DNA of 64,000 bases, taken from Halogeometricum sp. S1BR25-6. GTDB lineage: Archaea; Halobacteriota; Halobacteria; Halobacteriales; Haloferacaceae. Positions 1-64,000 of this stretch are shown here, piece by piece (the first letter of the stretch is position 1; the number at the start of each line of letters is the position of its first letter). Location: positions 124,001 to 188,000 of the forward strand of contig NZ_JAMQOP010000004.1 in assembly GCF_031624495.1 (NCBI RefSeq), written 5' to 3'. The notes under the pieces were generated by a model. That model was not told the origin of the DNA. It saw only the letters and a list, made by a program, of their open reading frames with translations, and did no database searches. The position numbers were made by a program, and so were the translations under genes.

Positions 1-1149
1 TTCCGAGGACCCGCCGCCGCCGAGCATCGCGTCTTCGGCGCCTGGACCGAGGATGGCCACGTCCGCGTTGGCGTCGAGCGGGAGGACGCCGTCGTTCTCC
101 AAGAGGACGGTCGCCCGCGCGGCGATGGTCTCGGCGAGCGACCGGTGTTCGGGCGTGTCGACGGCGCCGTCGTCGCGTTCACCGTCTAAGAGGCTCACGC
201 GCTCCATCTGTCGCAGGATGCGCGTCACCATGTCGTCGAGGCGGGACTCCGGAACCTCGCCCGACTCGACGGCCTCCTCCAGTGAGGCGGCGAACAGCCC
301 CGCCTTTGCGTCGGGGCCCGGAAGCGCCTCCCCGTCGGCGTCTTCGAACAGGTCGGTGTCGGGATCCATCTGGAAGGCGTCCTTCAACTCCTCGAAGGTG
401 ATGCCCGGCATCTCCAGGTCGAGACCGGCGTTCGCCGACCCGGCGACGCTGTTCGTCCCGAACCAATCGGAGACGACGTAGCCGTCGAAGCCCCACTCCT
501 CTTTGAGGACGTCGGTGAGCAGGCGGCGGTGGTCGCTCATGTGCGTCCCGTTGACGCGGTTGTACGAGGTCATCACCGACCCCGCGCCTGCCTCGACGGC
601 CGCCCGGAAGCCGGGGAGATAGAGTTCTCGGAGCGTCCGCTCGCTCATCTCGGCGCTGACGCGGAGTCGTTTCGTCTCCTGATTGTTGGCGACGTAGTGC
701 TTCGGCGTCGCGATGACGTCCTCGGACTGGATGCCCTCCACCGCGGTCGCGGCGAAGTCGGCGGTCAGCACGGGGTCTTCCGAGTAGTACTCGAAGTTCC
801 GCCCGCAGTGGGGGACGCGAATCAGGTTCAGGCCGGGACCGAGTATCGAGTCCTGTCCTCGCGCCTTCGCCTCGCGGCCCATCGCGACGCCCTGGCGTCC
901 GGCGAGTTCGGAATCGAACGTCGCCGCGAGGGCGATAGCGGCCGGAAACGCCGTCGCGGTCTGACCGGGAACGCGAACGCCGAGGGGGCCGTCGACCAGT
1001 TTCAGTTCGGGTATGTCCAGCCGTTCGACGCCCGGTAGGTATCCCGTCGCGGTTCGTTCGGGGTCCACGGCGCCGTGAACGAGGCTCACCTTCTCCTCGC
1101 GCGTGAGCGCGCCGACCAACTCTTCCACGCGTCCGCTGGGGTTCGTCAT
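1..1149 (-). CDS. GH3 beta-glucosidase-type hydrolase (3' end outside window)
   Basis: Cytoplasmic glycoside hydrolase family 3 enzyme, expected to release terminal beta-linked sugars from oligosaccharides. The N-terminal TIM barrel is complete: LVDGPLGVR near residue 38, the KHYVANNQETKR block near 135, and the nucleophile region VVSDW with Asp near residue 227. The start of the second alpha/beta domain (AILGPGAEDAMLGGGGSS) is reached when the frame runs off the window edge. There is no signal peptide. The ATG at 1149 is preceded by an AT-rich box at 1178-1186, 29-37 bases upstream. The gene is divergent from the IclR regulator, so shared control is likely. Sugar specificity cannot be read from the sequence. 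Confidence 0.9.
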   Translation of the reverse strand, partial: MTNPSGRVEELVGALTREEKVSLVHGAVDPERTATGYLPGVERLDIPELKLVDGPLGVRVPGQTATAFPAAIALAATFDSELAGRQGVAMGREAKARGQDSILGPGLNLIRVPHCGRNFEYYSEDPVLTADFAATAVEGIQSEDVIATPKHYVANNQETKRLRVSAEMSERTLRELYLPGFRAAVEAGAGSVMTSYNRVNGTHMSDHRRLLTDVLKEEWGFDGYVVSDWFGTNSVAGSANAGLDLEMPGITFEELKDAFQMDPDTDLFEDADGEALPGPDAKAGLFAASLEEAVESGEVPESRLDDMVTRILRQMERVSLLDGERDDGAVDTPEHRSLAETIAARATVLLENDGVLPLDANADVAILGPGAEDAMLGGGGSSE

Positions 1150-1256
1150 GGTTACTTCGGATTCGAGTACTCGCCCGATTAATATTCTGGTCGCGCTTCG
1201 TCAACTCCGTCCGACGATGGCGGAAAGCTTTTATCGAAACAATAGTGATAGAGACT
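1150..1256. promoter_or_regulatory. Divergent promoter region GH3 / IclR regulator
   Basis: This 107-base gap holds both promoters. A TTTTAT box at 1229-1234 lies 23-28 bases before the ATG at 1257, which fits a leaderless iclR-type transcript and rules out the in-frame GTG at 1245. For the minus strand, the AT-rich ATTAATATT at 1178-1186 precedes the GH3 start. The TCCG-N7-CGGA motif at 1210-1224 lies between them, four bases from the TATA box of the regulator. That is a position where archaeal activators often bind. Confidence 0.6.
1210..1224. promoter_or_regulatory. Operator-like inverted repeat, site 1
   Basis: TCCGACGATGGCGGA, with TCCG/CGGA arms around 7 bases. Its exact reverse complement recurs at 18561-18575. 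It sits just upstream of the TATA box of the IclR-family regulator gene, suggesting autoregulation. The assignment to that regulator is inference. Confidence 0.6.
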
Positions 1257-2015
1257 ATGGCAGGCACGGCACCCATCAAGGCGGTCAAAGTCTCCTTCGA
1301 GCTCATCGAACTCCTGCGGGAGCTCGACGGGGCGGGCGTCTCGGAGGTCGCACAGCGACTCGACAAGCCGACGAGCACCGTGCACGACCACCTCCGCACG
1401 CTCGAACGGGAGGAGTATCTCATCAAGGAGGGTGACACCTACCACGTCAGCACGCGTTTTCTCCAGTTGGGCGACCAAGCGCGCTCGCGCAAGAAGGTAT
1501 TCAAGATAGCCCGCCCGGAGATAAACCAACTCGCGCAGACCTCCGGCGAACACGCGAATCTGATGATCGAAGAGCACGGGATGGGCGTGTTCCTCTACCG
1601 CTCTCGCGGCCCCGACGCCGTCCAGTTGGACACGCACGCCGGGATGCGCGTCCCCCTCCAGACGACGGCGCTCGGCAAGACCATCATGGCCAACCGACCG
1701 CGCGAGGAGGTGGAGGCGATACTCGACAGACACGGCCTGCCGCAGGTCACCGACAGCACGATAACCGACAGAGAGGAACTGTTCGAGGTCTTAGAGGAGG
1801 TCCGAGCGCGCGGGTACGCCTACGACGACGAGGAACGCGTCAAGGGAATGCGCTGCGTCGCCGCGCCGATAACCGACGAGGAGGGGTACGCCATCGCGGC
1901 CGTCAGCGTCTCCGGACCCAAGAGCCGGATGCGCGAGCAGCGTTTCACCGAAGAGGTCCCCGAGCAGATTCTCCGGAGCGCGAACGTCGTCGAGGTGAAC
2001 CTCACCTACTCCTGA
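1257..2015 (+). CDS. IclR-family transcriptional regulator
   Basis: DNA-binding regulator of 252 residues. The N-terminal winged helix-turn-helix (about residues 5-65) includes the recognition stretch VAQRLDKPTSTVHDHLRTL. The C-terminal IclR effector domain follows (about 75-250), with the typical HAGMRVPLQTTALGKTIMA and KGMRCVAAPI blocks. Haloarchaeal IclR members are known as activators of sugar pathways such as xylose/arabinose and, in Haloferax, L-rhamnose. Its place beside FAH and SDR genes and at the edge of a pectinolytic locus makes it the likely local regulator. It probably binds the TCCG-N7-CGGA motif, one copy of which lies in its own promoter; this is inference. Start ATG 1257 was chosen from the TATA spacing. 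Confidence 0.9.
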   Translation: MAGTAPIKAVKVSFELIELLRELDGAGVSEVAQRLDKPTSTVHDHLRTLEREEYLIKEGDTYHVSTRFLQLGDQARSRKKVFKIARPEINQLAQTSGEHANLMIEEHGMGVFLYRSRGPDAVQLDTHAGMRVPLQTTALGKTIMANRPREEVEAILDRHGLPQVTDSTITDREELFEVLEEVRARGYAYDDEERVKGMRCVAAPITDEEGYAIAAVSVSGPKSRMREQRFTEEVPEQILRSANVVEVNLTYS

Positions 2016-2075
2016 CCCGAACGCTCCGACCCGGGAGCACAACAGTTAGGTACCGCCCGGTGGCACTCACGCACG

Positions 2076-2924
2076 ATGCAACTCGTCCGATACACGAACG
2101 GCGGCGCACCGCAGTGGGGCGTCCGCCGCGACGACGACATTGTACCGCTGGCCGGACTCCGAGAGGAGGTTTCCTACGAGAACCTCACAAGTCCCGGCTT
2201 CCTCCGCCTCGTCGAGGACGCCGTCGAGGCCGCCGAGGACGAGGCGATTCCGGCGTCAGAAGCGAAATTCCTCGCGCCGGTCCCGCGTCCGGGGAAAATC
2301 GTCTGCGTCGGCCTCAACTACCACGACCACGCCGAAGAGCAGGACGAAGAGATACCCGAGCGACCGCTTCTGTTCGGGAAATCCGATACGTCGGTGACGA
2401 ACCCCGAGGACCCCATCGTCCACCCCGCCGACGTCGACCAGGTCGACTACGAAGTCGAGTTGGGTATCGTGATGGGCCGGACGGCCAAACACGTCTCCGC
2501 GGAGGACGCCTCCGAGTACGTCGCCGGCTACACCGCCGTGAACGACGTGAGCGCACGCGACGCCCAGTTCGAGGACGAGCAGTTCTTCCGCGGGAAGAGC
2601 TACGACACGTTTGCCCCCATGGGGCCGACGCTGGTGCCCGAGGGCGAGTTGAACCCGAACGAACTCGACGTGGCCTGCCGCGTCAACGGCGAGACGAAAC
2701 AGGAGTCGAACACCGAGGAGTTCATCTTCGACGTGGGAGAGGTCGTCGAGTACATCAGCGGAATCACGACGCTGCGACCCGGCGACGTCATCTCGACGGG
2801 AACGCCCGGCGGCGTCGGCATCTTCCGCGACCCGCCCGAACTGCTCGAACCCGGCGACTCCGTCGAAATCGAAGTCGAGGGCATCGGGACGCTGACGAAC
2901 CCCGTCGTCGCCGAACGAGAGTAA
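2076..2924 (+). CDS. Fumarylacetoacetate hydrolase family protein, likely diketo-deoxy-sugar-acid hydrolase
   Basis: FAH-fold hydrolase of 282 residues. It has an N-terminal cap, the KIVCVGLNYHDHAEEQ block near residue 73, the metal-binding DYEVELGIV near 127 and the GDVISTGTPGGVG signature near 238. In the oxidative diketo-hydrolase route for L-rhamnose described in Haloferax volcanii, an FAH enzyme cleaves 2,4-diketo-3-deoxy-L-rhamnonate to pyruvate and L-lactate, after an SDR oxidation. Here the next gene is an SDR, and the locus encodes an alpha-L-rhamnosidase and a rhamnogalacturonan lyase, so that role is the best guess. Other 2-keto-acid or acylpyruvate hydrolase activities cannot be excluded. 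Confidence 0.85.
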   Translation: MQLVRYTNGGAPQWGVRRDDDIVPLAGLREEVSYENLTSPGFLRLVEDAVEAAEDEAIPASEAKFLAPVPRPGKIVCVGLNYHDHAEEQDEEIPERPLLFGKSDTSVTNPEDPIVHPADVDQVDYEVELGIVMGRTAKHVSAEDASEYVAGYTAVNDVSARDAQFEDEQFFRGKSYDTFAPMGPTLVPEGELNPNELDVACRVNGETKQESNTEEFIFDVGEVVEYISGITTLRPGDVISTGTPGGVGIFRDPPELLEPGDSVEIEVEGIGTLTNPVVAERE

Positions 2925-2979
2925 CGGAGACGCGGGGCGATCCGCGTACCTATTTGTAGCCGCTCGCGCTAGTGGGAGT

Positions 2980-3777
2980 ATGACGACGCAGACAGACGAC
3001 CGTCTGAGCGACAGACACGTGGTCGTGACCGGCGGCGCGCAGGGTATCGGACGCGGCATCGCGGTTCGCTGCGCCCGCGCCGGCGCGGACGTGACCGTCT
3101 TCGACACGAAACCGGACGTCGCAGCGGAGACCGCCTCGCTCGTCCGCGAGACGGGGTCCGAGGCGGCAGTGTACGAGGTGGACGTGACGGACGAATCGGC
3201 CGTCGAGGCCGCCGTCCAATCGGCGACGGACGAACTCGGCCCGATATGCGGCCTCGTGAACAACGCGGGTATCCAGCGAGCGATTCCCCTCTTGGAGACG
3301 AGCGAGGCCGAGTGGGACGCACACTTCGACGTGAACGCCAAGGGGACGTTTCTCGTCTCGAAGGCCGTCGCCGTCTCGATGGTCGACAACGGCGTCGCCG
3401 GGAGCATCGTGAACGTTTCCTCGGTGGGCGCGGAGCGTCCGTTCCCCGGACAGGGCGCGTACGGCGCCTCGAAGGCCGCCGTGCTGGCGTTCACGTCCGT
3501 TCTGGCGAAGGAACTGAGCGACCACGGAATCACCGTCAACGCCGTCAAACCGGGGACCGTCGAGACGCCGATGGTCGAAGCGTGGCTCGACGAACACGCC
3601 GAACAGTCCGAGAAGACCCGCGAGGAGGTGCTCGCCGACGCCCTCGACGACCACGTGCTCGACCGGATGGGCCGTCCCGAGGAGGTCGGACACGTCGTCG
3701 CCCTTCTCCTCTCGGCGGAGGGCGAGTGGATGACGGGCGAGTCCATCGCCGTCGACGGTGGGTATCTCAGCAAGTGA
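2980..3777 (+). CDS. Short-chain dehydrogenase/reductase, possibly 2-keto-3-deoxy-L-rhamnonate dehydrogenase
   Basis: Classical SDR of 265 residues with a complete motif set: TGGAQGIG cofactor loop (residues 16-23), NNAG near 90, catalytic Ser in NVSSVG near 148 and YGASK near 162. Asp in VFDTKPD after beta-2 favours NAD(H). It has its own TATA-like box (CCTATTTGTAG, 2949-2959) 21-31 bases before the ATG. Pairing with the upstream FAH hydrolase matches the last two steps of oxidative L-rhamnose breakdown. Earlier steps (rhamnose dehydrogenase, lactonase, rhamnonate dehydratase) are not in this window. The substrate is inferred from context only. Confidence 0.85.
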   Translation: MTTQTDDRLSDRHVVVTGGAQGIGRGIAVRCARAGADVTVFDTKPDVAAETASLVRETGSEAAVYEVDVTDESAVEAAVQSATDELGPICGLVNNAGIQRAIPLLETSEAEWDAHFDVNAKGTFLVSKAVAVSMVDNGVAGSIVNVSSVGAERPFPGQGAYGASKAAVLAFTSVLAKELSDHGITVNAVKPGTVETPMVEAWLDEHAEQSEKTREEVLADALDDHVLDRMGRPEEVGHVVALLLSAEGEWMTGESIAVDGGYLSK

Positions 3778-3800
3778 CCGCACTCTCCCTCCGACGAATG

Positions 3801-3815
3801 TCCGCTATCGTCGGA
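3801..3815. promoter_or_regulatory. Operator-like inverted repeat, site 2
   Basis: TCCGCTATCGTCGGA. The reverse complement TCCGACGATAGCGGA differs by one base from the copies at 18664 and 18883. It lies 24 bases after the SDR stop codon. Confidence 0.55.
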
Positions 3816-3965
3816 CCACCGAACGGAGTATCCTCCTCGGAGCGCACATTTCGGAAGGCGCGCACCGAAATCGTCACACCACTACTTCTGTAATTTTCCT
3901 CGACGTCGTAGTCTCTCTCCCCCGCCCGTTTCCGGGCGAAACGTCGGATATTCACGTTACCTTTG

Positions 3966-3980
3966 TCCGGTAATATCGGA
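3966..3980. promoter_or_regulatory. Operator-like inverted repeat, site 3
   Basis: TCCGGTAATATCGGA, nearly perfectly palindromic, flanked by GT and CA so the symmetry extends to GTCCG/CGGAC. It lies 165 bases, centre to centre, from site 2. Confidence 0.55.
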
Positions 3981-4168
3981 CACTCGTTCCTTTCGAAGCC
4001 CTCCGAAGCGGTGCGGGCTTCGACGGCAGTGACTACTGCGTGACCGGCGCTCTCTCGGCTACCGACCGAACTCCCGTTCGCTCGTGGCGCGACACGGACG
4101 CCTTCGGAATCTCCCTCCCCGCACTCAGTTCGTCCAGTGCGAGCGTCGCCGAGACGGTAACGGCCGGT

Positions 4169-4396
4169 TCAGGCGCCGAAGCGATACCAGACGAGATATC
4201 CGGCGTACCCGACGAGCGACCCGACCAGCAGGCTCGCTCCCCAGACGCCGGCGATTCCGGCGGCGGGTCCCGTGAAGACGAACATCCCGAGGACGAATAG
4301 GATGACCGCCAGACCGATGCAGGTCCAAAACAGCATGCTCTTCGGAACGGGTAGCCCGGTCTGCCCCTCGGGGCGCGATGACGTCGCGTTCGACAT
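4169..4396 (-). CDS. Small two-helix membrane protein
   Basis: Protein of 75 residues of unknown function. A polar N terminus (about 20 residues) is followed by two hydrophobic helices, roughly residues 22-42 (FWTCIGLAVILFVLGMFVF) and 46-70, separated by a small glycine/proline turn. It follows the ABC transporter operon on the same strand after a 95-base gap, so it may be its last gene or independent. Similar short double-helix proteins are common and uncharacterised in haloarchaea. No motif suggests a role. Confidence 0.65.
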   Translation of the reverse strand: MSNATSSRPEGQTGLPVPKSMLFWTCIGLAVILFVLGMFVFTGPAAGIAGVWGASLLVGSLVGYAGYLVWYRFGA

Positions 4397-4491
4397 GCTT
4401 CGACGTGTGTTCTCCCACTACATACGTGTTACGCCGTCCGGCGGGCGAGAGAACCGTCGAGGAGCGGAGAAGTAGCGGCCGAGCGACCGAG

Positions 4492-5562
4492 TCAGTCGTG
4501 GAGGTCCGGGCTGTTCCAGTACTCGTGGGTGTCGTCCGCGCGGAAGCACCGACAGAGGTGCTCGCCCGCCCCCGTCGTTATCTCGCCGGGGTGTTCGCGC
4601 TGACAGACCTCTCTGGCCTCCGGACACCGCGGGTGGAAGTTACAGCCGCTCGGCAGGTTCCTCGGGTCCGGAACGTCTATCTCTCGGATGGGGAACTCCT
4701 CCTCGTCCCGGTCGTCGAAGAGGTTCGGCGTCGCCCAGCGGAGCGCCTTCGTGTACGGGTGTTGCGGGTTCTCGATTATCTCGTCGACGCCGCCGATTTC
4801 GACGATTTCTCCGAGGTACATCACGGCGATTCGACCGCCCGACTTCTCGGCGATGTATCGGGCGTTCGAGAGGTCGTGGCTGATGAACAGGTACGACGTG
4901 TCGAAAATGTCCTGCAGTTCGAGCATCAGGTCCATCATCTCGACCCGTAGCGAGACGTCCAACGCGCTGATGGCCTCGTCGGCGAGGATGAGGTCGGGAT
5001 TGAGGAGCATCGCGCGGACCAGCACCGCCCGCTGTTTCTCCCCGCCCGATAGCTGGTGCGGGTAGCGGTTGAGGAAGTCGCCCGGCGGCGTCATCCCCAC
5101 GCGTTCGAACATCGCGTGGATCCGTTCCTCGCGACGCTCGCGACTCATGTCCGGGTTCCACTTCTTCAGCGGCAGCGACAGCGACGTGATGACGCGCTGG
5201 TTCGGATTCAGCGCGCTCCCGGGGTCTTGGTGGATGATCTGCAGGGCGTGTCGTATCTCCGAGAACGGAACCGAGGCGTTCTTACCGCTGCTCTTGGCCT
5301 CCCAGATGTCCTGTCCCCGATACCGCACGGCTCCGCTGGTCGGCTTCTGCACGCCGATGGCCGTCTTGCCGAGCGTCGACTTCCCGCACCCGCTTTCACC
5401 GATGAGCGTCACGATTTCGCGTTCACCGATGTCCAGCGACACGTCGTTGACGGCTCTGACCGGGTTCGTGTTGTCGAAGAAGCCCAACATCCCGCCGCTG
5501 TTGTCGAACTCGACGGTAACGTCCTCCACCGAGACGACCGGGTCGGACCCGGTGCTACTCAT
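4492..5562 (-). CDS. ABC transporter ATP-binding protein, oligopeptide/oligosaccharide type (DppF/OppF-like)
   Basis: One of two ATPases of a family-5 (dipeptide/oligopeptide/nickel) importer; 356 residues. Walker A GESGCGKSTLGK near residue 57, signature LSGGEKQRA near 168, Walker B LILADEAISALD near 189, and the family-specific C-terminal cysteine motif GCNFHPRCPEA near 308. The start overlaps the preceding ATPase gene by 8 bases, showing translational coupling. Context in a pectin-degradation locus suggests oligosaccharide rather than peptide import; the same transporter family carries beta-oligosaccharides in Pyrococcus and Thermotoga. Confidence 0.93.
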   Translation of the reverse strand: MSSTGSDPVVSVEDVTVEFDNSGGMLGFFDNTNPVRAVNDVSLDIGEREIVTLIGESGCGKSTLGKTAIGVQKPTSGAVRYRGQDIWEAKSSGKNASVPFSEIRHALQIIHQDPGSALNPNQRVITSLSLPLKKWNPDMSRERREERIHAMFERVGMTPPGDFLNRYPHQLSGGEKQRAVLVRAMLLNPDLILADEAISALDVSLRVEMMDLMLELQDIFDTSYLFISHDLSNARYIAEKSGGRIAVMYLGEIVEIGGVDEIIENPQHPYTKALRWATPNLFDDRDEEEFPIREIDVPDPRNLPSGCNFHPRCPEAREVCQREHPGEITTGAGEHLCRCFRADDTHEYWNSPDLHD

Positions 5563-6592
5563 GGACCGCCTCCTCTTGCATCGAGTCGCCGCGCAACGGA
5601 ACGGCCTCTTGCGCCTTCTCGTGGTAGAAACAGGCCGCCTCGTGGGTCTCGCTGACCGTCGCCATCGGCGGCTCGGAGGTCCGGCAGTGTTCGTCTGCGA
5701 TGGGACATCGAGGGTGGTACGAACAGCCCGAAATCCGGTCGACCGGGTCGGGCTTCGACCCCGCGATGGCGTGCATCTCGTCGACGGGGACGTTCAGGTC
5801 CGGCGTCGCGGCGAGCAGGGCGCGCGTGTAGGGGTGCGACGAGTTGTAGAGCAACTCGTCGACCGTCCCGCTCTCGATGAGTTGGAAGGCGTACATGACT
5901 GTGAGGCGGTCGGCGATTTTCGTCAGCAAGGGGAGGTCGTGCGTGATGAACACGATGGTCAGGTCGTGTTCCTCCTGGAGGTCGTCGAGCAGGGAGACGA
6001 TGGAGCGCTGCATCAACAGGTCCAGCGCCGCGGTCGGTTCGTCCATCACGAGCACCTCCGGTTCGAGGATGAGACTCAGCGCGATGAGCGCGCGCTGTTT
6101 CATCCCGCCGCTCAGTTCGTGCGGATAGGCGTCCATGACCCTATCGGGGTCGAGGTAGACGCTTTCGAGCAGTTCGCGGGCGCGTTCGAGACCGGCCGGG
6201 ATGTCGCGGCCGTGGTCCTGCAGCGTCTCCCGGAAGTGCGCGCGAACCCGCATCACGGGGTTGAGCGAACTCATCGCCCCCTGGAACACCATGGCGACCT
6301 CCTCCCAGCGGAACCGCTTGAGTTCCGACTCGGAGAGCTCTAATACCGACACGGGGTCGCCCTCCCGCGGGTAGTACATCACCTCGCCCGAACAGACGCC
6401 CGGTTCGACGACGGCGTTGAGCAGCGAGGAGGCGAGCATGGACTTGCCGCTTCCGCTCTCGCCGACGATACCGAGCGTCTCCTCCCGGTGGATATCCATA
6501 TCCACGTCTCTGACGACGCGCGACGCGCCGCGGTTCAACTCGAACGACACGTTCAGGTCCCGGATTTCGAATATCTCGTCTCGAATGCTCAT
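5555..6592 (-). CDS. ABC transporter ATP-binding protein, oligopeptide/oligosaccharide type (DppD/OppD-like)
   Basis: Second ATPase of the importer; 345 residues. Walker A GESGSGKSMLAS near residue 40 (Met replaces the usual Thr after Lys-Ser), signature LSGGMKQRALIA near 160, Walker B EVLVMDEPTAALD near 178, and the C-terminal SGCSYHPRCP motif near 288. It is coupled to the following ATPase by an 8-base overlap and lies 56 bases after the second permease. It would pair with the DppF-like ATPase on the cytoplasmic face. The substrate is inferred from neighbours only. Confidence 0.93.
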   Translation of the reverse strand: MSIRDEIFEIRDLNVSFELNRGASRVVRDVDMDIHREETLGIVGESGSGKSMLASSLLNAVVEPGVCSGEVMYYPREGDPVSVLELSESELKRFRWEEVAMVFQGAMSSLNPVMRVRAHFRETLQDHGRDIPAGLERARELLESVYLDPDRVMDAYPHELSGGMKQRALIALSLILEPEVLVMDEPTAALDLLMQRSIVSLLDDLQEEHDLTIVFITHDLPLLTKIADRLTVMYAFQLIESGTVDELLYNSSHPYTRALLAATPDLNVPVDEMHAIAGSKPDPVDRISGCSYHPRCPIADEHCRTSEPPMATVSETHEAACFYHEKAQEAVPLRGDSMQEEAVHE

Positions 6593-6648
6593 CGTTCACC
6601 TACTGCGTGCATGCGGGTGCTCGTTGATAGTAGTATCGTCATCTGTTC

Positions 6649-7668
6649 TCATATCTCCGCGGAATCCCCTTGGTCCGCCGCCTTGTCGTCGGTGGTCGTC
6701 GAGGCGTGCCGCGCGCGGAGTCGCACGTTGAACACGCTGTCCATCCCCTGCGAGAACAGCACGAGGCCGAACGACATCAGGAAGATGGTCACCATGGGGA
6801 AGATGAGCCAGTGCAGCATCTGCGGGCGGTTCAGCGCCCCGCCCTTGTACGCGAGGTTCATCAGCACGCCCCAGTTGAACGTCGTGAACGGGAGGATGCC
6901 GAGGAAGTACAGCCCGACCGACTCGAAGATGATGCGGCGGGAGGCGAGCGCGGAGTTGATGGTGATGTACGGCATCAACTGCCCCAGGAGGTCCCGGCGC
7001 AGGATGGTCCCGGTGGAGAGGCCCATTATCCGAGAGGCCTCCACGTAGGACTCCTCGCGGATGCTGAGCACCTGCGAGCGCACCGTCCGCGCCAGCCCCG
7101 GCCAGTTGTCGAGGCCGAGGAGGACGCCGACGATGTAGGGGTTCTCCGGTGCGAAGATGGCCATCAGGACGATGACCAGCGGCAGGCCGGGAATCGTGAT
7201 GACGACGTCCGTGACGGACATCAGCACCGTGTCGACGACCGTTCCGCGCATAAATCCCGACAGGAGGCCGACCAGCGCCGCGACGCCGATGCTGATGACG
7301 GCGCCGGCGAATATCATCTTGAACATCGCGGGCGTCGCGTGGATGAGTTGGGCGCCGATGGGCTGTCCGAACGTGTCGGTTCCGAGGATGTAGTTGGGGT
7401 TCTGGAACGGTTGCGCGAGAATCGGGGCGTCCCCGCTCGTCGGCCGGTCGACGAGAACGACGCCGGCCGTTCCCGCGAGGAAGAACCCGAACAGGATGAG
7501 CGTCCCGACGACGGCGCGCCAGTCGGTCAGCGCGACGCGGGCGGGGGCGACGACCGTCAGGTCGAGAGTCCGTTTGACCCGTTCGCTCATCGGCGTCGGT
7601 TCGTGCTCCGTGGACGAGTTGAACAGCTCTTCGAGGTCGACCGTATCGTTGGGGTCTCGGTTACTCAT
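6649..7668 (-). CDS. ABC transporter permease, DppC/OppC type
   Basis: Inner subunit of the importer; 339 residues. A long charged cytoplasmic N terminus of about 70 residues is followed by a first helix (VVGTLILFGFFLAGTAGVVLV), a periplasm-side loop naming the LGTDTFGQP motif typical of DppC, and five further helices. The EAA-type loop (EASRIMGLSTGTILRRDLLGQL) that docks the ATPases is present. The start overlaps the upstream permease gene by 8 bases. It has an acidic C terminus, as expected for a halophile. Confidence 0.92.
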   Translation of the reverse strand: MSNRDPNDTVDLEELFNSSTEHEPTPMSERVKRTLDLTVVAPARVALTDWRAVVGTLILFGFFLAGTAGVVLVDRPTSGDAPILAQPFQNPNYILGTDTFGQPIGAQLIHATPAMFKMIFAGAVISIGVAALVGLLSGFMRGTVVDTVLMSVTDVVITIPGLPLVIVLMAIFAPENPYIVGVLLGLDNWPGLARTVRSQVLSIREESYVEASRIMGLSTGTILRRDLLGQLMPYITINSALASRRIIFESVGLYFLGILPFTTFNWGVLMNLAYKGGALNRPQMLHWLIFPMVTIFLMSFGLVLFSQGMDSVFNVRLRARHASTTTDDKAADQGDSAEI

Positions 7669-8683
7669 TGTCTGCTCCTGCGGAGATGCGCGGGTCGACG
7701 AACCCGTACGTGAGGTCGGCGATGAATATCGCCACGACGGTGACGGTCGTGAAGATGATGAGCGACCCCATCAGCAGCGGGTAGTCCTGCGTCTGGATGG
7801 CGTTGTACATCAGCAGTCCCACGCCGGGGTACGAGAAGATCTGTTCGACGATGACTGCACTGCTGAAGACGCCGGCGATGCCGATCATGAACTGCGTGTA
7901 CATCGGGAGGATGGCGTTTCGACCCACGTACTGCGTCGCGATTCGAGACCCGCGCAGACCCCGTAGCTTCGCGACTCGGAGATAGTCCTCGCCGAGCACC
8001 CGGACCGAGTTGCCGCGCATGGTCAGCGCGCCGCCCAGTCCGAGCATGCTCATCGAGAGTATCGGGAGCGCGGCGTGCATGACGATACTGCGCATGAACG
8101 GGACGTTGAACCCGGCGGTCACGCTCGAGGAGACGCGGCCCCCGTACGGGAACCACGACATCTGGATGGCGAAGAAGTAGATGAGGAGGATACCGACGAT
8201 GTAGTACGGCACCGAGTTGAGTCCGATGAGAACGACGGAACTCACCGAGTCGAAGCGCGACTTCTCCTTGAACGCCATCACCGCTCCGATGACGATGCTG
8301 AGCGAGTAGCCGACGACCATCGCGTAGACGCTGATGAACATCGACCACGGGACCCGCTCGAAGATGAGCGCGGTGACGGGCTTGTTCTCGTAGATGGAGG
8401 TGCCGAGGTCCTGCTCAAAGATGATGCTGCTGAAGTACTGATAGAACTGGATGTACAGCGGCTGGTCGGGTTGGACGTTCGTGTACAGCGCGACGAGTCG
8501 GTTCAGCCGTTCGAGGTTGACCGTGCTCCCCCCGGTCCCCGCCTGCTGTGAGAGGATGACATTCTTGAGCGATTCGGTCGGGCTTCCGGGCATCGCGTGG
8601 TAGAGCACGAACGACAGCGTCACCGTCGCGACGAGGGTCAGAATCGCCTGCCCGAACCGCTTTGCCAAGTAGTTTGTAGCCAT
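7661..8683 (-). CDS. ABC transporter permease, DppB/OppB type
   Basis: First permease of the importer; 340 residues and six predicted helices. The N terminus (KRFGQAILTLVATVTLSFVLYHAMPGSP) and the EAA loop (DYLRVAKLRGLRGSRIATQYV) are typical of DppB. It starts 62 bases after the binding-protein gene, and the stop overlaps the DppC start. The extracytoplasmic loop is unusually rich in Gln/Ser (residues 35-95). Confidence 0.92.
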   Translation of the reverse strand: MATNYLAKRFGQAILTLVATVTLSFVLYHAMPGSPTESLKNVILSQQAGTGGSTVNLERLNRLVALYTNVQPDQPLYIQFYQYFSSIIFEQDLGTSIYENKPVTALIFERVPWSMFISVYAMVVGYSLSIVIGAVMAFKEKSRFDSVSSVVLIGLNSVPYYIVGILLIYFFAIQMSWFPYGGRVSSSVTAGFNVPFMRSIVMHAALPILSMSMLGLGGALTMRGNSVRVLGEDYLRVAKLRGLRGSRIATQYVGRNAILPMYTQFMIGIAGVFSSAVIVEQIFSYPGVGLLMYNAIQTQDYPLLMGSLIIFTTVTVVAIFIADLTYGFVDPRISAGADNE

Positions 8684-8744
8684 GTTTTGAATTATCTTCT
8701 ATGTGGTTCCCTAAAACTGTTTCTGGAGTCGTTCGGGACGGTCG

Positions 8745-10592
8745 TTACCGCTGCGTCACCCACCCGCGCATCCACGCGTGCTGTCCCGGGTTGTTGGCGT
8801 CTATCTTGTGCTCGCCCGACCCGTCGGGGAAACTGAAGTTCGCCTCGTCGCCCCAGTAGCCGCTGTTCTCCTGCATGTAGACGATGGCGGGCAGGTCGTA
8901 GTTGAACCACTGCACGAGCGTCTTGGTCCGCTCTTTGACCTGCTCTTTCGACGTCGACGCCGGGAGGTCGTTCATGAGTTGGGCGGGCTGGATCGACTGT
9001 CCGCTCCCGGACACCGTTTCGGCGCCGACCTGGCTCGGAATCGTCGTCTCGAACGGGACGCCCGTCGGGCCGACGTCGTCGCTGCTGGCGGGGTCGCCCA
9101 CTAGCACGCCGTAGAAGTCGTTCGAGTAGTACGCGGTGGGATGCCACAGAGCCTTGGCGACGTGCCAGACCCACCCGAGGTCGAAGTCCCACTCCTGAAG
9201 CTTCGTGTAGTAGCTGTCTCCGACGGCGTTCAGGTTCGTCTCGATACCGAACTGATTCAGTTGGTCGCTGAGGAACTTGCTCGGCTGAGCCTGCCCGATG
9301 TTGTCGCGCGTGAGGATGTCGAGGCTGACCGTGTTCCCCTCCGAACTGGCCCACGTCCCGCCCTGCTTCGAGTAGCCGGCCTCCTCCATGTACTGCGCCG
9401 CCTTCTCCGTGTCCGCGTTGACGGGGTACTTGATGAGTTGGTCGACGAACTCCTGTCCGAGATACTCTTCGTGGATGGACGACCGAAGCCCCGTCTGCAC
9501 CTGCGTCGGTTCGGCGACGTAAGCCGCCTGCACGGCCGCACTCGTGATGGCTTCGAGGTCGATGGCGCTGATGAGCGCCCGGCGAACGCTGCGGTTCGCG
9601 AGGTGCTCGTTCTTCCAGTTAAGGATGAACTTCTGAGTTCTGAACCAGTTGAGTTTGAACTGGTTCTTGATGTTGTCGGGGTAGCGCTGCGGTTCGTTGA
9701 TGTAGCCGAACAGCGCCATGTCGAGTTTGTCGCTCGTGGCCAGCGAGTCCGTGTTGTCGCCGACGGGGACGATGCGCGTCTGCTCGATGTCGGTCCGGTC
9801 GGCGTACGGGTGGTCCTCGTACTTCTGCGTGATGGTCTCCGCGGAGTTGAACTGCGTTATCTCGTACAGACCGTTTCCGAGGCCCTCGTCGACGAACTGC
9901 TGGGTCGAGATGGTCATCTTCAGCAGTTCCTGCGTGACGGCGTCGCGCTCGTCGGACCCCGAGGCCTCCTCGTAGCGGGTGAGGTACTCCTCGAAGATCC
10001 ACCGCGGCGTGTTGACCGCGGTTCCGACCAGACTCGCCTTCATCAGCGACGGCGTCACGGCGTTCTTGAACGTCCGCTTGATCGTCCGCTCGTCGACCAG
10101 TTCGTGGCTCGCGTAGTTCGACGACTCGGGGTCCTGAAGACGGTCGATTTCGCTGCCCACGTAGTAGTCCTTCGCCGTGACGTCCCGGCCGTTCCAGTAC
10201 GTCCACCCCGTCGGGAACGTCAGCGTCATCTCCTTGCCGTCTATCGTGATGTCCTCTAAGAAGTCCGAGGCGATGGTTCCGTCGGAGTACGCCGTCGCCA
10301 CCGGCGTCCAGAAGTAGGTGCTGAAGGAGTGACCGAAGTTCGCCAGGTTCCACTTGTTGAACTGAATCTGCGTCGGTTGTCGCCCGCCGACGAAGTCCAA
10401 TCGCTCCTCGGACCCGTTTCCGCCCCCGGAACTCCCGCCGCCGGAGCCGGTTCCCGATCCGGTCTCGCCGCCGGACTGCCCGCCGCCGCCGGAGCCGTCG
10501 CCGCCCATACATCCTGCTAGTCCTGCTGATACGATGCCGGCACCGGCGCCCAGGAGGGCGCGCCGGTTCCAGCGGTTTTCGTCATTGCTCAT
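8745..10592 (-). CDS. Extracellular solute-binding lipoprotein, family 5 (Tat-exported)
   Basis: Binding protein of the importer encoded downstream; 615 residues. The Tat signal NRRALLGAGAG is followed by a lipobox ending LAGC, so the mature protein starts at Cys near residue 27 and is lipid-anchored outside. A Gly/Ser-rich linker (about 28-60) joins it to the SBP_bac_5 fold. A TATA-like run at 10623-10631 places transcription near 10600, which excludes the in-frame GTG at 10616 and supports ATG 10592. The last 110 residues closely match the orphan binding protein at 19579-21408, e.g. the shared GSGQSIQPAQLMNDLP. Ligand is probably a pectic oligosaccharide, by context. Confidence 0.92.
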   Translation of the reverse strand: MSNDENRWNRRALLGAGAGIVSAGLAGCMGGDGSGGGGQSGGETGSGTGSGGGSSGGGNGSEERLDFVGGRQPTQIQFNKWNLANFGHSFSTYFWTPVATAYSDGTIASDFLEDITIDGKEMTLTFPTGWTYWNGRDVTAKDYYVGSEIDRLQDPESSNYASHELVDERTIKRTFKNAVTPSLMKASLVGTAVNTPRWIFEEYLTRYEEASGSDERDAVTQELLKMTISTQQFVDEGLGNGLYEITQFNSAETITQKYEDHPYADRTDIEQTRIVPVGDNTDSLATSDKLDMALFGYINEPQRYPDNIKNQFKLNWFRTQKFILNWKNEHLANRSVRRALISAIDLEAITSAAVQAAYVAEPTQVQTGLRSSIHEEYLGQEFVDQLIKYPVNADTEKAAQYMEEAGYSKQGGTWASSEGNTVSLDILTRDNIGQAQPSKFLSDQLNQFGIETNLNAVGDSYYTKLQEWDFDLGWVWHVAKALWHPTAYYSNDFYGVLVGDPASSDDVGPTGVPFETTIPSQVGAETVSGSGQSIQPAQLMNDLPASTSKEQVKERTKTLVQWFNYDLPAIVYMQENSGYWGDEANFSFPDGSGEHKIDANNPGQHAWMRGWVTQR

Positions 10593-10775
10593 GACCACTA
10601 TCGGAGAGTGTGTCACTGACTGTATATATATCTATTGTTCACCGCGGGTTTGGGCGGATGACCGGAGAGGACGACCGCAGGGCGTCGAACAACGCAGGAA
10701 CGCCTCAGAAAATCCGAGATGCGGTTCGTTTCGAGGGAACTATGCTCCGAGAACGATATGTGACCGCGTTTCCGA
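10593..10775 (-). promoter_or_regulatory. Promoter of the ABC transporter operon
   Basis: The minus strand reads an unusually long AT run (ATATATATA, 10623-10631) 31-39 bases before the ATG at 10592, the clearest TATA element in this locus. No TCCG-N7-CGGA copy was seen in this gap. The rest of the gap has no visible gene. Confidence 0.5.
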
Positions 10776-11000
10776 TCAGGTCTGGCGTCGCGTACAGACG
10801 ACGAGCAACGTACCGGAGACGATGAATATAATCACGAACGTCACTATCTGGACGACCGAGATGACGTACGTTGCGGTTCCGGATTCGACGAACTGCAGTG
10901 CGACCGCTAGCACGACCAGCGCCAGTGCCGAGACCATCGCGAGGAGGCGAAACTGGTTGCGGAAATCGCACAATACGTCGACGAAACTGGCGTCGGTCAT
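10776..11000 (-). CDS. Small two-helix membrane protein
   Basis: Protein of 74 residues of unknown function: a short polar N terminus (MTDASFVDVLCDFRNQFR), helix about residues 19-39 (LLAMVSALALVVLAVALQF), a short loop and helix about 46-68, ending in a basic tail CTRRQT. The ATG at 11000 has a TTTGATAAG box 22-33 bases upstream and faces the promoter of the PL22 lyase. A longer frame upstream exists but its N terminus is arginine-rich and lies beyond the TATA box. No link to sugar use is visible. Confidence 0.65.
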   Translation of the reverse strand: MTDASFVDVLCDFRNQFRLLAMVSALALVVLAVALQFVESGTATYVISVVQIVTFVIIFIVSGTLLVVCTRRQT

Positions 11001-11095
11001 GGCGGCCTTTCGCGACCGGTGCTTATCAAACGTGCGACGGGTCGTGTTCGTCAGTCGGCGCGGATTTATTACCCGCTGTCGGGAACGAACACCCG
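11001..11095. promoter_or_regulatory. Bidirectional promoter, small membrane gene / PL22 lyase
   Basis: Plus strand: GGATTTATTA with TTTATT at 11065-11070, 26-31 bases before the ATG at 11096. Minus strand: GTTTGATAAG around 11022-11033, correctly spaced for the ATG at 11000. Both genes appear leaderless. Confidence 0.55.
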
Positions 11096-12289
11096 ATGCA
11101 CGATGAGGACCTCGCCCAGGGACCCGACGCCGGCCGCGAACTTCCAGCCGAATGGCGAACGTACGACGACCCCGAGACGGACGCACGGATCCGTCAGCTC
11201 ACCGACTGCGAGGAGGGCGACAGCTGGCACCTCTACTTCACGGAACCGAGTTGGTACGACGACGGCCGACGGCTCATGTTCCGTTCGACGCGCGGCGGGA
11301 ACGGCATCGACCTCTACTCGGTCGACCTCGAAACAGGCGGGATACGCCAACTGACCGACCTCCCGTCCTCGCTCTCGGGCGTGACCTGTCACCCCGACGC
11401 GAGCGTCGCCGCCTTCTGGGCCGACGACCGTCTCGTCGCGTTCGACCTCGACCGCGAGACGCTTACCTCCCTGTACCGCCTCCCGGACGGATACGGCGGG
11501 AGCCACGCGGCGATAACCGCGGACGGCGAGCGAGTCGTCGCCGCCATCTCCGAGCGCGTCGACCTCGAACGCGACGACGAGAACCGAGAGCGGTGGATGG
11601 AGGCCCGCATGAACGTGGACGCCAACTCCAAGGTGATTTCGGTGCCCCTCTCGGGAGGGGAGCCGACGGTCCACGTCGACGAGAACCGGTGGCTCAACCA
11701 CGTCAACGCCTCCCCGACGCATCCCGAACTCGTCACCTACTGCGAGGAGGGTATCTGGGAGCGGGTCGACCGGGTGTGGGGTCTCGACCTGACGTCGGGC
11801 GACACGTGGCGGATACGGCCGACGGAGGAGGGCGAGGCCGTCGGCCACGAGTACTGGCTCGCCGACGGCGAGTACGTGGGATACCACGGGTGGCGCGGCG
11901 ACCGTGACGACCCCGACGCGTTCTTCGGACAGGTACGGTACGACAACGAGGACCGACGGGAGGCTCCCGCTCCGGACGTCTACACGCACTTTCACAGTAA
12001 CACGCGCGACCTCGTCGTCGGCGACGGAACCTATCGCGGCGTTCCGTACGACCTCCTCTGGCGCTGGGACGAGGAGGCGAGTGCCTACGAGGCGCCGCGG
12101 ATGCTAGCCACCCACAACTGGCAGAGCGACGCCGACGCCCACCCGCACTCGCGACTCGCCCCGGACGGCGACAGCGTGGTCTTCGACAGCACCCGCGGCG
12201 GCGCCGGGTCGGAGGTCTATCTCGCGACGGTGCCGGAGGACCTCTCCGACCTCCCGCGCTACGAGGGGCCGGGTCTCCGAGTGGACTGA
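11096..12289 (+). CDS. Oligogalacturonate lyase (PL22 family)
   Basis: Cytoplasmic beta-propeller lyase of 397 residues that splits unsaturated or saturated di- and oligogalacturonates to 4-deoxy-L-threo-5-hexosulose uronate. Propeller repeats such as SWYDDGRRLMFRSTRGG recur near both ends. The metal-site region HNWQSDADAHPHS near residue 341 and THFHS near 298 match the His/Gln cluster of PL22. The phrases YCEEGIW and YVGYHGW are also typical. No signal peptide; leaderless ATG from TATA spacing. It fits between pectin uptake and uronate catabolism. Enzymes for the released ketouronate are not evident in the window. Confidence 0.87.
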   Translation: MHDEDLAQGPDAGRELPAEWRTYDDPETDARIRQLTDCEEGDSWHLYFTEPSWYDDGRRLMFRSTRGGNGIDLYSVDLETGGIRQLTDLPSSLSGVTCHPDASVAAFWADDRLVAFDLDRETLTSLYRLPDGYGGSHAAITADGERVVAAISERVDLERDDENRERWMEARMNVDANSKVISVPLSGGEPTVHVDENRWLNHVNASPTHPELVTYCEEGIWERVDRVWGLDLTSGDTWRIRPTEEGEAVGHEYWLADGEYVGYHGWRGDRDDPDAFFGQVRYDNEDRREAPAPDVYTHFHSNTRDLVVGDGTYRGVPYDLLWRWDEEASAYEAPRMLATHNWQSDADAHPHSRLAPDGDSVVFDSTRGGAGSEVYLATVPEDLSDLPRYEGPGLRVD

Positions 12290-12329
12290 CGTTTCGTCGC
12301 TCGACAGTTCGCCCCGCTACGGCCGGATT

Positions 12330-14030
12330 TCACCCCATCCGGAACTCCTCCCAGTCGTCCTCGAACTGCCGCCGGTCGATGTTCGCCTGCGGTCGGTCCA
12401 CGATGTAATCGAGCGTCAGTTCCTCGCCGGGGTCGGTCCGCCACTCGACCACGAGGTCCCACCCGTCGCCGGTCCACTCGAAGTACGACTCCCACGCGAA
12501 CGCCGCGTCGGGACCTTCGTGCGCCTTCGCGCGGAGTTCGAGCGTCGCGTCCTTGTGCGGACAGACGCCCTCGACGCGGGCCGCGGGCGACTCGCCGGGC
12601 GAGAGCGTCGTCGTTCCGCTGGCCTCGCCGTCGCCGACGTTACCGGCGACGACCGAACTCGACGAGGAGACGGCGATGGGCGAGACGGTACCGCCCTTCC
12701 GCACGTCGTTGTCGACGTACTGATTTCCGAACGCGGTCGGCCCCGTCTCTCGTATCCCGTGCGTCTGCGTGCGCTCCCCCTCCGGGCGGTCGTCGAGCAT
12801 CCGAACGTTCGAGACGGTGATTCCCTCCGTGGGGAGCGTGTAATCCGTCTCCCCCTTCGGGTAGCCGTGAACCCGTATCGCCTCGCCCTCGCAGTTCTTG
12901 ATGACGCCGCCGGAGATGCTGACGTTGAACGACGCGGACGCGAAGATGCCGGAGTCCTCCGCGCCGACGATGTTCACCTCGCCGATGGAGGCGTTGCGCG
13001 CCGTGAGCAGCATGATTCCCTTCATCCCGTCGCGGCTGACGACCTGCCCCACGGAGACGTTGTTGCAGAAGTTCGCCAGGCGGAACGTCGGATAGCCCGC
13101 CGGACCGCCGGGACTTCGCCCGATGACGCTGTTTATCGTCGCGTCCGTCGTCTGGTTGAGCAGCACCGCACACCCTCCGATGTCCGTGGCGAGGACGCGG
13201 TCCACCTGCAACCGGTCGACGCCGTACGTCTCGACGGCGTGATGGCCGCCGTTTTCGAGGTAGACCGACTCGATGCGCACGTCCTCGCAGCGCTTCGGCG
13301 TGCCGATGTCGTAGCCGTTGTCGATTCGGATGCCGTCGTTGGTGTCGGCGTCCTCGTCGTACAAAACGGTCACGTCGCCGATTCGAACGTTCGAGCAGCG
13401 CTGGAACCGCAGCGCCATCCACGGCCCGCCCTCGACGGTCAACCGCGGCACTTCGACGTGTTCCGCGTCGGTTGCCGTCACGGCGATGGCGTTCGAGTAC
13501 TCCCCGGATTCGTACTCGAAGGAGAGGGGGGCGGCGACGTCCAACACCGTGTAACTCGGCAGTTCGACGCTGCGGAAGTCCCCGTCGTTGTACGGGACCG
13601 ATCCCGGCGAGACGATGGAGACGGTCTCCTTCCAGTCGCGGCCGTCGGTGAGGCTGTCGACCGCGGCCTGCGCGACGGTCAGCACGTCCTCGCCGCTGGC
13701 TACGTGGTCGTCCCGGCCGTCGGCGTGGAAGACCCCCTCCTCGTCCTTCCAGACGACGACGTCGGCCGCCCGCGAGGGCGTGTAGAGGCGGTCGACGTCG
13801 AGGGACCCGAGGTTGTCGAGTTCGTGGCCGCCGGCGTCCACGTCGCGGTTCCACGGCCGACCGGAGGGGCCGTCGCCGGTCTGCTCCTTCTCTGTGCCCG
13901 TCGTCGCGCCGGCGCTTCCGGTCGCCGCCGCACCGGTTCCGGCCGCCCCGAACAGTGCGAGCGCCGTTCGCCGCGTGAGACTCAGTTCGTCGTAGCTATC
14001 GCTGTCGTGACCGCCGTCTCTGTTCGTCAC
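12330..14030 (-). CDS. Tat-exported right-handed beta-helix protein, possible pectate-active enzyme
   Basis: Secreted protein of 566 residues. Tat motif LTRRTALALFGAAG near residue 18 is followed by small residues and no lipobox, so it is released or bound differently. From about residue 60 it carries repeats typical of the pectin-lyase fold (short beta strands with N-G turns: NDGIRIDNG, GGHHAVETYGVDRLQVD, GIMLLTARNASIGEVNI). The C terminus (about 470-566) is a beta-rich domain. It starts at GTG 14030 with CTATATG 23-30 bases upstream. It is not assignable to a PL or GH family by eye. Position between PL22 and a GH28-like gene suggests action on pectin outside the cell. Confidence 0.75.
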   Translation of the reverse strand: MTNRDGGHDSDSYDELSLTRRTALALFGAAGTGAAATGSAGATTGTEKEQTGDGPSGRPWNRDVDAGGHELDNLGSLDVDRLYTPSRAADVVVWKDEEGVFHADGRDDHVASGEDVLTVAQAAVDSLTDGRDWKETVSIVSPGSVPYNDGDFRSVELPSYTVLDVAAPLSFEYESGEYSNAIAVTATDAEHVEVPRLTVEGGPWMALRFQRCSNVRIGDVTVLYDEDADTNDGIRIDNGYDIGTPKRCEDVRIESVYLENGGHHAVETYGVDRLQVDRVLATDIGGCAVLLNQTTDATINSVIGRSPGGPAGYPTFRLANFCNNVSVGQVVSRDGMKGIMLLTARNASIGEVNIVGAEDSGIFASASFNVSISGGVIKNCEGEAIRVHGYPKGETDYTLPTEGITVSNVRMLDDRPEGERTQTHGIRETGPTAFGNQYVDNDVRKGGTVSPIAVSSSSSVVAGNVGDGEASGTTTLSPGESPAARVEGVCPHKDATLELRAKAHEGPDAAFAWESYFEWTGDGWDLVVEWRTDPGEELTLDYIVDRPQANIDRRQFEDDWEEFRMG

Positions 14031-14088
14031 AGTTCGTAATCATATCCATCGAACATATAGGTTTCTACCGAACGTCGTCCCCAGCGAT

Positions 14089-15696
14089 TCAGCGTGGCGG
14101 GAGATTTCCGTTCGTCCGGAAGTCGGCGTCCCCCGCGACGGCGGCCGTCGCGTCGGCGAGGTCGTTGCCGGCGAACAGGCGGGCGTCGGCGACGTCGCTC
14201 GCGGCGAGGAACGTTCCGGTCCCCTCCTGCGCGCGGCAGTTCCGGACGCTCACTGAGTCCACCGCGCGCAGGTCGACCGCCGCCGCGTCCGACTCCCGGT
14301 GGGCCTGCCGCCCCGCGAACCCGTCGACGCGGAGTCCCTCGACGCCGACGCACCGGAGGCCGTTCTCGAAGTAGTCGGGGACGTCGCCCTCCCACTCGAC
14401 CGAGAGGTCGCGGAGGTCCACGTCGCTGGCGTTCTCGACGTGGAGCGCCGCGATATCGCGCTCCTGTATCGGCGGCACGACCGACGTCGGTTGGAGGTCG
14501 AAGTTCCCGCCGACGGCGTCGGCGTGTTCCCCTCGCCGAACCTCGATTTCGACGCCGTCGAACCGCACTCCCCGCACATCGGCGCTCTCGTGGGCGTAGA
14601 CGAGCGCCCCGTTCTCGCTCCGCGCGACGACGTTCGAGAAGCGAACGTTACGGACGGGGCCGACGCTCGTCGACTCGTCTCTCGGAACCGACGTCACGTA
14701 GATCGGCTCCCCCTTCCCCCACCACGGACCGGGAAGGAGGCGCGTCTCGACGACGATGTTCGAGAACAGCACGTTCTCCACGGCCCCGCCGTCGCGGTGC
14801 TGAATCCCGAGGCCGCGGTTCGAGTCGGTGACGACGCAGTTCTCGAACGTGCAGTTCCGCACGTCCCGCGCGGTCTCGGACCCGAACTTGATGGCGCAGG
14901 CGCTGGAGGCGAGCGTGCAGTTCGTCACGGTCACGCCCTCCGTCGGTCGGTCGCTCTCGGCGAGCGTCCCGACCGTGATGGCGTCGTCGCACGTCCGTAT
15001 CGTGCAGTCGGAGACGTGCACGTTCCGGGAGTTCATCACCGACACGCCGTCGCAGTTCGGTATCCTGGGGTGGTTGTGAACGTCCACGCCGACGATATCC
15101 ACCTCCTCGGAATCGTGGACGCTCAGCGTCCACGCGGGCATGTCGCGGAGCGTGACCCCCCGAACGAGGACGTCCTCGCACCCCTCGAAGAGGAACATCG
15201 GACCGGGGCGGAAGTCGGGTTTAGCCGCCGGCCACCTGTCGGTTCCCGAGGAGCGGTCGAGGTACGCGTCGCCCTGCCGGGCGCGGTGCGCGCCGTTCGA
15301 AACCAACGGATGCGCGTCGCTCTCGTCGGAGTGGCCGCGGATGGGCGTGTCCATCAGCATGAACTCCGTCCCTCGGCCGTCGAACGTCCCGCGCCCCTCG
15401 ACGGCGACGTTCTCGACGCCGTCGGCGACGAGAAACGGTCGTTCGCCGTCCGGTCCGACCCGCGCGTCGTCGTACGCCGACTCCTCGAACGCGGCGAACA
15501 CCGTCGCGCCGGCGGCGAGTTCGAGCGAGACGTGGCTTCTCAAGCGTACGGTTCCGACGACGTACTCCCCCGCCGGCACCGCGACCGTTCCCCCGCCGCC
15601 GTCGGCGCAGGCGTTTATCGCGCGCTGAAACGCGTCGGTGTCCGTCTCGGCGTCGTCGTCGTACTCCCGTACCGAGACGGTCGAGTGAGCGTCCAT
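14089..15696 (-). CDS. GH28-like polygalacturonase / rhamnogalacturonan hydrolase family protein
   Basis: Parallel beta-helix protein of 535 residues without signal peptide. The N terminus (FQRAINACADGGGGTVAVPAG) is the usual GH28/pectinase start. Catalytic aspartates are visible in IPNCDGVSV near residue 213 and CDDAITVG near 235. The usual Gly-His-Gly is replaced by CAIKFGSE near 265, and the Arg-Ile-Lys element by RGLGIQHRDG near 292, so this belongs to a divergent subgroup and the exact activity (exo-galacturonidase or other glycuronidase) is open. It ends 58 bases before the exported beta-helix gene starts, so co-transcription is possible. Confidence 0.8.
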   Translation of the reverse strand: MDAHSTVSVREYDDDAETDTDAFQRAINACADGGGGTVAVPAGEYVVGTVRLRSHVSLELAAGATVFAAFEESAYDDARVGPDGERPFLVADGVENVAVEGRGTFDGRGTEFMLMDTPIRGHSDESDAHPLVSNGAHRARQGDAYLDRSSGTDRWPAAKPDFRPGPMFLFEGCEDVLVRGVTLRDMPAWTLSVHDSEEVDIVGVDVHNHPRIPNCDGVSVMNSRNVHVSDCTIRTCDDAITVGTLAESDRPTEGVTVTNCTLASSACAIKFGSETARDVRNCTFENCVVTDSNRGLGIQHRDGGAVENVLFSNIVVETRLLPGPWWGKGEPIYVTSVPRDESTSVGPVRNVRFSNVVARSENGALVYAHESADVRGVRFDGVEIEVRRGEHADAVGGNFDLQPTSVVPPIQERDIAALHVENASDVDLRDLSVEWEGDVPDYFENGLRCVGVEGLRVDGFAGRQAHRESDAAAVDLRAVDSVSVRNCRAQEGTGTFLAASDVADARLFAGNDLADATAAVAGDADFRTNGNLPPR

Positions 15697-15799
15697 GGCG
15701 GGTGTCTGGCGAGCGGTTCCGATAGGTGTTGCGGTGGTGCCCCGAGCGCTTCGGTCGGAGTTCCCGCGTTCCCGTGCCTACGTTCCTGTGCGAATGGCG

Positions 15800-15811
15800 T
15801 ACGTTTATCAT
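15800..15811 (+). promoter_or_regulatory. TATA-like box of the rhamnosidase gene
   Basis: TTTATC around 15804-15809 lies 25-30 bases before the ATG at 15834, fitting a leaderless transcript. It also decides the start over an upstream in-frame codon at 15726. Confidence 0.5.
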
Positions 15812-15833
15812 CCGGACCGTCCAACCGGCGGTC

Positions 15834-18554
15834 ATGACGGCAGCCGACAGACCGACCGGTCTGAGAACCGAGTACGCGACGGAACCGCTCGGCATCGACG
15901 AGACCAACCCGTGTCTCCGGTGGCGGGTCGAGACGGACAGGAAGGGGGCGAAACAGACCGCGTTCCGCGTCCTCGTCGCGTCGACGCGGGAGCGACTCGA
16001 CGACGACGAGGGCGACGCGTGGGACACCGGCAAGCGGACGACGTCCCGGCCCGCCGTTGAGTACGACGGCGCTCCCCTGACGGCCGAGGGGCGGTACCAC
16101 TGGAAGGTCCGCGTGTGGGACGAGACCGGAACCGCAGGCGAGTGGAGCGACGCGGCGACGTGGGAGATGGGCCCCCTCGCCGCGGACGACTGGGAGGCGT
16201 CGTGGATTCGACGACCCGAGGACGGGGAGTTCGAACGCGGGCAGTTCTCCTACTTCCGTCGAGAGATAGCTTTCGACGCCGCCGTCGAACGCGCCCGCGT
16301 CCACGTCTCCGCCGGCCACCAGTACGCGCTCTCGGTCAACGGGAGCGTCGTCGACCGCGGGCAGTCGTTCGCGTACCCCGACTACCAGTACTACAAGACC
16401 GTCGAGGTGACCGACGCCCTGAACGCGGGCGAGAACGCCCTCGGCGTCCTGCACACGTGGAACGGCGAGGGACAGGGTCGCCCCGAGGGCGAACCCGGTC
16501 TGCTACTCCGACTGGTCGCCGAACTCGCCGACGGGAGCCGACGGGTCGTGACGACGGACGGGTCGTGGCGGACCCGCGAGGGACCGTGGACCGATGCTCC
16601 CCTCCGGAACGGCGAAATCGCCGAACCGGTCGAAGTCGTCGACCAGCGCCGTCGACCCGAGGGCTGGAGTCGACCGGGGTTCGACGACGCGGCGTGGGAC
16701 ACCGTCGACGTCGTCGGGGAACATCCCGCCGGTCCTTGGGAACGACTGGTCGCGCAGAATCGGGGAATCGAGCGGCGCGCCGTCGCTCCCGAGTCGGTCG
16801 AGCGACTCGACTCCGGGGCGCTGGTGTTCGACTTCGGGCGCGTCTACGCCGGGGTTCCGGTCGTCCGCTTCGAGTCGGGTACCGACAGCCGACGCGTCGA
16901 GATGCGTGCGGGCTACCGCCGCGAGGCGGACGGGTCGGTCTCGGCAGACGAGGGCACGCAGTGGACCGATATGCGGTACGCGTGTGTCCAACGCGACGGC
17001 GAGCAGACGTTCCGTCCGTTCCACTACCTCGGCCTCCGGTACCTACAGGTCGACGACCCGGGAGAGGACCTCTCGCCCGACCAGGTGGAGGTAATCGCCC
17101 GCCACAACGAGGTTCCCGACCCGCACGCGGCGACGTTCGAATCGTCGAACGAGACGGTGGACGAGGTGTTCGAGTTGGCGCGGCACTCGGCGCTGTACGG
17201 CTCTCAGGAGCAGTTCGTCGATACGCCGACGCGGGAGAAAGGGCAGTTCCTGATGGACGCGCTCAACATCTCGCGGGTGACGACGCGCGCCTTCGGCGAA
17301 CGCCGCCTGAGCAGGCAGGCCATCGAGGAGTTCGTCCAGTCGCACTACCGCTACTGGGCCGAGAGCGGACGGCTGAACGCGGTGTATCCGAACGGGGACG
17401 GGAGGCGAGACATCCCCGATTTCACCGAGTCCTTCCCGGAGTGGGTGTGGCGCTACTACCTCGTCTCCGACGACCGAACCCTGCTCGAGACGGCGTACCC
17501 CGTCGTCCGCGCCGTCGCCGACTACGTCGTCCGCCACGTCGACGAGGAGACGGGTCTCGTGACGAACCTGAGCGGCGGAGAAGGGGGACCGTACGAGGAG
17601 GGCATCGTGGACTGGCCCGCCGAGATGCGCTACGGATACGACCGGGCGTGGCCGGCCCGCACGACGGTCAACCTCCTCGGCGTGAACGCCTTGGCGCGGG
17701 CCGAGCGTATCGGCGCGGAACTCGGCCGCCCCGACCCGGAACTGGCCTACTTCCGTCGCCGGTGTGAGGCGCTGGAATCGGCGGTCGTCGACCGACTCTT
17801 CGACGGGGACCTGTTCGTCGACGGCGCCGACGCCGAGGGGGCGAGCGAGCACGCCTCCCAGCACGCGAACGCTCTCGCCCTGGCGTTCGGCGTCGTTCCC
17901 GAGGGGGCCATCGACCGCGTGGCGGACCACGTCGCCGACGCCGGGATGCGGATGGGGCCGATGATGGTCCCGTGGCTCCTGCAGGCGTTCGAGGCGAGCG
18001 ACCGCCCCGCGGCGATGGTCGACCTCCTGACCGACCCCGCGGACGACGGATGGGCGAACATCCTGGCGCAGGGCGGGACGTTCACGTGGGAGACGTGGCA
18101 CTGCCGCGACGAGGACCTCCCCGACGACGAACGGCGGAACCGCAGCGAGTCGCACGCGATGGGTGCGACCGTCCTCGCGTACGTCCAGCGCGTCCTCCTC
18201 GGCGTCGAATTCGACGACGCCGCGGTCGGCCGGGTCCGAGTCCGTCCGCCGACGGACGGTCTCGAATCGGCGAGCGGCCGCGTGCCGACGGAGTACGGTC
18301 CGCTGCGGGCGGCGTGGGAGCGCACGGACGGGGAGTTCTCGCTCTCGCTGACGATTCCGTGGAACGTCGAGGCGACCGTCTTACTGCCCGCTCCCGCCGA
18401 AGGCACCGTCTCCGTCGACGGCGAACCCCTCGGGGACGTGGACGACCGCGCCGACCCGGCCGTCCCCGGCGTCGACTGCGCCGCACGCGTCGACGGCGAA
18501 CTCGCGGTCGACGTGAAGGCGGGTACGTACCGGTTCTCCGTCGGGCGTTCGTAG
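15834..18554 (+). CDS. Alpha-L-rhamnosidase (GH78)
   Basis: Large cytoplasmic enzyme of 906 residues releasing terminal alpha-L-rhamnose, here probably from imported rhamnogalacturonan fragments. Domain order: N-terminal fibronectin-like Bac_rhamnosid_N (LRTEYATEPLGIDETNPCLRW), beta-sandwich domains to about residue 430, then the (alpha/alpha)6 barrel with the substrate block TPTREKGQFLMDA near 465 and the acidic GGTFTWETWHC near 745, and a C-terminal beta-sandwich. TPTREK replaces the commoner CPQRER block. No signal peptide. It supplies free L-rhamnose for the oxidative route suggested by the FAH/SDR pair. Confidence 0.92.
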   Translation: MTAADRPTGLRTEYATEPLGIDETNPCLRWRVETDRKGAKQTAFRVLVASTRERLDDDEGDAWDTGKRTTSRPAVEYDGAPLTAEGRYHWKVRVWDETGTAGEWSDAATWEMGPLAADDWEASWIRRPEDGEFERGQFSYFRREIAFDAAVERARVHVSAGHQYALSVNGSVVDRGQSFAYPDYQYYKTVEVTDALNAGENALGVLHTWNGEGQGRPEGEPGLLLRLVAELADGSRRVVTTDGSWRTREGPWTDAPLRNGEIAEPVEVVDQRRRPEGWSRPGFDDAAWDTVDVVGEHPAGPWERLVAQNRGIERRAVAPESVERLDSGALVFDFGRVYAGVPVVRFESGTDSRRVEMRAGYRREADGSVSADEGTQWTDMRYACVQRDGEQTFRPFHYLGLRYLQVDDPGEDLSPDQVEVIARHNEVPDPHAATFESSNETVDEVFELARHSALYGSQEQFVDTPTREKGQFLMDALNISRVTTRAFGERRLSRQAIEEFVQSHYRYWAESGRLNAVYPNGDGRRDIPDFTESFPEWVWRYYLVSDDRTLLETAYPVVRAVADYVVRHVDEETGLVTNLSGGEGGPYEEGIVDWPAEMRYGYDRAWPARTTVNLLGVNALARAERIGAELGRPDPELAYFRRRCEALESAVVDRLFDGDLFVDGADAEGASEHASQHANALALAFGVVPEGAIDRVADHVADAGMRMGPMMVPWLLQAFEASDRPAAMVDLLTDPADDGWANILAQGGTFTWETWHCRDEDLPDDERRNRSESHAMGATVLAYVQRVLLGVEFDDAAVGRVRVRPPTDGLESASGRVPTEYGPLRAAWERTDGEFSLSLTIPWNVEATVLLPAPAEGTVSVDGEPLGDVDDRADPAVPGVDCAARVDGELAVDVKAGTYRFSVGRS

Positions 18555-18560
18555 CGACCT

Positions 18561-18575
18561 TCCGCCATCGTCGGA
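18561..18575. promoter_or_regulatory. Operator-like inverted repeat, site 4
   Basis: TCCGCCATCGTCGGA, the exact reverse complement of site 1 in the regulator promoter. It begins seven bases after the rhamnosidase stop codon. Confidence 0.55.
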
Positions 18576-18663
18576 AGATATCCAAGTTCGAATCACGCGC
18601 TCGAAAAGCAGCCGTTTCACCTCGGTCGCCGCCGTCTCCGGCCGAACAAATCTCTCAGAATCA

Positions 18664-18678
18664 TCCGACGATACCGGA
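18664..18678. promoter_or_regulatory. Operator-like inverted repeat, site 5
   Basis: TCCGACGATACCGGA within an 18-base segment (18663-18680) repeated exactly at 18882-18899. Confidence 0.55.
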
Positions 18679-18882
18679 TACTCGTGTTGATTACGTATCC
18701 AATCCGAGTGTACGAATTACGGTACTACTATTGTAACGCATCGTGCGTCAGATATCGTATCCTCGACTGTTTTGATCCGCGCAAACGAGCGGCAGACGCT
18801 CCGTGGACGTGAGAGAACGTGTCTCATCCGAATATGCGACCGACTTCGGTCGACCTTCGAGTCGGGTACTCGGCCGAGACGA

Positions 18883-18897
18883 TCCGACGATACCGGA
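18883..18897. promoter_or_regulatory. Operator-like inverted repeat, site 6
   Basis: TCCGACGATACCGGA, identical to site 5 on the same strand. Its centre is 22 bases from that of site 7, i.e. about two helical turns, so bound dimers would lie on the same DNA face. Confidence 0.6.
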
Positions 18898-18904
18898 TAG
18901 AGTG

Positions 18905-18919
18905 TCCGGCGACGCCGGA
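18905..18919. promoter_or_regulatory. Operator-like inverted repeat, site 7
   Basis: TCCGGCGACGCCGGA, a perfect palindrome around the central base and the most symmetric copy. It is paired with site 6. Confidence 0.6.
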
Positions 18920-19005
18920 CGAACGTCGTCGGAGAACGGTGATACAGGGTACCGTTCGAGACGGAGGGGCGCACGGAACGCGTTGCGGTGCGCCGGCGGA
19001 CGGCG

Positions 19006-19455
19006 TCAGGCGGTCGCTATCGTCACGAACCCGTCGAAGTTGAGGATGACCTTCTGCGCGAAGTCGCCGAACAGCGCCTTCCCGGTGGGCGAGCGCTGCC
19101 GTCCGAGGATGAACGCGTGGTCGCACCCCTCCTCGTCGCCTACGTCGACGACCGCCTGCGCCCGCTTGTCGTCGCTGACGACCCTGACGACGATATCGTA
19201 CTCCACCTCGTACTCCGAGAGTACGTCGTCGACGGTGTCGCGGACGCTCTTTTCGGCCGTAGCGAACACGTCGTAACTCACGTCCTCCACCGACTTGATG
19301 GATTCGAGCGTTTCGACGTCCGCCTCGTACTCCTCGTCGGTGAGCGTCACCAAAAAGAGGAGGTCGACGTCCGCCCCGGACGCGTGCTCGCAGGCTTCGT
19401 GCAGGAGTTCGCGGTACTCCTCGGAGTCCTCAACGACGACCAGTCCTTGCTTCAT
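19006..19455 (-). CDS. Universal stress protein family (UspA-like)
   Basis: Single Usp domain of 149 residues. It begins with the beta strand KQGLVVVEDSEEYRELL and ends with the nucleotide-loop-like stretch GRQRSPTGKALFGDFAQKVILN, which resembles the ATP-binding G-x2-G-x9-G pattern only in part. ATG 19455 was chosen because a TTTATGT box lies about 29-35 bases upstream at 19484-19490. Usp proteins are widespread in haloarchaea and their client processes are mostly unknown. Nothing ties it to sugar use apart from location. Confidence 0.85.
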   Translation of the reverse strand: MKQGLVVVEDSEEYRELLHEACEHASGADVDLLFLVTLTDEEYEADVETLESIKSVEDVSYDVFATAEKSVRDTVDDVLSEYEVEYDIVVRVVSDDKRAQAVVDVGDEEGCDHAFILGRQRSPTGKALFGDFAQKVILNFDGFVTIATA

Positions 19456-19578
19456 ATGCGAGTAACACATCCTTCGACACGACATAAATCCACCGGCGAG
19501 GCGCGAGAAGACGGTCCGCGCACGGCTATCGTGGCCGCTCGGGACGACGTTCGGTCCGCGTCATCGGGGTTGTGCCGA

Positions 19579-21408
19579 TTACTTCTGCCCGACCCACCCG
19601 TGGAGCCACGCCACGCGTCCAGGTTTGGTGCGCGACATCAGCGATTTGTCCTCGGGCATCTGGAAGGTGAAGTCGCCGGTGTCCCCCCAGTAACCGCTGT
19701 TCTCCTGTACGTAGACGAGCGCCGGCATATCGTAGTTGAACCACTGGACGAGCGTCCGGGTCATCTTCTGCACCTCCTCTCCGGTCTCGGCGACGGGGAG
19801 GTCGTTCATGAGTTGTGCGGGTTGGATCGACTGCCCGCTTCCGGACACCGTCTCGGCGCCGACTTGGTTCGGAATCGTCGTCTCGAACGGGATGCCGGTC
19901 GGTCCGGTGTCGTCGCTGCTGGCGGGGTCGCCGACCTCGACGCCGTAGAAGTTGTTCGAGTAGTACGCGGTGGGGTGCCACAGCGCCCTCGCGACGTGCC
20001 ATATCCACGCGATGTCGAACTCGTACTCCTGAAGTTTCGCGTAGTAGTCGAGACCGATGGACTTCACGTCGGTGCCGATTCCGAAGGCGTCCAGTTGGTC
20101 GGAGAACACCTTCGTCGCCTGCGTCTGCGCGCTCTTGGAGTCAGCGATGATGGTGAAACTGAACGACGAACCGCTCCCGTCGACCCACTCGCCGCCGGAC
20201 TTCGAGTAGCCCGCCGCGCGCATGTACTCCGCCGCTTTCTCCGTGTCGCCCTCGACGGGGTACTGGATGAGTTTGTCCGTGAACCCCTCTCCGAGGTACC
20301 GTTCGTGGATGGACGAACGCAATCCGGTCTGCACCTGCGTCGGCGTCCCGACGATTCCCGCCTGGTTGGCGGCGGCGACGATAGAGGGCAGGTCGACCGC
20401 GGCGGCGACCGCCCGCCGGACGTTCCGCTTCGCGAGGTGTTCGTTCTTATAGTTGAACGTAAACTTCTGGGTACGGAACCACTCCAGTTCGTACTGGTTC
20501 TGGAGGTTGTCGGGGTACCGTTGGCGTTTCTCCTCCGTGATGTAGTCACCGAACGCGAGGTCGACCTCGTCTTGGACGATGAACGACTCGGGGTCGGCGG
20601 TGTCCCACGGGATGACCCGCGTCTGTTCGACGTTCGTTCGGTCGGCGTACGGGTGGTCTTCGAACTTCTCGAGGATGCCCTCGGAGGAGTTGAACCGGAC
20701 GAGTCGGTACAGGGAGTTCCCGAGGCCCTCGTCGACGAGTTGCTTCGCAGAGATGGTCATCCCGAGGAGGTCCGACGTGATTTCGTCCCGTTCCTCCTGC
20801 GTCGACGCCTCCCGGTACCGTTCGAGATACTCGCCGTATATCCACCGCGGCGTGTTGACGAGGAACCCGGCGATGGTGGCGCGCATCAGTTCGGGCGTCG
20901 TCGGGTTCTTGAACGTTCGCTCCAGCGTGTAGTCGTCCACTAGTTCGTGGCCCTCGTACGGCGAGGCCTCCGGGTCCTGGAGCCGAGTTATCTCCAACTG
21001 CATGAGCAGGTCCTCGGCCGTCAGGTCCTCGCCGTTCCACCACGTGCGGTCCTCCGGGAAGGTGATGGTCAGCGTCTTCCCGTCCGTCGTCAACTCCTCG
21101 GCGAGGTCCGGTCTGATGGCGCCGTCGGAGTGTCCGGAGGCGACGATATCGTGCGTCATCACGTCCCACGAATTGGCGTAGTTGGCCGCGTTGAACCCGT
21201 TGAACTGGACTTGGGTCAACTGGCGAGCGTCCATGATGGTCAGCGTCTTTCCCTCCCCGGAACCGCCGGCGGTACCGCCGCCGCCACCGGCCGCCGTCGC
21301 GTTGCCGTTCGACCCTTCTCCCGAGCACCCGGCGAGTCCGGTCGCGAGCGCCCCGCCCGCCGCTCCGATCATCCGACGACGTGTAAGACGGTTGCTATCT
21401 CTGGTCAT
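19579..21408 (-). CDS. Orphan extracellular solute-binding lipoprotein, family 5 (Tat-exported)
   Basis: Lipid-anchored binding protein of 609 residues. The Tat signal LTRRRMIGAAGG ends in the lipobox LAGC, followed by a Gly/Ala-rich linker and the SBP_bac_5 fold. It is a close paralogue of the binding protein at 8745-10592; the shared ETTIP, QVGAETVSGSG and QENSGYWGD stretches leave little doubt. No permease or ATPase genes adjoin it, so it probably feeds the complete transporter at 4492-8683 with a second substrate. The TATA-like GAATTATACG lies 22-33 bases before the ATG. Confidence 0.9.
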   Translation of the reverse strand: MTRDSNRLTRRRMIGAAGGALATGLAGCSGEGSNGNATAAGGGGGTAGGSGEGKTLTIMDARQLTQVQFNGFNAANYANSWDVMTHDIVASGHSDGAIRPDLAEELTTDGKTLTITFPEDRTWWNGEDLTAEDLLMQLEITRLQDPEASPYEGHELVDDYTLERTFKNPTTPELMRATIAGFLVNTPRWIYGEYLERYREASTQEERDEITSDLLGMTISAKQLVDEGLGNSLYRLVRFNSSEGILEKFEDHPYADRTNVEQTRVIPWDTADPESFIVQDEVDLAFGDYITEEKRQRYPDNLQNQYELEWFRTQKFTFNYKNEHLAKRNVRRAVAAAVDLPSIVAAANQAGIVGTPTQVQTGLRSSIHERYLGEGFTDKLIQYPVEGDTEKAAEYMRAAGYSKSGGEWVDGSGSSFSFTIIADSKSAQTQATKVFSDQLDAFGIGTDVKSIGLDYYAKLQEYEFDIAWIWHVARALWHPTAYYSNNFYGVEVGDPASSDDTGPTGIPFETTIPNQVGAETVSGSGQSIQPAQLMNDLPVAETGEEVQKMTRTLVQWFNYDMPALVYVQENSGYWGDTGDFTFQMPEDKSLMSRTKPGRVAWLHGWVGQK

Positions 21409-21547
21409 ACGAGTTGACGTTGCTCAACATCACGTATAATTCTTATGTACGAATATCGGCGGTTCGGCTTCCGACTCCCGGCTCATCGGGGGGTCGATGT
21501 GTCGGGTCGGTGCCGACGCTCTCGGCGGCCGACGAATCTCCGCGCGC

Positions 21548-22336
21548 TCAGGGAACGAGTTCGAGCACGCGTTCGACCGTCGTCGCGGCGTCGGTCGACG
21601 GGGAGTACTCGAGGCCGACGTAGCCGTCGTACCCGGCGTCGTCCAACGCCTCGAAGACGCGCGCGTAGTTGAGTTCGCCCGTTCCGGGTTCGTGTCGCCC
21701 CGGCACGTCGGCGACGTGGACGTACCCGACGAACTCGACGTGTTCGGTCAGGTTCTGAATGACGTTGCCCTCGGTTATCTGCTGGTGGTAGACGTCGTAG
21801 AGGACCGAGACGGCGGGGCTGTCCACCGCGTCCGCGATTTCGTACGCCTCGTAGGAGGAGTCGAGATAGTATCCGGGGTGGTCGACCGGGTTGTTGAGCG
21901 GTTCGACCACGAGGTCGATACCCGCCGCCTCCGCGGCGGGTGCGGCGTCACGGAGGGCGTTGACGACGGCGCGGTGTTCGGCGCCGGGCGGCAGGTCGTC
22001 CCGTTCGGGACCGACCGTGACCACGAGCGAGTCGACGCCGACCGCCTCGCCGAGTTCGACCGAACGCTCCAGGTCCGCGACTCCGTCCTCGTGTAACGAG
22101 GGGTCGGTGAGGCCGGGACCCTCCCCCTGCGTGTTGGCCGCGACGCCGACGCACGTCGACGCCGACACGGCGACGCCGTGTTCGTCGCAGCGGTCGCGGA
22201 GGGCGTCGGGGTCGACGTCCTCGATACCCCAGAACTCGATCGCTTCGAGTCCGAGGTCGGCGACGTTTGCGATGGCGTCCGTCGGGTCGTCGACTCCGAA
22301 CACCATGTTCGCGTTCGCGCTGACGGTGAAGCTCAT
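21548..22336 (-). CDS. Sugar isomerase/epimerase-like TIM barrel (xylose-isomerase-like family, Hyi/IolE-like)
   Basis: AP-endonuclease-2-like TIM barrel of 262 residues. Metal-site blocks are visible: VVEPLNNPVDHPGYYL near residue 137, LYDVYHQQITEGN near 173, YVHVADVPGRHEPGTGELNY near 200 and YVGLEYSP near 240. This arrangement matches hydroxypyruvate isomerase/keto-sugar epimerase families. It overlaps the upstream oxidoreductase gene by 4 bases (ATGA), so the two are translated together and probably act on the same sugar. Start ATG 22336 follows from that overlap. Substrate unknown. Confidence 0.85.
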   Translation of the reverse strand: MSFTVSANANMVFGVDDPTDAIANVADLGLEAIEFWGIEDVDPDALRDRCDEHGVAVSASTCVGVAANTQGEGPGLTDPSLHEDGVADLERSVELGEAVGVDSLVVTVGPERDDLPPGAEHRAVVNALRDAAPAAEAAGIDLVVEPLNNPVDHPGYYLDSSYEAYEIADAVDSPAVSVLYDVYHQQITEGNVIQNLTEHVEFVGYVHVADVPGRHEPGTGELNYARVFEALDDAGYDGYVGLEYSPSTDAATTVERVLELVP

Positions 22337-23304
22337 TCGGTCACCCGCTGTGACTCGCCCGTCTCCAGGGCGCGTTCGACCGCGAGGGTCGTCTCGAACG
22401 TCTTCCGGGCGTCCTCGTAGGGCGACCGGAGGAGCGATTCGTCCCGCGTCTCGACCGCCTCGAGGAACGCCGTTATCTCGGTCTCGTAGGCGTCGCCGTC
22501 GCCCTCGAACGCTATCTCCTCGCCGTCGACGGTGCCGACGAGGGTGTCGGCGCCGACGTCGAGTTCGAGCGAGAAGCCCTCGCCCGTCAGACTCAGTCCG
22601 TGCGAGAACCGCGCGGAGGTCGAGGTGGCCGAGACGTGACTGATCGCGCCCGTCTCGTGCCGCATCGACGCCGAGGTGGAATCCTCGAAGTCGAGTTCCT
22701 CCTCGCACACCTCCTTGCCGCCGACGGCCGATACGGATTCGACGTCTCCGGCGAAGTACCGGACCGCGTCGTAGGTGTGCGTCGCCTGCTCGACGACCTG
22801 TCCGCCGGAGAGGCTCTTCTTCCGCCACCAGTGGTCCGCCTCACCCGGGATACCGCACCACCAGTGTCCGTCGACGAGTGCGACGGTTCGGTCGCCGACG
22901 AGTTCCTTCGCGCGCTGAACCGAGTCGACGTACCGAACCATGTGGCCGACCTGCGCGAGACGGTCGGACTCGGCGACGGCCGCGGCGTTCTCACGAACGG
23001 TCTCGCTGTCCAGTGCGAGCGGTTTTTCCACGAACAGGTCCGCTCCGTGTTCGACCGCCAGCCGCTCTTGGTCCTCGTGCGCGAAGGGGGGAATCCCGAC
23101 GACGACGGCGTCGAACGACGCTTCCTCGTACATCTCGTGGTGGTCGGTGAACGCCGCCGCGCCGTGCGTCTCCGCGGCGGCCGTCGCCCGTTCGTCGTCG
23201 ATGTCGCAGACTGCGACGACGTCGGCTCGCTCGTTCGATTCAAGGTTGTCGAGGTGGACGGACGCGATACCACCCGCACCGATAAACGCCAGTTGAACGG
23301 TCAT
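22333..23304 (-). CDS. Gfo/Idh/MocA family oxidoreductase
   Basis: NAD(P)-dependent sugar dehydrogenase or hydrolase-like enzyme of 323 residues. It has the Rossmann start IGAGGIASVHL, the catalytic EKP motif (LFVEKPLALDSE) near residue 94 and the downstream EQATHTYDAVRYFAG block near 168 that supplies the active-site His. Coupled by a 4-base overlap to the TIM-barrel isomerase, it suggests oxidation and isomerisation of one released sugar or uronate. The family is functionally broad, and the substrate cannot be read from the sequence. Confidence 0.88.
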   Translation of the reverse strand: MTVQLAFIGAGGIASVHLDNLESNERADVVAVCDIDDERATAAAETHGAAAFTDHHEMYEEASFDAVVVGIPPFAHEDQERLAVEHGADLFVEKPLALDSETVRENAAAVAESDRLAQVGHMVRYVDSVQRAKELVGDRTVALVDGHWWCGIPGEADHWWRKKSLSGGQVVEQATHTYDAVRYFAGDVESVSAVGGKEVCEEELDFEDSTSASMRHETGAISHVSATSTSARFSHGLSLTGEGFSLELDVGADTLVGTVDGEEIAFEGDGDAYETEITAFLEAVETRDESLLRSPYEDARKTFETTLAVERALETGESQRVTE

Positions 23305-23427
23305 CGCCTCCCACTATCCGGTCGCGTGTTATCAAGGTACTGTCTCCCACGCGTCGGGACATCGACTCGTGAGTTCGCAACTCCGCGAGTCGGTCCTCGG
23401 GGCGCGCCGGCCGATTCGAACGACCGC

Positions 23428-26289
23428 TCACGGTGCGAGGAGCTTTCGCAGGACCTCCCCCGTCAGATGCTCGTCGGGGTCGAACGCGTCGGAGGCGGCG
23501 TAGGTCCGCAGGGCGTCGTAGAACTGCCGGACCGACGGCTCCGCGGCGGCCGCGAAGAGGTCGGCGGCGCAGACGAGCAGGCCGCCGTCCCCGACGGCCG
23601 TCTCGAACACGAGTCCGAGCCGCTGGTTGCGCTCGATGTTGTCGACCATCCGCACCAGCGGTTCGTACTCCGCCGGGGCGTCGTCGAGGACGACGGGGTG
23701 GGACCGTTTCAGGAGGTGCCACCACTGCCAGTCGCCGTGGTCGGCCGTCGGGAACGCCTCGAAGAGGGGATGCGTCGGGTCGAGCGCCGGCCCCATCGTT
23801 CCCGGCGGCGCGCGGCGCTTGAACAGCGCGTACGACCAGAAGTCGGTCCGAAACGTCCCGTCGACGGCGTGGGCGAGGTCCTCGCGCTTCGGGACGAGGA
23901 GGACGTCCGCGCCGTCGGTTAGGAGGTTCCGCGTCGCCTCGTCGAACGTCCGCCGCACGACCACGCTCGTTTCGCCCACGTCGTCGTCGCAGGCGGCCGG
24001 TTCGGGCGCGTCGTCCGGGTACGCCCACGCGGAGTAGCGGTTCGTCGCCACCGACCCGTCGACCCCGTCCGCGACGACGTCCACCACCAGTTCCAGCGCC
24101 GCCGGCGCGTCGACCGCGAGGTCGACGTCCACCCGTCCGAGAGCCGTCACCGTCCCCTGCGGGACGTCGGTCTGGTCGGTCCGTCCCGAGGTGACGACGC
24201 CCTCGTCGTTCTTGAGCGTCCACTCGGCGGCGACCCCCGCCAACCGCGTCGGTCCGTAGTGCGCTAAGCGAACGGTCGCGGCGAGCGTCTCGTCCGCCTC
24301 CCACGTCCGCGACGGCATCTCGACGAGTGCGACCGTCGGCGCGCAGAACCGCCGCCACGCCTCCGGGTCGACGACGCCCTTCGAGTCCATGAACGAGTCG
24401 AGCACGCCGACGAGCGCGGTCCCCTGTCCCGGGAAGTCCTGCAGGGCGAGCAGGTGGAACCCGCCGAGCGACGGCGTGCGGAGGGCCGCCTCGGCGTCTT
24501 CCCGGTAGCATCGAAGCGCCAACTGGCCGGAGGCGTGCGCGAACTCCGCGGCGCGGTCGAGCATCCGGTGGGCTTCGAGGTGGTCGCGGGCGAGTTCGAG
24601 GTTGCGCGCCGCGAGCACGCCGTCGTACTTCGGCAGTTCGCCGAAGTCCGGGTAGAACTGGTACTGCCCGATCTCGTGGGAAACGACCGGCATCGGCAGG
24701 TCAGCGACGAGGTGCTCGTAGTTCCTCGTCGTTGAGGGAGGGCGCTCGTTGAGGGCCGCTGCCCGAACGCGACTCCGGTCGCCCGCCGCGCCGTCGGGCG
24801 ACGGGACGGACGCGGTGGTCCAGTAGTCGTCCGTCTCGGTGACCGTCGACTCGCTGAGGAAGTTGTACGACCCGGTCGCGTACAGCGGTCGCGGGTCGTG
24901 CTCGCGGCAGTGCTCGACGAGTTCGTCCATCGCGTCGCGGTCGCCGCACAACTCGTTTCCGAGCGCGAACATGACGAACGAGGGGTGGTCGCCGTAGGCG
25001 TCGAGGATGCGCTTGGCCTCCGCGCGGTAGAACGCTCGCGCCGCTCGGTCCTCGAACGCCGTCTCGCTGTTCCACAGGGGGAGTTCGGGTTGAAGGTAGA
25101 CGCCGAGTTCGTCGGCGGCCTCGAAGGCGGCCCGCGGCGGGCACCAACTGTGAAATCGGTAGTGGTTGATACCGTACTCCGCCGCCGTCTCGAACACCTC
25201 GCGCCACGCCGAACGCGACGTCGGCGGGTAGCCCGTCCGCGGGAAGATACAGCAGTCGACGTTACCGCGCAGGAACGTCGTCCGGCCGTTGACGACGAAC
25301 TTCGTCCCCCGCGCCTCGAACTCGCAGACGCCGAACGTCGTCGATACCGCGTCCGTCAGCGATTCCTCGTCTCCCGACTCCGCCTCCGTCGTCGCGTCGA
25401 GTTCGACGTCCAAGGCGTACGTCTCGGGGGAGAACTCGTCCCAGCGCCGGAGTTCGTCTCCGAGGTCGAACGTCGCCGTGACCGTCGTCGAAGCGGGCGG
25501 GGCCGTCGGAGGCGAGGTCGGTTCCGACCGAGGCGCTCCGCTCTCGGCGCCGACCGAGAACTCGGCCGTCTCGGCCGGGAACGCCGACTCTCGGTCGCCG
25601 CTCGCCGCTCGCACCGATAGCGAGAGACGACCGGAAACCGCCGTTTCGGTCCGATTGCCGACCGAGACGGTGACCGCCGCCGCGCCGCGGTCCGGGTCGG
25701 GGACCACCTGCACGTCGTCGACCCACACCGGCGACGTCGCGTCGAGTCGGACGTCGCCGACGACGCCGTTCCAGTTCGTCTGCGTGTGCTCGGTGGCCGC
25801 GTGCGACCGCTGGACTCCCGGCAGCGAGAGCACCGAGGAGGTGTTGTCGACGCGAACCGTCAGGACGTGCTCGCCGGCGTCGAGCGCCGCCGGAAGGTCG
25901 TACTCCTGCGGCGTCGACAGCGAGTCGCGCCGGCCGACGGGGTCGCCGTCGACCCAGAGGCGCGTCGAACGGGTCCGTTCGAGCGTCAGGACGACCCGTT
26001 TCGTCGCCCATTCGTCGGAAATCGTCACCGTTCGCTGGTACCACGCGGCGCCCTCGTACGGATGCCTTCGCGTCAGGTGGTCCGGTTCGCGCGTCGGGTT
26101 CGGCGCCCCCTTCTCCGCCTCGTCGGTCGTCCCCGGAAGGGAGATGACGTCGCCGAGCGACGACTCGAACCACCGCTCGTCGACGCCGACGTCGTCCGGG
26201 TCGAGCGCGAACCCCCACTCGCCGGCGAGCGACCGCGAGGACCGCGAGCACTGCGACGGCCGCGAGACCGTTCCGTCGTCTCCTGTCAT
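23428..26289 (-). CDS. Glycoside hydrolase family 2 protein
   Basis: Protein of 953 residues with the GH2 layout: jelly-roll sugar-binding domain (LAGEWGFALDPDDVG... WYQRTVTI), Ig-like domain from about residue 190, then a TIM barrel beginning around 330 (GRTTFLRGNVDCC). The acid/base Glu is in FALGNELCGD near residue 448, and VVSHEIGQY near 540 is a candidate nucleophile segment. A long C-terminal part includes beta-sandwich domains and a glutamine-amidotransferase-like tail (GLLVCAADLF). No signal peptide. It could be a beta-galactosidase, beta-glucuronidase or arabinopyranosidase; pectin side chains are the likely target by context. Confidence 0.85.
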   Translation of the reverse strand: MTGDDGTVSRPSQCSRSSRSLAGEWGFALDPDDVGVDERWFESSLGDVISLPGTTDEAEKGAPNPTREPDHLTRRHPYEGAAWYQRTVTISDEWATKRVVLTLERTRSTRLWVDGDPVGRRDSLSTPQEYDLPAALDAGEHVLTVRVDNTSSVLSLPGVQRSHAATEHTQTNWNGVVGDVRLDATSPVWVDDVQVVPDPDRGAAAVTVSVGNRTETAVSGRLSLSVRAASGDRESAFPAETAEFSVGAESGAPRSEPTSPPTAPPASTTVTATFDLGDELRRWDEFSPETYALDVELDATTEAESGDEESLTDAVSTTFGVCEFEARGTKFVVNGRTTFLRGNVDCCIFPRTGYPPTSRSAWREVFETAAEYGINHYRFHSWCPPRAAFEAADELGVYLQPELPLWNSETAFEDRAARAFYRAEAKRILDAYGDHPSFVMFALGNELCGDRDAMDELVEHCREHDPRPLYATGSYNFLSESTVTETDDYWTTASVPSPDGAAGDRSRVRAAALNERPPSTTRNYEHLVADLPMPVVSHEIGQYQFYPDFGELPKYDGVLAARNLELARDHLEAHRMLDRAAEFAHASGQLALRCYREDAEAALRTPSLGGFHLLALQDFPGQGTALVGVLDSFMDSKGVVDPEAWRRFCAPTVALVEMPSRTWEADETLAATVRLAHYGPTRLAGVAAEWTLKNDEGVVTSGRTDQTDVPQGTVTALGRVDVDLAVDAPAALELVVDVVADGVDGSVATNRYSAWAYPDDAPEPAACDDDVGETSVVVRRTFDEATRNLLTDGADVLLVPKREDLAHAVDGTFRTDFWSYALFKRRAPPGTMGPALDPTHPLFEAFPTADHGDWQWWHLLKRSHPVVLDDAPAEYEPLVRMVDNIERNQRLGLVFETAVGDGGLLVCAADLFAAAAEPSVRQFYDALRTYAASDAFDPDEHLTGEVLRKLLAP

Positions 26290-26390
26290 CAGTTCGCACG
26301 GTACTCCCGGTCGGGAGTTAAGCGTTGCCTGCCGCTCCGACGCCGTTCGAAAGAAAACCTCATTACGCCGCGCGAGAGGGGCTACAAGAG

Positions 26391-27389
26391 ATGTTCAGAA
26401 CTGGTATCATCGGGATGGGCGGCATCGGACGCCACCTCGCCGAGGAGGTTCGCTCGCACCCTCGGGGCACCATCGGCGCCGTCGTCGACGTGAACGAAGA
26501 GAATCTGGCGGCGGCGGGCGAGTCGTTCGACCTCGACCCGTCGGCGCTGTACGTCAACGAGGCGGAGATGTACGCCGAAGAATCGCTCGACGCCGTCGTC
26601 ATCGCCACGCCGCCGGGGTTCCACTTCGACCAGATTCGCGCGGCGTTCGACCGCGACCTGCACGTCCTCTGCGAGAAACCGGTCGTCCTCGACTCGACGG
26701 AGGCGAGCGAGGTGGTCCGCTGGGTTCGCGAGGAGGGGCACGTCCTGATGGCCGGCTACCAACGCCACCTCGACCCCGGATTCGTCGCCGCCCGCGACCG
26801 CTGGGCGGAGGGCGACCTCGACCCGACGTTCGCCACGGGGTCGCTCACGCAGGACTGGCGACACCACTACGAGGCGGGGACGAACTGGCGGATGGACCCC
26901 GACGTCGGCGGCGGCGGTCACCTGTTCAGCGTCGGCACGCACGTCGTCGAGTCGGTTCTCTGGATGACCGGCCTGACGCCCGTCTCCGTCACCGCCGAGA
27001 TGTCGTTCCACGACGACGAGCGTCGCGTCGACGAGCAGTCCGCGATGACGGTCAGATTCGACAACGGCGCCATCGCCAGTTTCGGCGACTCGGGCGTCGT
27101 CCCCCGGACGATGGAGCACATTCACGTCTGGGACGAGGAGGGGGCGGTGTACCTCGAAGGCGAGGACTGGGGCGCGCGCGAATTTTCGGTCGTCGACGCG
27201 GACGGCGACCGACGGACGCCGGACTTGGGCGACGCCGAGGCGCGGACGAAGTTCGAGGCGTTCGTCGACGCGGTCGAGTCGGGGGCCGAACCCCCGGCGA
27301 CGGCCGAGGACGCCCTCCGCGTGACGGCGCTGCTCGAAGCGGCCTACGAGTCCGCGCGCACCGGGTCGCGGGTGGACGTGGACCTGTGA
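26391..27389 (+). CDS. Gfo/Idh/MocA family oxidoreductase
   Basis: Second member of this family in the locus; 332 residues. It has Rossmann motif GIIGMGGIGRHLAEE, the EKP motif (VLCEKPVVLDS) near residue 104 and the GGHLFSVGTHVVESVLW segment near 185. It is not closely similar to the protein at 22333-23304, so it probably handles another sugar. ATG 26391 is preferred because the glycine-rich loop must start within about ten residues; the longer frame adds an unrelated basic segment. It converges with the SGNH esterase gene. Confidence 0.88.
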   Translation: MFRTGIIGMGGIGRHLAEEVRSHPRGTIGAVVDVNEENLAAAGESFDLDPSALYVNEAEMYAEESLDAVVIATPPGFHFDQIRAAFDRDLHVLCEKPVVLDSTEASEVVRWVREEGHVLMAGYQRHLDPGFVAARDRWAEGDLDPTFATGSLTQDWRHHYEAGTNWRMDPDVGGGGHLFSVGTHVVESVLWMTGLTPVSVTAEMSFHDDERRVDEQSAMTVRFDNGAIASFGDSGVVPRTMEHIHVWDEEGAVYLEGEDWGAREFSVVDADGDRRTPDLGDAEARTKFEAFVDAVESGAEPPATAEDALRVTALLEAAYESARTGSRVDVDL

Positions 27390-27414
27390 GCGGCCGACCC
27401 GACGGCGGCCTCGC

Positions 27415-28413
27415 TCACTCGGCGCCGACGCCGAAGTGGCGCGCCAACCCGTCCGCTATCTGACCCATCCCGCGGTCGGAGGGGTGGACGAGGTCGGTGG
27501 TCAGCCCCTCCGCGCCCAGGAGGTCCGTCCCCTCGACGAGCGCGACGTTCTCCGGGGCGTCGACGGCGACGTCTCGGAGCGCCCGTCGATAGGCCCCCGG
27601 CGTCGACGCCATCTCGTCCTCGCCGTGGTCGGCGACGAGGTCCGCGGAGAAGGGAAACAGCGTGATGGCCGCGACGGCGGCGTCCGGCGCTCCCTCGGCG
27701 ACCGTCCCGACGAAGTAGCGCGCGCGTTCCCGGAACGTCTCCGCCGAGAACCCCGCCGCGAGCATGTTCACCGACAGCGCGAGCGTCGCCACGTCGTAGT
27801 CGAGGCCCCCGGCGTACTCCGCGAGTTCCGGTTCGCAGAACGCCGACCCCGGACAGCCGAGGTTGACCACGTCGGCTCCGAGCGACTCCGCGAGGCGCCA
27901 CGGGTACGAGAGGTTCACACCGGTGGCGTTGCTCCCGAACGTTATCGAAGTCCCGTACGCCAGGTAGCGTCGCTCCGGGAGTTCCGACGGTTCCGGCGGC
28001 CGTCGCCCGCCGTCGACGCCGTGGAGGACGACCGACCCGCCCCACAGCGCCAACCGACAGACCGCGGGCGAGAACGCGAACGCCCCGGGGTCCAACTGGG
28101 CCGGTCGCTCCGGCGTCTCGAACGTGAACGTCTCGGGTTCCGACCCGACGCGACGGTGCTCGGAGTCCATGAACGGCCCCCAGAACGGGACCACCTCGCA
28201 GGCGCCGTCGGGCGAGGAGAGGGTCACCTCGACCGGCCCCTCGGTCGGGACGAACCGTATCTCCGCGCCCGCCGGTCGGTACATCACGTCCCGCGCCTTC
28301 TCGTTCAGCGACCGTCGGACGGACTCCGGGACTCGCTGTAGCTTCCGTCCCTCGCCGCCGTCGACGGCGCGCAACTCCCCGACGTTGTGGAGGCTGACAT
28401 CGTCGTACTCCAT
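27415..28413 (-). CDS. SGNH/GDSL-type carbohydrate esterase
   Basis: Probable acetyl esterase of 332 residues removing acetyl groups from oligosaccharides. The N-terminal beta-sandwich (residues 1-140) is followed by a catalytic domain with a complete SGNH set: nucleophile Ser in AYGTSITFGSN near 150, Gly in NLGCPGSAF near 180, Asn in LSVNML near 208 and Asp/His in TDLVHPSDRG near 310. No signal peptide, so cytoplasmic. It follows the GH115 gene by 72 bases on the same strand. Acetylated pectin or glucuronoxylan oligomers are plausible substrates. Confidence 0.85.
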   Translation of the reverse strand: MEYDDVSLHNVGELRAVDGGEGRKLQRVPESVRRSLNEKARDVMYRPAGAEIRFVPTEGPVEVTLSSPDGACEVVPFWGPFMDSEHRRVGSEPETFTFETPERPAQLDPGAFAFSPAVCRLALWGGSVVLHGVDGGRRPPEPSELPERRYLAYGTSITFGSNATGVNLSYPWRLAESLGADVVNLGCPGSAFCEPELAEYAGGLDYDVATLALSVNMLAAGFSAETFRERARYFVGTVAEGAPDAAVAAITLFPFSADLVADHGEDEMASTPGAYRRALRDVAVDAPENVALVEGTDLLGAEGLTTDLVHPSDRGMGQIADGLARHFGVGAE

Positions 28414-28485
28414 GCGACTACCGCCGCGAAGCGCGGTGAAATCGTTTCCGGTGGAAGCGCGGGACGGCGGTCGACCGTCGCTCGC

Positions 28486-31359
28486 TCACTTCGACTTTCG
28501 GACCGCCGTCCCCTGGGGACCGAGGTACGTCTCGCGTTCGCCGTCCGCGTACACGGCGATTCTGTCGACGACGAGACCGGGGTCGAGCGCCCACAGACGA
28601 AGCGTGCGGACGCCGGCCGACTCGACGTCGTGGGTCGTGGTGGTGACCGCGGCGCCGCGCAGGACGTTCTTCTGCCACTCCGGGTCGTGCTCGTCGCCGT
28701 CGGGGTCGACGGAGACCGCCCGGCGGGGACCGTCTCCGAGGGCGACGGCGTACCGGAGGTTCCGTCCGTCGCCCGCCGCCTGCGCGGGCAGGCACTGCAC
28801 CTTGACCGTCGCGGCGCCCGCGGTCGTCAGTTCGACGTCGTACTCCAGTCGGGGGGCGTCGTCCGCGTCCGGGTCGTGGCTCTCGAAGCGCGCCGGCGCG
28901 ACGCGCATCGTCCCCCCGGCGAGGCGGCCGGGGACGTCGCCGGGTACCCAGCGCTCTGGCGCGCCGTCGACCTTCCGACTGTAGCGTTCCGCCTCGATGC
29001 CGACCGAACCGTCGACTTCGAGGAAATCGGCACCCTCCGCCCGCGACGTCTCGTCCGCCGAGGCGACGGCTTCGACGCGCACGGCGTACTCGGCGCCGGC
29101 CCCGGCGACCGTCACGGTACTGCTCGCTCGCGCTTCCGCCAGTTCGTCCCAGTCGACCCCGACCCACAGGCGACGCTCGTCCTCGACGGTCCCCGATCGC
29201 TCGCTCACCTCGACCCACTCGGCGTCCGCCGTCGCCGTCCACTCGAAGGGGGCCGCACCGTAGTTGAACACGTCCACGAACCGTCGGCGGCCAACCCCGG
29301 CGCGGAACGCCGGCAACGACGGGACCTCACCGTCCGGTTCGAGCGGTTCTCGCCGTCCTTCGACGGCGACGCCGAGTTCGCCCGGCCCCGCCGGGTTGAG
29401 GCGGGCGACGTCCGGCGGGTCGAACACCCGGAGGTCGCGCGGCGAGGCCGACTGCATCCGGTCCCACTTGCCGCCGAGGAGCGTCTCGTTGTAGCGCGTC
29501 GTCTCCACCCGAATCCGGTCGTGGGCGTCCAGCGCGGCGTCTGCGTACCGGTTCGCGCTCGCCCGCCCCTGTTCCGCGTACCGACGGCTCCGCGCCGCGT
29601 GGAGAAACTTCTCGGACATCGCCGCGGCGCACCGAAGCGGGTACAGCACCAACTGGTAGAACGCGGGCCGTCGCCCCCGCGGGAGCGACTCGAACGCCGT
29701 TTCGGCCCGGTCGACCAGTCCGACGAACGCGTCGAGTCGACGCCGGGCCTCGTCGCCCCCGTGGACGAAACTGAACGCCGGGTCGCCGGTCGGCGTGTCC
29801 GGGTACACCGTCGACCACCCCATGTGCTCGGGCTTGCGGGCGAGACACAGCCGGTAGTACTCGCTCAGGAGGTCGGCTATCTCGTCCGCGTGCACCTCGC
29901 CGAACTCGCGCGTCGCCCAGTCGACCAGCCACTCCGACGGCGACCGACGGCCTCCGAGGTCGACGTCCCACGCGAGGTCGAGGAAGAACTCCGTCTCCTT
30001 CTCGGTCGGCTTCAGGTCGCCGACGTTGACGACCCAACACTCCCGCGCGCCGGCCTCGTACGCCCGCCTCATCTCCGTCGAGACGACGCCGAGCGGTACG
30101 CTCGACAGCCAGAGATAGTCGTGCGGGCGCCCCCAGTAGGAGAGGTGGTAGTAGATGCCGGACCCGCCCGAACGCTCGCGGTCCGCCTCGGTCGGAAGTC
30201 CGCGGAGGTAGCCGTGGCTGTCGTCGGGCCACAGCAGGCAGACGTCTTCCGGAACGTCGAGACCCTCCCGATAGAGGTCCAACACCTCCTTGTACGGACA
30301 GAACACCTGCGGGACCTCCTCGACCGGTCGCTCGTGGGCGGCGTCCAGCAGTCGCCGCTGGTCGTCGAGCACGCCCTGGAGCAGCGTCCGGGTCTCGGCT
30401 CGCGTCTCCCCGCCCGGCATCCCCGAGTCGTGAATCCCGCGCATCCCGAGCGTGAAGACGTTCTCGAATCCGGCGACCGACTCGACCCGCTCGCGCCAGT
30501 ACGCCAGAACCCGGTCTCGGTTCGTCGCGTAGTTCCACTCGCCGACGGCGTCCTCCCACTCGTCGACGTTGTTGCGGTGCATCGGCTCGCAGTGGGAGGT
30601 GCCGACGATGACGGCGTACCTGTCTGCGAGTTCCGCGTGCTCGGGGTAGCGGTAGAACGCCTTCGTCCCCGGATGCATGGCGGGCCAGACGGTGTTCGCC
30701 TTCAGTCTGAGGAGCAACTCGAACAGTTTCTCGTACGTCCGCGGTCCGACGCCGGGCCGGTCGGCGGCGTCCTCGGGCGCGAACGTCTCGGACGCCCACG
30801 GCCGCAGTCCGAAGTCCTCGTCGTTGAGGAAGACGCCGCGGTACGCGACCGACGGCGGTCCGTAGCGGTACGCGCCGGGTTCGACGACGAGCGTCTCTCT
30901 CCGATCGGGGGGAACGTCGGCCCACCAGTACCACGGGGAGACGCCGATTCGCTTCGACAGTTCGTAGATGCCGAAGGCGGTTCCCCGGCGGTCGCTTCCG
31001 ACGACGAGCACCGCCGAGTCGACGCCGGAGAGCGGGTCCGCCACCGTTCGCACGAGGAAGCTCTCTCGCCCTCCGGACAGGCGCTCGGCGTCCCCGTCGA
31101 GTCCGCAGCGTTCCACGCAGACGTCGACTCCCTCGGAGGACCCGAGCGTGCCGGCGACGACGGCTGTACCGGTGAGTTCGCCGAGCGACCCCGCGAGGGC
31201 CGGGCGTTCGTCGGTCACCCGCGCGACGTCTTCCGCGAAGTCCTCGGCCGCGATGCGGACGACGTCGGCGTCGTCCTCGTCGACGTACACGTCGGCGGCC
31301 GACCCGTCGCGGACGAGGGGTACCCCGCCGGAGACGGAGTCGTGCGTTATCACGTTCAC
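28486..31359 (-). CDS. GH115 alpha-glucuronidase-type hydrolase
   Basis: Cytoplasmic enzyme of about 957 residues. GH115 hallmarks are the FGIYELSKRIGVSPWYWWADV block near residue 120, RGVFLNDEDFG near 160, the TVWPAMHPGTKAFY and GTSHCEPMHRNN blocks near 205 and 232, and LLWPDDSHGYLR near 360. The C terminus has beta-sandwich domains ending with a sugar-binding-like module. Known members remove 4-O-methyl- or plain glucuronic acid linked alpha-1,2 to xylan or other chains. Start is uncertain: GTG 31359 or GTG 31353, with no earlier convincing start. It lies 50 bases after the sulfatase gene. Confidence 0.87.
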   Translation of the reverse strand: MNVITHDSVSGGVPLVRDGSAADVYVDEDDADVVRIAAEDFAEDVARVTDERPALAGSLGELTGTAVVAGTLGSSEGVDVCVERCGLDGDAERLSGGRESFLVRTVADPLSGVDSAVLVVGSDRRGTAFGIYELSKRIGVSPWYWWADVPPDRRETLVVEPGAYRYGPPSVAYRGVFLNDEDFGLRPWASETFAPEDAADRPGVGPRTYEKLFELLLRLKANTVWPAMHPGTKAFYRYPEHAELADRYAVIVGTSHCEPMHRNNVDEWEDAVGEWNYATNRDRVLAYWRERVESVAGFENVFTLGMRGIHDSGMPGGETRAETRTLLQGVLDDQRRLLDAAHERPVEEVPQVFCPYKEVLDLYREGLDVPEDVCLLWPDDSHGYLRGLPTEADRERSGGSGIYYHLSYWGRPHDYLWLSSVPLGVVSTEMRRAYEAGARECWVVNVGDLKPTEKETEFFLDLAWDVDLGGRRSPSEWLVDWATREFGEVHADEIADLLSEYYRLCLARKPEHMGWSTVYPDTPTGDPAFSFVHGGDEARRRLDAFVGLVDRAETAFESLPRGRRPAFYQLVLYPLRCAAAMSEKFLHAARSRRYAEQGRASANRYADAALDAHDRIRVETTRYNETLLGGKWDRMQSASPRDLRVFDPPDVARLNPAGPGELGVAVEGRREPLEPDGEVPSLPAFRAGVGRRRFVDVFNYGAAPFEWTATADAEWVEVSERSGTVEDERRLWVGVDWDELAEARASSTVTVAGAGAEYAVRVEAVASADETSRAEGADFLEVDGSVGIEAERYSRKVDGAPERWVPGDVPGRLAGGTMRVAPARFESHDPDADDAPRLEYDVELTTAGAATVKVQCLPAQAAGDGRNLRYAVALGDGPRRAVSVDPDGDEHDPEWQKNVLRGAAVTTTTHDVESAGVRTLRLWALDPGLVVDRIAVYADGERETYLGPQGTAVRKSK

Positions 31360-31409
31360 CCGTTCAGTCGCCGGGGTACAAAACTCCTCACCCCTCGGCA
31401 CCCCCCTGC

Positions 31410-32855
31410 TCACTCGTCGCCGCCGAGCACGTCCGCCGGCGACGCCGGGTAGGGTTCGCGCACCAGCCGTCCCATATCTATCTCCCGGTAGGGGTCGCGT
31501 CGCAGCGTCCCGTTCTCGACGAAGGCCGTCTGTCCCTCGGCGGTCAGTTTCTCGGCGAGTGACTCTCGGAGTTCCGCGGTCTTTTCGGGGTGGTCGCCCG
31601 CGCACTCGTCGACCTCGTTCGGGTCCGTCGAGAGGTCGAACAGTTGCTCGCGGCCGCCGTTCCGCATGAACACGTACTTCCAGTCGCCCTCGCGGACCAT
31701 CGCCGTGAAGTTCGGCGGCAGTCGGGGCGTTCGGTGGTAGCCGAACAGGCGTTCGCGGGGGCCGGTGTCCCCGCGAAGCATCCCGAGCACGTCGACGCCG
31801 TCTCGCAGTTCCTGACTCCCGGCGGCCGTCGTGGCGATGCCGAAGAGGTCGGTCAACGAGACGAACTCCTCGCATCGTTCTCCCTCCGGGAGTTCCGCGG
31901 GCCAACTCACGAGGAAGGGAACCCGACAGGAGGACTCGAAGAAGGACGTCTTCTCCCACCCCCGGTGGTCGCCGAGCATCTCGCCGTGGTCGGAGAAAAA
32001 GCAGACTACCGTATTCTCGGCGTCGTCGCGCGCCTCCACCGCGTCGAGGAGACGTCCGATATGTCGGTCGACTTCCGAGACCATCCCGTAGTAGTGCGCC
32101 TTGACGACCCGAGCGGTCGTGCGGTCGATACCGTTCCCGCGAGCGGTCCAGAAGTGGTGGTTCTGCGCGGGTATCTTCTCGTCCATGTGGTCGACGGCCA
32201 ACTCGCCCTCGACGGGGTCCGAGAGCCGGTCCGGGTCGTACATCCGGTCGAACGGCGGCGACGGGGCGAACGGCGGGTGCGGGGGTTCGTACGAGACCAG
32301 TCCGAAGAACGGTCGGTCGTCGTCCTCATCTCTCCCCCCGACGAGGTCGACTGCACGGTCGGTCATCCACGCCTCGTAGTTCGTCTCTCGCGGCAGCGCG
32401 TTCCGCTGTGGGAGGTGAATCATCGCTCCCTCTCGGGCCGTCGTCTTCACCTTGTGGCCGGTGTCAGCGCGATAGGCCTCGGCGCTGAGACGGGTGTCGT
32501 AGCCGAGGTCGATATCGCGCGGGTGCGCGTGGTACTTTCCGACCAGAAACGTCCGGTACCCGAGTTCCCCCATGCGCCGCGCGAGAAACGGGCCGCAGCG
32601 GTCTTCGAGGTGCGCGGCGTCGCGTTTCTCGTTGCCGAAGTAGCCGGTCGTGAGCGCGTCGCACCCCGTCCGTATCGTGTGTCTCGCGGGGATGCAGATG
32701 GGCGTCGTCGAGTACGCGTTGGTGAACGACACGCCGCGCGCGACGAGGCGGTCGATGTTCGGCGTGTGGATTCGGTCGTTGCCCAGCGCGCGAATCGTAT
32801 CGAATCGCTGCTGGTCCGTCATCACGAACAGGACGTTAGGGGCGGCGGGAGGCAT
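31410..32855 (-). CDS. Sulfatase of the formylglycine type
   Basis: Alkaline-phosphatase-fold sulfatase of 481 residues. It has the metal-binding NVLFVMTDQQRFDT at the N terminus, the maturation signature CIPARHTIRTG near residue 51 (Cys-x-Pro-x-Arg, the formylglycine precursor), and the second metal site VVCFFSDHGEMLGDH near 265. No signal peptide. The TTTATG box around 32880-32886 lies 25-31 bases before ATG 32855, which therefore is preferred to the ATG at 32882. It implies sulfated sugars among imported oligomers, as in algal rhamnose- or glucuronate-rich polymers. A formylglycine-generating enzyme is not seen here. Confidence 0.9.
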   Translation of the reverse strand: MPPAAPNVLFVMTDQQRFDTIRALGNDRIHTPNIDRLVARGVSFTNAYSTTPICIPARHTIRTGCDALTTGYFGNEKRDAAHLEDRCGPFLARRMGELGYRTFLVGKYHAHPRDIDLGYDTRLSAEAYRADTGHKVKTTAREGAMIHLPQRNALPRETNYEAWMTDRAVDLVGGRDEDDDRPFFGLVSYEPPHPPFAPSPPFDRMYDPDRLSDPVEGELAVDHMDEKIPAQNHHFWTARGNGIDRTTARVVKAHYYGMVSEVDRHIGRLLDAVEARDDAENTVVCFFSDHGEMLGDHRGWEKTSFFESSCRVPFLVSWPAELPEGERCEEFVSLTDLFGIATTAAGSQELRDGVDVLGMLRGDTGPRERLFGYHRTPRLPPNFTAMVREGDWKYVFMRNGGREQLFDLSTDPNEVDECAGDHPEKTAELRESLAEKLTAEGQTAFVENGTLRRDPYREIDMGRLVREPYPASPADVLGGDE

Positions 32856-32952
32856 CGTCGCCGCTTCGACGACGGGCGACATAAACCCCCCTCAGGCGAG
32901 GGGTCGCTCGCCTTCCGGCGTCCCGTTCACGACGCTGTCGTCGTCGCCGCGT

Positions 32953-34983
32953 TCAGTCGTCGGAGACGAGTTCGATGTCGGGCGACGGCGGGTCGTCCAT
33001 CCCGTGTCCGAGGAAGTAACTCGGCCACGGCGGCTGGTTGTAGCCGGCGTTCTGCCGCGCGATAGCGGTCCTGTACTGCGGATTGTGCAGCAGCGTGTAC
33101 AGCCGGTGGTCGGTCTCGTGCGGCGTCGCGTAGAGGTGGAGCGCCTCGCTGTCCTCGGTTCGCCAGATGACCTCTTCGCGCCAGTCGCCGAGGATGTCGC
33201 CGGAGAGACACGGGTTGCCCTTCGTCCAGTTGTTCGAGCGGGTTCCCTCGAAGGATTTCAGCGGGTCGAGCTCCTCCGATTCCGGGTTCCACTTGGTGAG
33301 CCGTCCGACGCCGTACGTCTCTTCGGCGTTCCACTCGTGGTCCAACAGTTCCCGCAGCAGGTCGCCCGTCCACCAGACGGCGGAGTTGATGGAGGGAATC
33401 GGGTCCTCCCGGATCCGCTCGCCGCTGGCCGCGTACGTGCCGACGCCGCCGGACGCCCACGCTTCGGCGCCCTCGTAGTTCGGGTCGACGTCGGAGACCA
33501 TCGCCCGCCCGACGTCGTCGCCGTCGCTGGCCCAGATGTACTCGCCCGTCTCCGCGTCGCGCATCGACGCGCTCGGGGCGCCTTCCGGCGGGTACTCCGA
33601 GGGGACGAATATCTCCACTCCCTCCCGGTCGGGGAGGAAGTCCCCGCAGTGAAGCGTATCGGGGTTCACCATCGTCGTCGTGTGCAGCGGGCTCCCGTCG
33701 TGGTCGATGACTGCGCCGCCGTAGACGATTTCGTCCTTTCCGTCCTCGTCGACGTCCGCGGTGGCCAGCGTGTGCGCACCCTTCCCCTCGTACTCGGGGT
33801 GGCCGTCGTCGCTGTCGAACAGCCACCGGAGGTCGAGGTCGCCATCGCGGAAATCCCACGCGGCCAGCATCGTCTTCGCGTAGTAGCCGCGCGTCATGAC
33901 GATGCTCGGCCGTTCCCCGTCGAGGTAGGCGGTGCCGGCGAGGAAGCGGTCGACGCGGTTTCCGTAACAGTCCCCCCAATCGCAGACGTCGCCGCGGGCG
34001 GGTTCGAAGTCGGTCGTCGCCAACGCCTCGCCCGTCTCGCCGTCGAAGACGGTGAGATACTCCGGCCCGTCGAGGACGTAGCCCGACTCGTTCGCGTAGT
34101 CGGCGTCGGGGTCGCCGATGACCGCGCCGGTGCCGTCCGTCGCGCCGTCGGCCGTTCTGACGGCCAGTTCGGCCTTGCCGTCGCCGTCGAAGTCGTACAC
34201 GACGAACGGGGTGTAGTGGGCGCCCGCGCGGACGTTCTGTCCGAGGTTGACTCGCCAGAGGTGCTCGCCGTCCATCGTGTAACCGTCGATGAGGACGTCG
34301 CTCGTGTGTCCCGTCTGGGAGTTGTCCTTGGCGTTCGAGGGCGACCACTTCTGGACGATATCGAGCGTCCCGTCGCCCGTCAGGTCGCCGACGCTCGCGT
34401 CGTTCGCGTGGTAGGTAACCGTCTCGCCGTCCTCCCCCTCGACCGAGTCGGGTTTGTTCAGCGGTATCTCCTTGTACCGTTCGTCCCACACTTCGACGGA
34501 GTCGGACATGCCCGGCTTGCCGCCGCGGCGCCCCTGTTCTTCGGAGTCGCCGCTGTCCTCGCCTCGGCCGGGTCCGTCGTCGCCGGCGCGGCCGACGCCG
34601 ACCGGTCGGACCGCGTACGTCGAGTCGGTCGTCCCCTCGGGGTCGAGGTAGTTCGTGCTCTCGGTGATCGGAGCGTCGTTCACCCGCTCTCCGTCACGAA
34701 AGAGGTGAAAGCCGAGGTCGTCCGGCTCCGTGCCGAACAGGCGCCACCGAACCAGCACGCCGCCGTCGGTGGGAACGGCGACCAGTCCCCTGTCCAGCGC
34801 CTCCATCTGCCGGAGGCCGTCTCCGTCCGCCCGTTCGTTTCCGTTTCCTCGGTTGCCCTGCCCGGCGGCGGCCGCCGAACCGACGCCGCTCGCCAGCAGG
34901 CCGGCCGTCCCGAACGCGACGCCTCCGAGGAACTCTCGTCGATAGCTGCCGCTAGTCCATCCATCCGCGTTTTGGTCGTTCAT
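32953..34983 (-). CDS. Rhamnogalacturonan lyase (PL11), Tat-exported
   Basis: Secreted lyase of 676 residues cutting the rhamnose-galacturonate backbone of rhamnogalacturonan I. Tat signal YRREFLGGVAFGTAGLL spans residues 14-30 and ends in SAAAA without a lipobox. The fibronectin-like N-terminal segment (LVRWRLFGTEPDDLGFHLFRDG) is followed by the eight-bladed propeller with calcium-type repeats such as YDFDGDGKAELAVRTADG near 280 and DVDEDGKDEIVYGG near 430. Asp-rich loops match PL11 calcium sites. With the other exported protein at 12330-14030 it forms the outside-cutting step of the locus. Confidence 0.92.
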   Translation of the reverse strand: MNDQNADGWTSGSYRREFLGGVAFGTAGLLASGVGSAAAAGQGNRGNGNERADGDGLRQMEALDRGLVAVPTDGGVLVRWRLFGTEPDDLGFHLFRDGERVNDAPITESTNYLDPEGTTDSTYAVRPVGVGRAGDDGPGRGEDSGDSEEQGRRGGKPGMSDSVEVWDERYKEIPLNKPDSVEGEDGETVTYHANDASVGDLTGDGTLDIVQKWSPSNAKDNSQTGHTSDVLIDGYTMDGEHLWRVNLGQNVRAGAHYTPFVVYDFDGDGKAELAVRTADGATDGTGAVIGDPDADYANESGYVLDGPEYLTVFDGETGEALATTDFEPARGDVCDWGDCYGNRVDRFLAGTAYLDGERPSIVMTRGYYAKTMLAAWDFRDGDLDLRWLFDSDDGHPEYEGKGAHTLATADVDEDGKDEIVYGGAVIDHDGSPLHTTTMVNPDTLHCGDFLPDREGVEIFVPSEYPPEGAPSASMRDAETGEYIWASDGDDVGRAMVSDVDPNYEGAEAWASGGVGTYAASGERIREDPIPSINSAVWWTGDLLRELLDHEWNAEETYGVGRLTKWNPESEELDPLKSFEGTRSNNWTKGNPCLSGDILGDWREEVIWRTEDSEALHLYATPHETDHRLYTLLHNPQYRTAIARQNAGYNQPPWPSYFLGHGMDDPPSPDIELVSDD

Positions 34984-35129
34984 GTCTGCTACGACGCCTT
35001 TCTCGTTGTCAATTTATTGTTATAAAACTTTGGTTTAAGGAGATTGAGAATGACTCGCACTACTCTCTCGCCGACGACTTCCGTGGGTTCGTTCGACGAC
35101 TCCAACCCCTCGAAGCGTTCGCTTGCGGT

Positions 35130-35144
35130 TCCGGAGTTACCGGA
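35130..35144. promoter_or_regulatory. Operator-like inverted repeat, site 8
   Basis: TCCGGAGTTACCGGA, about 147 bases upstream of the PL11 lyase start. Its reverse complement begins TCCGGTAA like site 3. Confidence 0.55.
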
Positions 35145-35252
35145 CGTGTGACATTCCCCACGACGCCCTCGAAGCGGCCGAGCGGATGCGGGTAGACGCT
35201 GCGCTGCCCTCCGACCCGCCTTGAGGCCGGTCCGGATTCGTATCCGTTTCCG

Positions 35253-35267
35253 TCCGCCCTACCCGGA
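35253..35267. promoter_or_regulatory. Operator-like inverted repeat, site 9
   Basis: TCCGCCCTACCCGGA, a weaker copy with G/C-rich centre; the arms match but the spacer is unlike the others. Confidence 0.4.
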
Positions 35268-35411
35268 CGACTCGTGTCGGTACTGGTGGTATCTTTTCTT
35301 CACTGCTCGATTCCCCGCCCGAATGCTACAATCATTACAGAGTTAGTTCCGTTATAGTATGGTTGGTCGGCCTTCCTCCTCAGTTGACCAGGAGGCGAGC
35401 GACGAACGGCG

Positions 35412-35426
35412 TCCGATACTGTCGGA
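35412..35426. promoter_or_regulatory. Operator-like inverted repeat, site 10
   Basis: TCCGATACTGTCGGA, between the divergent PL11 lyase and amidohydrolase genes. Confidence 0.5.
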
Positions 35427-35748
35427 AACTGCTGAGCGGTTCTGCCTCATTCGCTGATTATCCCGTTGGATAGACTAGTATAGTTCTACATCCGGTTCTT
35501 CTATTCTATTCATGTATAAATTAAGAGTAAATATGCCACTTACACACTCATATATGGTTCCTACCTTCGTAAGTGACTTAGAATCGCTGCTATTAGGGAT
35601 TAGATAGCTCTACTACACCATAACTCGGCCGAATCTGCTCATCGAATTCCGGTACATCCGACTCACTACTTCGCTCTCACAACCGCCGGTCAGCGGTCGA
35701 CCCACTTTCGAACCGAAGCATATTGTACGCTCCCCGTGACCGTGCCGT

Positions 35749-36939
35749 ATGTACGTCATTCGCAACGCGACGCTGCGCACGGCGACGGACCGGGGGACGG
35801 TGCAGGGGGACTTGCTCGTCGAGGACGGAAAGATAGCCGCCGTCGGCGACGTCGATGCGCCCGGCGAGGCGACCGAGTTGGACGTCGACGGCACGCCGGT
35901 CACCCCTGGCCTCGTCGACGCGCACAGTCACGCCGGAATGGCCGAGTGGGGCGAACCCGAGGACGGCGACTACAACGAGGGGACCGACCCGGTCACGCCG
36001 CACGTCAACGCCCTCGACGGCTTCCACCCGCGCGACGAGGAACTGAAGTACGCTTTCCAGAACGGCGTCACCAGCGTCTCCGCGCGGATGGGGTCCGGAA
36101 ACGTTGTCGGCGGTGTCATCTGCTCGATGAAGACCTACGGCGATATCGCCGACCGAATGCTCATCCGCGAGGACGGGATGAAAGCCGCGATGGGCGAGAA
36201 TCCGAAGCGTTTCCACGGCGAACGCAAGGACCGTCAGCCCTCGACCCGACCGGGCGTCGCGGCGACGCTCAGACAGGCGCTGATGAACGCCGAGGACTAC
36301 GTCGAAAAGCGGGCGAACGCCGCGGAGAACGAGGAGACGTTCGACCGCGACTTGGGTCTGGAGAACCTCGCGCGCGTCGTAGAGGGCGAGTTACCCCTGC
36401 GCGTTCACGCTCACCGCGCCGACGATATCGTGACCGTCTTCCGCATCGCCGAGGAGTTCGGTATCGACGACCTGTCTATCGAACACGCGACGGAAGGGCA
36501 CCTCGTCGCTGAGGAGTTCGCCGAACGCGGCGTGCCCGCCGTCTGCGGCCCGTCGCTGTACTCCGGCGCGAAGTACGAACTCCGGAACATCACGTTCGAG
36601 ACGCCGGGTATCCTCCACGAGGCGGGCGTGAAGGTGGCCGTTCAGACCGACGCGCCGGTGGTCCCCCAGCGACACCTCGACGTCTGCGTCGGCCTCGCCG
36701 TCCGCGAGGGCTTGCCCGAAGCGGCCGCCCTCGACGTCGTCACGCGCAACCCCGCGGAGATTCTGGGCATCGAGGACCGCGTCGGTACCCTCGAAGAAGG
36801 AACCGATGCGGACATCGTCGTCTGGGACGGCCCGTTCTATCAGTTCGACACGAGCGCCCAGCACGTCTTCGTCGACGGCGAACACGTCTTCGACCGCGCC
36901 GAGGATAGCGTCGACCCGCGGGAGGAGTGGCAGTGGTGA
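35749..36939 (+). CDS. Amidohydrolase family protein (imidazolonepropionase-like)
   Basis: Metal-dependent hydrolase of 396 residues. The short beta-sandwich half (residues 1-50 and the C terminus) flanks a TIM barrel with metal ligands in DAHSHAG near residue 60, RVHAHRADD near 222, IEHATEGH near 243 and QTDAPVVP near 300. The combination resembles imidazolonepropionase-like and related cyclic-amide hydrolases, but the true substrate is unknown. It appears leaderless (TATA-like CATATTG 25-31 bases upstream) and converges with the GH3 gene, so it is probably not part of the sugar operons. Confidence 0.85.
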   Translation: MYVIRNATLRTATDRGTVQGDLLVEDGKIAAVGDVDAPGEATELDVDGTPVTPGLVDAHSHAGMAEWGEPEDGDYNEGTDPVTPHVNALDGFHPRDEELKYAFQNGVTSVSARMGSGNVVGGVICSMKTYGDIADRMLIREDGMKAAMGENPKRFHGERKDRQPSTRPGVAATLRQALMNAEDYVEKRANAAENEETFDRDLGLENLARVVEGELPLRVHAHRADDIVTVFRIAEEFGIDDLSIEHATEGHLVAEEFAERGVPAVCGPSLYSGAKYELRNITFETPGILHEAGVKVAVQTDAPVVPQRHLDVCVGLAVREGLPEAAALDVVTRNPAEILGIEDRVGTLEEGTDADIVVWDGPFYQFDTSAQHVFVDGEHVFDRAEDSVDPREEWQW

Positions 36940-36955
36940 ACGGTCTTTAGACGCC

Positions 36956-39184
36956 TCACTCGACCAGTTCGAACGTCTCGACCGCGGTGACGTCGTCGGC
37001 CGCGTGGCCGACCTGCACCTCGAACTCGCCCGGTTCGGCCGCGTACGCTTCGTCGGCCGTCCAGAACTCGAGGTCGGCCGTCGTCAACTCGAAGGAGACG
37101 GTCGCCGATTCGCCGGCGTCGAGGTCGACGTTCTCGAAGCGGACCAACTCCCTGACCGGTCGTGCGCGGCTACCGACCACGTCTCTGAGATACACCTGCA
37201 CGACTTCGGTTCCGGCCCGGTCGCCGACGTTCTCGACCGTCACGTCGACAGCGAGGCTCTCGCCGGCCGTAATCGCCGCCGCGCCGAGGGTCACGCCGGT
37301 GTACGCGAAGGCGGTGTAGCTCTCGCCGTGGCCGAAGGCGTACAGCGGGTCGTTCGGCACGTCGAGATACCGCGACGTGTACTTCTCGCCGGGATTCGCC
37401 GGCGGCCTCGTCAGGTCCGCGTCGGCGTCCTCGGCCGGCCGTCCGGTTCGCAGACGGTTGTAGTAGACGGGTATCTGCCCCTCGGTGACGGGGAAACTCA
37501 TCGGGAGCCGACCCGAGGGGTCGTGTTCGCCGAGGAGTACGTCGACGATAGCCGGACCCGCCTCGACGCCGGGGAACCAGGCTTCGAGAATTGCGGGGAC
37601 GTGCTCCGCCTCCCAGTCTATCGCCAACGGCCGACCGTTGAACAGAACGGCGGCCACGGGCGTTCCTGTCCCGACGAGGGCTTCGAGCAGTGCACGCTGG
37701 TCGCCGGGCAGGTCGAGGTGCGCACGACTCGCCGCCTCGCCGCTCTGGTCGTAGCGCTCGCCGACGGCGACGACGGCGACGTCCGCGGCGGCGACCGCCT
37801 TGACCGCCGCCTCCAGTTGCTCGTCACCGACGGAGCCGTCCCGGTCACAGCCTTCGGCGTACGTCAGGTTCTCGACGCGGTCCGTGAGCGTCGTCTTGAG
37901 CGTCGTCACGTCCGCCGGGTCGCCGACGGCGTGCCAGGCACCCAGCATGTCCGTTGCGCTGTCCGCGAGTCCGCCGACGAGCGCGACGTCCCCGCCGTCG
38001 TTCAGCGGCAACAGGTCGTCCTCGTTCTTCAACAGGACCTGGGACTCGCCGGCGACTTCGCGGGCGGCCTCGCGGTGGTCGTCGGTGAGGGTTCGCCGGG
38101 AGCGACGCTCCTCGTCGAAGTACCGGTAGGGGTCCTCGAACAGACCCAGAACGGCTTTGACGGTCAGTAGGCGCCGGACGGCCCGGTCGACGAGCGACTC
38201 CTCGACGACGCCGTCTTCGACCAGTTCGACCAGTTCGGTCGCGTAGGCGCCGCTGACCATGTCGACGTCGGAACCGGCCTCGATACACGCTCGCGCCGCG
38301 TCGCGCAGGTCTCCGGCGACCCCGTGCTCGACGAGTTCGCCGAACGAGTCCCAGTCGGACACGACGAGTCCCTCGAAGTCGAGTTCGTCGCGCAGGAGGC
38401 CCGCCACGAGCGTCTCGTTGCTGCTGGCTGGGATGCGTTCGTGGAGGTTGAAAGCGTTCATCACGCTGCCGACGCCCGCCTCCAGACAGGCCTCGAACGG
38501 CGGGAGGTGTACCTCGCGGAGGGCCGTCTCGGAGACGTCGACCGTGTTGTACTCGCGGCCAGCCTCGACGGCGCCGTAGCCGACGAAGTGTTTCGCGCAC
38601 GCGAGGATGGTGTCGTCCGCGGCGAGGTCGTCGCCTTGGAACCCCCGGACGCGCGCCTTCGAGAATTCTCCGGCGAGGTAGGGGTCCTCACCCGCCGCCT
38701 CCATGACGCGGCCCCAGCGCGCGTCGCGACTGACGTCGACCGACGGCGCGAACGTCCACTGGACTCCGCTGGCCGCGGCCTCGGTCGCGGCGACGCGCGC
38801 CGATAGTTCCGCCATCTCCGGGTTCCACGAGGCCGCCTCGCCGAGCGGAATCGGGAAGATCGTCCGGTGGCCGTGGATGACGTCCAGCGCCAGCACGAGC
38901 GGAATCCCGTGGTCGGACTCCTCGACCGCGAGTTCCTGAAACCGGCGCGCCTCTTCGAGGTCGGTGAAGTTGAGAACCGACCCGATGTCGCCGTCCAGAA
39001 TCCCCCGCTCGACGTCCATGTCTCCGACGGCGGTCCCGGTCGAGAAGTCGGCGTTCAGCTGGTTCAGCTGCCCCACTTTCTGTTCGAGCGTCAGCTCCGA
39101 GAGCAGCGTCTCGACGCGTTCTTCGACCTCGGCTCGCCGCTCGGGCGAGACCCGGTCGAGCAACGACTGCGTCCGCGTTTCCAT
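36956..39184 (-). CDS. GH3 beta-glucosidase (BglX-like), complete
   Basis: Complete family 3 enzyme of 742 residues, no signal peptide. The TIM barrel contains VLALDVIHGHRTIFPIPLGEAASWNP near residue 90, CAKHFVGYGAVEAGREYN near 200 and the nucleophile in LVVSDWDSF near 268. The alpha/beta sandwich and a C-terminal fibronectin-III-like domain (VENVGDRAGTEVVQVYL) complete the BglX layout. ATG 39184 is supported by a TTTATG box (39208-39213) 24-29 bases upstream. It ends an operon with an ABC importer and an SLC13-type carrier, so it probably hydrolyses imported beta-oligosaccharides. Confidence 0.92.
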   Translation of the reverse strand: METRTQSLLDRVSPERRAEVEERVETLLSELTLEQKVGQLNQLNADFSTGTAVGDMDVERGILDGDIGSVLNFTDLEEARRFQELAVEESDHGIPLVLALDVIHGHRTIFPIPLGEAASWNPEMAELSARVAATEAAASGVQWTFAPSVDVSRDARWGRVMEAAGEDPYLAGEFSKARVRGFQGDDLAADDTILACAKHFVGYGAVEAGREYNTVDVSETALREVHLPPFEACLEAGVGSVMNAFNLHERIPASSNETLVAGLLRDELDFEGLVVSDWDSFGELVEHGVAGDLRDAARACIEAGSDVDMVSGAYATELVELVEDGVVEESLVDRAVRRLLTVKAVLGLFEDPYRYFDEERRSRRTLTDDHREAAREVAGESQVLLKNEDDLLPLNDGGDVALVGGLADSATDMLGAWHAVGDPADVTTLKTTLTDRVENLTYAEGCDRDGSVGDEQLEAAVKAVAAADVAVVAVGERYDQSGEAASRAHLDLPGDQRALLEALVGTGTPVAAVLFNGRPLAIDWEAEHVPAILEAWFPGVEAGPAIVDVLLGEHDPSGRLPMSFPVTEGQIPVYYNRLRTGRPAEDADADLTRPPANPGEKYTSRYLDVPNDPLYAFGHGESYTAFAYTGVTLGAAAITAGESLAVDVTVENVGDRAGTEVVQVYLRDVVGSRARPVRELVRFENVDLDAGESATVSFELTTADLEFWTADEAYAAEPGEFEVQVGHAADDVTAVETFELVE

Positions 39185-39241
39185 GTTCGATAGGTGCTCT
39201 ACGCCGTCATAAACCATCGGCTCCGACGAACCCCCCACGCT

Positions 39242-40687
39242 TCACCCCGGGAACGCCGCGGCCACGGCGGGCCAGTAGACGGCCCACGATACGGCGACGA
39301 CGACCAGCGAGTACGTCATCGTCACGAGGCCGAACGCCAGCACGTCGAACCCGTCGAGCGGCCCCTCCTCCATCGACACTAACACCGCGGTCGTGTTGAA
39401 CGGGAAGACGGTCGTCGACCCGACGACGAGGACGACGGCGAGCGCGAGGAACAGCCGGTTCAGCCCGATTTCGCCGCCGATTCGGAGCGCCACCGGGAGG
39501 ACGACGAGCATCGCTGCCGACCCCGTCGAGAAGAGGACGCGGACGCAGACGGCCACCCCGAGGAGCACGGCCGCGCCCTGCCAGTGAGGCATCGCGTGGA
39601 AGGGGACCGCACCCGTCGCCGCCTCGACGATGGTGCGAAGCGCCCCGGTCGCCTCCATCCGGTCGAGGATGGAGAACATCGCCCCGACGACGAAGAGGAT
39701 GCCCCAACTCACGTCGGCGGCGTCCGCGGCCGTCAGAATCTCGATACCGGGGAGGGCGAGAACCGCGACGGCCAAGGCCGCGGGGACGATGGCCGGGAGG
39801 CCGGTGACGGAGCCGAGAAGCCACAGACAGACCGCGCCGGCCATCGTCGCCGCGACGATTCGTTGGTCGCGGGTGAGCGCGCCGACCGTTCCGCCCGACG
39901 TGCCCCCGTCCGCCTCGACGCTCTCTTGGACCGACGCGTCCACCGCTGCGCCGCCGTAGAGGAGGCCCGCCGTCGCCGCAGAGAGCGCGTACAACGCGGC
40001 TACGGGCGGTATCATGAGCGCGGCCCACTCCAGCCACGTGACGCTCCGCGACCCCGAGCGGACGATTTCGGCCGTCACCAGCGCCATCCCCCCGCCGGTC
40101 ATGAGCGCCAGCGAGGCGACGGGGTTGACGTGTCCGAGCACGAGAAAGGAGGAGCGCTCGAAGCCGCCGCCCGGGTCGAGGTCGTAGGCGTCCCGGACCC
40201 GCCTGACCACCGGGACGAACGTGACGGCGCGCGCCACCGCCGACGGCATGAGGAACGCCAGCGCGAACAGGTTCGCCGCGAGTGACCGGAACGGCCGCGC
40301 GGCACCCTCCCCGGACGAGCGCAGTCGGGATGCGAACCAGCGGTCGAGGTCCACCTCGTCGATGGCCGTGCCGAGGAGGAACACGAGCAGGAGGAAGAAC
40401 ACGAGCGAGGAGGCGAACCCGGAGGCCGCGACGGCGAACGACGGGGCGACGCCGAAAACGACGAGCAGCACGACGGCGAGCGTCCCGGAGACGACGTACG
40501 GCACGGCCTCCGTGAGCCACAGCACCAGCGCGAAGCCGAATACCGCCATCACGTCCTGTGCGTTCGGCGCGAACGCCGACGGCTCCGCCAGCGCGCCCCA
40601 CGCGAGGACGGCGACGGCGGCGGCGATTCCGAGCGCGTCCGCTCTGGCGAGGGCCGGTTCGTCGTCGGCGTGAGCGTCGTCGGGCAT
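39242..40687 (-). CDS. SLC13/DASS-family transporter (Na+-coupled anion carrier-like)
   Basis: Membrane carrier of 481 residues with about ten to twelve helices. It shows the DASS/ArsB-NhaD layout with two inverted halves: helix-turn segments around GHVNPVASLALMTGG near residue 198 and GSTTVFPFNTTAVLVS near 425 take the place of the family's Ser-Asn-Thr motifs. Known relatives carry dicarboxylates, citrate or sulfate with sodium. It lies 55 bases after the ABC ATPase gene and 57 bases before the GH3 start on the same strand. Whether it moves a sugar acid is open. Confidence 0.8.
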   Translation of the reverse strand: MPDDAHADDEPALARADALGIAAAVAVLAWGALAEPSAFAPNAQDVMAVFGFALVLWLTEAVPYVVSGTLAVVLLVVFGVAPSFAVAASGFASSLVFFLLLVFLLGTAIDEVDLDRWFASRLRSSGEGAARPFRSLAANLFALAFLMPSAVARAVTFVPVVRRVRDAYDLDPGGGFERSSFLVLGHVNPVASLALMTGGGMALVTAEIVRSGSRSVTWLEWAALMIPPVAALYALSAATAGLLYGGAAVDASVQESVEADGGTSGGTVGALTRDQRIVAATMAGAVCLWLLGSVTGLPAIVPAALAVAVLALPGIEILTAADAADVSWGILFVVGAMFSILDRMEATGALRTIVEAATGAVPFHAMPHWQGAAVLLGVAVCVRVLFSTGSAAMLVVLPVALRIGGEIGLNRLFLALAVVLVVGSTTVFPFNTTAVLVSMEEGPLDGFDVLAFGLVTMTYSLVVVAVSWAVYWPAVAAAFPG

Positions 40688-40742
40688 CTATGAAGCGCGC
40701 GTGGGTTGGGAGGGAGTTCGAGCGGGGTCCATCTCGGTCGGT

Positions 40743-42836
40743 TCAGTCGTCCGCGGAGGTGTTCGAGGCCGACGCGCCGGCGGGGGCGTCCCCCGTTCGG
40801 TCCTCCTCGTCGACGGGGAAGTAACACGCCGCGGCGTGGTCGCCGTCCGCGTCGGCGGCCTCCGAGAGAGGCGGTTCGGCCGCGCGGCACTCCTCGGTCG
40901 CCTTCGGGCACCGGGGGGCGAACGTACAGCCCTCGGGCAGGTCGACCGGGTCCGGCGGTTCGCCGTCCAGGAGGACGCGTTCGCGGTCCTGCGAGGGGTC
41001 TTTCTCCGGTGCGGCCGAGAGCAGCGCCTCGGTGTACGGGTGTTTCGGCCCGGAGACGACGCGTTCGGTGTCGCCCAGTTCGATGATGCGGCCGAGGTAC
41101 ATGACGGCGAGTCGGTCCGACACCTGCGAGAGGCTGGCGAGGTCGTGTGAGATGTAGACGATGCCGATGTCGTCCTCGTCGGCCAGGTCGCGGAGCAGGT
41201 TGAGGAGGTTGACCTTCAGCGAGACGTCCAGCATCGACGCCGGTTCGTCGCAGACGAGGAAGTCCGGGTCGAGCACGAGGGCGCGGGCGATGGCGACGCG
41301 CTGTCGCTGCCCGCCGGAGAGTTCGTGCGGGTAGTCGTCGAGGAACTCTTCGGCGGGCGTCAGCCCGACGCGTTCGAGCGTCTCGGTCGCCTTCTCGGTC
41401 TGTCGGCCCTCCGCGAGGTTGTGAATCTTCAGCGGTTCGGTCACGAGTTGCCGGACCGTCTGCCGCGGGTTCAGCGAGTCGAAGGGGTCCTGGAAGATGA
41501 TCTGCGCCTTCCGCCTGAACTCCTTCATCCCGCCGCGCTGGTACTCCTCGACGCTCTTCCCGTCGAACTCGACGTCGCCGCCGGTCGGCTCTTCGAGCAT
41601 GGCGACGGTCTCGCCGAGCGTCGACTTCCCGCACCCGCTCTCGCCCGCGACGCCGAGAATCTCCGAGCGGTGCAACGAGAACGACACGCCGTCGACAGCC
41701 TTCACCTGCGGCGCCTCCGCGCCGCGGAGTTGGTCGAACAGCGACTGACTCGTCGAGTACCACTTCTCCAAGTCGTCGACGCGGAGAATCTCCTCGCTCC
41801 GTCCGTCGGCGACCGACTCCTCGGCGGGGTCGACGCCCCAGGTCTCGGGGTCGGTCGCCTCCCGCCGCATCCGCGCGGCCCGGTCGACGTGGTGACAGGC
41901 CGACCGGTGGTTGCGGTTCGGGAGGTCGACCAGCGGGGGTTCCGAGTCGGTGCACTCCTCGGTCTCGAACGGGCAGCGGTCGGCGAACACGCACTCGGTC
42001 GGCGGCGCGTCGAGGCTCGGCGGCGACCCCGGAATCGCCACCGGGTCCTCCGAGAGCCGTTCGACCTCGGGGAAGGAGTTCTTCAGCCCCATCGTGTAGG
42101 GATTCGTCGGGTTGACGAGCACGTTGTCGACGCTGCCCTGCTCCATCACCGTCCCGCCGTAGAGGATGGAGAGGTCGTCGCAGGTCTCCGCGATGACGCC
42201 GATTTCGTGCGTGATGAGGAGCAGCGAGCTGTCGATGCGCTCCTGTATCTCCAGTATCGTGTCCACAATCTTGTCCTGCACCACCACGTCCAGTCCCGTC
42301 GTCGGCTCGTCGGCGACGATGAGGTCCGGTTCCAGCGCCAGCGCCATCGCGATGGTGACCCGCTGGCGCATCCCGCCGGAGAACTCGTGGGGATACTGCT
42401 CGGTCCGGTCGGGGTCGAGCCCGACCATCTCGAACAGTTCGCGCACCCGGTCGCGCGCATTCGCCTCGGAGACGTTCCGGTGTTTCTGTATCGCCTGCCG
42501 AATCTGCGCGCCGCAGGTCATCACGGGGTCCAGCGAGTCCATCGCGCTCTGCGGGATGTACGCGATCTCTTCCCAGAGCACGTCCCGGCGCTCCTCATCG
42601 GACATCGAGAGCAGGTCCTGCCCTTTGAACGTGACCGACCCGCCGTCGACCCGGCCGTTGTTCGGCAGCAGTCCGAGGAGCGCCTCCGCGGCTGTGGACT
42701 TCCCGGACCCGCTCTCGCCGGCGAGGCCGTAGTTCACGCCCTCGCGTATCTCGAACGACACGCCGTTGACCGCGTGCACGCGGCCGTCGTCCGAACCGTA
42801 CGTCACCGTCAGGTCTTCGACTTCGAGTAGGCTCAT
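40743..42836 (-). CDS. Fused double ATPase of a family-5 ABC importer (DppD-DppF fusion)
   Basis: Two complete ATPase domains in one chain of 697 residues. Domain one: Walker A GESGSGKSTAAE near residue 38, signature SGGMRQRVTIA near 157, Walker B IVADEPTTGLD near 178, Cys motif VFADRCPFE near 283. Domain two: GESGCGKSTLGE near 404, LSGGQRQRVAIA near 515, FLVCDEPASMLD near 536, CTFAPRCPKA near 653. The separately encoded ATPases at 4492-6592 have the same order, so this is a fusion of the usual pair. It overlaps the permease gene by 4 bases (ATGA). Confidence 0.92.
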   Translation of the reverse strand: MSLLEVEDLTVTYGSDDGRVHAVNGVSFEIREGVNYGLAGESGSGKSTAAEALLGLLPNNGRVDGGSVTFKGQDLLSMSDEERRDVLWEEIAYIPQSAMDSLDPVMTCGAQIRQAIQKHRNVSEANARDRVRELFEMVGLDPDRTEQYPHEFSGGMRQRVTIAMALALEPDLIVADEPTTGLDVVVQDKIVDTILEIQERIDSSLLLITHEIGVIAETCDDLSILYGGTVMEQGSVDNVLVNPTNPYTMGLKNSFPEVERLSEDPVAIPGSPPSLDAPPTECVFADRCPFETEECTDSEPPLVDLPNRNHRSACHHVDRAARMRREATDPETWGVDPAEESVADGRSEEILRVDDLEKWYSTSQSLFDQLRGAEAPQVKAVDGVSFSLHRSEILGVAGESGCGKSTLGETVAMLEEPTGGDVEFDGKSVEEYQRGGMKEFRRKAQIIFQDPFDSLNPRQTVRQLVTEPLKIHNLAEGRQTEKATETLERVGLTPAEEFLDDYPHELSGGQRQRVAIARALVLDPDFLVCDEPASMLDVSLKVNLLNLLRDLADEDDIGIVYISHDLASLSQVSDRLAVMYLGRIIELGDTERVVSGPKHPYTEALLSAAPEKDPSQDRERVLLDGEPPDPVDLPEGCTFAPRCPKATEECRAAEPPLSEAADADGDHAAACYFPVDEEDRTGDAPAGASASNTSADD

Positions 42837-43750
42837 TGTGATTGCTCGCTGATTTCGGGGTTGATGACTTCCTCGTAGGCGCGACCGATGAGGAACACCG
42901 ACGTCGTGACCGCGGCGATGCCGACGGCGGGCGGAATCACCCACCACCAGGCGACGCGGATGCTGCCGGAGGCGAACACCTGCCGGAGCATCCGGCCCCA
43001 ACTCGTCGTCGTCGGGTCGCCGAAGCCGAGGAACGCGAGGCTCGCCTGCGCGGCGATGGACCACGCGACGCCGTACGCCGTGTACAGGAACGCGATGGGG
43101 AGGACGTTCGGCGCGACGTGGACGAACATCGTCCGCAGGTGGCCCGCGCCGCTGGCCTTCGCCGACCGCACGAACGTCCGCTCGGAGACCGACAGCACCT
43201 CAGAGCGAATGACCCGCGCGGGCATCTTCCAGAGGAACGCCGCGACGATGGCCGTGATGACCCAGATGTTCGGCTGGACGAACGTCAACAGCAGCAGCGC
43301 CATCGGCATGAACGGCAGCGAGAACGTCAGGTCGGTCAGGCGCATCAGCACCTCGTCGACCGTCCCGCCGAAGTAGCCCGCGACGAGGCCGACGAGGAAC
43401 CCGACGCCGCCCGTCGCCAGTCCGCCGAACAGGCCGACGATGAACGTCGGCCGCGCGCCGGCGAGGAACTGGCTGAACACGTCCTTCCCGTAGGCCGTCG
43501 TCCCGAAGGGGGCTGCGAGGGTCGGCGCGTTGAGGCGCGCGATGGTTCCTTGGCCGGTCTGGACGCTGTAGCGGATGGGGTCGTGCGGCGCGATGACTGG
43601 GCCGAACACCCCGAGGAACGCGAACGTCGCGATGACGGCGAAGCCGACGGCCGCGGGTGTGTCCCCGGCTATAAACCGGAGGTTCGACGCGACTCGGTCC
43701 ACGCCGGAGCGAAGCCACGAACGCACGGGTTCGACGCTGTCGACGGACAT
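42833..43750 (-). CDS. ABC transporter permease, DppC/OppC type
   Basis: Permease of 305 residues with six helices. It has the DppC-type FGTTAYGKDVFSQFLAGAR loop near residue 92 and the ATPase-docking EAA loop (FVRSAKASGAGHLRTMFVHVAPN) near 200. It starts within the stop codon of the DppB gene (TGATG, one-base overlap) and ends 4 bases into the fused ATPase gene, so all three are tightly coupled. Start ATG 43750 is fixed by that overlap; longer frames upstream are artefacts. Confidence 0.92.
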   Translation of the reverse strand: MSVDSVEPVRSWLRSGVDRVASNLRFIAGDTPAAVGFAVIATFAFLGVFGPVIAPHDPIRYSVQTGQGTIARLNAPTLAAPFGTTAYGKDVFSQFLAGARPTFIVGLFGGLATGGVGFLVGLVAGYFGGTVDEVLMRLTDLTFSLPFMPMALLLLTFVQPNIWVITAIVAAFLWKMPARVIRSEVLSVSERTFVRSAKASGAGHLRTMFVHVAPNVLPIAFLYTAYGVAWSIAAQASLAFLGFGDPTTTSWGRMLRQVFASGSIRVAWWWVIPPAVGIAAVTTSVFLIGRAYEEVINPEISEQSQ

Positions 43751-44739
43751 CAGCTCCCACCTCCCGCGGTGACGGCGGGGTCGAAGTACGCCGACAGCAC
43801 GTCGGCGACGAGGTTCATCACGATGACCGCCAGCGCCATCAGGAACACCGCCGCCTGCACGACGGGGAAGTCCTGCTGGGAGATGGACATCACGAGTTGG
43901 CGGCCGATGCCGGGCCACCCGAACACGACCTCTAAGAGGATGAGCCCCTGGAATATCATCCCCAGTCGGAGCGCGAAGTAGGTGAGGACGGGAAGCAGCG
44001 AGTTCCGCCCCGTCCGCAGCAGTTGCTCGGTCTCGGAGAGCCCCTTCGCCTTGTGAAGCTTCAGGAACTCGGAACCCTTCTGCTCGACGACGCCGTTGCG
44101 GGCGAGGAGGAGGAAGTCGCCGCTGTAGTACAGCACCGCCACCGTGAACGGGAGGAGATAGTGGTGCAGGAAGTCGACCGAGAGGTAGGTGTCGGCGAAC
44201 CCGGTCGGACTGGCGGTTATCTCGCGCATGCCGAACGCGGGGACGAGGTCGAGCGTGTACGAGAACACGATGATGAACAGCAGCGCGGTGATGAACACCG
44301 GCGTCGACCGGAGGAACGTCGTCGTGACGATGCTGCCCGTCTCCAGCCACGACCCGCGCTTCCACCCGGCGTACATCCCGAGCAGCGTGCTCAGCACCGC
44401 CGTCGTCACGAGGGCGGGCACGAGCAGTATCAGCGTGTTGAACAGCTTCGGCCCGAGAATCTCCCAGACCGGCCGGGTCTGCCGGATGGAGTAGCCGAAC
44501 TGGAACGTGAGCAGGTTCTGCAGGTAGATGAGGTACTGCTCGTGCAGGGGCTTGTTCAGTCCGTACAACGACAGAATCTCCGCGACCTGCTGCTCGGAGA
44601 GGTTCCCCGAGGCCACCAGTTGCGTGAACGGGCTTCCGGGAAGGAGCCGAAGGGTGAAGAAGATGATAGTCACGGCGACCAGGGTGAGCGCCGCCGCGAT
44701 GCCGATGCGCTTGGCGAGGAATCGCTGGAACTGGCTCAT
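43750..44739 (-). CDS. ABC transporter permease, DppB/OppB type
   Basis: Permease of 329 residues with six helices. The N terminus FLAKRIGIAAALTLVAVTIIFFTLRLLPGSP is typical of DppB, and the docking loop (FLKLHKAKGLSETEQLLRTGRN) lies near residue 215. Together with the DppC gene, the fused ATPase and the upstream binding lipoprotein it forms a complete importer. The 95-base gap to the binding-protein gene could hold an attenuation or processing signal, common when a binding protein must be made in excess; no clear hairpin was seen. Confidence 0.92.
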   Translation of the reverse strand: MSQFQRFLAKRIGIAAALTLVAVTIIFFTLRLLPGSPFTQLVASGNLSEQQVAEILSLYGLNKPLHEQYLIYLQNLLTFQFGYSIRQTRPVWEILGPKLFNTLILLVPALVTTAVLSTLLGMYAGWKRGSWLETGSIVTTTFLRSTPVFITALLFIIVFSYTLDLVPAFGMREITASPTGFADTYLSVDFLHHYLLPFTVAVLYYSGDFLLLARNGVVEQKGSEFLKLHKAKGLSETEQLLRTGRNSLLPVLTYFALRLGMIFQGLILLEVVFGWPGIGRQLVMSISQQDFPVVQAAVFLMALAVIVMNLVADVLSAYFDPAVTAGGGS

Positions 44740-44833
44740 CGCCCCACCTCCGTCTCCCTCGTCGGTTCGCCGGACGCCGAACGTCGCGGGGCGTCGCGGG
44801 GGTCGATGCGGTCGTCGCTCTCGGTTCTCGTCG

Positions 44834-46771
44834 TCATTGGTTTGAGCCTCCGTCTGAATCCGCGAAGTCGGGTTGGTCGAGTTCGGTTCGGCGGCGGTGG
44901 CAGTTGCCGTTCTGGACGCGTTCGACGAACGCCGCCCACGCGTCGCCGTTCGGGAAGCGCAGGTTGCCGTTCCCGTCCCACGTGTACCCTGCCCTGGCGA
45001 GGATTTCGCGGGCCGCCTCCGCGTCGTACGCGTAGTTCTTCGTCTCGGAGTTGGTCCAGATCGTCAGGTCGGAGATGAAGTTCTCGCCCGGGGGGACCGT
45101 CGCCCGTCCTTGGAGGACCTGTTTCACGAACCCCTCCTTGTCGACCGCCTTCGCGAGAGCGACGCGGAACTCCTTGTCGCGAATCAGCGGCGACGAGAAC
45201 ATGAGCTTCGTGTCCAAGGGGGCGAAGTTGTCCGCGACGCGTTTGTCGACGCCCGCGGTGTCGGCGGCGCGTTCGGCCTGCGTGTTCGACAGGCGGCCGG
45301 CGACGGCGTCTATCTTCTCGTTCTGCAGGCCGCCGATGAGCGCGTTGACGTTCCCGACGTTCACCCAGATGACCCGGTCGATGCCGGGGCCGCGCGCGGC
45401 GGCGTCGCCGAGGTGTTCGGCGCGCCAGTCGTCGTCCCACGTCCAGTGGTCGTCGTTGCGTTCGACGACGAACTTGCTGCTCTGCGACCACCTTCCGAAC
45501 TCGAAGGGGCCGGTGCCGACGGGTTCGGTCGGACTGTACTGTGTAGGGTTCTCGACGTCCTCCCAGCGGTGCTTCGGGATGATGGCGCTGCGGACGACCC
45601 GCTGGGTCAGGAACGAGGCGTCCGGTCGGGAGAGGTTGAACCGCACCTCGTGGCTCCCCAGGCGCTCGACGGAGTCGATCGGGCCGTAGAACGGCGCCTG
45701 ACTCACCGCCGAGTGCTCGTTGTAGAAGTCGACGGAGAACTTCACGTCCTCCGCGGTGAACGACTCGCCGTCGTGCCACGTCACGCCCTCGCGGAGCGTC
45801 ATCTCCACCGTGGTGTCGTCGACGAACTCCGCCGACGTGGCGAGGGCGGGGACGACTTCGAGGTCCGGCGACGCGTCGAACAGGCCGTCGTAGATGTACG
45901 TGAGCCGTTTGGCCTCCGCCCCGCCCGCCGCCCACGGGAGGTTCAGCGAGTTCATCGAGACGGACGTTCCCTTCACGTAGGCGCGTTCGCCCGTCCGCGG
46001 TTGGAGGTTCACCTCCGACCACTGGAACGCGTCGCCCGTCGGCCCGTTGCCCGGCGTCATCACGTAGCCGTCCCACTTCCGCTCGTTGACGGCCGTGATG
46101 ACGTCTGGAAACAGCGTGATGAGCGCGCCCACGTCCTCGGCGAAAATCGCCTGCGCCCGGTCGACCAGTTCCTTCCGTCGCTCTCGGTCGCCGGTCAGGC
46201 GGCGCTGCTCGTCGAGAATCTCGTTGAGCTTCGGGTGCCAGTAGTTGTCGTAGTTCGACGGGCTGGACTTGTACCGCCGCATCAACAGCGGGTTCGGGTC
46301 GAGTCCGCGCTGGGGGTCCGGCCCGTGCGTGCTCATCGAGATCGTGTTTTCCAACCCGCTCGTCGCCCAACTCTGCGCGTACAGTTGGTTGAGCGGTCGG
46401 TTGTCGAGTTCGGGTCTGACGCCGAGGTCGCGGAGCGACCGCTGGAACATGAACGCGTGTTCGCGCATCCAGGGGTCGTCCTCAGTCGAGAACTCGATGG
46501 TGACCGGGTCGAGGACCGCGCCGGCCCGCGCCGTGTACTCCATCGGCGGCGACTCCGCGTCGACGGTCGGCCAGTCGTGCCAGTACTTCGTCTCGACGGT
46601 CTCCGGCGCGCCCGCGGGGACGTCCGGGTCGAGGCTGACGGGACCGGACCCGCCGCCGACGCACCCGGACAGACCCGTCACGCCCGCAGCGCCGAGTCCC
46701 GCGGCGGCCTTCAGACACCGCCGCCGGGTCGTCCCCGATTCCGAGTTGGTTCGTCTGTCATCATCGCCCAT
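44834..46771 (-). CDS. Extracellular solute-binding lipoprotein, family 5 (Tat-exported)
   Basis: Binding protein of 645 residues for the second importer. Tat signal TTRRRCLKAAAGLG and lipobox LSGC give a lipid-anchored protein with Cys near residue 37. It is clearly distinct from the two paralogues at 8745 and 19579: it has two adjoining regions rich in WHD/WHDGE (KYWHDWP near 63, TWHDGESFTAEDVKF near 335). First gene of the operon, which ends with a GH3 enzyme, so beta-linked oligosaccharides are likely ligands. ATG 46771 was chosen over a codon six residues upstream because it directly precedes the polar Tat n-region. Confidence 0.9.
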   Translation of the reverse strand: MGDDDRRTNSESGTTRRRCLKAAAGLGAAGVTGLSGCVGGGSGPVSLDPDVPAGAPETVETKYWHDWPTVDAESPPMEYTARAGAVLDPVTIEFSTEDDPWMREHAFMFQRSLRDLGVRPELDNRPLNQLYAQSWATSGLENTISMSTHGPDPQRGLDPNPLLMRRYKSSPSNYDNYWHPKLNEILDEQRRLTGDRERRKELVDRAQAIFAEDVGALITLFPDVITAVNERKWDGYVMTPGNGPTGDAFQWSEVNLQPRTGERAYVKGTSVSMNSLNLPWAAGGAEAKRLTYIYDGLFDASPDLEVVPALATSAEFVDDTTVEMTLREGVTWHDGESFTAEDVKFSVDFYNEHSAVSQAPFYGPIDSVERLGSHEVRFNLSRPDASFLTQRVVRSAIIPKHRWEDVENPTQYSPTEPVGTGPFEFGRWSQSSKFVVERNDDHWTWDDDWRAEHLGDAAARGPGIDRVIWVNVGNVNALIGGLQNEKIDAVAGRLSNTQAERAADTAGVDKRVADNFAPLDTKLMFSSPLIRDKEFRVALAKAVDKEGFVKQVLQGRATVPPGENFISDLTIWTNSETKNYAYDAEAAREILARAGYTWDGNGNLRFPNGDAWAAFVERVQNGNCHRRRTELDQPDFADSDGGSNQ

Positions 46772-46895
46772 GATGGTCGCAAACAACACCGATTATCGGG
46801 TAGGACTTCCCCCGAACCCCGGTGATGAGTATCACACATTAAGTGGGGGAGGACGAATGAAATCAGTGATATGGTAGGTAACCTAGAAAACAATC

Positions 46896-47597
46896 TCACC
46901 TAGTCGAGAATATAAGTTCGAACAGCGTGTGTTGCGCCGTGCGGATGCGCTCGCTGAACGTGGACTGCTGAATTTCGAGGGCGTCGGCCACCTCCTGCGC
47001 CGACGCCTCGCGCGGCACGGCGAAGTAGCCCATCGTGTACGCCGTCTCCAGGACGTCTATCTGGTGGTCGCTGAACTTCGAGACGAGGACGTCCGTGAGG
47101 CGTCCGCTGTCCAGCGGTTCGCCCGGCCGGTCCGTCTCGTTCACCTTCAGCAGGTCGAAGCGGCCGTACTTCTCCTCGACGTCGTCGGCCAACTCCCGGA
47201 AGTCGTCCCACTCGGCCACCGTCGCGATGACGCTGACCGTCCCCCTCTCGACCACGAGGCGGTTCGGTATCGCGTGCCGCCGCAGCACGGTTTCGAGGAC
47301 GTACGGGTAGGGTTCGTTCGCGAAGACGACGGCCCGCGCGAGGTGCGTGCCCGCCGACCCCGAGGGGATGGACTGCGTGTAGAAGACGGAGACGCCCGGA
47401 ACCTCCTCGAAGCGCGCTTCGAGGTCCACCTCCTCCGTCGAGGCGACGGTGAACGACTCCAACCACTCGCCGTCCTCGACGTAGAAGGCGTTGTCCACCT
47501 CGATGCTCCCCCCGTCGCCGACGAACGGCAGCAACTCGGCGACCACCCCCGTCGATTCCGTCTCGAACTCTATCGTGAGAATCGTCTCTCCCTCCAC
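46896..47597 (-). CDS. Bat-type HTH transcriptional regulator
   Basis: Regulator of about 233 residues. The C-terminal HTH_10 (bacterio-opsin-activator type) domain is clear from about residue 175: SDHQIDVLETAYTMGYFAVPREASAQEVADALEIQQSTFSERIRTAQ, with a basic recognition helix. The N-terminal two-thirds is an acidic sensory domain with no recognised cofactor motif. The start is uncertain: GTG 47597 is given, since the extension upstream is arginine-rich and unlike the family. It is divergent from copA, but also follows the binding-protein gene's promoter region, so it could control either side. Confidence 0.75.
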   Translation of the reverse strand: MEGETILTIEFETESTGVVAELLPFVGDGGSIEVDNAFYVEDGEWLESFTVASTEEVDLEARFEEVPGVSVFYTQSIPSGSAGTHLARAVVFANEPYPYVLETVLRRHAIPNRLVVERGTVSVIATVAEWDDFRELADDVEEKYGRFDLLKVNETDRPGEPLDSGRLTDVLVSKFSDHQIDVLETAYTMGYFAVPREASAQEVADALEIQQSTFSERIRTAQHTLFELIFSTR

Positions 47598-47778
47598 TCC
47601 TCGGGAGGGCGAACGCCGTGAAACGTGTGCTGGTTTCGCCGCGCGCCGCCGTCGTCGCCGAGAGCGCGACTCCCAGCCGTCTATTCCGCGTCGCTTTCTA
47701 TTCGAAGGTTCTTCCACCCACAAAACCGAACTTCCGAAAGGGAAACCGGGTTGAATAAGGGACCCGTATCTAGAGGTA
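47598..47778. promoter_or_regulatory. Divergent promoter region, Bat-type regulator / copA
   Basis: TTGAATAAGG at 47751-47760 lies 20-28 bases before the copA ATG at 47779 on the plus strand. Read on the minus strand the same segment is CCTTATTCAA, which could start the regulator transcript near 47727 and give a leader of about 130 bases. No inverted repeat typical of the copper regulator was recognised. Confidence 0.4.
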
Positions 47779-50478
47779 ATGAGTCAGCGCAAGAGTCGAA
47801 TCGACATGCAAGGGATGAGTTGTGCGAACTGTTCGCAGACGGTGTCCGGCGCCGTCGAGTCGCTGGACGGGGTGACGGAGGCGAACGTCAACTTCGCCAC
47901 CGACGAGGGGACCGTCGAGTACGACCCCGACGTCGTCTCACTGGGCGACATCTACGCCGCCATCGAGGAGGCGGGCTACGACCCCGTCGCGGAGACGACG
48001 ACCATCGGCATCACCGACATGTCGTGTGCGAACTGTTCGGAGACCGTACAGGGCGCCTTGGAACGAACGCCCGGCGTCGTCTCCGCGGACGTGAACTTCG
48101 CGACCGACGAGGCGCAGGTGACGTACAACCCCGCGGAGGCGACGCTGTCGGACCTCTACGACGCCATCGAGGAGTCGGGGTACGACCCCGTCCGCGAGGA
48201 CGGCGACGACGGGGAGTCTTCGGAAGATAAACGCGACGCCGCCCGACAGGCCGAAATCCGAAAACAGCTCCGGCTGACGCTGTTCGGCGCGGCGCTCTCC
48301 GCGCCCCTCCTGTTCTTCCTCGTGGAGAAACTGCTCCTCGGCGGGAGCGTGCTCCCCGACGAGGTGTTCGGCGTCGAGTTCGGCTGGGTGGAGTTCGCTC
48401 TGGCCACGCCCGTTCAACTGGTCCTCGGGCGGCCGTTCTACCGCAACTCGTACAAGGCGCTCGTGAAGAACCGCACGGCGAACATGGACGTGCTCATCGC
48501 GCTGGGTTCCTCCACCGCGTACGTCTACTCCGTCGTGGTCCTCCTGGGACTGCTGGCGAGCGAGGGGCTGTACTTCGACACCGCGGCCCTCATCCTCGTG
48601 TTCATCACGCTCGGCAACTACCTCGAAGCCCGCTCGAAGGGGCAGGCCGGCGAGGCCCTCCGGACGCTGCTGGAGATGGAGGCGGACACGGCCACCGTCG
48701 TCGACGACGACGGGACCGAACGCGAGGTCCCCGTCGAGGATGTCGACGTCGGCGACAGGATGAAGGTCCGCCCCGGCGAGCAGATTCCGACCGACGGCGT
48801 CGTCGTCGACGGCCAGTCGGCGGTCGATGAGTCGATGGTCACCGGCGAGTCCGTCCCCGTCGAGAAGGGCGAGGGCGACGAAGTCGTCGGCTCGACGATA
48901 AACGAGAACGGCGTGCTCGTCGTCGAGGCGACGAAGGTCGGCAAGGACACCGCCCTCCAGCAGATCGTGCAGACGGTGAAGGAGGCGCAGTCGCGCCAGC
49001 CCGAGATTCAGAACCTCGCGGACCGCATCTCGGCGTACTTCGTCCCCGCGGTCATCCTGAACGCCCTGTTTTGGGGCGCCGTCTGGTACGTCTTCCCGCA
49101 GGCGCTCGCCGGGTTCGTCGGCTCGCTTCCGCTGTGGGGACTCGTCGGCGGCGGTCCCGCGGCGCTGTCGGCGTTCGAGTTCGCCGTCGTCGTGTTCGCC
49201 TCGGCGGTCCTCATCGCCTGTCCGTGCGCGCTCGGACTGGCGACGCCGGCGGCGACGATGGTCGGCACCACCATCGGCGCGCAGAACGGCGTGCTGTTCA
49301 AGGGCGGCGACGTGCTCGAACGCGCGAAGGACGTCGACACCGTCGTCTTCGACAAGACGGGCACCCTGACGAAGGGCGAGATGAGCCTCACCGACGTGGT
49401 CGCGTTCGGCGGCGACGGGAGCGCCGTCGCCGACGGCGGGGACCGAACGGACGCCGCGACGGACGGCGGTGCGGTCGCCGCGCCCGAACGCGGGGAGACG
49501 GATACGGACGACCGTGAGGACGAGAGCGACGACGAGAACGAAGTGCTCCGACTCGCCGCCGCGGCGGAGTCCGGCAGCGAACACCCCCTCGCTCGGGCCA
49601 TCGTCGACGGCGCCGAGGAACGGGGCATCGACGTGCCGGACGCCGCCGACTTCGAGAACGTCCCCGGCCACGGCGTCCGCGCGACGGTCGAGGGCGACGA
49701 GATACTCGTCGGCAACCGGAAACTGCTCCGCGAGAACGACATCGACCCCTCGCCGGCGGCCGAGACGATGGAGCGACTGGAGAACGAGGGGAAGACGGCG
49801 ATGCTCGTCGGGCGCGTGCGCGGTTCGGAGCGGAGCGAGAACCGCGACGCGAGCGGCAGGACGCCGCGAGCGGGCGAACTGCTCGGCGTCGTCGCCGACG
49901 CGGACACGGTCAAAGAGAGCGCGACGGAGGCCGTCGCGGCACTCCGCGACCGCGGAACCGAGGTCATGATGCTCACCGGCGACAACGAGCGCACGGCCCG
50001 CGCCGTCGCCGAGCAGGTGGGAATCGACCCCGAAAACGTCCGAGCCGGGGTGCTCCCCGAGGACAAATCCGACGCGGTCGAGGAGATTCAGACCGACGGC
50101 AGCAGGGCGATGATGGTCGGCGACGGCGTCAACGACGCGCCCGCCCTCGCGGTGGCCTACGTCGGCTGTGCCATCGGCAGCGGAACCGACGTGGCTATCG
50201 AGGCGGCCGACGTGACGCTGATGCGCGACGACCCCCTCGACGTGGTGAAGGCCGTCCGCATCTCGGAGGGGACGCTCCAGAAGATCAAACAGAACCTCTT
50301 CTGGGCGCTCGGCTACAACACGGCGATGATTCCGCTGGCCTCGCTCGGCCTGCTCCAACCCGTCCTCGCCGCGGGCGCGATGGCTATATCGTCGGTGTCG
50401 GTGCTCACGAACAGCCTGCTGTTCCGGCGGTACACGCCCGACCACGACTACCGACTGCTCGGGTTCCTCCGACGGTAG
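47779..50478 (+). CDS. copA: Copper-exporting P1B-type ATPase
   Basis: Membrane copper pump of 899 residues. Two N-terminal heavy-metal-associated domains carry MSCANCS (Cys 15/18 and again near 80). Eight helices include the ion-binding CPC in [13 protein letters not shown] (Cys 481 and 483). Phosphorylation site DKTGTLT has Asp 525, and the [10 protein letters not shown] motif is near 607. An acidic 50-residue insertion follows the DKTG block, usual in haloarchaeal members. The A-domain has [11 protein letters not shown]. The next gene encodes a TRASH-domain regulator known to control such pumps in Halobacterium. Cu(I) export is well supported; silver may also be handled. Confidence 0.96.
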
Positions 50479-50829
50479 CCTCGTCGCTTCCGCCTCACGG
50501 CTCCGTCGCAATCGCGGCCCGCTTCGATACGCCTTGGTTGCATTCGTCGGCGCTAGATTCAGACGGCGGTGCTCCGTAGCTGTGATAGTTGCATGGATAC
50601 GAACCGGGAACGAAGGCGCCCGGGACGCTCGTCGCGTACTTCTGTACTGTCCTTGCGGTCGTCTCGCTTCACACCTCGGCCCACAGCGGTTAACGAATCG
50701 GCAGCCTCGGCGAATCGAACTTACGATAGATAAGCGACCGAAGGGGGAAGGCCTGTTTCGAACGCCCGGTCGAACGAAACGACCCGCCCTGCCAGAAGCC
50801 AAAACAGGCTGCGAACGGAACGGTCGCCC
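50479..50829. other. Intergenic region between copA and its putative regulator
   Basis: 351 bases with no supported gene. The only frame of about 100 codons (50534-50833) is arginine-rich and overlaps the regulator start. No hairpin or TCCG-N7-CGGA motif was seen. ACGATAGATAAG at 50723-50734 may be a promoter element, roughly 100 bases upstream of the regulator. Confidence 0.35.
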
Positions 50830-51429
50830 ATGACCGAGCTGGACGAGACGGACGTCGACATCCTGCGACTTCTCATGGAGGATGCCCGCCGGTCGTTCCG
50901 CGGCATCGCCGACGAGGTCGACCGCTCGCCGCCGACCGTCTCCACCCGCGTCGAACGGCTCCGCGAACTCGGCATCATTCAGCGCTTCACCCTCGAACTG
51001 GATCGCACGCTGCTGTCGGGCGCCGACGAGACCCTGGTCGTCGTCGAGTCGCACCCGGCGGACGCCGAGGAGGTGCTGTCCCGACTGGAGTCCGAAGAGG
51101 GCGTCGAGCACGTGTTCCGCACCGTCGAGTCGCGCGTCGTCGCCAAGATGATGCGCTCCCCCTCGGAGATACACGCGCTGCTCCGAACGGCGCTCGAAGG
51201 ACTGGAGCTCAGGGACTACCGGGTCGAGTCCGTGCTCGAATCCTCCTGGCAGCCCCAACTGGAAGCGGGCGACTTCGACGTGCAGTGTTCGGTCTGCGGG
51301 AACGTCGTCTCCGGGGAGGGCGAGACGGTGGAAGTCGAGTCGGGAGACCTCTACCACGTCTGCTGTGCGTCGTGCGCGGAGAAGATTAGCGACCAGTACG
51401 AGTCGCTCGCCGAGTCGGCCGACGGGTGA
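50830..51429 (+). CDS. Lrp/AsnC-type regulator with TRASH metal-sensing domain (copper-responsive)
   Basis: Regulator of 199 residues. N-terminal AsnC-type winged helix (DETDVDILRLLMEDARRSFRGIADEV...TVSTRVERLRELGII), a short ligand-like middle, and a C-terminal TRASH zinc/copper finger from about residue 153: CSVCGNVVSGEG followed by YHVCCASCAEKI, with Cys-x2-Cys and Cys-Cys-x2-Cys. The Halobacterium homologue with the same design regulates its CopA pump in response to copper. Position after copA in the same direction supports that role here. Confidence 0.92.
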   Translation: MTELDETDVDILRLLMEDARRSFRGIADEVDRSPPTVSTRVERLRELGIIQRFTLELDRTLLSGADETLVVVESHPADAEEVLSRLESEEGVEHVFRTVESRVVAKMMRSPSEIHALLRTALEGLELRDYRVESVLESSWQPQLEAGDFDVQCSVCGNVVSGEGETVEVESGDLYHVCCASCAEKISDQYESLAESADG

Positions 51430-51710
51430 GGTTCCCGCCTCGAACTCTCATCGAAGTAGCGAACGATCGTCTCGGCGCGCTGTCTTTTTCGTTCTCGCCA
51501 CGTTCGTCCCGAACAGGCGTCCGTTCGAAACCGAATCGTCCCCGACGGAGCGGTTTGTTCGGGCGACTCGGCGCGTCGGCGACGTCGTCGTCTCTCGTAT
51601 CGGGAACAACCGTCCGGAAACTCCGTGAGCGACGCGTTCGACGTTGCGAACGGAAGTTAACGATCCTAGCCACAAGCGAAGAAAAGGTGCCGCCCGATGT
51701 ACTAGGTGCG

Positions 51711-52061
51711 ATGTCCCTTTCAGAGACCGTCTCCGAGATCGACCACCTGAGCGAGGAACAGCGCGAATGTATCCAGAACTGCACGCGGGCCACCGAGGTC
51801 TGCGAGTGGTGCGCCGACGAGTGTCTCGGCAGCGAGGAGATGGAGCAGTGCGCCCGCCTCTGCCGCGACGTGGCCGACATCGCGTCGCTCCACGCGCGAC
51901 TGATGGCCCGCGACTCCGACTACAGCGGTCACCTCGCCGAGGCGTGTGCGGACGCCTGCGAGGACTGCGCCGACGAGTGTGAGAGCCACGACTCCGACCA
52001 CTGCCAGCAGTGCGCGGAGGTCCTCCGCGACTGCGCCGAGACGTGCCGGAGCATGGCCTAA
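51711..52061 (+). CDS. Four-helix-bundle copper-binding protein (Csp/DUF326-like)
   Basis: Small cytoplasmic protein of 116 residues with 15 cysteines lying on helices, in patterns such as CIQNC, CEWCADEC, CARLC, CADACEDCADEC and CQQCAEVLRDC. In bacterial copper-storage proteins such rows face the bundle core and hold many Cu(I) ions. Export of surplus copper by CopA, sensing by the TRASH regulator and storage by this protein would make a small copper-homeostasis set. ATG 51711 was chosen because the family starts shortly before the first helix; the longer frame is arginine-rich and unlike a protein. Confidence 0.88.
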   Translation: MSLSETVSEIDHLSEEQRECIQNCTRATEVCEWCADECLGSEEMEQCARLCRDVADIASLHARLMARDSDYSGHLAEACADACEDCADECESHDSDHCQQCAEVLRDCAETCRSMA

Positions 52062-52216
52062 ACCGCCGGCGTACTGCTCTCGACGTCGACGTCCCACACC
52101 GATTTTTCTTCGCGTCCGTCCGACCCGTTCCGTCGACCGCCCGCACTCGATAGTATATAAACCACCCCGGATATCTGCGGTGCAGACTGGTTGTGGTTCC
52201 CCGCATCCAATATCGT

Positions 52217-52630
52217 ATGAGTCAGTCGACGATGGCCCCGATGGGTGTCCGCCGCCACGAACGCAGCGACGAGAGCCGTACGGTCTCGGACGTCTCCGAA
52301 GTCGAGAGTCTCTTCGACGTGCTCGACGACGCCGACTGCCGTGCCATCCTCCGGGCGACCAGCGAAGAGGCTCTGTCCGCGGGCGAACTCTCCGAGGAGT
52401 GCGACATCCCCCTGTCGACGACCTACCGGAAAGTGGAGTCGCTCACCGAGGCCGGCCTCCTCGAGGAGAGCCTCCGCCTCTGCCGGTCGGGTAAGCACAC
52501 CAGCCAGTACCGCCGCCGCGTCGACGACATCGTGGTGTCGATGGACGCCGCGGGCGACTTCTCGCTGTCGGTCACCCGCCGCGAACGCGCCGAGCGGTCG
52601 ACCCACTCGTCGGTGGCGGGCGGGCGGTGA
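52217..52630 (+). CDS. Small winged-helix transcriptional regulator
   Basis: DNA-binding protein of 137 residues. After a polar N terminus, a helix-turn-helix is clear from residue 30 to 95 (LFDVLDDADCRAILRAT...LSAGELSEECDIPLSTTYRKVESLTEAGLLEE), of ArsR/MarR-like haloarchaeal type. It is followed by a short beta segment and a Ser/Arg-rich tail. TATA-like TATATAAACC at 52152-52161 suggests transcription near 52184, giving a leader of about 30 bases or, alternatively, the GTG start at 52193. Target genes unknown; it may belong with the copper set upstream. Confidence 0.8.
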   Translation: MSQSTMAPMGVRRHERSDESRTVSDVSEVESLFDVLDDADCRAILRATSEEALSAGELSEECDIPLSTTYRKVESLTEAGLLEESLRLCRSGKHTSQYRRRVDDIVVSMDAAGDFSLSVTRRERAERSTHSSVAGGR

Positions 52631-52747
52631 CCCCTTCGGGACGTCCGCGTCCGCGCCCTCGATGTAAATGTACCAGGATATCAGCGGGGAACCGCCGTCG
52701 GTTCCGGGAGCCAAACCGCCTATATGGGAGAGTGTGAAACAGCGGCC

Positions 52748-52885
52748 ATGAGCGAGTTCGTCTTCACCTGCCCGGAGTGCGGTCAGCGAATCGAGGTCAA
52801 CGCCCCGATGCGGGAGGCGACGCTGACGCACGGATGCCCCGTCTGCGGGGCGTCGGTCGACTCGCAGCATTTCGCTTCTTGTTAA
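52748..52885 (+). CDS. Small zinc-ribbon protein
   Basis: Protein of 45 residues: MSEFVFTCPECGQRIEV, then a linker and GCPVCGASV, ending FASC. Two Cys-Pro-x-Cys-Gly knuckles 22 residues apart form a rubredoxin-like zinc ribbon. CCTATATGG at about 52719-52727 lies 21-29 bases before the ATG, supporting a leaderless gene. Such tiny zinc fingers are numerous in haloarchaea and mostly uncharacterised; some affect biofilm or regulation. No partner is evident. Confidence 0.8.
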   Translation: MSEFVFTCPECGQRIEVNAPMREATLTHGCPVCGASVDSQHFASC

Positions 52886-53023
52886 TGGTTGTCGGTGCTA
52901 CGATTCCCTCCTCCGGAGTCCATCGGAAAAACAGCCGCTCAGAACGGCGTCCGTATTTAGCACCGTTGGTAGAGGGAAGAAGACTATTAATGAACCTACT
53001 TGAACAGGAGAGCACCCTCAAAG

Positions 53024-53236
53024 ATGCCGACCTCAATTTCAACTGACCGATCCAGCCCGGCAGTGTATCTTGCCATAGCACTCATCTTCGCTGCTGGTGC
53101 ACTCTCGCTCGCTTGGCTGCAAGTAGAGAACGTGATCAATCCTGCAGCGTCACAGATCGTCAATCTGGGTATTGGAGCCGTCCTCCTCATCGGTATTTTA
53201 CGAGCGGTGGAGCTGTACGTCGGACGACAAAAGTGA
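53024..53236 (+). CDS. Small two-helix membrane protein
   Basis: Protein of 70 residues of unknown function: polar start MPTSISTDRSS, helix about 13-32 (VYLAIALIFAAGALSLAWL), loop with Asn/Pro, helix about 44-62 and a basic end VGRQK. Codon choice is visibly less GC-rich than that of its neighbours, suggesting recent arrival or weak selection. ATTAATG at 52986-52992 may be its TATA element, giving a short leader that includes GGAG at 53008. A longer start at 53000 is possible. Confidence 0.6.
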   Translation: MPTSISTDRSSPAVYLAIALIFAAGALSLAWLQVENVINPAASQIVNLGIGAVLLIGILRAVELYVGRQK

Positions 53237-53383
53237 CATCCAGTCGATTGACGAACCGCGTTATCACGGCGCTGTATAGTACTCTGTTTGAATGCCAAGC
53301 ACGGCTCCGACCTCCGTCTCGAAGAAGAACCCGTGCCGTTAGCCAGTTAGCAGCCTCGTTCTCCCGGTCTTCGACCGCTTTCG

Positions 53384-53854
53384 TCACTCGACCGCGTCTC
53401 GGTCTATCTCCGTTCGTCGCCCGCTCAGTTCGTTCGGGTCGAGCGTGTACAGTTGGATGTTGAGGTCCTCCTTCGACTGTCCCCATATCTCGAACAGCGG
53501 TCGCTTCGCGCTCCCGTACTGCTCGATGTGCTCGACGGTCAGTTCCGCGGGCGATATCTCCTCGAGGGTGCCGGTGCCGACGACGCTCCGGTACGTCGAC
53601 GTCGGGTTCGACTCGCTCTCCTCGTAGATGACGATGCGCGCCCGCGGCGACGACGAGAGGAACCGCCGTTTCTCGCTCTCGGGCGTCGAGACGAGTCGCA
53701 CGAAGAACGTCCGGGCGTCGGCGTCGTATCCGTAGGAGATAGGGATGGCGTAGGGGTCGTCCGACCGGGCGAGCGAGAGAACGCCCGTCTCGTGACGACC
53801 GAGGAATTCGTCGATCTCCGAGTCCGACATCTCGGTTTCCTGGGCGAGTGACAT
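53384..53854 (-). CDS. Pyridoxamine-5'-phosphate-oxidase-like flavin-binding family protein
   Basis: Split-barrel protein of 156 residues (PNPOx-like). Typical N-terminal pattern: helix SDSEIDEFLGRHETGVLSLARSDDPYAIPISYGYDADARTFFVRL, then SSPRARIVIYEE and the strand YRSVVGTGTLEEI. Members bind FMN, F420 or haem and reduce various small molecules; the cofactor is not readable here. ATG 53854 (MSLAQETEM) is preferred to 53896 because the family starts just before the first helix. It is oriented away from the small membrane gene. Confidence 0.85.
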   Translation of the reverse strand: MSLAQETEMSDSEIDEFLGRHETGVLSLARSDDPYAIPISYGYDADARTFFVRLVSTPESEKRRFLSSSPRARIVIYEESESNPTSTYRSVVGTGTLEEISPAELTVEHIEQYGSAKRPLFEIWGQSKEDLNIQLYTLDPNELSGRRTEIDRDAVE

Positions 53855-53944
53855 TGCGTACTGGTGCGACGAGACCGCTCGACTTAAATTCTCCACCGTG
53901 CGGGCGCGGCGACCGGACCGCCGTTGCTGGGCGGCATCGGACCG

Positions 53945-54583
53945 CTACGCACTCCCCTCCAGGACGTCCTCCAGAATCTTCCGCTGCGCGGTGACGAGGT
54001 GCTCGGTGAACGTCGACTGGGAGATACCGAGTTCCGCGGCTATCTCGGTGGCGTTGGCCCCCTTCGGTCGCTCGAAGTACCCCATCCGGTACGCCGTCTC
54101 CAACACCTCGCGCTGTCTGTCGGTGAGTTTCCCCCGGTTGACGAACACCCGTTCTTCGGGCGGCCCCTCCAGCGGCGGTTGGAGGAGACGCTGGACGTCC
54201 ACGTCCTCGAACCGTTCGCCGAGTTCACCCATCACCGTCTGCAACTGCCCGAAGTCCGCCGCGTGGAAGACGAGCGTCAGGTCGCCGTCGTCGGCGACGT
54301 AGCGGTGGACCGGACAGCCGAACCGGCCGAGGCACTCGCAGGGACAGGTCGCGTCGTCCTCGTGGGCGGTCCGAAACACCGTCGCCGTCCCGTAGGAGAA
54401 GACGGCGTCCTCCTCGTCGTCGTCTCCCGGAACCAGGAACTCGGTGACGCTCCCCCTCTCTCCGGGCAACGAGACGCTCGTAGACGTCTGGTCGATGGCT
54501 CCCCCCGCGGACTCGGAACGCCGAGCGATGGGACACCCATTCGGATCGGTGAACTTCACTGTCGCTCGTATTCCGGACGCCAT
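53945..54583 (-). CDS. Bat-type HTH regulator with cysteine cluster
   Basis: Regulator of 212 residues. The C-terminal HTH_10 domain starts near residue 150: TDRQREVLETAYRMGYFERPKGANATEIAAELGISQSTFTEHLVTAQRKI. The N-terminal half contains conserved-looking cysteines, CPIA near 17 and TCPCECLGRFGCPVH near 78-92, able to hold a metal or iron-sulfur centre or to sense redox. Haloarchaeal DmsR-like regulators of anaerobic respiration have a similar arrangement, but assignment to them is inference. An IS element lies about 20 bases upstream of its start, so the native promoter may be altered. Confidence 0.85.
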   Translation of the reverse strand: MASGIRATVKFTDPNGCPIARRSESAGGAIDQTSTSVSLPGERGSVTEFLVPGDDDEEDAVFSYGTATVFRTAHEDDATCPCECLGRFGCPVHRYVADDGDLTLVFHAADFGQLQTVMGELGERFEDVDVQRLLQPPLEGPPEERVFVNRGKLTDRQREVLETAYRMGYFERPKGANATEIAAELGISQSTFTEHLVTAQRKILEDVLEGSA

Positions 54584-54603
54584 CTTAATTCAAGCAGGGA
54601 ATC

Positions 54604-54632
54604 TCGGCCTTCAGGCCGGGAGGAAATGCGAC
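54604..54632 (+). repeat. Hairpin resembling a TnpB-element 3' end
   Basis: CGGCCT (54605-54610) and AGGCCG (54613-54618) form a perfect 6-base stem; the following GGAGGAAATGCGAC matches the right-end GGAGGATGTCAC loosely. It may alternatively act as a terminator for the small gene at 54650-54790. Confidence 0.45.
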
Positions 54633-54649
54633 ATGGTGCTGACCAACCG

Positions 54650-54790
54650 CTACTCGCTGGTCGGGCCGGAATTCAACTCTCGTTGTGCGTGGAGCAGCAT
54701 CCCCTTCCACGTTAGCCCGTGGCGCTTTTTCGTCTCTTTCAGGCTCTCGTACTGGCATTCGTCCTCAAAATCTACCTTGACGTACTTCAT
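54650..54790 (-). CDS. Small ribbon-helix-helix-like protein associated with TnpB element
   Basis: Protein of 46 residues: MKYVKVDFEDECQYESLKE, then TKKRHGLTWKGMLLHAQREL and a short tail. A strand followed by two helices is the pattern of ribbon-helix-helix repressors and of antitoxin-like proteins. It is divergent from tnpB with 63 bases between. A perfect palindrome CTGGTGT-T-ACACCAG (54793-54807) lies between its TATA-like ATAAACATAA and its start, which suggests self-repression. Function in the element (regulator or passenger) is not known. Confidence 0.6.
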   Translation of the reverse strand: MKYVKVDFEDECQYESLKETKKRHGLTWKGMLLHAQRELNSGPTSE

Positions 54791-54792
54791 GT

Positions 54793-54807
54793 CTGGTGTT
54801 ACACCAG
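54793..54807. promoter_or_regulatory. Palindromic operator of the TnpB-associated small gene
   Basis: CTGGTGTTACACCAG, a perfect inverted repeat of seven bases around one central T, three bases before the start codon of the 46-residue gene and about 50 bases before tnpB. Binding would block initiation of the minus-strand transcript. Confidence 0.55.
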
Positions 54808-54853
54808 AGTTATGTTTATGTGTGGCGGTCGGCTATCCAATACTGTGTCCGAG

Positions 54854-56079
54854 ATGGTGACGAAGACGCTACAGGCCACGCTCGCAACGCCCACTACGGG
54901 TAAGGAGCAGCGCCTCCAGCGACTCTTGGACACCTACCGAACCGCACTCCACGACGCCTTCGACAACCGGGCGGATACAATGTCTGCGGTCAACGACGTT
55001 GTGACGCCCTACGACCTGCCGTACCAAGCCAAAGACGCGCTAAATCCTACGTCCCGAAACTCCGCTCGACGTACAACGCCGAGGAGTTAGACGACGAGCA
55101 TCCGCTTCGACTCGTCAATCGGGCCGCGAGGTTCGATTACTCCGACGACCGCGAACACGGATTTGTGTGGCAGGCCCCGCAGCCCGGACGCGGGACGAAC
55201 TTCTGGATTCCGCTCCGTATCAACCCGGAGCAGGAATCGTTGTGGTTCGACCTACTCTCCGAAGACGCGAAAGCGGGCGAACTTCGGTTACAGCAACACC
55301 GCACGTCGTGGGAGTTGCACGTCACCGTCGAATACTCGGTCGAAGCACCGACTGAATCGGACAATCCGACGTACATCGGTTTCGACGTAGGCGAGAGCGC
55401 GTTGATAACGGGCTGTGCCCTCAAACGCGACGTACTACGGAAACCGATGCTCATCAGCGGCAGTCGGGCGCGACACCTCCGCAAAGAGATGTTCACCACA
55501 CTCCGCCGGCTACAATCACGAGACGCCGCCGAGTGGCGCGTAGACGAACGATTCGACCACTACCAGAACGCTCTCACGGATATTGTCGAGAAAGCGTCTC
55601 GGCAAGCCGTCGAATACGCTGATTCCTTCGAGAACCCCGTTATCGTTCTCGAAGACCTGTCGTATATCCGCGAACGGTTGGACTACGGTAAGTTCATGAA
55701 TCGGCGGCTTCATGCATGGGCGTTCGCCCAGCTACAGGGTCGAATTGAGGACAAAGCGACCGAGGCAGAGATTTGCGTTGAGTACGTCAACGCGGCGTAC
55801 ACCTCCCAAACCTGCCACGCTTGCGGTCGTCTCGGTCGTCGGAGTCAGCAAGCGGAGTTTGCGTGTCCGCACGGCGACTGCCACGTCTCGGAGTTCCAAG
55901 CGGATATTAACGCAGCGGCGAACATCGCCGGTCGCGCTAACCCGTGGGGAGAGAGCCTGCCTTGGAAACCGGCAGGCGATGACTCACTACAGGACGGGAG
56001 CGGTCGTGACACCGCCACAGCCCACCGGAAGACGAGCGAGACACCCTCGCAGATGACGCTCTCGGCGTTTTCGGACTGA
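54854..56079 (+). pseudogene. tnpB: tnpB (RNA-guided nuclease family), frameshifted
   Basis: TnpB-type protein interrupted by a frameshift near 55039-55042. The first frame starts at ATG 54854 and ends KDAL; the second frame resumes with KSYVPKLRSTYNAEE one base out. Read across the shift the protein has about 408 residues. The catalytic sites are intact in the second part: Asp in IGFDVGESAL, Glu in VLEDLSYIR and Asp in FQADINAAANI, with the zinc finger CHACG and CPHGDC. A single missing base would explain it. The 5' part alone cannot cleave DNA, so the protein is probably inactive unless the reading error is a sequencing artefact. Confidence 0.85.
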
Positions 56080-56142
56080 AACCTGCCTAACGGATTTCCC
56101 CCGTGTGGGAAGCCCCGCCGTAAACGGCGGGGAGGATGTCAC
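56080..56142 (+). ncRNA. 3' end of the TnpB guide RNA (reRNA/omega-RNA type)
   Basis: The stem CCCCGCCG/CGGCGGGG with TAAA loop at 56113-56132 followed by GAGGATGTCAC is the typical end of the RNA made from the tnpB 3' region. The guide would be the DNA next to the element, here from about 56143. The upstream limit overlaps the tnpB end and is not visible. Confidence 0.55.
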
Positions 56143-56453
56143 GTGTCGTACGCACCGTCCGCGCGGCGCACCTTCATGCTAGCGGTGGCCACCGCCGTCC
56201 ACAGGGAACCGAGTCGCAGTCGGAATACGACTCTGACTGACGACCCGAAATACAATATGGATGAATTGAAATTCAATATATCTAACTAAACAGACATACC
56301 GATTCAGGTTCCGAATGGGGAGAGCTTAATGCGGTAATAACACGTTTTAGAGCCCCTCTGCGTCTCGTCTGAACGTTCGGCGCCATACCATTCTGTTTCG
56401 AGAACTGTCTCGTTCACACAACATTTATATGGGCTGTCATTGATGGTTCGGTC
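56143..56453. other. Intergenic region after the IS element with promoter of the CARDB gene
   Basis: No gene. Strongly AT-rich at 56250-56300, with the perfect inverted repeat ATTGAA-A-TTCAAT at 56265-56277. A TATA-like ATTTATATGG around 56421-56430 lies 24-33 bases before the GTG start at 56454. Confidence 0.4.
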
Positions 56454-57902
56454 GTGAATTCGAACCCTCATTGGTCCTCCACCGTGCTCGCGTTCGCGTT
56501 CGTCTTCGTCCTCTGTTCCGTTTCGGTCGGAACGGCGGCCGCGGGCGGCGCGGCGGGCGACGTCGGGCCGACGCCCACCGCGACCGACGCCGCGACCGAG
56601 ACGCCGCAGGCGAACCGAACGACCGAGACGAACTCGACGCCGACGTCGACTCCGCCGCCCGGTACGGTGACGGCCACCGAGACGACGACCGAGTCCCCGC
56701 CGCCCGCCGACGCGACGGTGTTCGTCGTCTCCGACCTCGACGCCCCCGAGAGCCTCCGCGCCGGTGACGACGTCGCGGTGAACGCGACGGTGACGAACCG
56801 CGCGTCGGCGAACGGCACCGAGACGCTCCGGTACTCTCTCGGTGGAACCACCATCGCCTCGCGGACGATGACCCTCGCCGCGGGCGAGTCGGCGACCGTC
56901 GAGTTCGCCGTCCCGTTCTCCGACGTCGAATCGGCGCTCGGTTCGACGGTCTCGGGCACGTACGTCCACGGCGTCCGAAACGAGTCGGGCGCCGGAGCGG
57001 CCGCGCGCCTCCGCGTCACCCCCGACGTCGACCTCTCCGTCGAACGCTTCGACGCGCCGACCGAAATCTCCCATAACGAGTCCTATATCGTCCTCGCGAC
57101 AGTCCGGAACCCCGGCGACGTCACTATCACCCGGAACGTCGACTACGCGTTCGCCGGCGAACCCGTCGTCGAACGGGCCGTCACCGTCGCCGCGGGCGAC
57201 GACCGACAGGTCGCCTTCGAGATGACGCTCGCCGACGCGGCGTCAGTCGTCGGACCCGTCGAGAACGAGACGACGTACGACCACGGCGTCCGAACCGGCG
57301 ACTCGCGCGCCGGCGGCGCCGTCCGCGTCGTCCGCGGGCCGAGCGCCGACGCCTCGGCCCTCGCCGTCGAGTCCTTCGAGGCGCCCGACGACGTGCGCCC
57401 CGGCGACGACTACCGCGTCAACCTCACCGTTCGGAACGTCGACACCGCCGACTTCGAGGGGCAACTCGGCTACCGCGTCGACGGCGCCGTCGTCGCCACC
57501 GACTGGACGCACGTCCCCATCGGCGAGCGACGGACCGTCAGTTTCCGCGTGACCTACGACGACGTGGCCGACGCGGCGGTCCCGCTCTCCTCGCCGAACG
57601 TCGAACACGGCGTGTACGTCGGCAGCGACGCCGTCGAAACCCGTCCGGTGACGGTTCACGTACCGCCCGAACCCGAGACGGCGACGCCGGAGCCACCGAC
57701 GTTCACCGCCGACGAACCGCTCGGCGCGCCGACGGCGACGCCCGCCGACGCCCCGGACGACGCGGACGCCGATACCGAGTGCCAGCGCGGCTTCTTCACC
57801 GCCTGCGGCGGTACCGCCCTGAGCGAGACGTCGCTCACGCTGGTCGGCATCTTCCTCTCCGGGCTGGGAATCGTCTTCCAACTCTCACAGGGGCGCCGAT
57901 GA
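56454..57902 (+). CDS. Secreted CARDB-like surface protein with C-terminal anchor helix
   Basis: Exported protein of 482 residues. A hydrophobic signal (STVLAFAFVFVLCSVSVGTAAA, residues 9-30) is followed by a Thr/Pro-rich linker, then three Ig-like repeats of about 115 residues each with the pattern F-apP-gdd-y-v-VTN (starting near 95, 200 and 305), a second Thr/Pro linker and a final hydrophobic helix LVGIFLSGLGIVFQL before GRR. The repeats match CARDB-type adhesion-like domains. It overlaps the next gene by 4 bases, indicating a common task with the PH-domain membrane protein. Confidence 0.8.
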   Translation: MNSNPHWSSTVLAFAFVFVLCSVSVGTAAAGGAAGDVGPTPTATDAATETPQANRTTETNSTPTSTPPPGTVTATETTTESPPPADATVFVVSDLDAPESLRAGDDVAVNATVTNRASANGTETLRYSLGGTTIASRTMTLAAGESATVEFAVPFSDVESALGSTVSGTYVHGVRNESGAGAAARLRVTPDVDLSVERFDAPTEISHNESYIVLATVRNPGDVTITRNVDYAFAGEPVVERAVTVAAGDDRQVAFEMTLADAASVVGPVENETTYDHGVRTGDSRAGGAVRVVRGPSADASALAVESFEAPDDVRPGDDYRVNLTVRNVDTADFEGQLGYRVDGAVVATDWTHVPIGERRTVSFRVTYDDVADAAVPLSSPNVEHGVYVGSDAVETRPVTVHVPPEPETATPEPPTFTADEPLGAPTATPADAPDDADADTECQRGFFTACGGTALSETSLTLVGIFLSGLGIVFQLSQGRR

Positions 57903-58834
57903 CCCGCGGACTCCCCGCGGCGTGGAGCGCGCTGTTCGGCGCGCCGTTCCTCGCGCTCGGCGCGTACGTCTACGCGTTCCAGTCGCAGTACCCGCTGGTG
58001 GCGAACCAACCGACTGCACCGCCGCTCGCCGGCGTTCCGTTGGCGCTCTTTGGTTTATTCGTCGTCGCGCTCGGTATCTACGTGCAGTTCGCCAGCACGC
58101 CCGACGACCCGACGATGCGGGAGAACGAGTTCGTCGTCGACGACCGCGACCCCGCCCAGCGGAGCGCGCTACTGCAGACGTTCCTCTCCGTCCCGTTCCT
58201 CGCGGCCGGATTGGACCTGCTGTACTTCACCGACTACCCGCTGGTGTACCCGACGCTCGCCCTCGCTGCGGGGCTGTACCTGTTCTCGACGGGCATCCAC
58301 CGCTACTGGCGGAACACGCTCACGACCTACGTGGTCACGAACCGCCGGGTGCTGCAGGAGTACCGGTTCGTCTCCCTCTCGCGGACCGAGGTTCCCTTAG
58401 AGAAAGTCCGCGCCGTTGAGGAGCGCCAGTCCGTCGTCGACACGCTGTTCGGTCTCGGCAACATCCACGTCCGAGCGGGCGCGAGCGGAAACCTGAGCGT
58501 GACGGTTCGCTCCGTCTACGACTCCGCCGAGTTCGCCGACGAGATACGCGACGAGATGGACCACACGGTCAACGGCGCCGACCGCGGAGAGGACCGACTC
58601 GACGGCGCGTTCGTTGAAGCGACGCCGGTCGATTCGAGTTCGGAGAACGCCGTGCTCGACGCGGACGGAGCCGGAGCCGGAACCGGAACCGTCGAACCAC
58701 TGTCGACGGCCGACGCCGACGGCGCGTTCCCCGACCCCGAACCGTGGAGCGACGGCGGCACGGTCGAGTCGGGTCCTGTGAGGGACGACGCGGTGGACGG
58801 TTTCGGCGAGACGACTCGCGACGACTCGCCGTAG
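57899..58834 (+). CDS. Membrane protein with bacterial PH domain (bPH2/DUF304-like)
   Basis: Protein of 311 residues. Four hydrophobic helices (about residues 8-24, 40-62, 90-110 and 115-135) precede a bPH2-type domain starting NTLTTYVVTNRRVLQEYRF near 142 and containing VPLEKVRAVEERQSVVDTLFGLGNIHV. The C-terminal 90 residues are acidic and low in complexity. The start is fixed by the ATGA overlap with the surface protein gene. Function unknown; membrane-bound PH proteins may take part in envelope assembly. Confidence 0.8.
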   Translation: MTRGLPAAWSALFGAPFLALGAYVYAFQSQYPLVANQPTAPPLAGVPLALFGLFVVALGIYVQFASTPDDPTMRENEFVVDDRDPAQRSALLQTFLSVPFLAAGLDLLYFTDYPLVYPTLALAAGLYLFSTGIHRYWRNTLTTYVVTNRRVLQEYRFVSLSRTEVPLEKVRAVEERQSVVDTLFGLGNIHVRAGASGNLSVTVRSVYDSAEFADEIRDEMDHTVNGADRGEDRLDGAFVEATPVDSSSENAVLDADGAGAGTGTVEPLSTADADGAFPDPEPWSDGGTVESGPVRDDAVDGFGETTRDDSP

Positions 58835-58837
58835 CGT

Positions 58838-59884
58838 TCACTCCGCTTCCGGGTTCGTCGTCCGCTCCGATTTCTGCTGTACGACGCGCTGTCCCGCCCG
58901 CAAGGCGACGCGTCCCGTGCCGACCGGTTCGCCGTCGGGTCCGTCGGCGACGGCGACCCCGTCGAATCCGACGGGTAGCCCCATCCCCCGATAGAACGAC
59001 GGCGAGTCCTGCACGTGGAAGTGCAGGTGCGGTTCCGTGGAGTTACCCGAGTGGCCGCACAGTCCGATTCGCTGCCCGGGTTCGACCCGGTCGCCCTCGC
59101 TTACGGCGACGCTTCCCTCGCGGAGATGCGCGAGCACGCTGTACTCTCTCGGCGCGTGTTCGACGACGACGTAGTTGCCGCGGATGTCTCGCTGTCGGAG
59201 GTCCAACCATCCGCGCGTCCGCGGCGCGTCGCGGTGTCCGTCGCTGGCGTCGACGACGACGCCCGCGGCCGGTGCGACGACGGGTTCCTCCCAGCAGTAG
59301 TAGTCCGACGGGTCATCCCCGTCGCCCGCGTGCGTTCGGCCCTCTCCGTCCGTTGTCACGAGGTCGTAGGCGTACCGCTGTGCGAGGATGCTCCACGAGT
59401 GCGAATCTTTCCTCTCCTGCCCGCCGCTGACGACCGTCCACTCGTCTTCGACCGGCAGGCGGTAGGTCGCTCGCTGCTCGAACGACTCGGGGTCCGGTGG
59501 GTCGAACCGATAGCGGCGGTAGACGTCGAGGTGGCCGAGCAGTTGGCCGACGCTCTGCCCCTGTACGAACGGGTTGAGTTGCAACGGAATCATCGACAGC
59601 AGGAACCGCGCGGTGCTCCACCGGTCACCCATCCGCACCCACTCGGTCGGGGACTCGCCGCGCGACGGGAGGAACATCGGAACGAAGGGCCAGAGACCGA
59701 ACAGAAAGCAGTAAAGAAACGGGGAGAGCACCGCAAATCGGGGAGAGACGACGGCCGGGAGGCCGAGCAGACCCAGCAGCGCGAGGTTTGTCGGGTCCGG
59801 GAGCCTCCGCAGTACCGACTTCGACTCGGCGGGGTCACGGGGTCGCTCGTCGTTTGACGCGCCCGTCTCGGTCCGGGAGGGCAT
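58838..59884 (-). CDS. M23-family metallopeptidase with membrane helices
   Basis: Protein of 348 residues. The N-terminal 100 residues hold two hydrophobic segments (LALLGLLGLPAVVSP and FLYCFLFGLWPFVPMFL). The LytM-type fold follows, with H in HSWSILAQRYAYDL near 193 and the HLHFHVQDSP site near 300, i.e. the metal ligands of M23. Known M23 enzymes cut peptidoglycan cross-links, absent in archaea, so the target here is unclear. ATG 59884 was preferred to the basic extension upstream. It ends three bases from the PH-domain gene, converging with it. Confidence 0.85.
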   Translation of the reverse strand: MPSRTETGASNDERPRDPAESKSVLRRLPDPTNLALLGLLGLPAVVSPRFAVLSPFLYCFLFGLWPFVPMFLPSRGESPTEWVRMGDRWSTARFLLSMIPLQLNPFVQGQSVGQLLGHLDVYRRYRFDPPDPESFEQRATYRLPVEDEWTVVSGGQERKDSHSWSILAQRYAYDLVTTDGEGRTHAGDGDDPSDYYCWEEPVVAPAAGVVVDASDGHRDAPRTRGWLDLRQRDIRGNYVVVEHAPREYSVLAHLREGSVAVSEGDRVEPGQRIGLCGHSGNSTEPHLHFHVQDSPSFYRGMGLPVGFDGVAVADGPDGEPVGTGRVALRAGQRVVQQKSERTTNPEAE

Positions 59885-59973
59885 ACCGGGGGGGTGGACG
59901 CGGCGGGAGAAGAGCGTTGTGCGTGCGATTTTACGACGTCCTTTCCGACGGCGTCGAGACGGCGGCGGTTTCC

Positions 59974-61707
59974 TCACCCCTCGGCCGTGTGGGCGGGCCC
60001 CTCGCCGTCCGATTCGGTCTCGGTGGCCGTCTCGTCGTCTTCGCCTTCCGACTCGGTGGCGGCGTCGGCTTCGTCGTCGCTCTCGTCGTCACCGCCGTCC
60101 GCGTGACCGTACGCTCCCGGAACGAGCGTCTCGCTGTACAGTTCGTCGCCGTCGCGGTCCCGAAGCGTGACCGTCATCTCCTCGGAGTCGGCGGCCACGT
60201 CGACCTGTCCGAAGAACTGAAGCCCCTCGCTCGGCGGGAGGTTCGCCTCGCCCTCCGGCGGTGACTTCTCGTAGGCGACTTCCGGTCCGAAGGTGTCGTC
60301 GAGCGCACTCGGTCCGAACGTCCCCGCGTGCAGCGGTCCGGTAACGAACTCCCGGAACGGATTGAAATCGGTGAACTGCGCGCGGTCGGGATGGTAGTGG
60401 TGGGCGGCGGTGTAGTGGACGTCGGCGGTGAACCAGACGACGTTTCGCACGTCTTCCTCGTTCAGGAACGACAGGAGGTCCGCGATTTCGTGCTCCCGGC
60501 CGACGGGTTCGCCGTCGACGTTGCCGATGGCCTCGAAGTAGTCGCCGTCGGTGACGACGAGGCCGATTGGCATGTCGGAGGCGATTACCTTCCACGTCGC
60601 CTCCGACGCCGCGAGCGACTCTTTCAGCCACGCGAGTTGTTCCTCGCCGAGGACGGCCGTCGCCTCGCTCTCCTCCTCGTTCCGCGTGGCCGTGTTCGGC
60701 CCGCGGTAACTCCGCAGGTCGAGTCGGAACACCTCCATCGTCGACCCGTACTCGAAGCTATCGTAGTGTTCGTTCCAACCGCTCTCCTGCGTCCGAATCG
60801 GCATGTACTCGACGAACGCTCGCTGACCGCGGGCAGCGAGGAGGTTCACGCTCTCCACGTCGTGGGGGTCGTCCTCCGGGAGCATCTCGCCCAGGTAGTA
60901 GTTGTTCGTCACCTCGTGGTCGTCCCACTGCGGGATCATCGGCACCTCCGCGAGGAAGTTCCGGTAGTGGTCGTCGATGAAGTTGTACCGGTAGTTGCCG
61001 CGGAACTCCGAGAGCGCGTCCGCGACCTCGGATTTGGCCTCGGTGACGACGTTGTTCCAGACGCCGCCGTCGTCCAGTTCCACCGTCTCGGGGAGCGGAC
61101 CGTCGGCGTACACGGCGTCCCCGGAGTGGATGAACAGGTCCGGGTCGAGTTCGCGCATCGCCTCGAAGATGGTCATCCCGCCGCGGTCGCGGTCGATTCC
61201 CCACCCCTGTCCGACCACGTCGCCGCCCCAGACGAACCGGACGTCCTGCTCGCCCTCCGCCGGCGTTCTGAACTGGCCGCTTACCGGGTCGCTCCGAATC
61301 GCCGGGTGCTCCAGCGACTCGAAGACGACCCGGTAGTGTATCTCCTCGCCGCTCGGAAGTCCTCGCAGGTCGAGTTTCGCCGCGTAGTCGGTCACCGACA
61401 GCGCCGCCGGCCCCCGAACCGTCCGCACGTCCGAGAAGTACTCGTCGGTCGCCACCTCGACGTACATCCGTGCCGGCGCGTCGGTCCGACTCCAGATGAT
61501 CGCCCGGTCGGACTTCACGTCTCCGCTCTGTACCGCCCGCGGAACCGGTTTCTCCGGGACTTCCTCGTCCGAATCCGCTTCGGTCTCGGATTCGGGGGTT
61601 TCGGTCGTCGCTTCGACCGTTCCCACCGCGCCCTCGCCGAGCGTCGCCGTCGCCGTCGCGGTTCCGACCGTCGCGAGCAGTCCTCGCCGCGTCACCTTCC
61701 CTGACAT
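59974..61707 (-). CDS. phoD: PhoD-like alkaline phosphatase/phosphodiesterase, Tat-exported
   Basis: Exported enzyme of 577 residues removing phosphate from monoesters or diesters. Tat motif VTRRGLLATVG (residues 5-15). The N-terminal beta domain (residues 60-160) is followed by the metallophosphatase core: FVWGGDVVGQGWGIDR near 172, LFIHSGDAVYADG near 205, PQWDDHEVTNNYY near 270 and WFTADVHYTAAHHYHPD near 437. Calcium- and iron-type ligands of PhoD are all visible. The last 60 residues form an acidic Glu/Asp/Thr-rich tail. The gene appears single, with no pst neighbours. Confidence 0.92.
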   Translation of the reverse strand: MSGKVTRRGLLATVGTATATATLGEGAVGTVEATTETPESETEADSDEEVPEKPVPRAVQSGDVKSDRAIIWSRTDAPARMYVEVATDEYFSDVRTVRGPAALSVTDYAAKLDLRGLPSGEEIHYRVVFESLEHPAIRSDPVSGQFRTPAEGEQDVRFVWGGDVVGQGWGIDRDRGGMTIFEAMRELDPDLFIHSGDAVYADGPLPETVELDDGGVWNNVVTEAKSEVADALSEFRGNYRYNFIDDHYRNFLAEVPMIPQWDDHEVTNNYYLGEMLPEDDPHDVESVNLLAARGQRAFVEYMPIRTQESGWNEHYDSFEYGSTMEVFRLDLRSYRGPNTATRNEEESEATAVLGEEQLAWLKESLAASEATWKVIASDMPIGLVVTDGDYFEAIGNVDGEPVGREHEIADLLSFLNEEDVRNVVWFTADVHYTAAHHYHPDRAQFTDFNPFREFVTGPLHAGTFGPSALDDTFGPEVAYEKSPPEGEANLPPSEGLQFFGQVDVAADSEEMTVTLRDRDGDELYSETLVPGAYGHADGGDDESDDEADAATESEGEDDETATETESDGEGPAHTAEG

Positions 61708-61886
61708 GACAGGTAGTGCGTCGACGCCGGGGGTGTAATACGCTTATAATATACCTATTGTCAGGAATGAGCGGTATTGTCAACTCTCCGTGCGGAGGTA
61801 TCGGTTGGTCGTCCGAGGGAGACGGAGACGACTCGCACCGAGGCGGCGTACGTTCGACGGCGTCTCACCAGCTCCTCGGGTCGCGG

Positions 61887-62900
61887 TCAGGGCGCGTCGG
61901 AGAGTTTGAGGCTGTCGGCCAGGCGGTCGGTGACCACGTTCTCGACGATGTCGACGAACCGCTCGTCGTCGCTCCGGTAGTCGGCGAAGATGCCGAGCGG
62001 AATCTCGCCGCCGCCCATCTCGCGGTGGCCGCCGGCGCTGCCCACGCCGTCGAACGCCTCTTTGAGGGCGTTGCCGACGTGGACGCGCGAGTCGGTCGAC
62101 CGCGCGCTTATCTCGATGGCGTCCTCGACGATGCCGAAGACGACGGCCGTCTCGACGCCCTCCAAGGTGGCGAGATAGTCCGCCGCCTGCGGCAGGGCGT
62201 CGCGTTCGTCCGTTCGTCCGACGTGCGAGAGCAGGACTGAGCCGCGAACGACCCGGTTGTCGATGGAGTCGGAGATGGCGTCTATCGTCGCGCCGCTCAC
62301 CGACGGCGTCGACAGCGTCCGGAGTAAGTCCCGGTCGGCGTGGCCGTGGAGCGCTCCCGCGGCGTCGTACTCGGCGGCCGTCGCGCCGCGCAGGAAGCCG
62401 AGCGTTTCGCGGCGGATAGCGAACAGCAGTCCGGTCGCCAGCGTCTCCTCGACGGTCACGTCCAACTCGCGGACGTACTCGGTCAGTATCGTCGCCGTCG
62501 CGCCGATATCCTCGCGGTGGTCGACGAACCGTCCCTCGACGTCCTCGACGCTGTGGTGGTCGATGACGATATCGACGGGCGTGTCCTCGGGGAGTTCGTT
62601 GTTCACCCCCGGCAGCGAGTGGTCGACGAACGCGAGCAACGAGTCGGCGTCGCGTTCGCCCAGCGATTCCGGGGTGAACAGTTCGAGTTCCATGTCGAGG
62701 AGGTTGATGAACGCGCGGTTCTGCTGGTGTGAGATGCTCCCGCCGTACAGAATCTGACGCTCGTCTATCCCGGCCTCCGCGGCGATACGCCCCAGTGCGA
62801 GCGTACTCGCCAGGCAGTCCGGGTCCGGGTTGTTGTGGCAGACGACGGTGAGTTGCTCGGCCCCAGCGAGCAACTCGAAGAGTTCTCGCGCTTTCGTCAT
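61887..62900 (-). CDS. DHH-family phosphoesterase
   Basis: Protein of 337 residues with the DHH/DHHA1 arrangement: CHNNPDPDCLAS near residue 22, DHS near 90, VIDHHSVEDVEG near 112, and the DHHA1 motif GGHREMGGGEIPLG near 291. Relatives split short RNA, pAp or cyclic dinucleotides such as c-di-AMP. Here the nanoRNase/pAp-type arrangement without TrkA or CBS domains does not allow a choice. It starts ATG 62900 with GTATCC about 25 bases upstream; a stronger TATA further away may give a long leader. Confidence 0.9.
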   Translation of the reverse strand: MTKARELFELLAGAEQLTVVCHNNPDPDCLASTLALGRIAAEAGIDERQILYGGSISHQQNRAFINLLDMELELFTPESLGERDADSLLAFVDHSLPGVNNELPEDTPVDIVIDHHSVEDVEGRFVDHREDIGATATILTEYVRELDVTVEETLATGLLFAIRRETLGFLRGATAAEYDAAGALHGHADRDLLRTLSTPSVSGATIDAISDSIDNRVVRGSVLLSHVGRTDERDALPQAADYLATLEGVETAVVFGIVEDAIEISARSTDSRVHVGNALKEAFDGVGSAGGHREMGGGEIPLGIFADYRSDDERFVDIVENVVTDRLADSLKLSDAP

Positions 62901-63211
62901 CGCCTGGATGTATGTGGTCGGGATACAAGCGTCTATCTGTCGTTCCGAAGATACGTGGTTTCCCGTCGAACCGCGACTGTCCCGTCCGCTCGGGTCGTCG
63001 ACCGAAAGTGAGTCCGGGGGGACTCAGACCGACGCCGTCTCCGGCCCCGGTGCGGGAACGTGGTGGGATGGGGGAGAAGCGCTCCCGCACCTCCACTTTC
63101 GCGGACCGGCTGATAAATGTATGTTTTCACTACTGTCAATACTTCCGTATTGTTCGGTCGTCGGCGTTCGTGAATCGGACCCCGCGACGCGTCCGCCGTC
63201 TCGGTCGCCTC
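62901..63211 (-). promoter_or_regulatory. Intergenic region with strong TATA box and possible structured leader
   Basis: No protein gene. On the minus strand TTTATC (63112-63117) would start RNA near 63090. There begins GGTGCGGGA (63083-63091), which can pair with TCCCGCACC at 63049-63057 over a 25-base loop. A second hairpin TGAGTCC-GGGG-GGACTCA occupies 63009-63026. This may be a structured leader of the DHH gene or a small RNA. Confidence 0.4.
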
Positions 63212-63955
63212 TCAGTCGCCGCCAAACGCCGTGATGGTCTCCTCGGGCAGGTCGCCGCGCGCGAACAGCGTCACCAAATCGTCGGCGCGTATCTCGGTGT
63301 CGCCGCGCGGCGTGAGTATCTTCTCGTCCCGTTCGACCGAGACGACCAACACCTCCGAGTCGACGTAGCCGCGTTCGTTCGCCTCGCTGAGGGTCGTCCC
63401 GTCCACCTTCGCGCCGGAGGCGACGCTCACCTCGACCCCCTCGGCGCCGCCGGACAGCGACATGAAGTCGGCGATGGACTGCCGGCCCCGCCGCCCCTCG
63501 GGTCCGAACGCGTGGTAGGGGCGGTGTTCTTCGTGCTGCAACAGGTGTTCGTCCTCTATCTCCACGCCCATCTCCGCCACGCTCCGGGTGACCCGCGAGA
63601 GTTCTCGGGCGTCCTCACCCACCGCCGTGACGTGGATGTTTCCGGTTCCGCACATGAGTTGCCGGACGTTCACCACGCCGGGCACGTCGGCCACCTGCTT
63701 GGCCAACCGCTCCCGTTCGTGTACCTCGGCGGTCCCCACGACGAGGTTCGTCAGGCGACCCTCCGCGCGTTCGTAGTCGACGTGCGCGTGGTAGCCGCGG
63801 ATGACGCCGTCGGCTTCCAGTTGGTTGATTCGGTTCCGAATCGTCCCGGCGGAGACGTGCGCCTCCTCGGCCACCATGGGGGCGGAGGTGTTTCGCGCGT
63901 CCCGCACGAGGTGGTAGAGAATCCGCTTGTCGACGTCGTCCAATCGGTCGACCAT
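63212..63955 (-). CDS. Lrp/AsnC-type regulator with TrkA-C (RCK_C) domain
   Basis: Regulator of 247 residues. N-terminal AsnC winged helix (LDDVDKRILYHLVRDARNTSAPMVAEEAHVSAGTIRNRINQLEADGVI), a middle RAM-like ligand domain (about 65-140), then an RCK_C/TrkA_C domain from about 165 (SGAKVDGTTLSEANERGYVDSEVLVVSVERDEKILTPRGDTEIRADDLVTLFARGDL). This pairing occurs repeatedly in haloarchaea, some members linked to potassium transport or amino-acid responses. Start ATG 63955 (MVDRLDD) is preferred to an upstream codon. No potassium transporter is adjacent within the window. Confidence 0.9.
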   Translation of the reverse strand: MVDRLDDVDKRILYHLVRDARNTSAPMVAEEAHVSAGTIRNRINQLEADGVIRGYHAHVDYERAEGRLTNLVVGTAEVHERERLAKQVADVPGVVNVRQLMCGTGNIHVTAVGEDARELSRVTRSVAEMGVEIEDEHLLQHEEHRPYHAFGPEGRRGRQSIADFMSLSGGAEGVEVSVASGAKVDGTTLSEANERGYVDSEVLVVSVERDEKILTPRGDTEIRADDLVTLFARGDLPEETITAFGGD

Positions 63956-64000
63956 ACGGCGCACTGGTCGTCCACGATGATAAACGCCACAGGAATCGGG

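Follow-up and report, generated by a model that had tools for sequence, protein, structure and literature searches.

A small ribbon-helix-helix-like gene divergent from tnpB in a haloarchaeal IS1341-group element, and small genes in the same position beside other tnpB genes

The element and its two genes

The window (i.e. the whole stretch of DNA analysed, 64,000 nucleotides of Halogeometricum sp. S1BR25-6) contains a tnpB element with the following features.

54584–56142, plus strand: the element, approximate extent, from alignment with a Halogeometricum pallidum copy (L252) at another site
54602–54621, plus strand: left-end subterminal hairpin of IS200/IS605 type (weak sot0042 3′-end match at 54582–54622)
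54650–54790, minus strand: 46-aa ribbon-helix-helix (RHH)-like gene (family 1), a 46-codon ORF starting with ATG
54791–54844, between the two genes: divergent promoter region of the small gene and tnpB, 54 nt, with a TATA-like ACATAAA, from conserved spacing
54792–54808, no strand: perfect palindrome of 17 nt (8-bp arms, 1-nt centre), from the sequence
54798–54812, minus strand: TAAC-N7-TAAC direct repeat with 11-bp spacing, candidate operator, from conservation
54845–56079, plus strand: tnpB, with a one-base frameshift near 55043, from NF040570 and PF07282 matches and comparison with relatives
56113–56132, plus strand: right-end hairpin, where the guide-RNA region probably has its 3′ end (weak HgcC and sot0042 matches)

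The 3′ part of tnpB matched NF040570 (126.3 bits, cut-off 100) and the Cas12f1-like TNB domain PF07282 (58.4 bits, cut-off 26.3). The gene started at about 54845 and lay in two pieces, 54845–55090 (within an ORF at 54719–55090) and 55165–56079. The distance between its N- and C-parts was 248 nt in the window versus 249 nt in all 28 relatives with both parts, and the L252 copy had no break at the frameshift site, indicating that the two ORFs were one frameshifted gene.

A permissive search of the element gave weak matches to the 3′ end of sot0042 at both of its ends, and many relatives had a hairpin in the corresponding position with respect to the small gene. The archaeal RNA family HgcC, which may be related to the guide RNAs of TnpB, was matched below threshold over the tnpB 3′ end (56034–56155; 32.6 bits, gathering 50); a search of the whole window against Rfam at the gathering threshold found nothing. 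The genome's only match to Y1_Tnp (PF01797) lay outside the element (C3:205045–205392). With a TnpB-family gene, no tnpA inside and subterminal hairpins at both ends, the element is a tnpB-only, IS1341-group member of IS200/IS605. It resembles the haloarchaeal elements of that group in having tnpB, subterminal hairpins and no Y1 tnpA inside, but differs from their descriptions by the divergent RHH-like gene, which is not mentioned in the parts of those descriptions that were available.

The small gene and its pairing with tnpB

The earlier note had described a 46-residue RHH-like gene facing tnpB, within 54650–56079, a span narrower than the element. The minus-strand ORF at 54650–54790, translated as MKYVKVDFEDECQYESLKETKKRHGLTWKGMLLHAQRELNSGPTSE, is indeed divergent from tnpB, and sequence and structural model (below) agree with that description. 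Of 392 genomes of the order, 135, representing 58 of 95 genera, had family 1 matches (E ≤1e-3) in a search with its 46 residues. In named genomes, 105 loci were confirmed by a pattern scan; 80 were kept, and the titles of these were haloarchaeal or “archaeon” without exception.

By nucleotide comparison, the median dN/dS of the coding frame was 0.11 in group I_a (45 pairs), 0.18 in group I_b (303 pairs) and 0.05 in group II (916 pairs). The ratio exceeded 1 in four of the other five frames; it was 0.12–0.27 in the fifth (anti1), because this antisense frame shares third positions with the coding frame. Residues K21, G25, T27, W28 and G30 were unchanged among 42 diverse members, giving the invariant motif TWxG. 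Short ORFs are common in the high-GC DNA here, so that a chance open frame overlying a conserved non-coding signal had to be considered, but the low ratios in the coding frame against values above 1 in four others, and the five unchanged residues, make the likelihood of this negligible. The 46-aa gene is therefore genuine and under strong purifying selection; absence of such conservation had been named beforehand as grounds for discarding the idea. A few copies looked decayed: L018 and L033 lacked a recognised start, and L249 was split across two frames.

Database searches gave the family no name. The window protein matched no Pfam or NCBIfam family at E ≤1, including NF033496 (DUF2080), and a PDB sequence search found no meaningful relatives (best E 0.91). 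Searching PHROGs (E ≤0.1) and NCBIfam with the 42 members gave stray matches only, to one or two members, and no phage homologues were found with a protein of the second subgroup as the only query. Family 1 is thus unnamed, and relatives are annotated by RefSeq as hypothetical proteins. The suggestion that the gene is too short for standard annotation held in part. A plasmid homologue with no adjoining tnpB was absent from the annotation of its RefSeq record, and further plasmid matches had no annotated feature (the gene table used was incomplete), but two other RefSeq plasmid records examined did include homologues, named “hypothetical protein” and placed divergently from a “transposase”.

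Homologues were found beside other tnpB genes, as had been proposed. Of the 31 loci that matched the small protein best, 30 had a divergent adjacent tnpB (L031 its N-part only). The exception, L002, came from the same genome as the window (contig C3, around 137880), where the small gene and the left hairpin and end were present and tnpB was missing; this solo left end is likely a deletion remnant in which the reading frame was kept. With a stricter profile, a divergent tnpB was detected at 29 of the 31 best loci, 34 of 40 weaker places, 72 of 80 pattern-scan loci and 9 of 20 places chosen partly for odd contexts, these sets sharing species with one another.

The distance from the start of the small gene to that of the aligned tnpB was 54–55 nt in 29 of the 31 best loci, the other two giving no distance (L002, no tnpB; L018, no recognised small-gene start). 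A second TnpB clade, about 26–34% identical to the first, was also paired with family 1, mostly with about 53 nt between the starts (range 50–71). At L199 and L207 the small-gene unit occurred twice in succession beside tnpB, the second copy reading through an unknown residue; this may be either a tandem duplication or an assembly gap.

The shared promoter region and the predicted fold

The promoter region shared by the two facing genes was conserved in spacing and, in two of three groups, in upstream sequence. After thinning (8 sequences of I_a, 40 of I_b and 24 of II), conservation of the upstream 60 nt was 0.76 versus 0.56 at 4-fold sites in group I_a and 0.71 versus 0.58 in group II; in group I_b it was hardly above these sites (0.64 versus 0.62).

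A perfect 15-base palindrome had been placed over the start site of the small gene. The palindrome is perfect, but it is 17 nt long and lies just 5′ of the gene, ending one base before the ATG. One as good arose in 66 of 20,000 simulated 60-nt stretches of the same composition, and 20 palindromes (some nested) were listed across the window, against a Markov mean of 13.75 (range 8–23); it is thus locally unusual but ordinary for the window. Its sequence, with up to 3 mismatches allowed, occurred once in the window (expected 0.06). Among 10 elements of the MKYV-type subgroup, the full palindrome was present only in the window copy and its 13-nt core in four. Since it was also broken in L252, the closest relative found, the palindrome was rejected as a general operator, and the idea that it co-varies with the protein failed too: within the subgroup the TAAC-N7-TAAC repeat tracks the protein better.

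This repeat lay between the TATA-like box and the start codon in all 14 upstream regions of group I_a, and occurred once in the window (expected 0.14). Conserved positions in group II were CACATAA at about −30 to −24 and TGTG at −11 to −8, and no operator common to groups I_a, I_b and II was found. The strand residues judged by eye to face DNA varied with these sites, being Y-K-D/E with TAAC and E/A-R-E with TGTG; in so few groups, such co-variation of residues and sites is a suggestion. These residues of the window family include an acidic one (D/E7), which is unusual for RHH proteins.

An AlphaFold2 model of the 46-aa protein (42-row alignment, pLDDT 90.1) had an extended start followed by helices at 11–24 and 28–40, no strand being assigned in the lone monomer. 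The top three Foldseek rows were CopG (TM 0.63–0.65), with E values of 2.0–2.8 that make this a resemblance and not a proof. In VIA, CopG (2cpg_B) scored Z 5.3 over 44 aligned residues (rmsd 2.8) and DinJ also Z 5.3, followed by YiiF, CdbA, ParDE, the omega repressor and lastly 2mdv (a “beta alpha alpha” NMR structure); DinJ, YiiF, CdbA, ParDE and the omega repressor are presumably all RHH proteins. Identity to CopG in the structural alignments was 20–24%. All structural Z scores, including those given below, were under 8, and the fold matches are statistically non-significant. The window protein is accordingly only predicted to fold like an RHH monomer, with CopG as its nearest likeness in the PDB.

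CopG, which we take to be the repressor of plasmid pMV158, resembles the window protein in length (45 versus 46 aa) and in strand-helix-helix order, and is its best structural match (PDB 2cpg, 1ea4 and 1b01). Control of a mobile element's own promoter is a further, predicted likeness to CopG and the RHH (MetJ/Arc) superfamily. Unlike these, the window protein matches no curated RHH profile, has the invariant TWxG turn and is encoded beside an archaeal tnpB.

An RHH-like companion with a conserved frame and a conserved shared promoter region makes autorepression and repression of tnpB plausible. The reading that we regard as rather probable is that the small gene encodes a CopG-like RHH protein acting in this way. 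The protein would dimerise, and the dimer would attach to repeats lying after its own gene's TATA box and ahead of the start codon. Bound there, it would repress its own gene and, through the shared region of about 54 bp, the divergent tnpB. Such repression would keep the guided nuclease scarce and the copy number of the element low. A scarce nuclease would fit the low copy numbers and the many tnpA-less tnpB genes of haloarchaea described in the portion of PMC3119063 that was available.

The protein might instead act on transposition, by binding the element ends or controlling a TnpA that works in trans, and not on tnpB. The genome's only Y1 TnpA match lies elsewhere, and at L002 the small gene and left end persist without tnpB, both as this would have it. 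We think it very unlikely, however: the conserved upstream positions sit in the promoter, pairing of the gene with tnpB is near-constant, and L002 may be a deletion remnant.

In many members of the clade the left border of the element was AAGATGG (CCATCTT on the tnpB strand), and from these alignments the left flank CCAT(CTT) is probably the target motif. In the window, the ATG of this border (54580–54586) is the start codon of an ORF on the minus strand (53945–54583), towards which the small gene reads. Insertion before host start codons was considered as a special property of the elements and rejected, as borders were not enriched for starts of ORFs of at least 60 codons (12 of 32, versus 63 of 100 ATGG sites taken as background); as ORFs contain many such sites, the background is lenient and the comparison is weak evidence either way.

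The border bears on another account of the small gene, in which it serves immunity or host control, mainly silencing sibling elements in trans or the adjoining host gene, by read-through among other means. The window element does sit at an ATGG that is the start of a host gene running in the same direction (from 54583 downwards), and the available part of PMC3119063 notes that IS605-type elements are low in copy number in haloarchaea, possibly through stringent control. The lack of enrichment for ORF starts, lenient as its background was, nevertheless speaks against a role at the host gene, and silencing in trans would itself use promoter repression and so overlap with repression of the gene's own promoter and tnpB. 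As a main function we consider it distinctly unlikely.

Relatives of the small protein also occurred away from tnpB. Among 11 such loci, seven encoded two fused units (L232–L235, L067, L068 and L238) and four a single unit (L069 and L241–L243). A model of the two-unit relatives (99–107 aa; pLDDT 88.2, pTM 0.79) had adjacent strands at 11–18 and 23–30 and then four helices. Its best match was 1u9p (permuted single-chain Arc; Z 7.3, 84 aligned, rmsd 3.2, Foldseek E 0.073), presumably a designed protein, and the next were six entries of an F-plasmid relaxosome subunit (Z 4.2–5.3), which we take to be TraY. The two-unit relatives are thus modelled as a naturally occurring, permuted single-chain RHH dimer, a layout shared with these two proteins, and sit in conjugation-like loci, not beside tnpB. 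A divergent ORF for a small membrane protein adjoined 9 of the 11 loci (not L233 or L238); two of these membrane proteins gave nothing useful against Pfam. Weak matches to a TrwB-type ATPase (E 4e-4 to 7e-4, about 20 bits, near the cut-off) were found in eight such genomes, about 8–9 kb from 10 of 12 genes (the other two, G294:C43 and G386:C22, lie near contig ends). Such an arrangement hints at a conjugation-like element under a regulator resembling TraY. Two further solo members (L236 and L251; VKHLTIKFEDE...RGLTWRGVLVEW), with no tnpB found adjoining, had deacetylase-like and dehydrogenase-like neighbours, named by eye, and are possibly domesticated genes or element remnants.

Small genes in the same slot beside other tnpB genes

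The earlier note had further proposed that the gene is a common hidden partner of haloarchaeal TnpB elements. A census was made of 92 TnpB matches in 14 genomes belonging to different genera, sampled from a longer list (29 automatic loci, 60 taken from the list and 3 from other sets). Four genomes were nearly complete, i.e. G000, G003 and G004 with all listed matches and G007 with 7 of 9; outside these, mostly better-scoring matches were included. Family 1 adjoined 5 of the 92 sampled tnpB genes, and 5 of 24 in the four near-complete genomes, where 10 of 24 had a companion of any kind. Since the TnpB clade of the window is low-scoring and the census favoured better scores, 5 of 92 may be an underestimate. 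As a general partner of all haloarchaeal TnpB, family 1 was rejected on this count, and for it the proposal was wrong. It came nearer the truth for the slot itself: at 26 of the 92 genes, the few hundred bases upstream contained a small gene of RHH or AbrB type (family 1, five; family 2, six; family 3, five; family 4, six; family 5, four), the total and the family 4 count including L104, a weak AbrB match (E 1e-3). Searches with these families recognised no companion at the other 66, and such regulation is therefore not obligatory.

A second sample was drawn with the window TnpB as query. It consisted of 70 loci covering 72 of 89 listed matches (of the remainder, 7 were in earlier sets and 10, mostly weak or at contig ends, were left out); L190, with short upstream sequence, was dropped from the companion count, leaving 69. 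Family 1 was present beside all nine TnpBs 83–100% identical to that of the window, patchily at 60–76% and beside none of 23 below 55%. Companions of any family were found as follows.

80–100% identity: 9 of 9, all family 1
70–80% identity: 5 of 13
60–70% identity: 15 of 24, one of them (L202) the gene of a neighbouring element
50–60% identity: 3 of 3
below 50% identity: 0 of 20

Because its presence tracks identity to the window TnpB, family 1 is lineage-bound, with several gains or losses as far as quick trees tell. Many forks in both TnpB trees were unsupported; a length filter removed most of the window's clade from the first, and the second, used there, mixes loci found through TnpB with loci found through the small protein, which are biased towards having it.

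The other families were obtained from clusters of upstream ORFs, many of which were antisense shadows of tnpB; clusters with DNA-binding folds were kept by eye. Family 2 (MRKNITITEEQAEW...INLSSLVRE) was divergent from tnpB in L112, L170 and L193 and on the tnpB strand in L073, L075, L080, L086 and L101. Family 3 (MRPNIDI...LSEAYAEVLEAGL) was divergent at five loci. Proteins of type 3b (VRTEIDMERGGDLHERVKEYAREN...), seen only in the window-TnpB sample, were encoded on the tnpB strand and overlapped the tnpB start; 3b was rejected as a separate family, since the family 3 profile finds it, and is a branch of family 3. Matches below threshold were to CcdA for family 2, TraM for family 3 and a RelB-like protein for 3b; beyond these, assigning families 2 and 3 to the RHH proteins is our reading of their sequences. 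Family 4 was of AbrB/MazE type, above the curated cut-off, and family 5 was DUF2080 (NF033496/PF09853; 67.5 bits, cut-off 22), named transposase-associated protein by NCBI. The DUF2080 gene lay directly upstream of tnpB on the same strand at 4 of the 92 sampled genes. Like the window gene it is a small gene directly upstream of tnpB, but it belongs to another sequence family and reads with tnpB, whereas the window gene is divergent.

RHH-like and AbrB-type families in the slot of other TnpB lineages would be expected if the job of the slot is DNA-binding control. We tentatively put forward, as possible, a modular slot upstream of haloarchaeal tnpB into which different antitoxin-fold DNA-binding proteins have been recruited repeatedly, there to set the dose of the nuclease or block its activity. 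Its members would be three RHH-like families (one with a distinct branch), the AbrB/MazE type and DUF2080, either divergent from tnpB or overlapping or abutting it as in toxin-antitoxin operons.

The same families raise the question of whether the small protein works chiefly by binding the TnpB nuclease and holding it in check, perhaps alongside autorepression, in the manner of type II antitoxins. Companions do resemble antitoxin folds (AbrB/MazE above cut-offs, CcdA and RelB-like below threshold), several lie directly upstream of tnpB or overlap it on the same strand, and the DUF2080 domain is among validated antitoxins in another setting, as far as the available part of PMC10440598 goes. For the window family this is nonetheless unlikely, as it pairs with TnpBs only 26–34% identical and has only about 6 residues after helix 2. 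Antitoxins usually carry a tail for toxin binding.

To our knowledge, control of TnpB, a guided nuclease able to cut host DNA, is poorly understood in tnpA-less elements. Judged by titles and the openings of abstracts, in a literature with few subscription journals, no paper reported a tnpB with a divergent RHH gene. A small repressor that is dedicated to the task, conserved and apparently replaceable would give a direct handle on this control, and the finding would add unnamed RHH families to annotation pipelines. It would also suggest that TnpB elements borrow the regulatory proteins of toxin-antitoxin modules and plasmids. An interchangeable slot would be a more interesting result than family 1 itself and, if true, would help to account for the persistence of many TnpB families at low copy number without tnpA.
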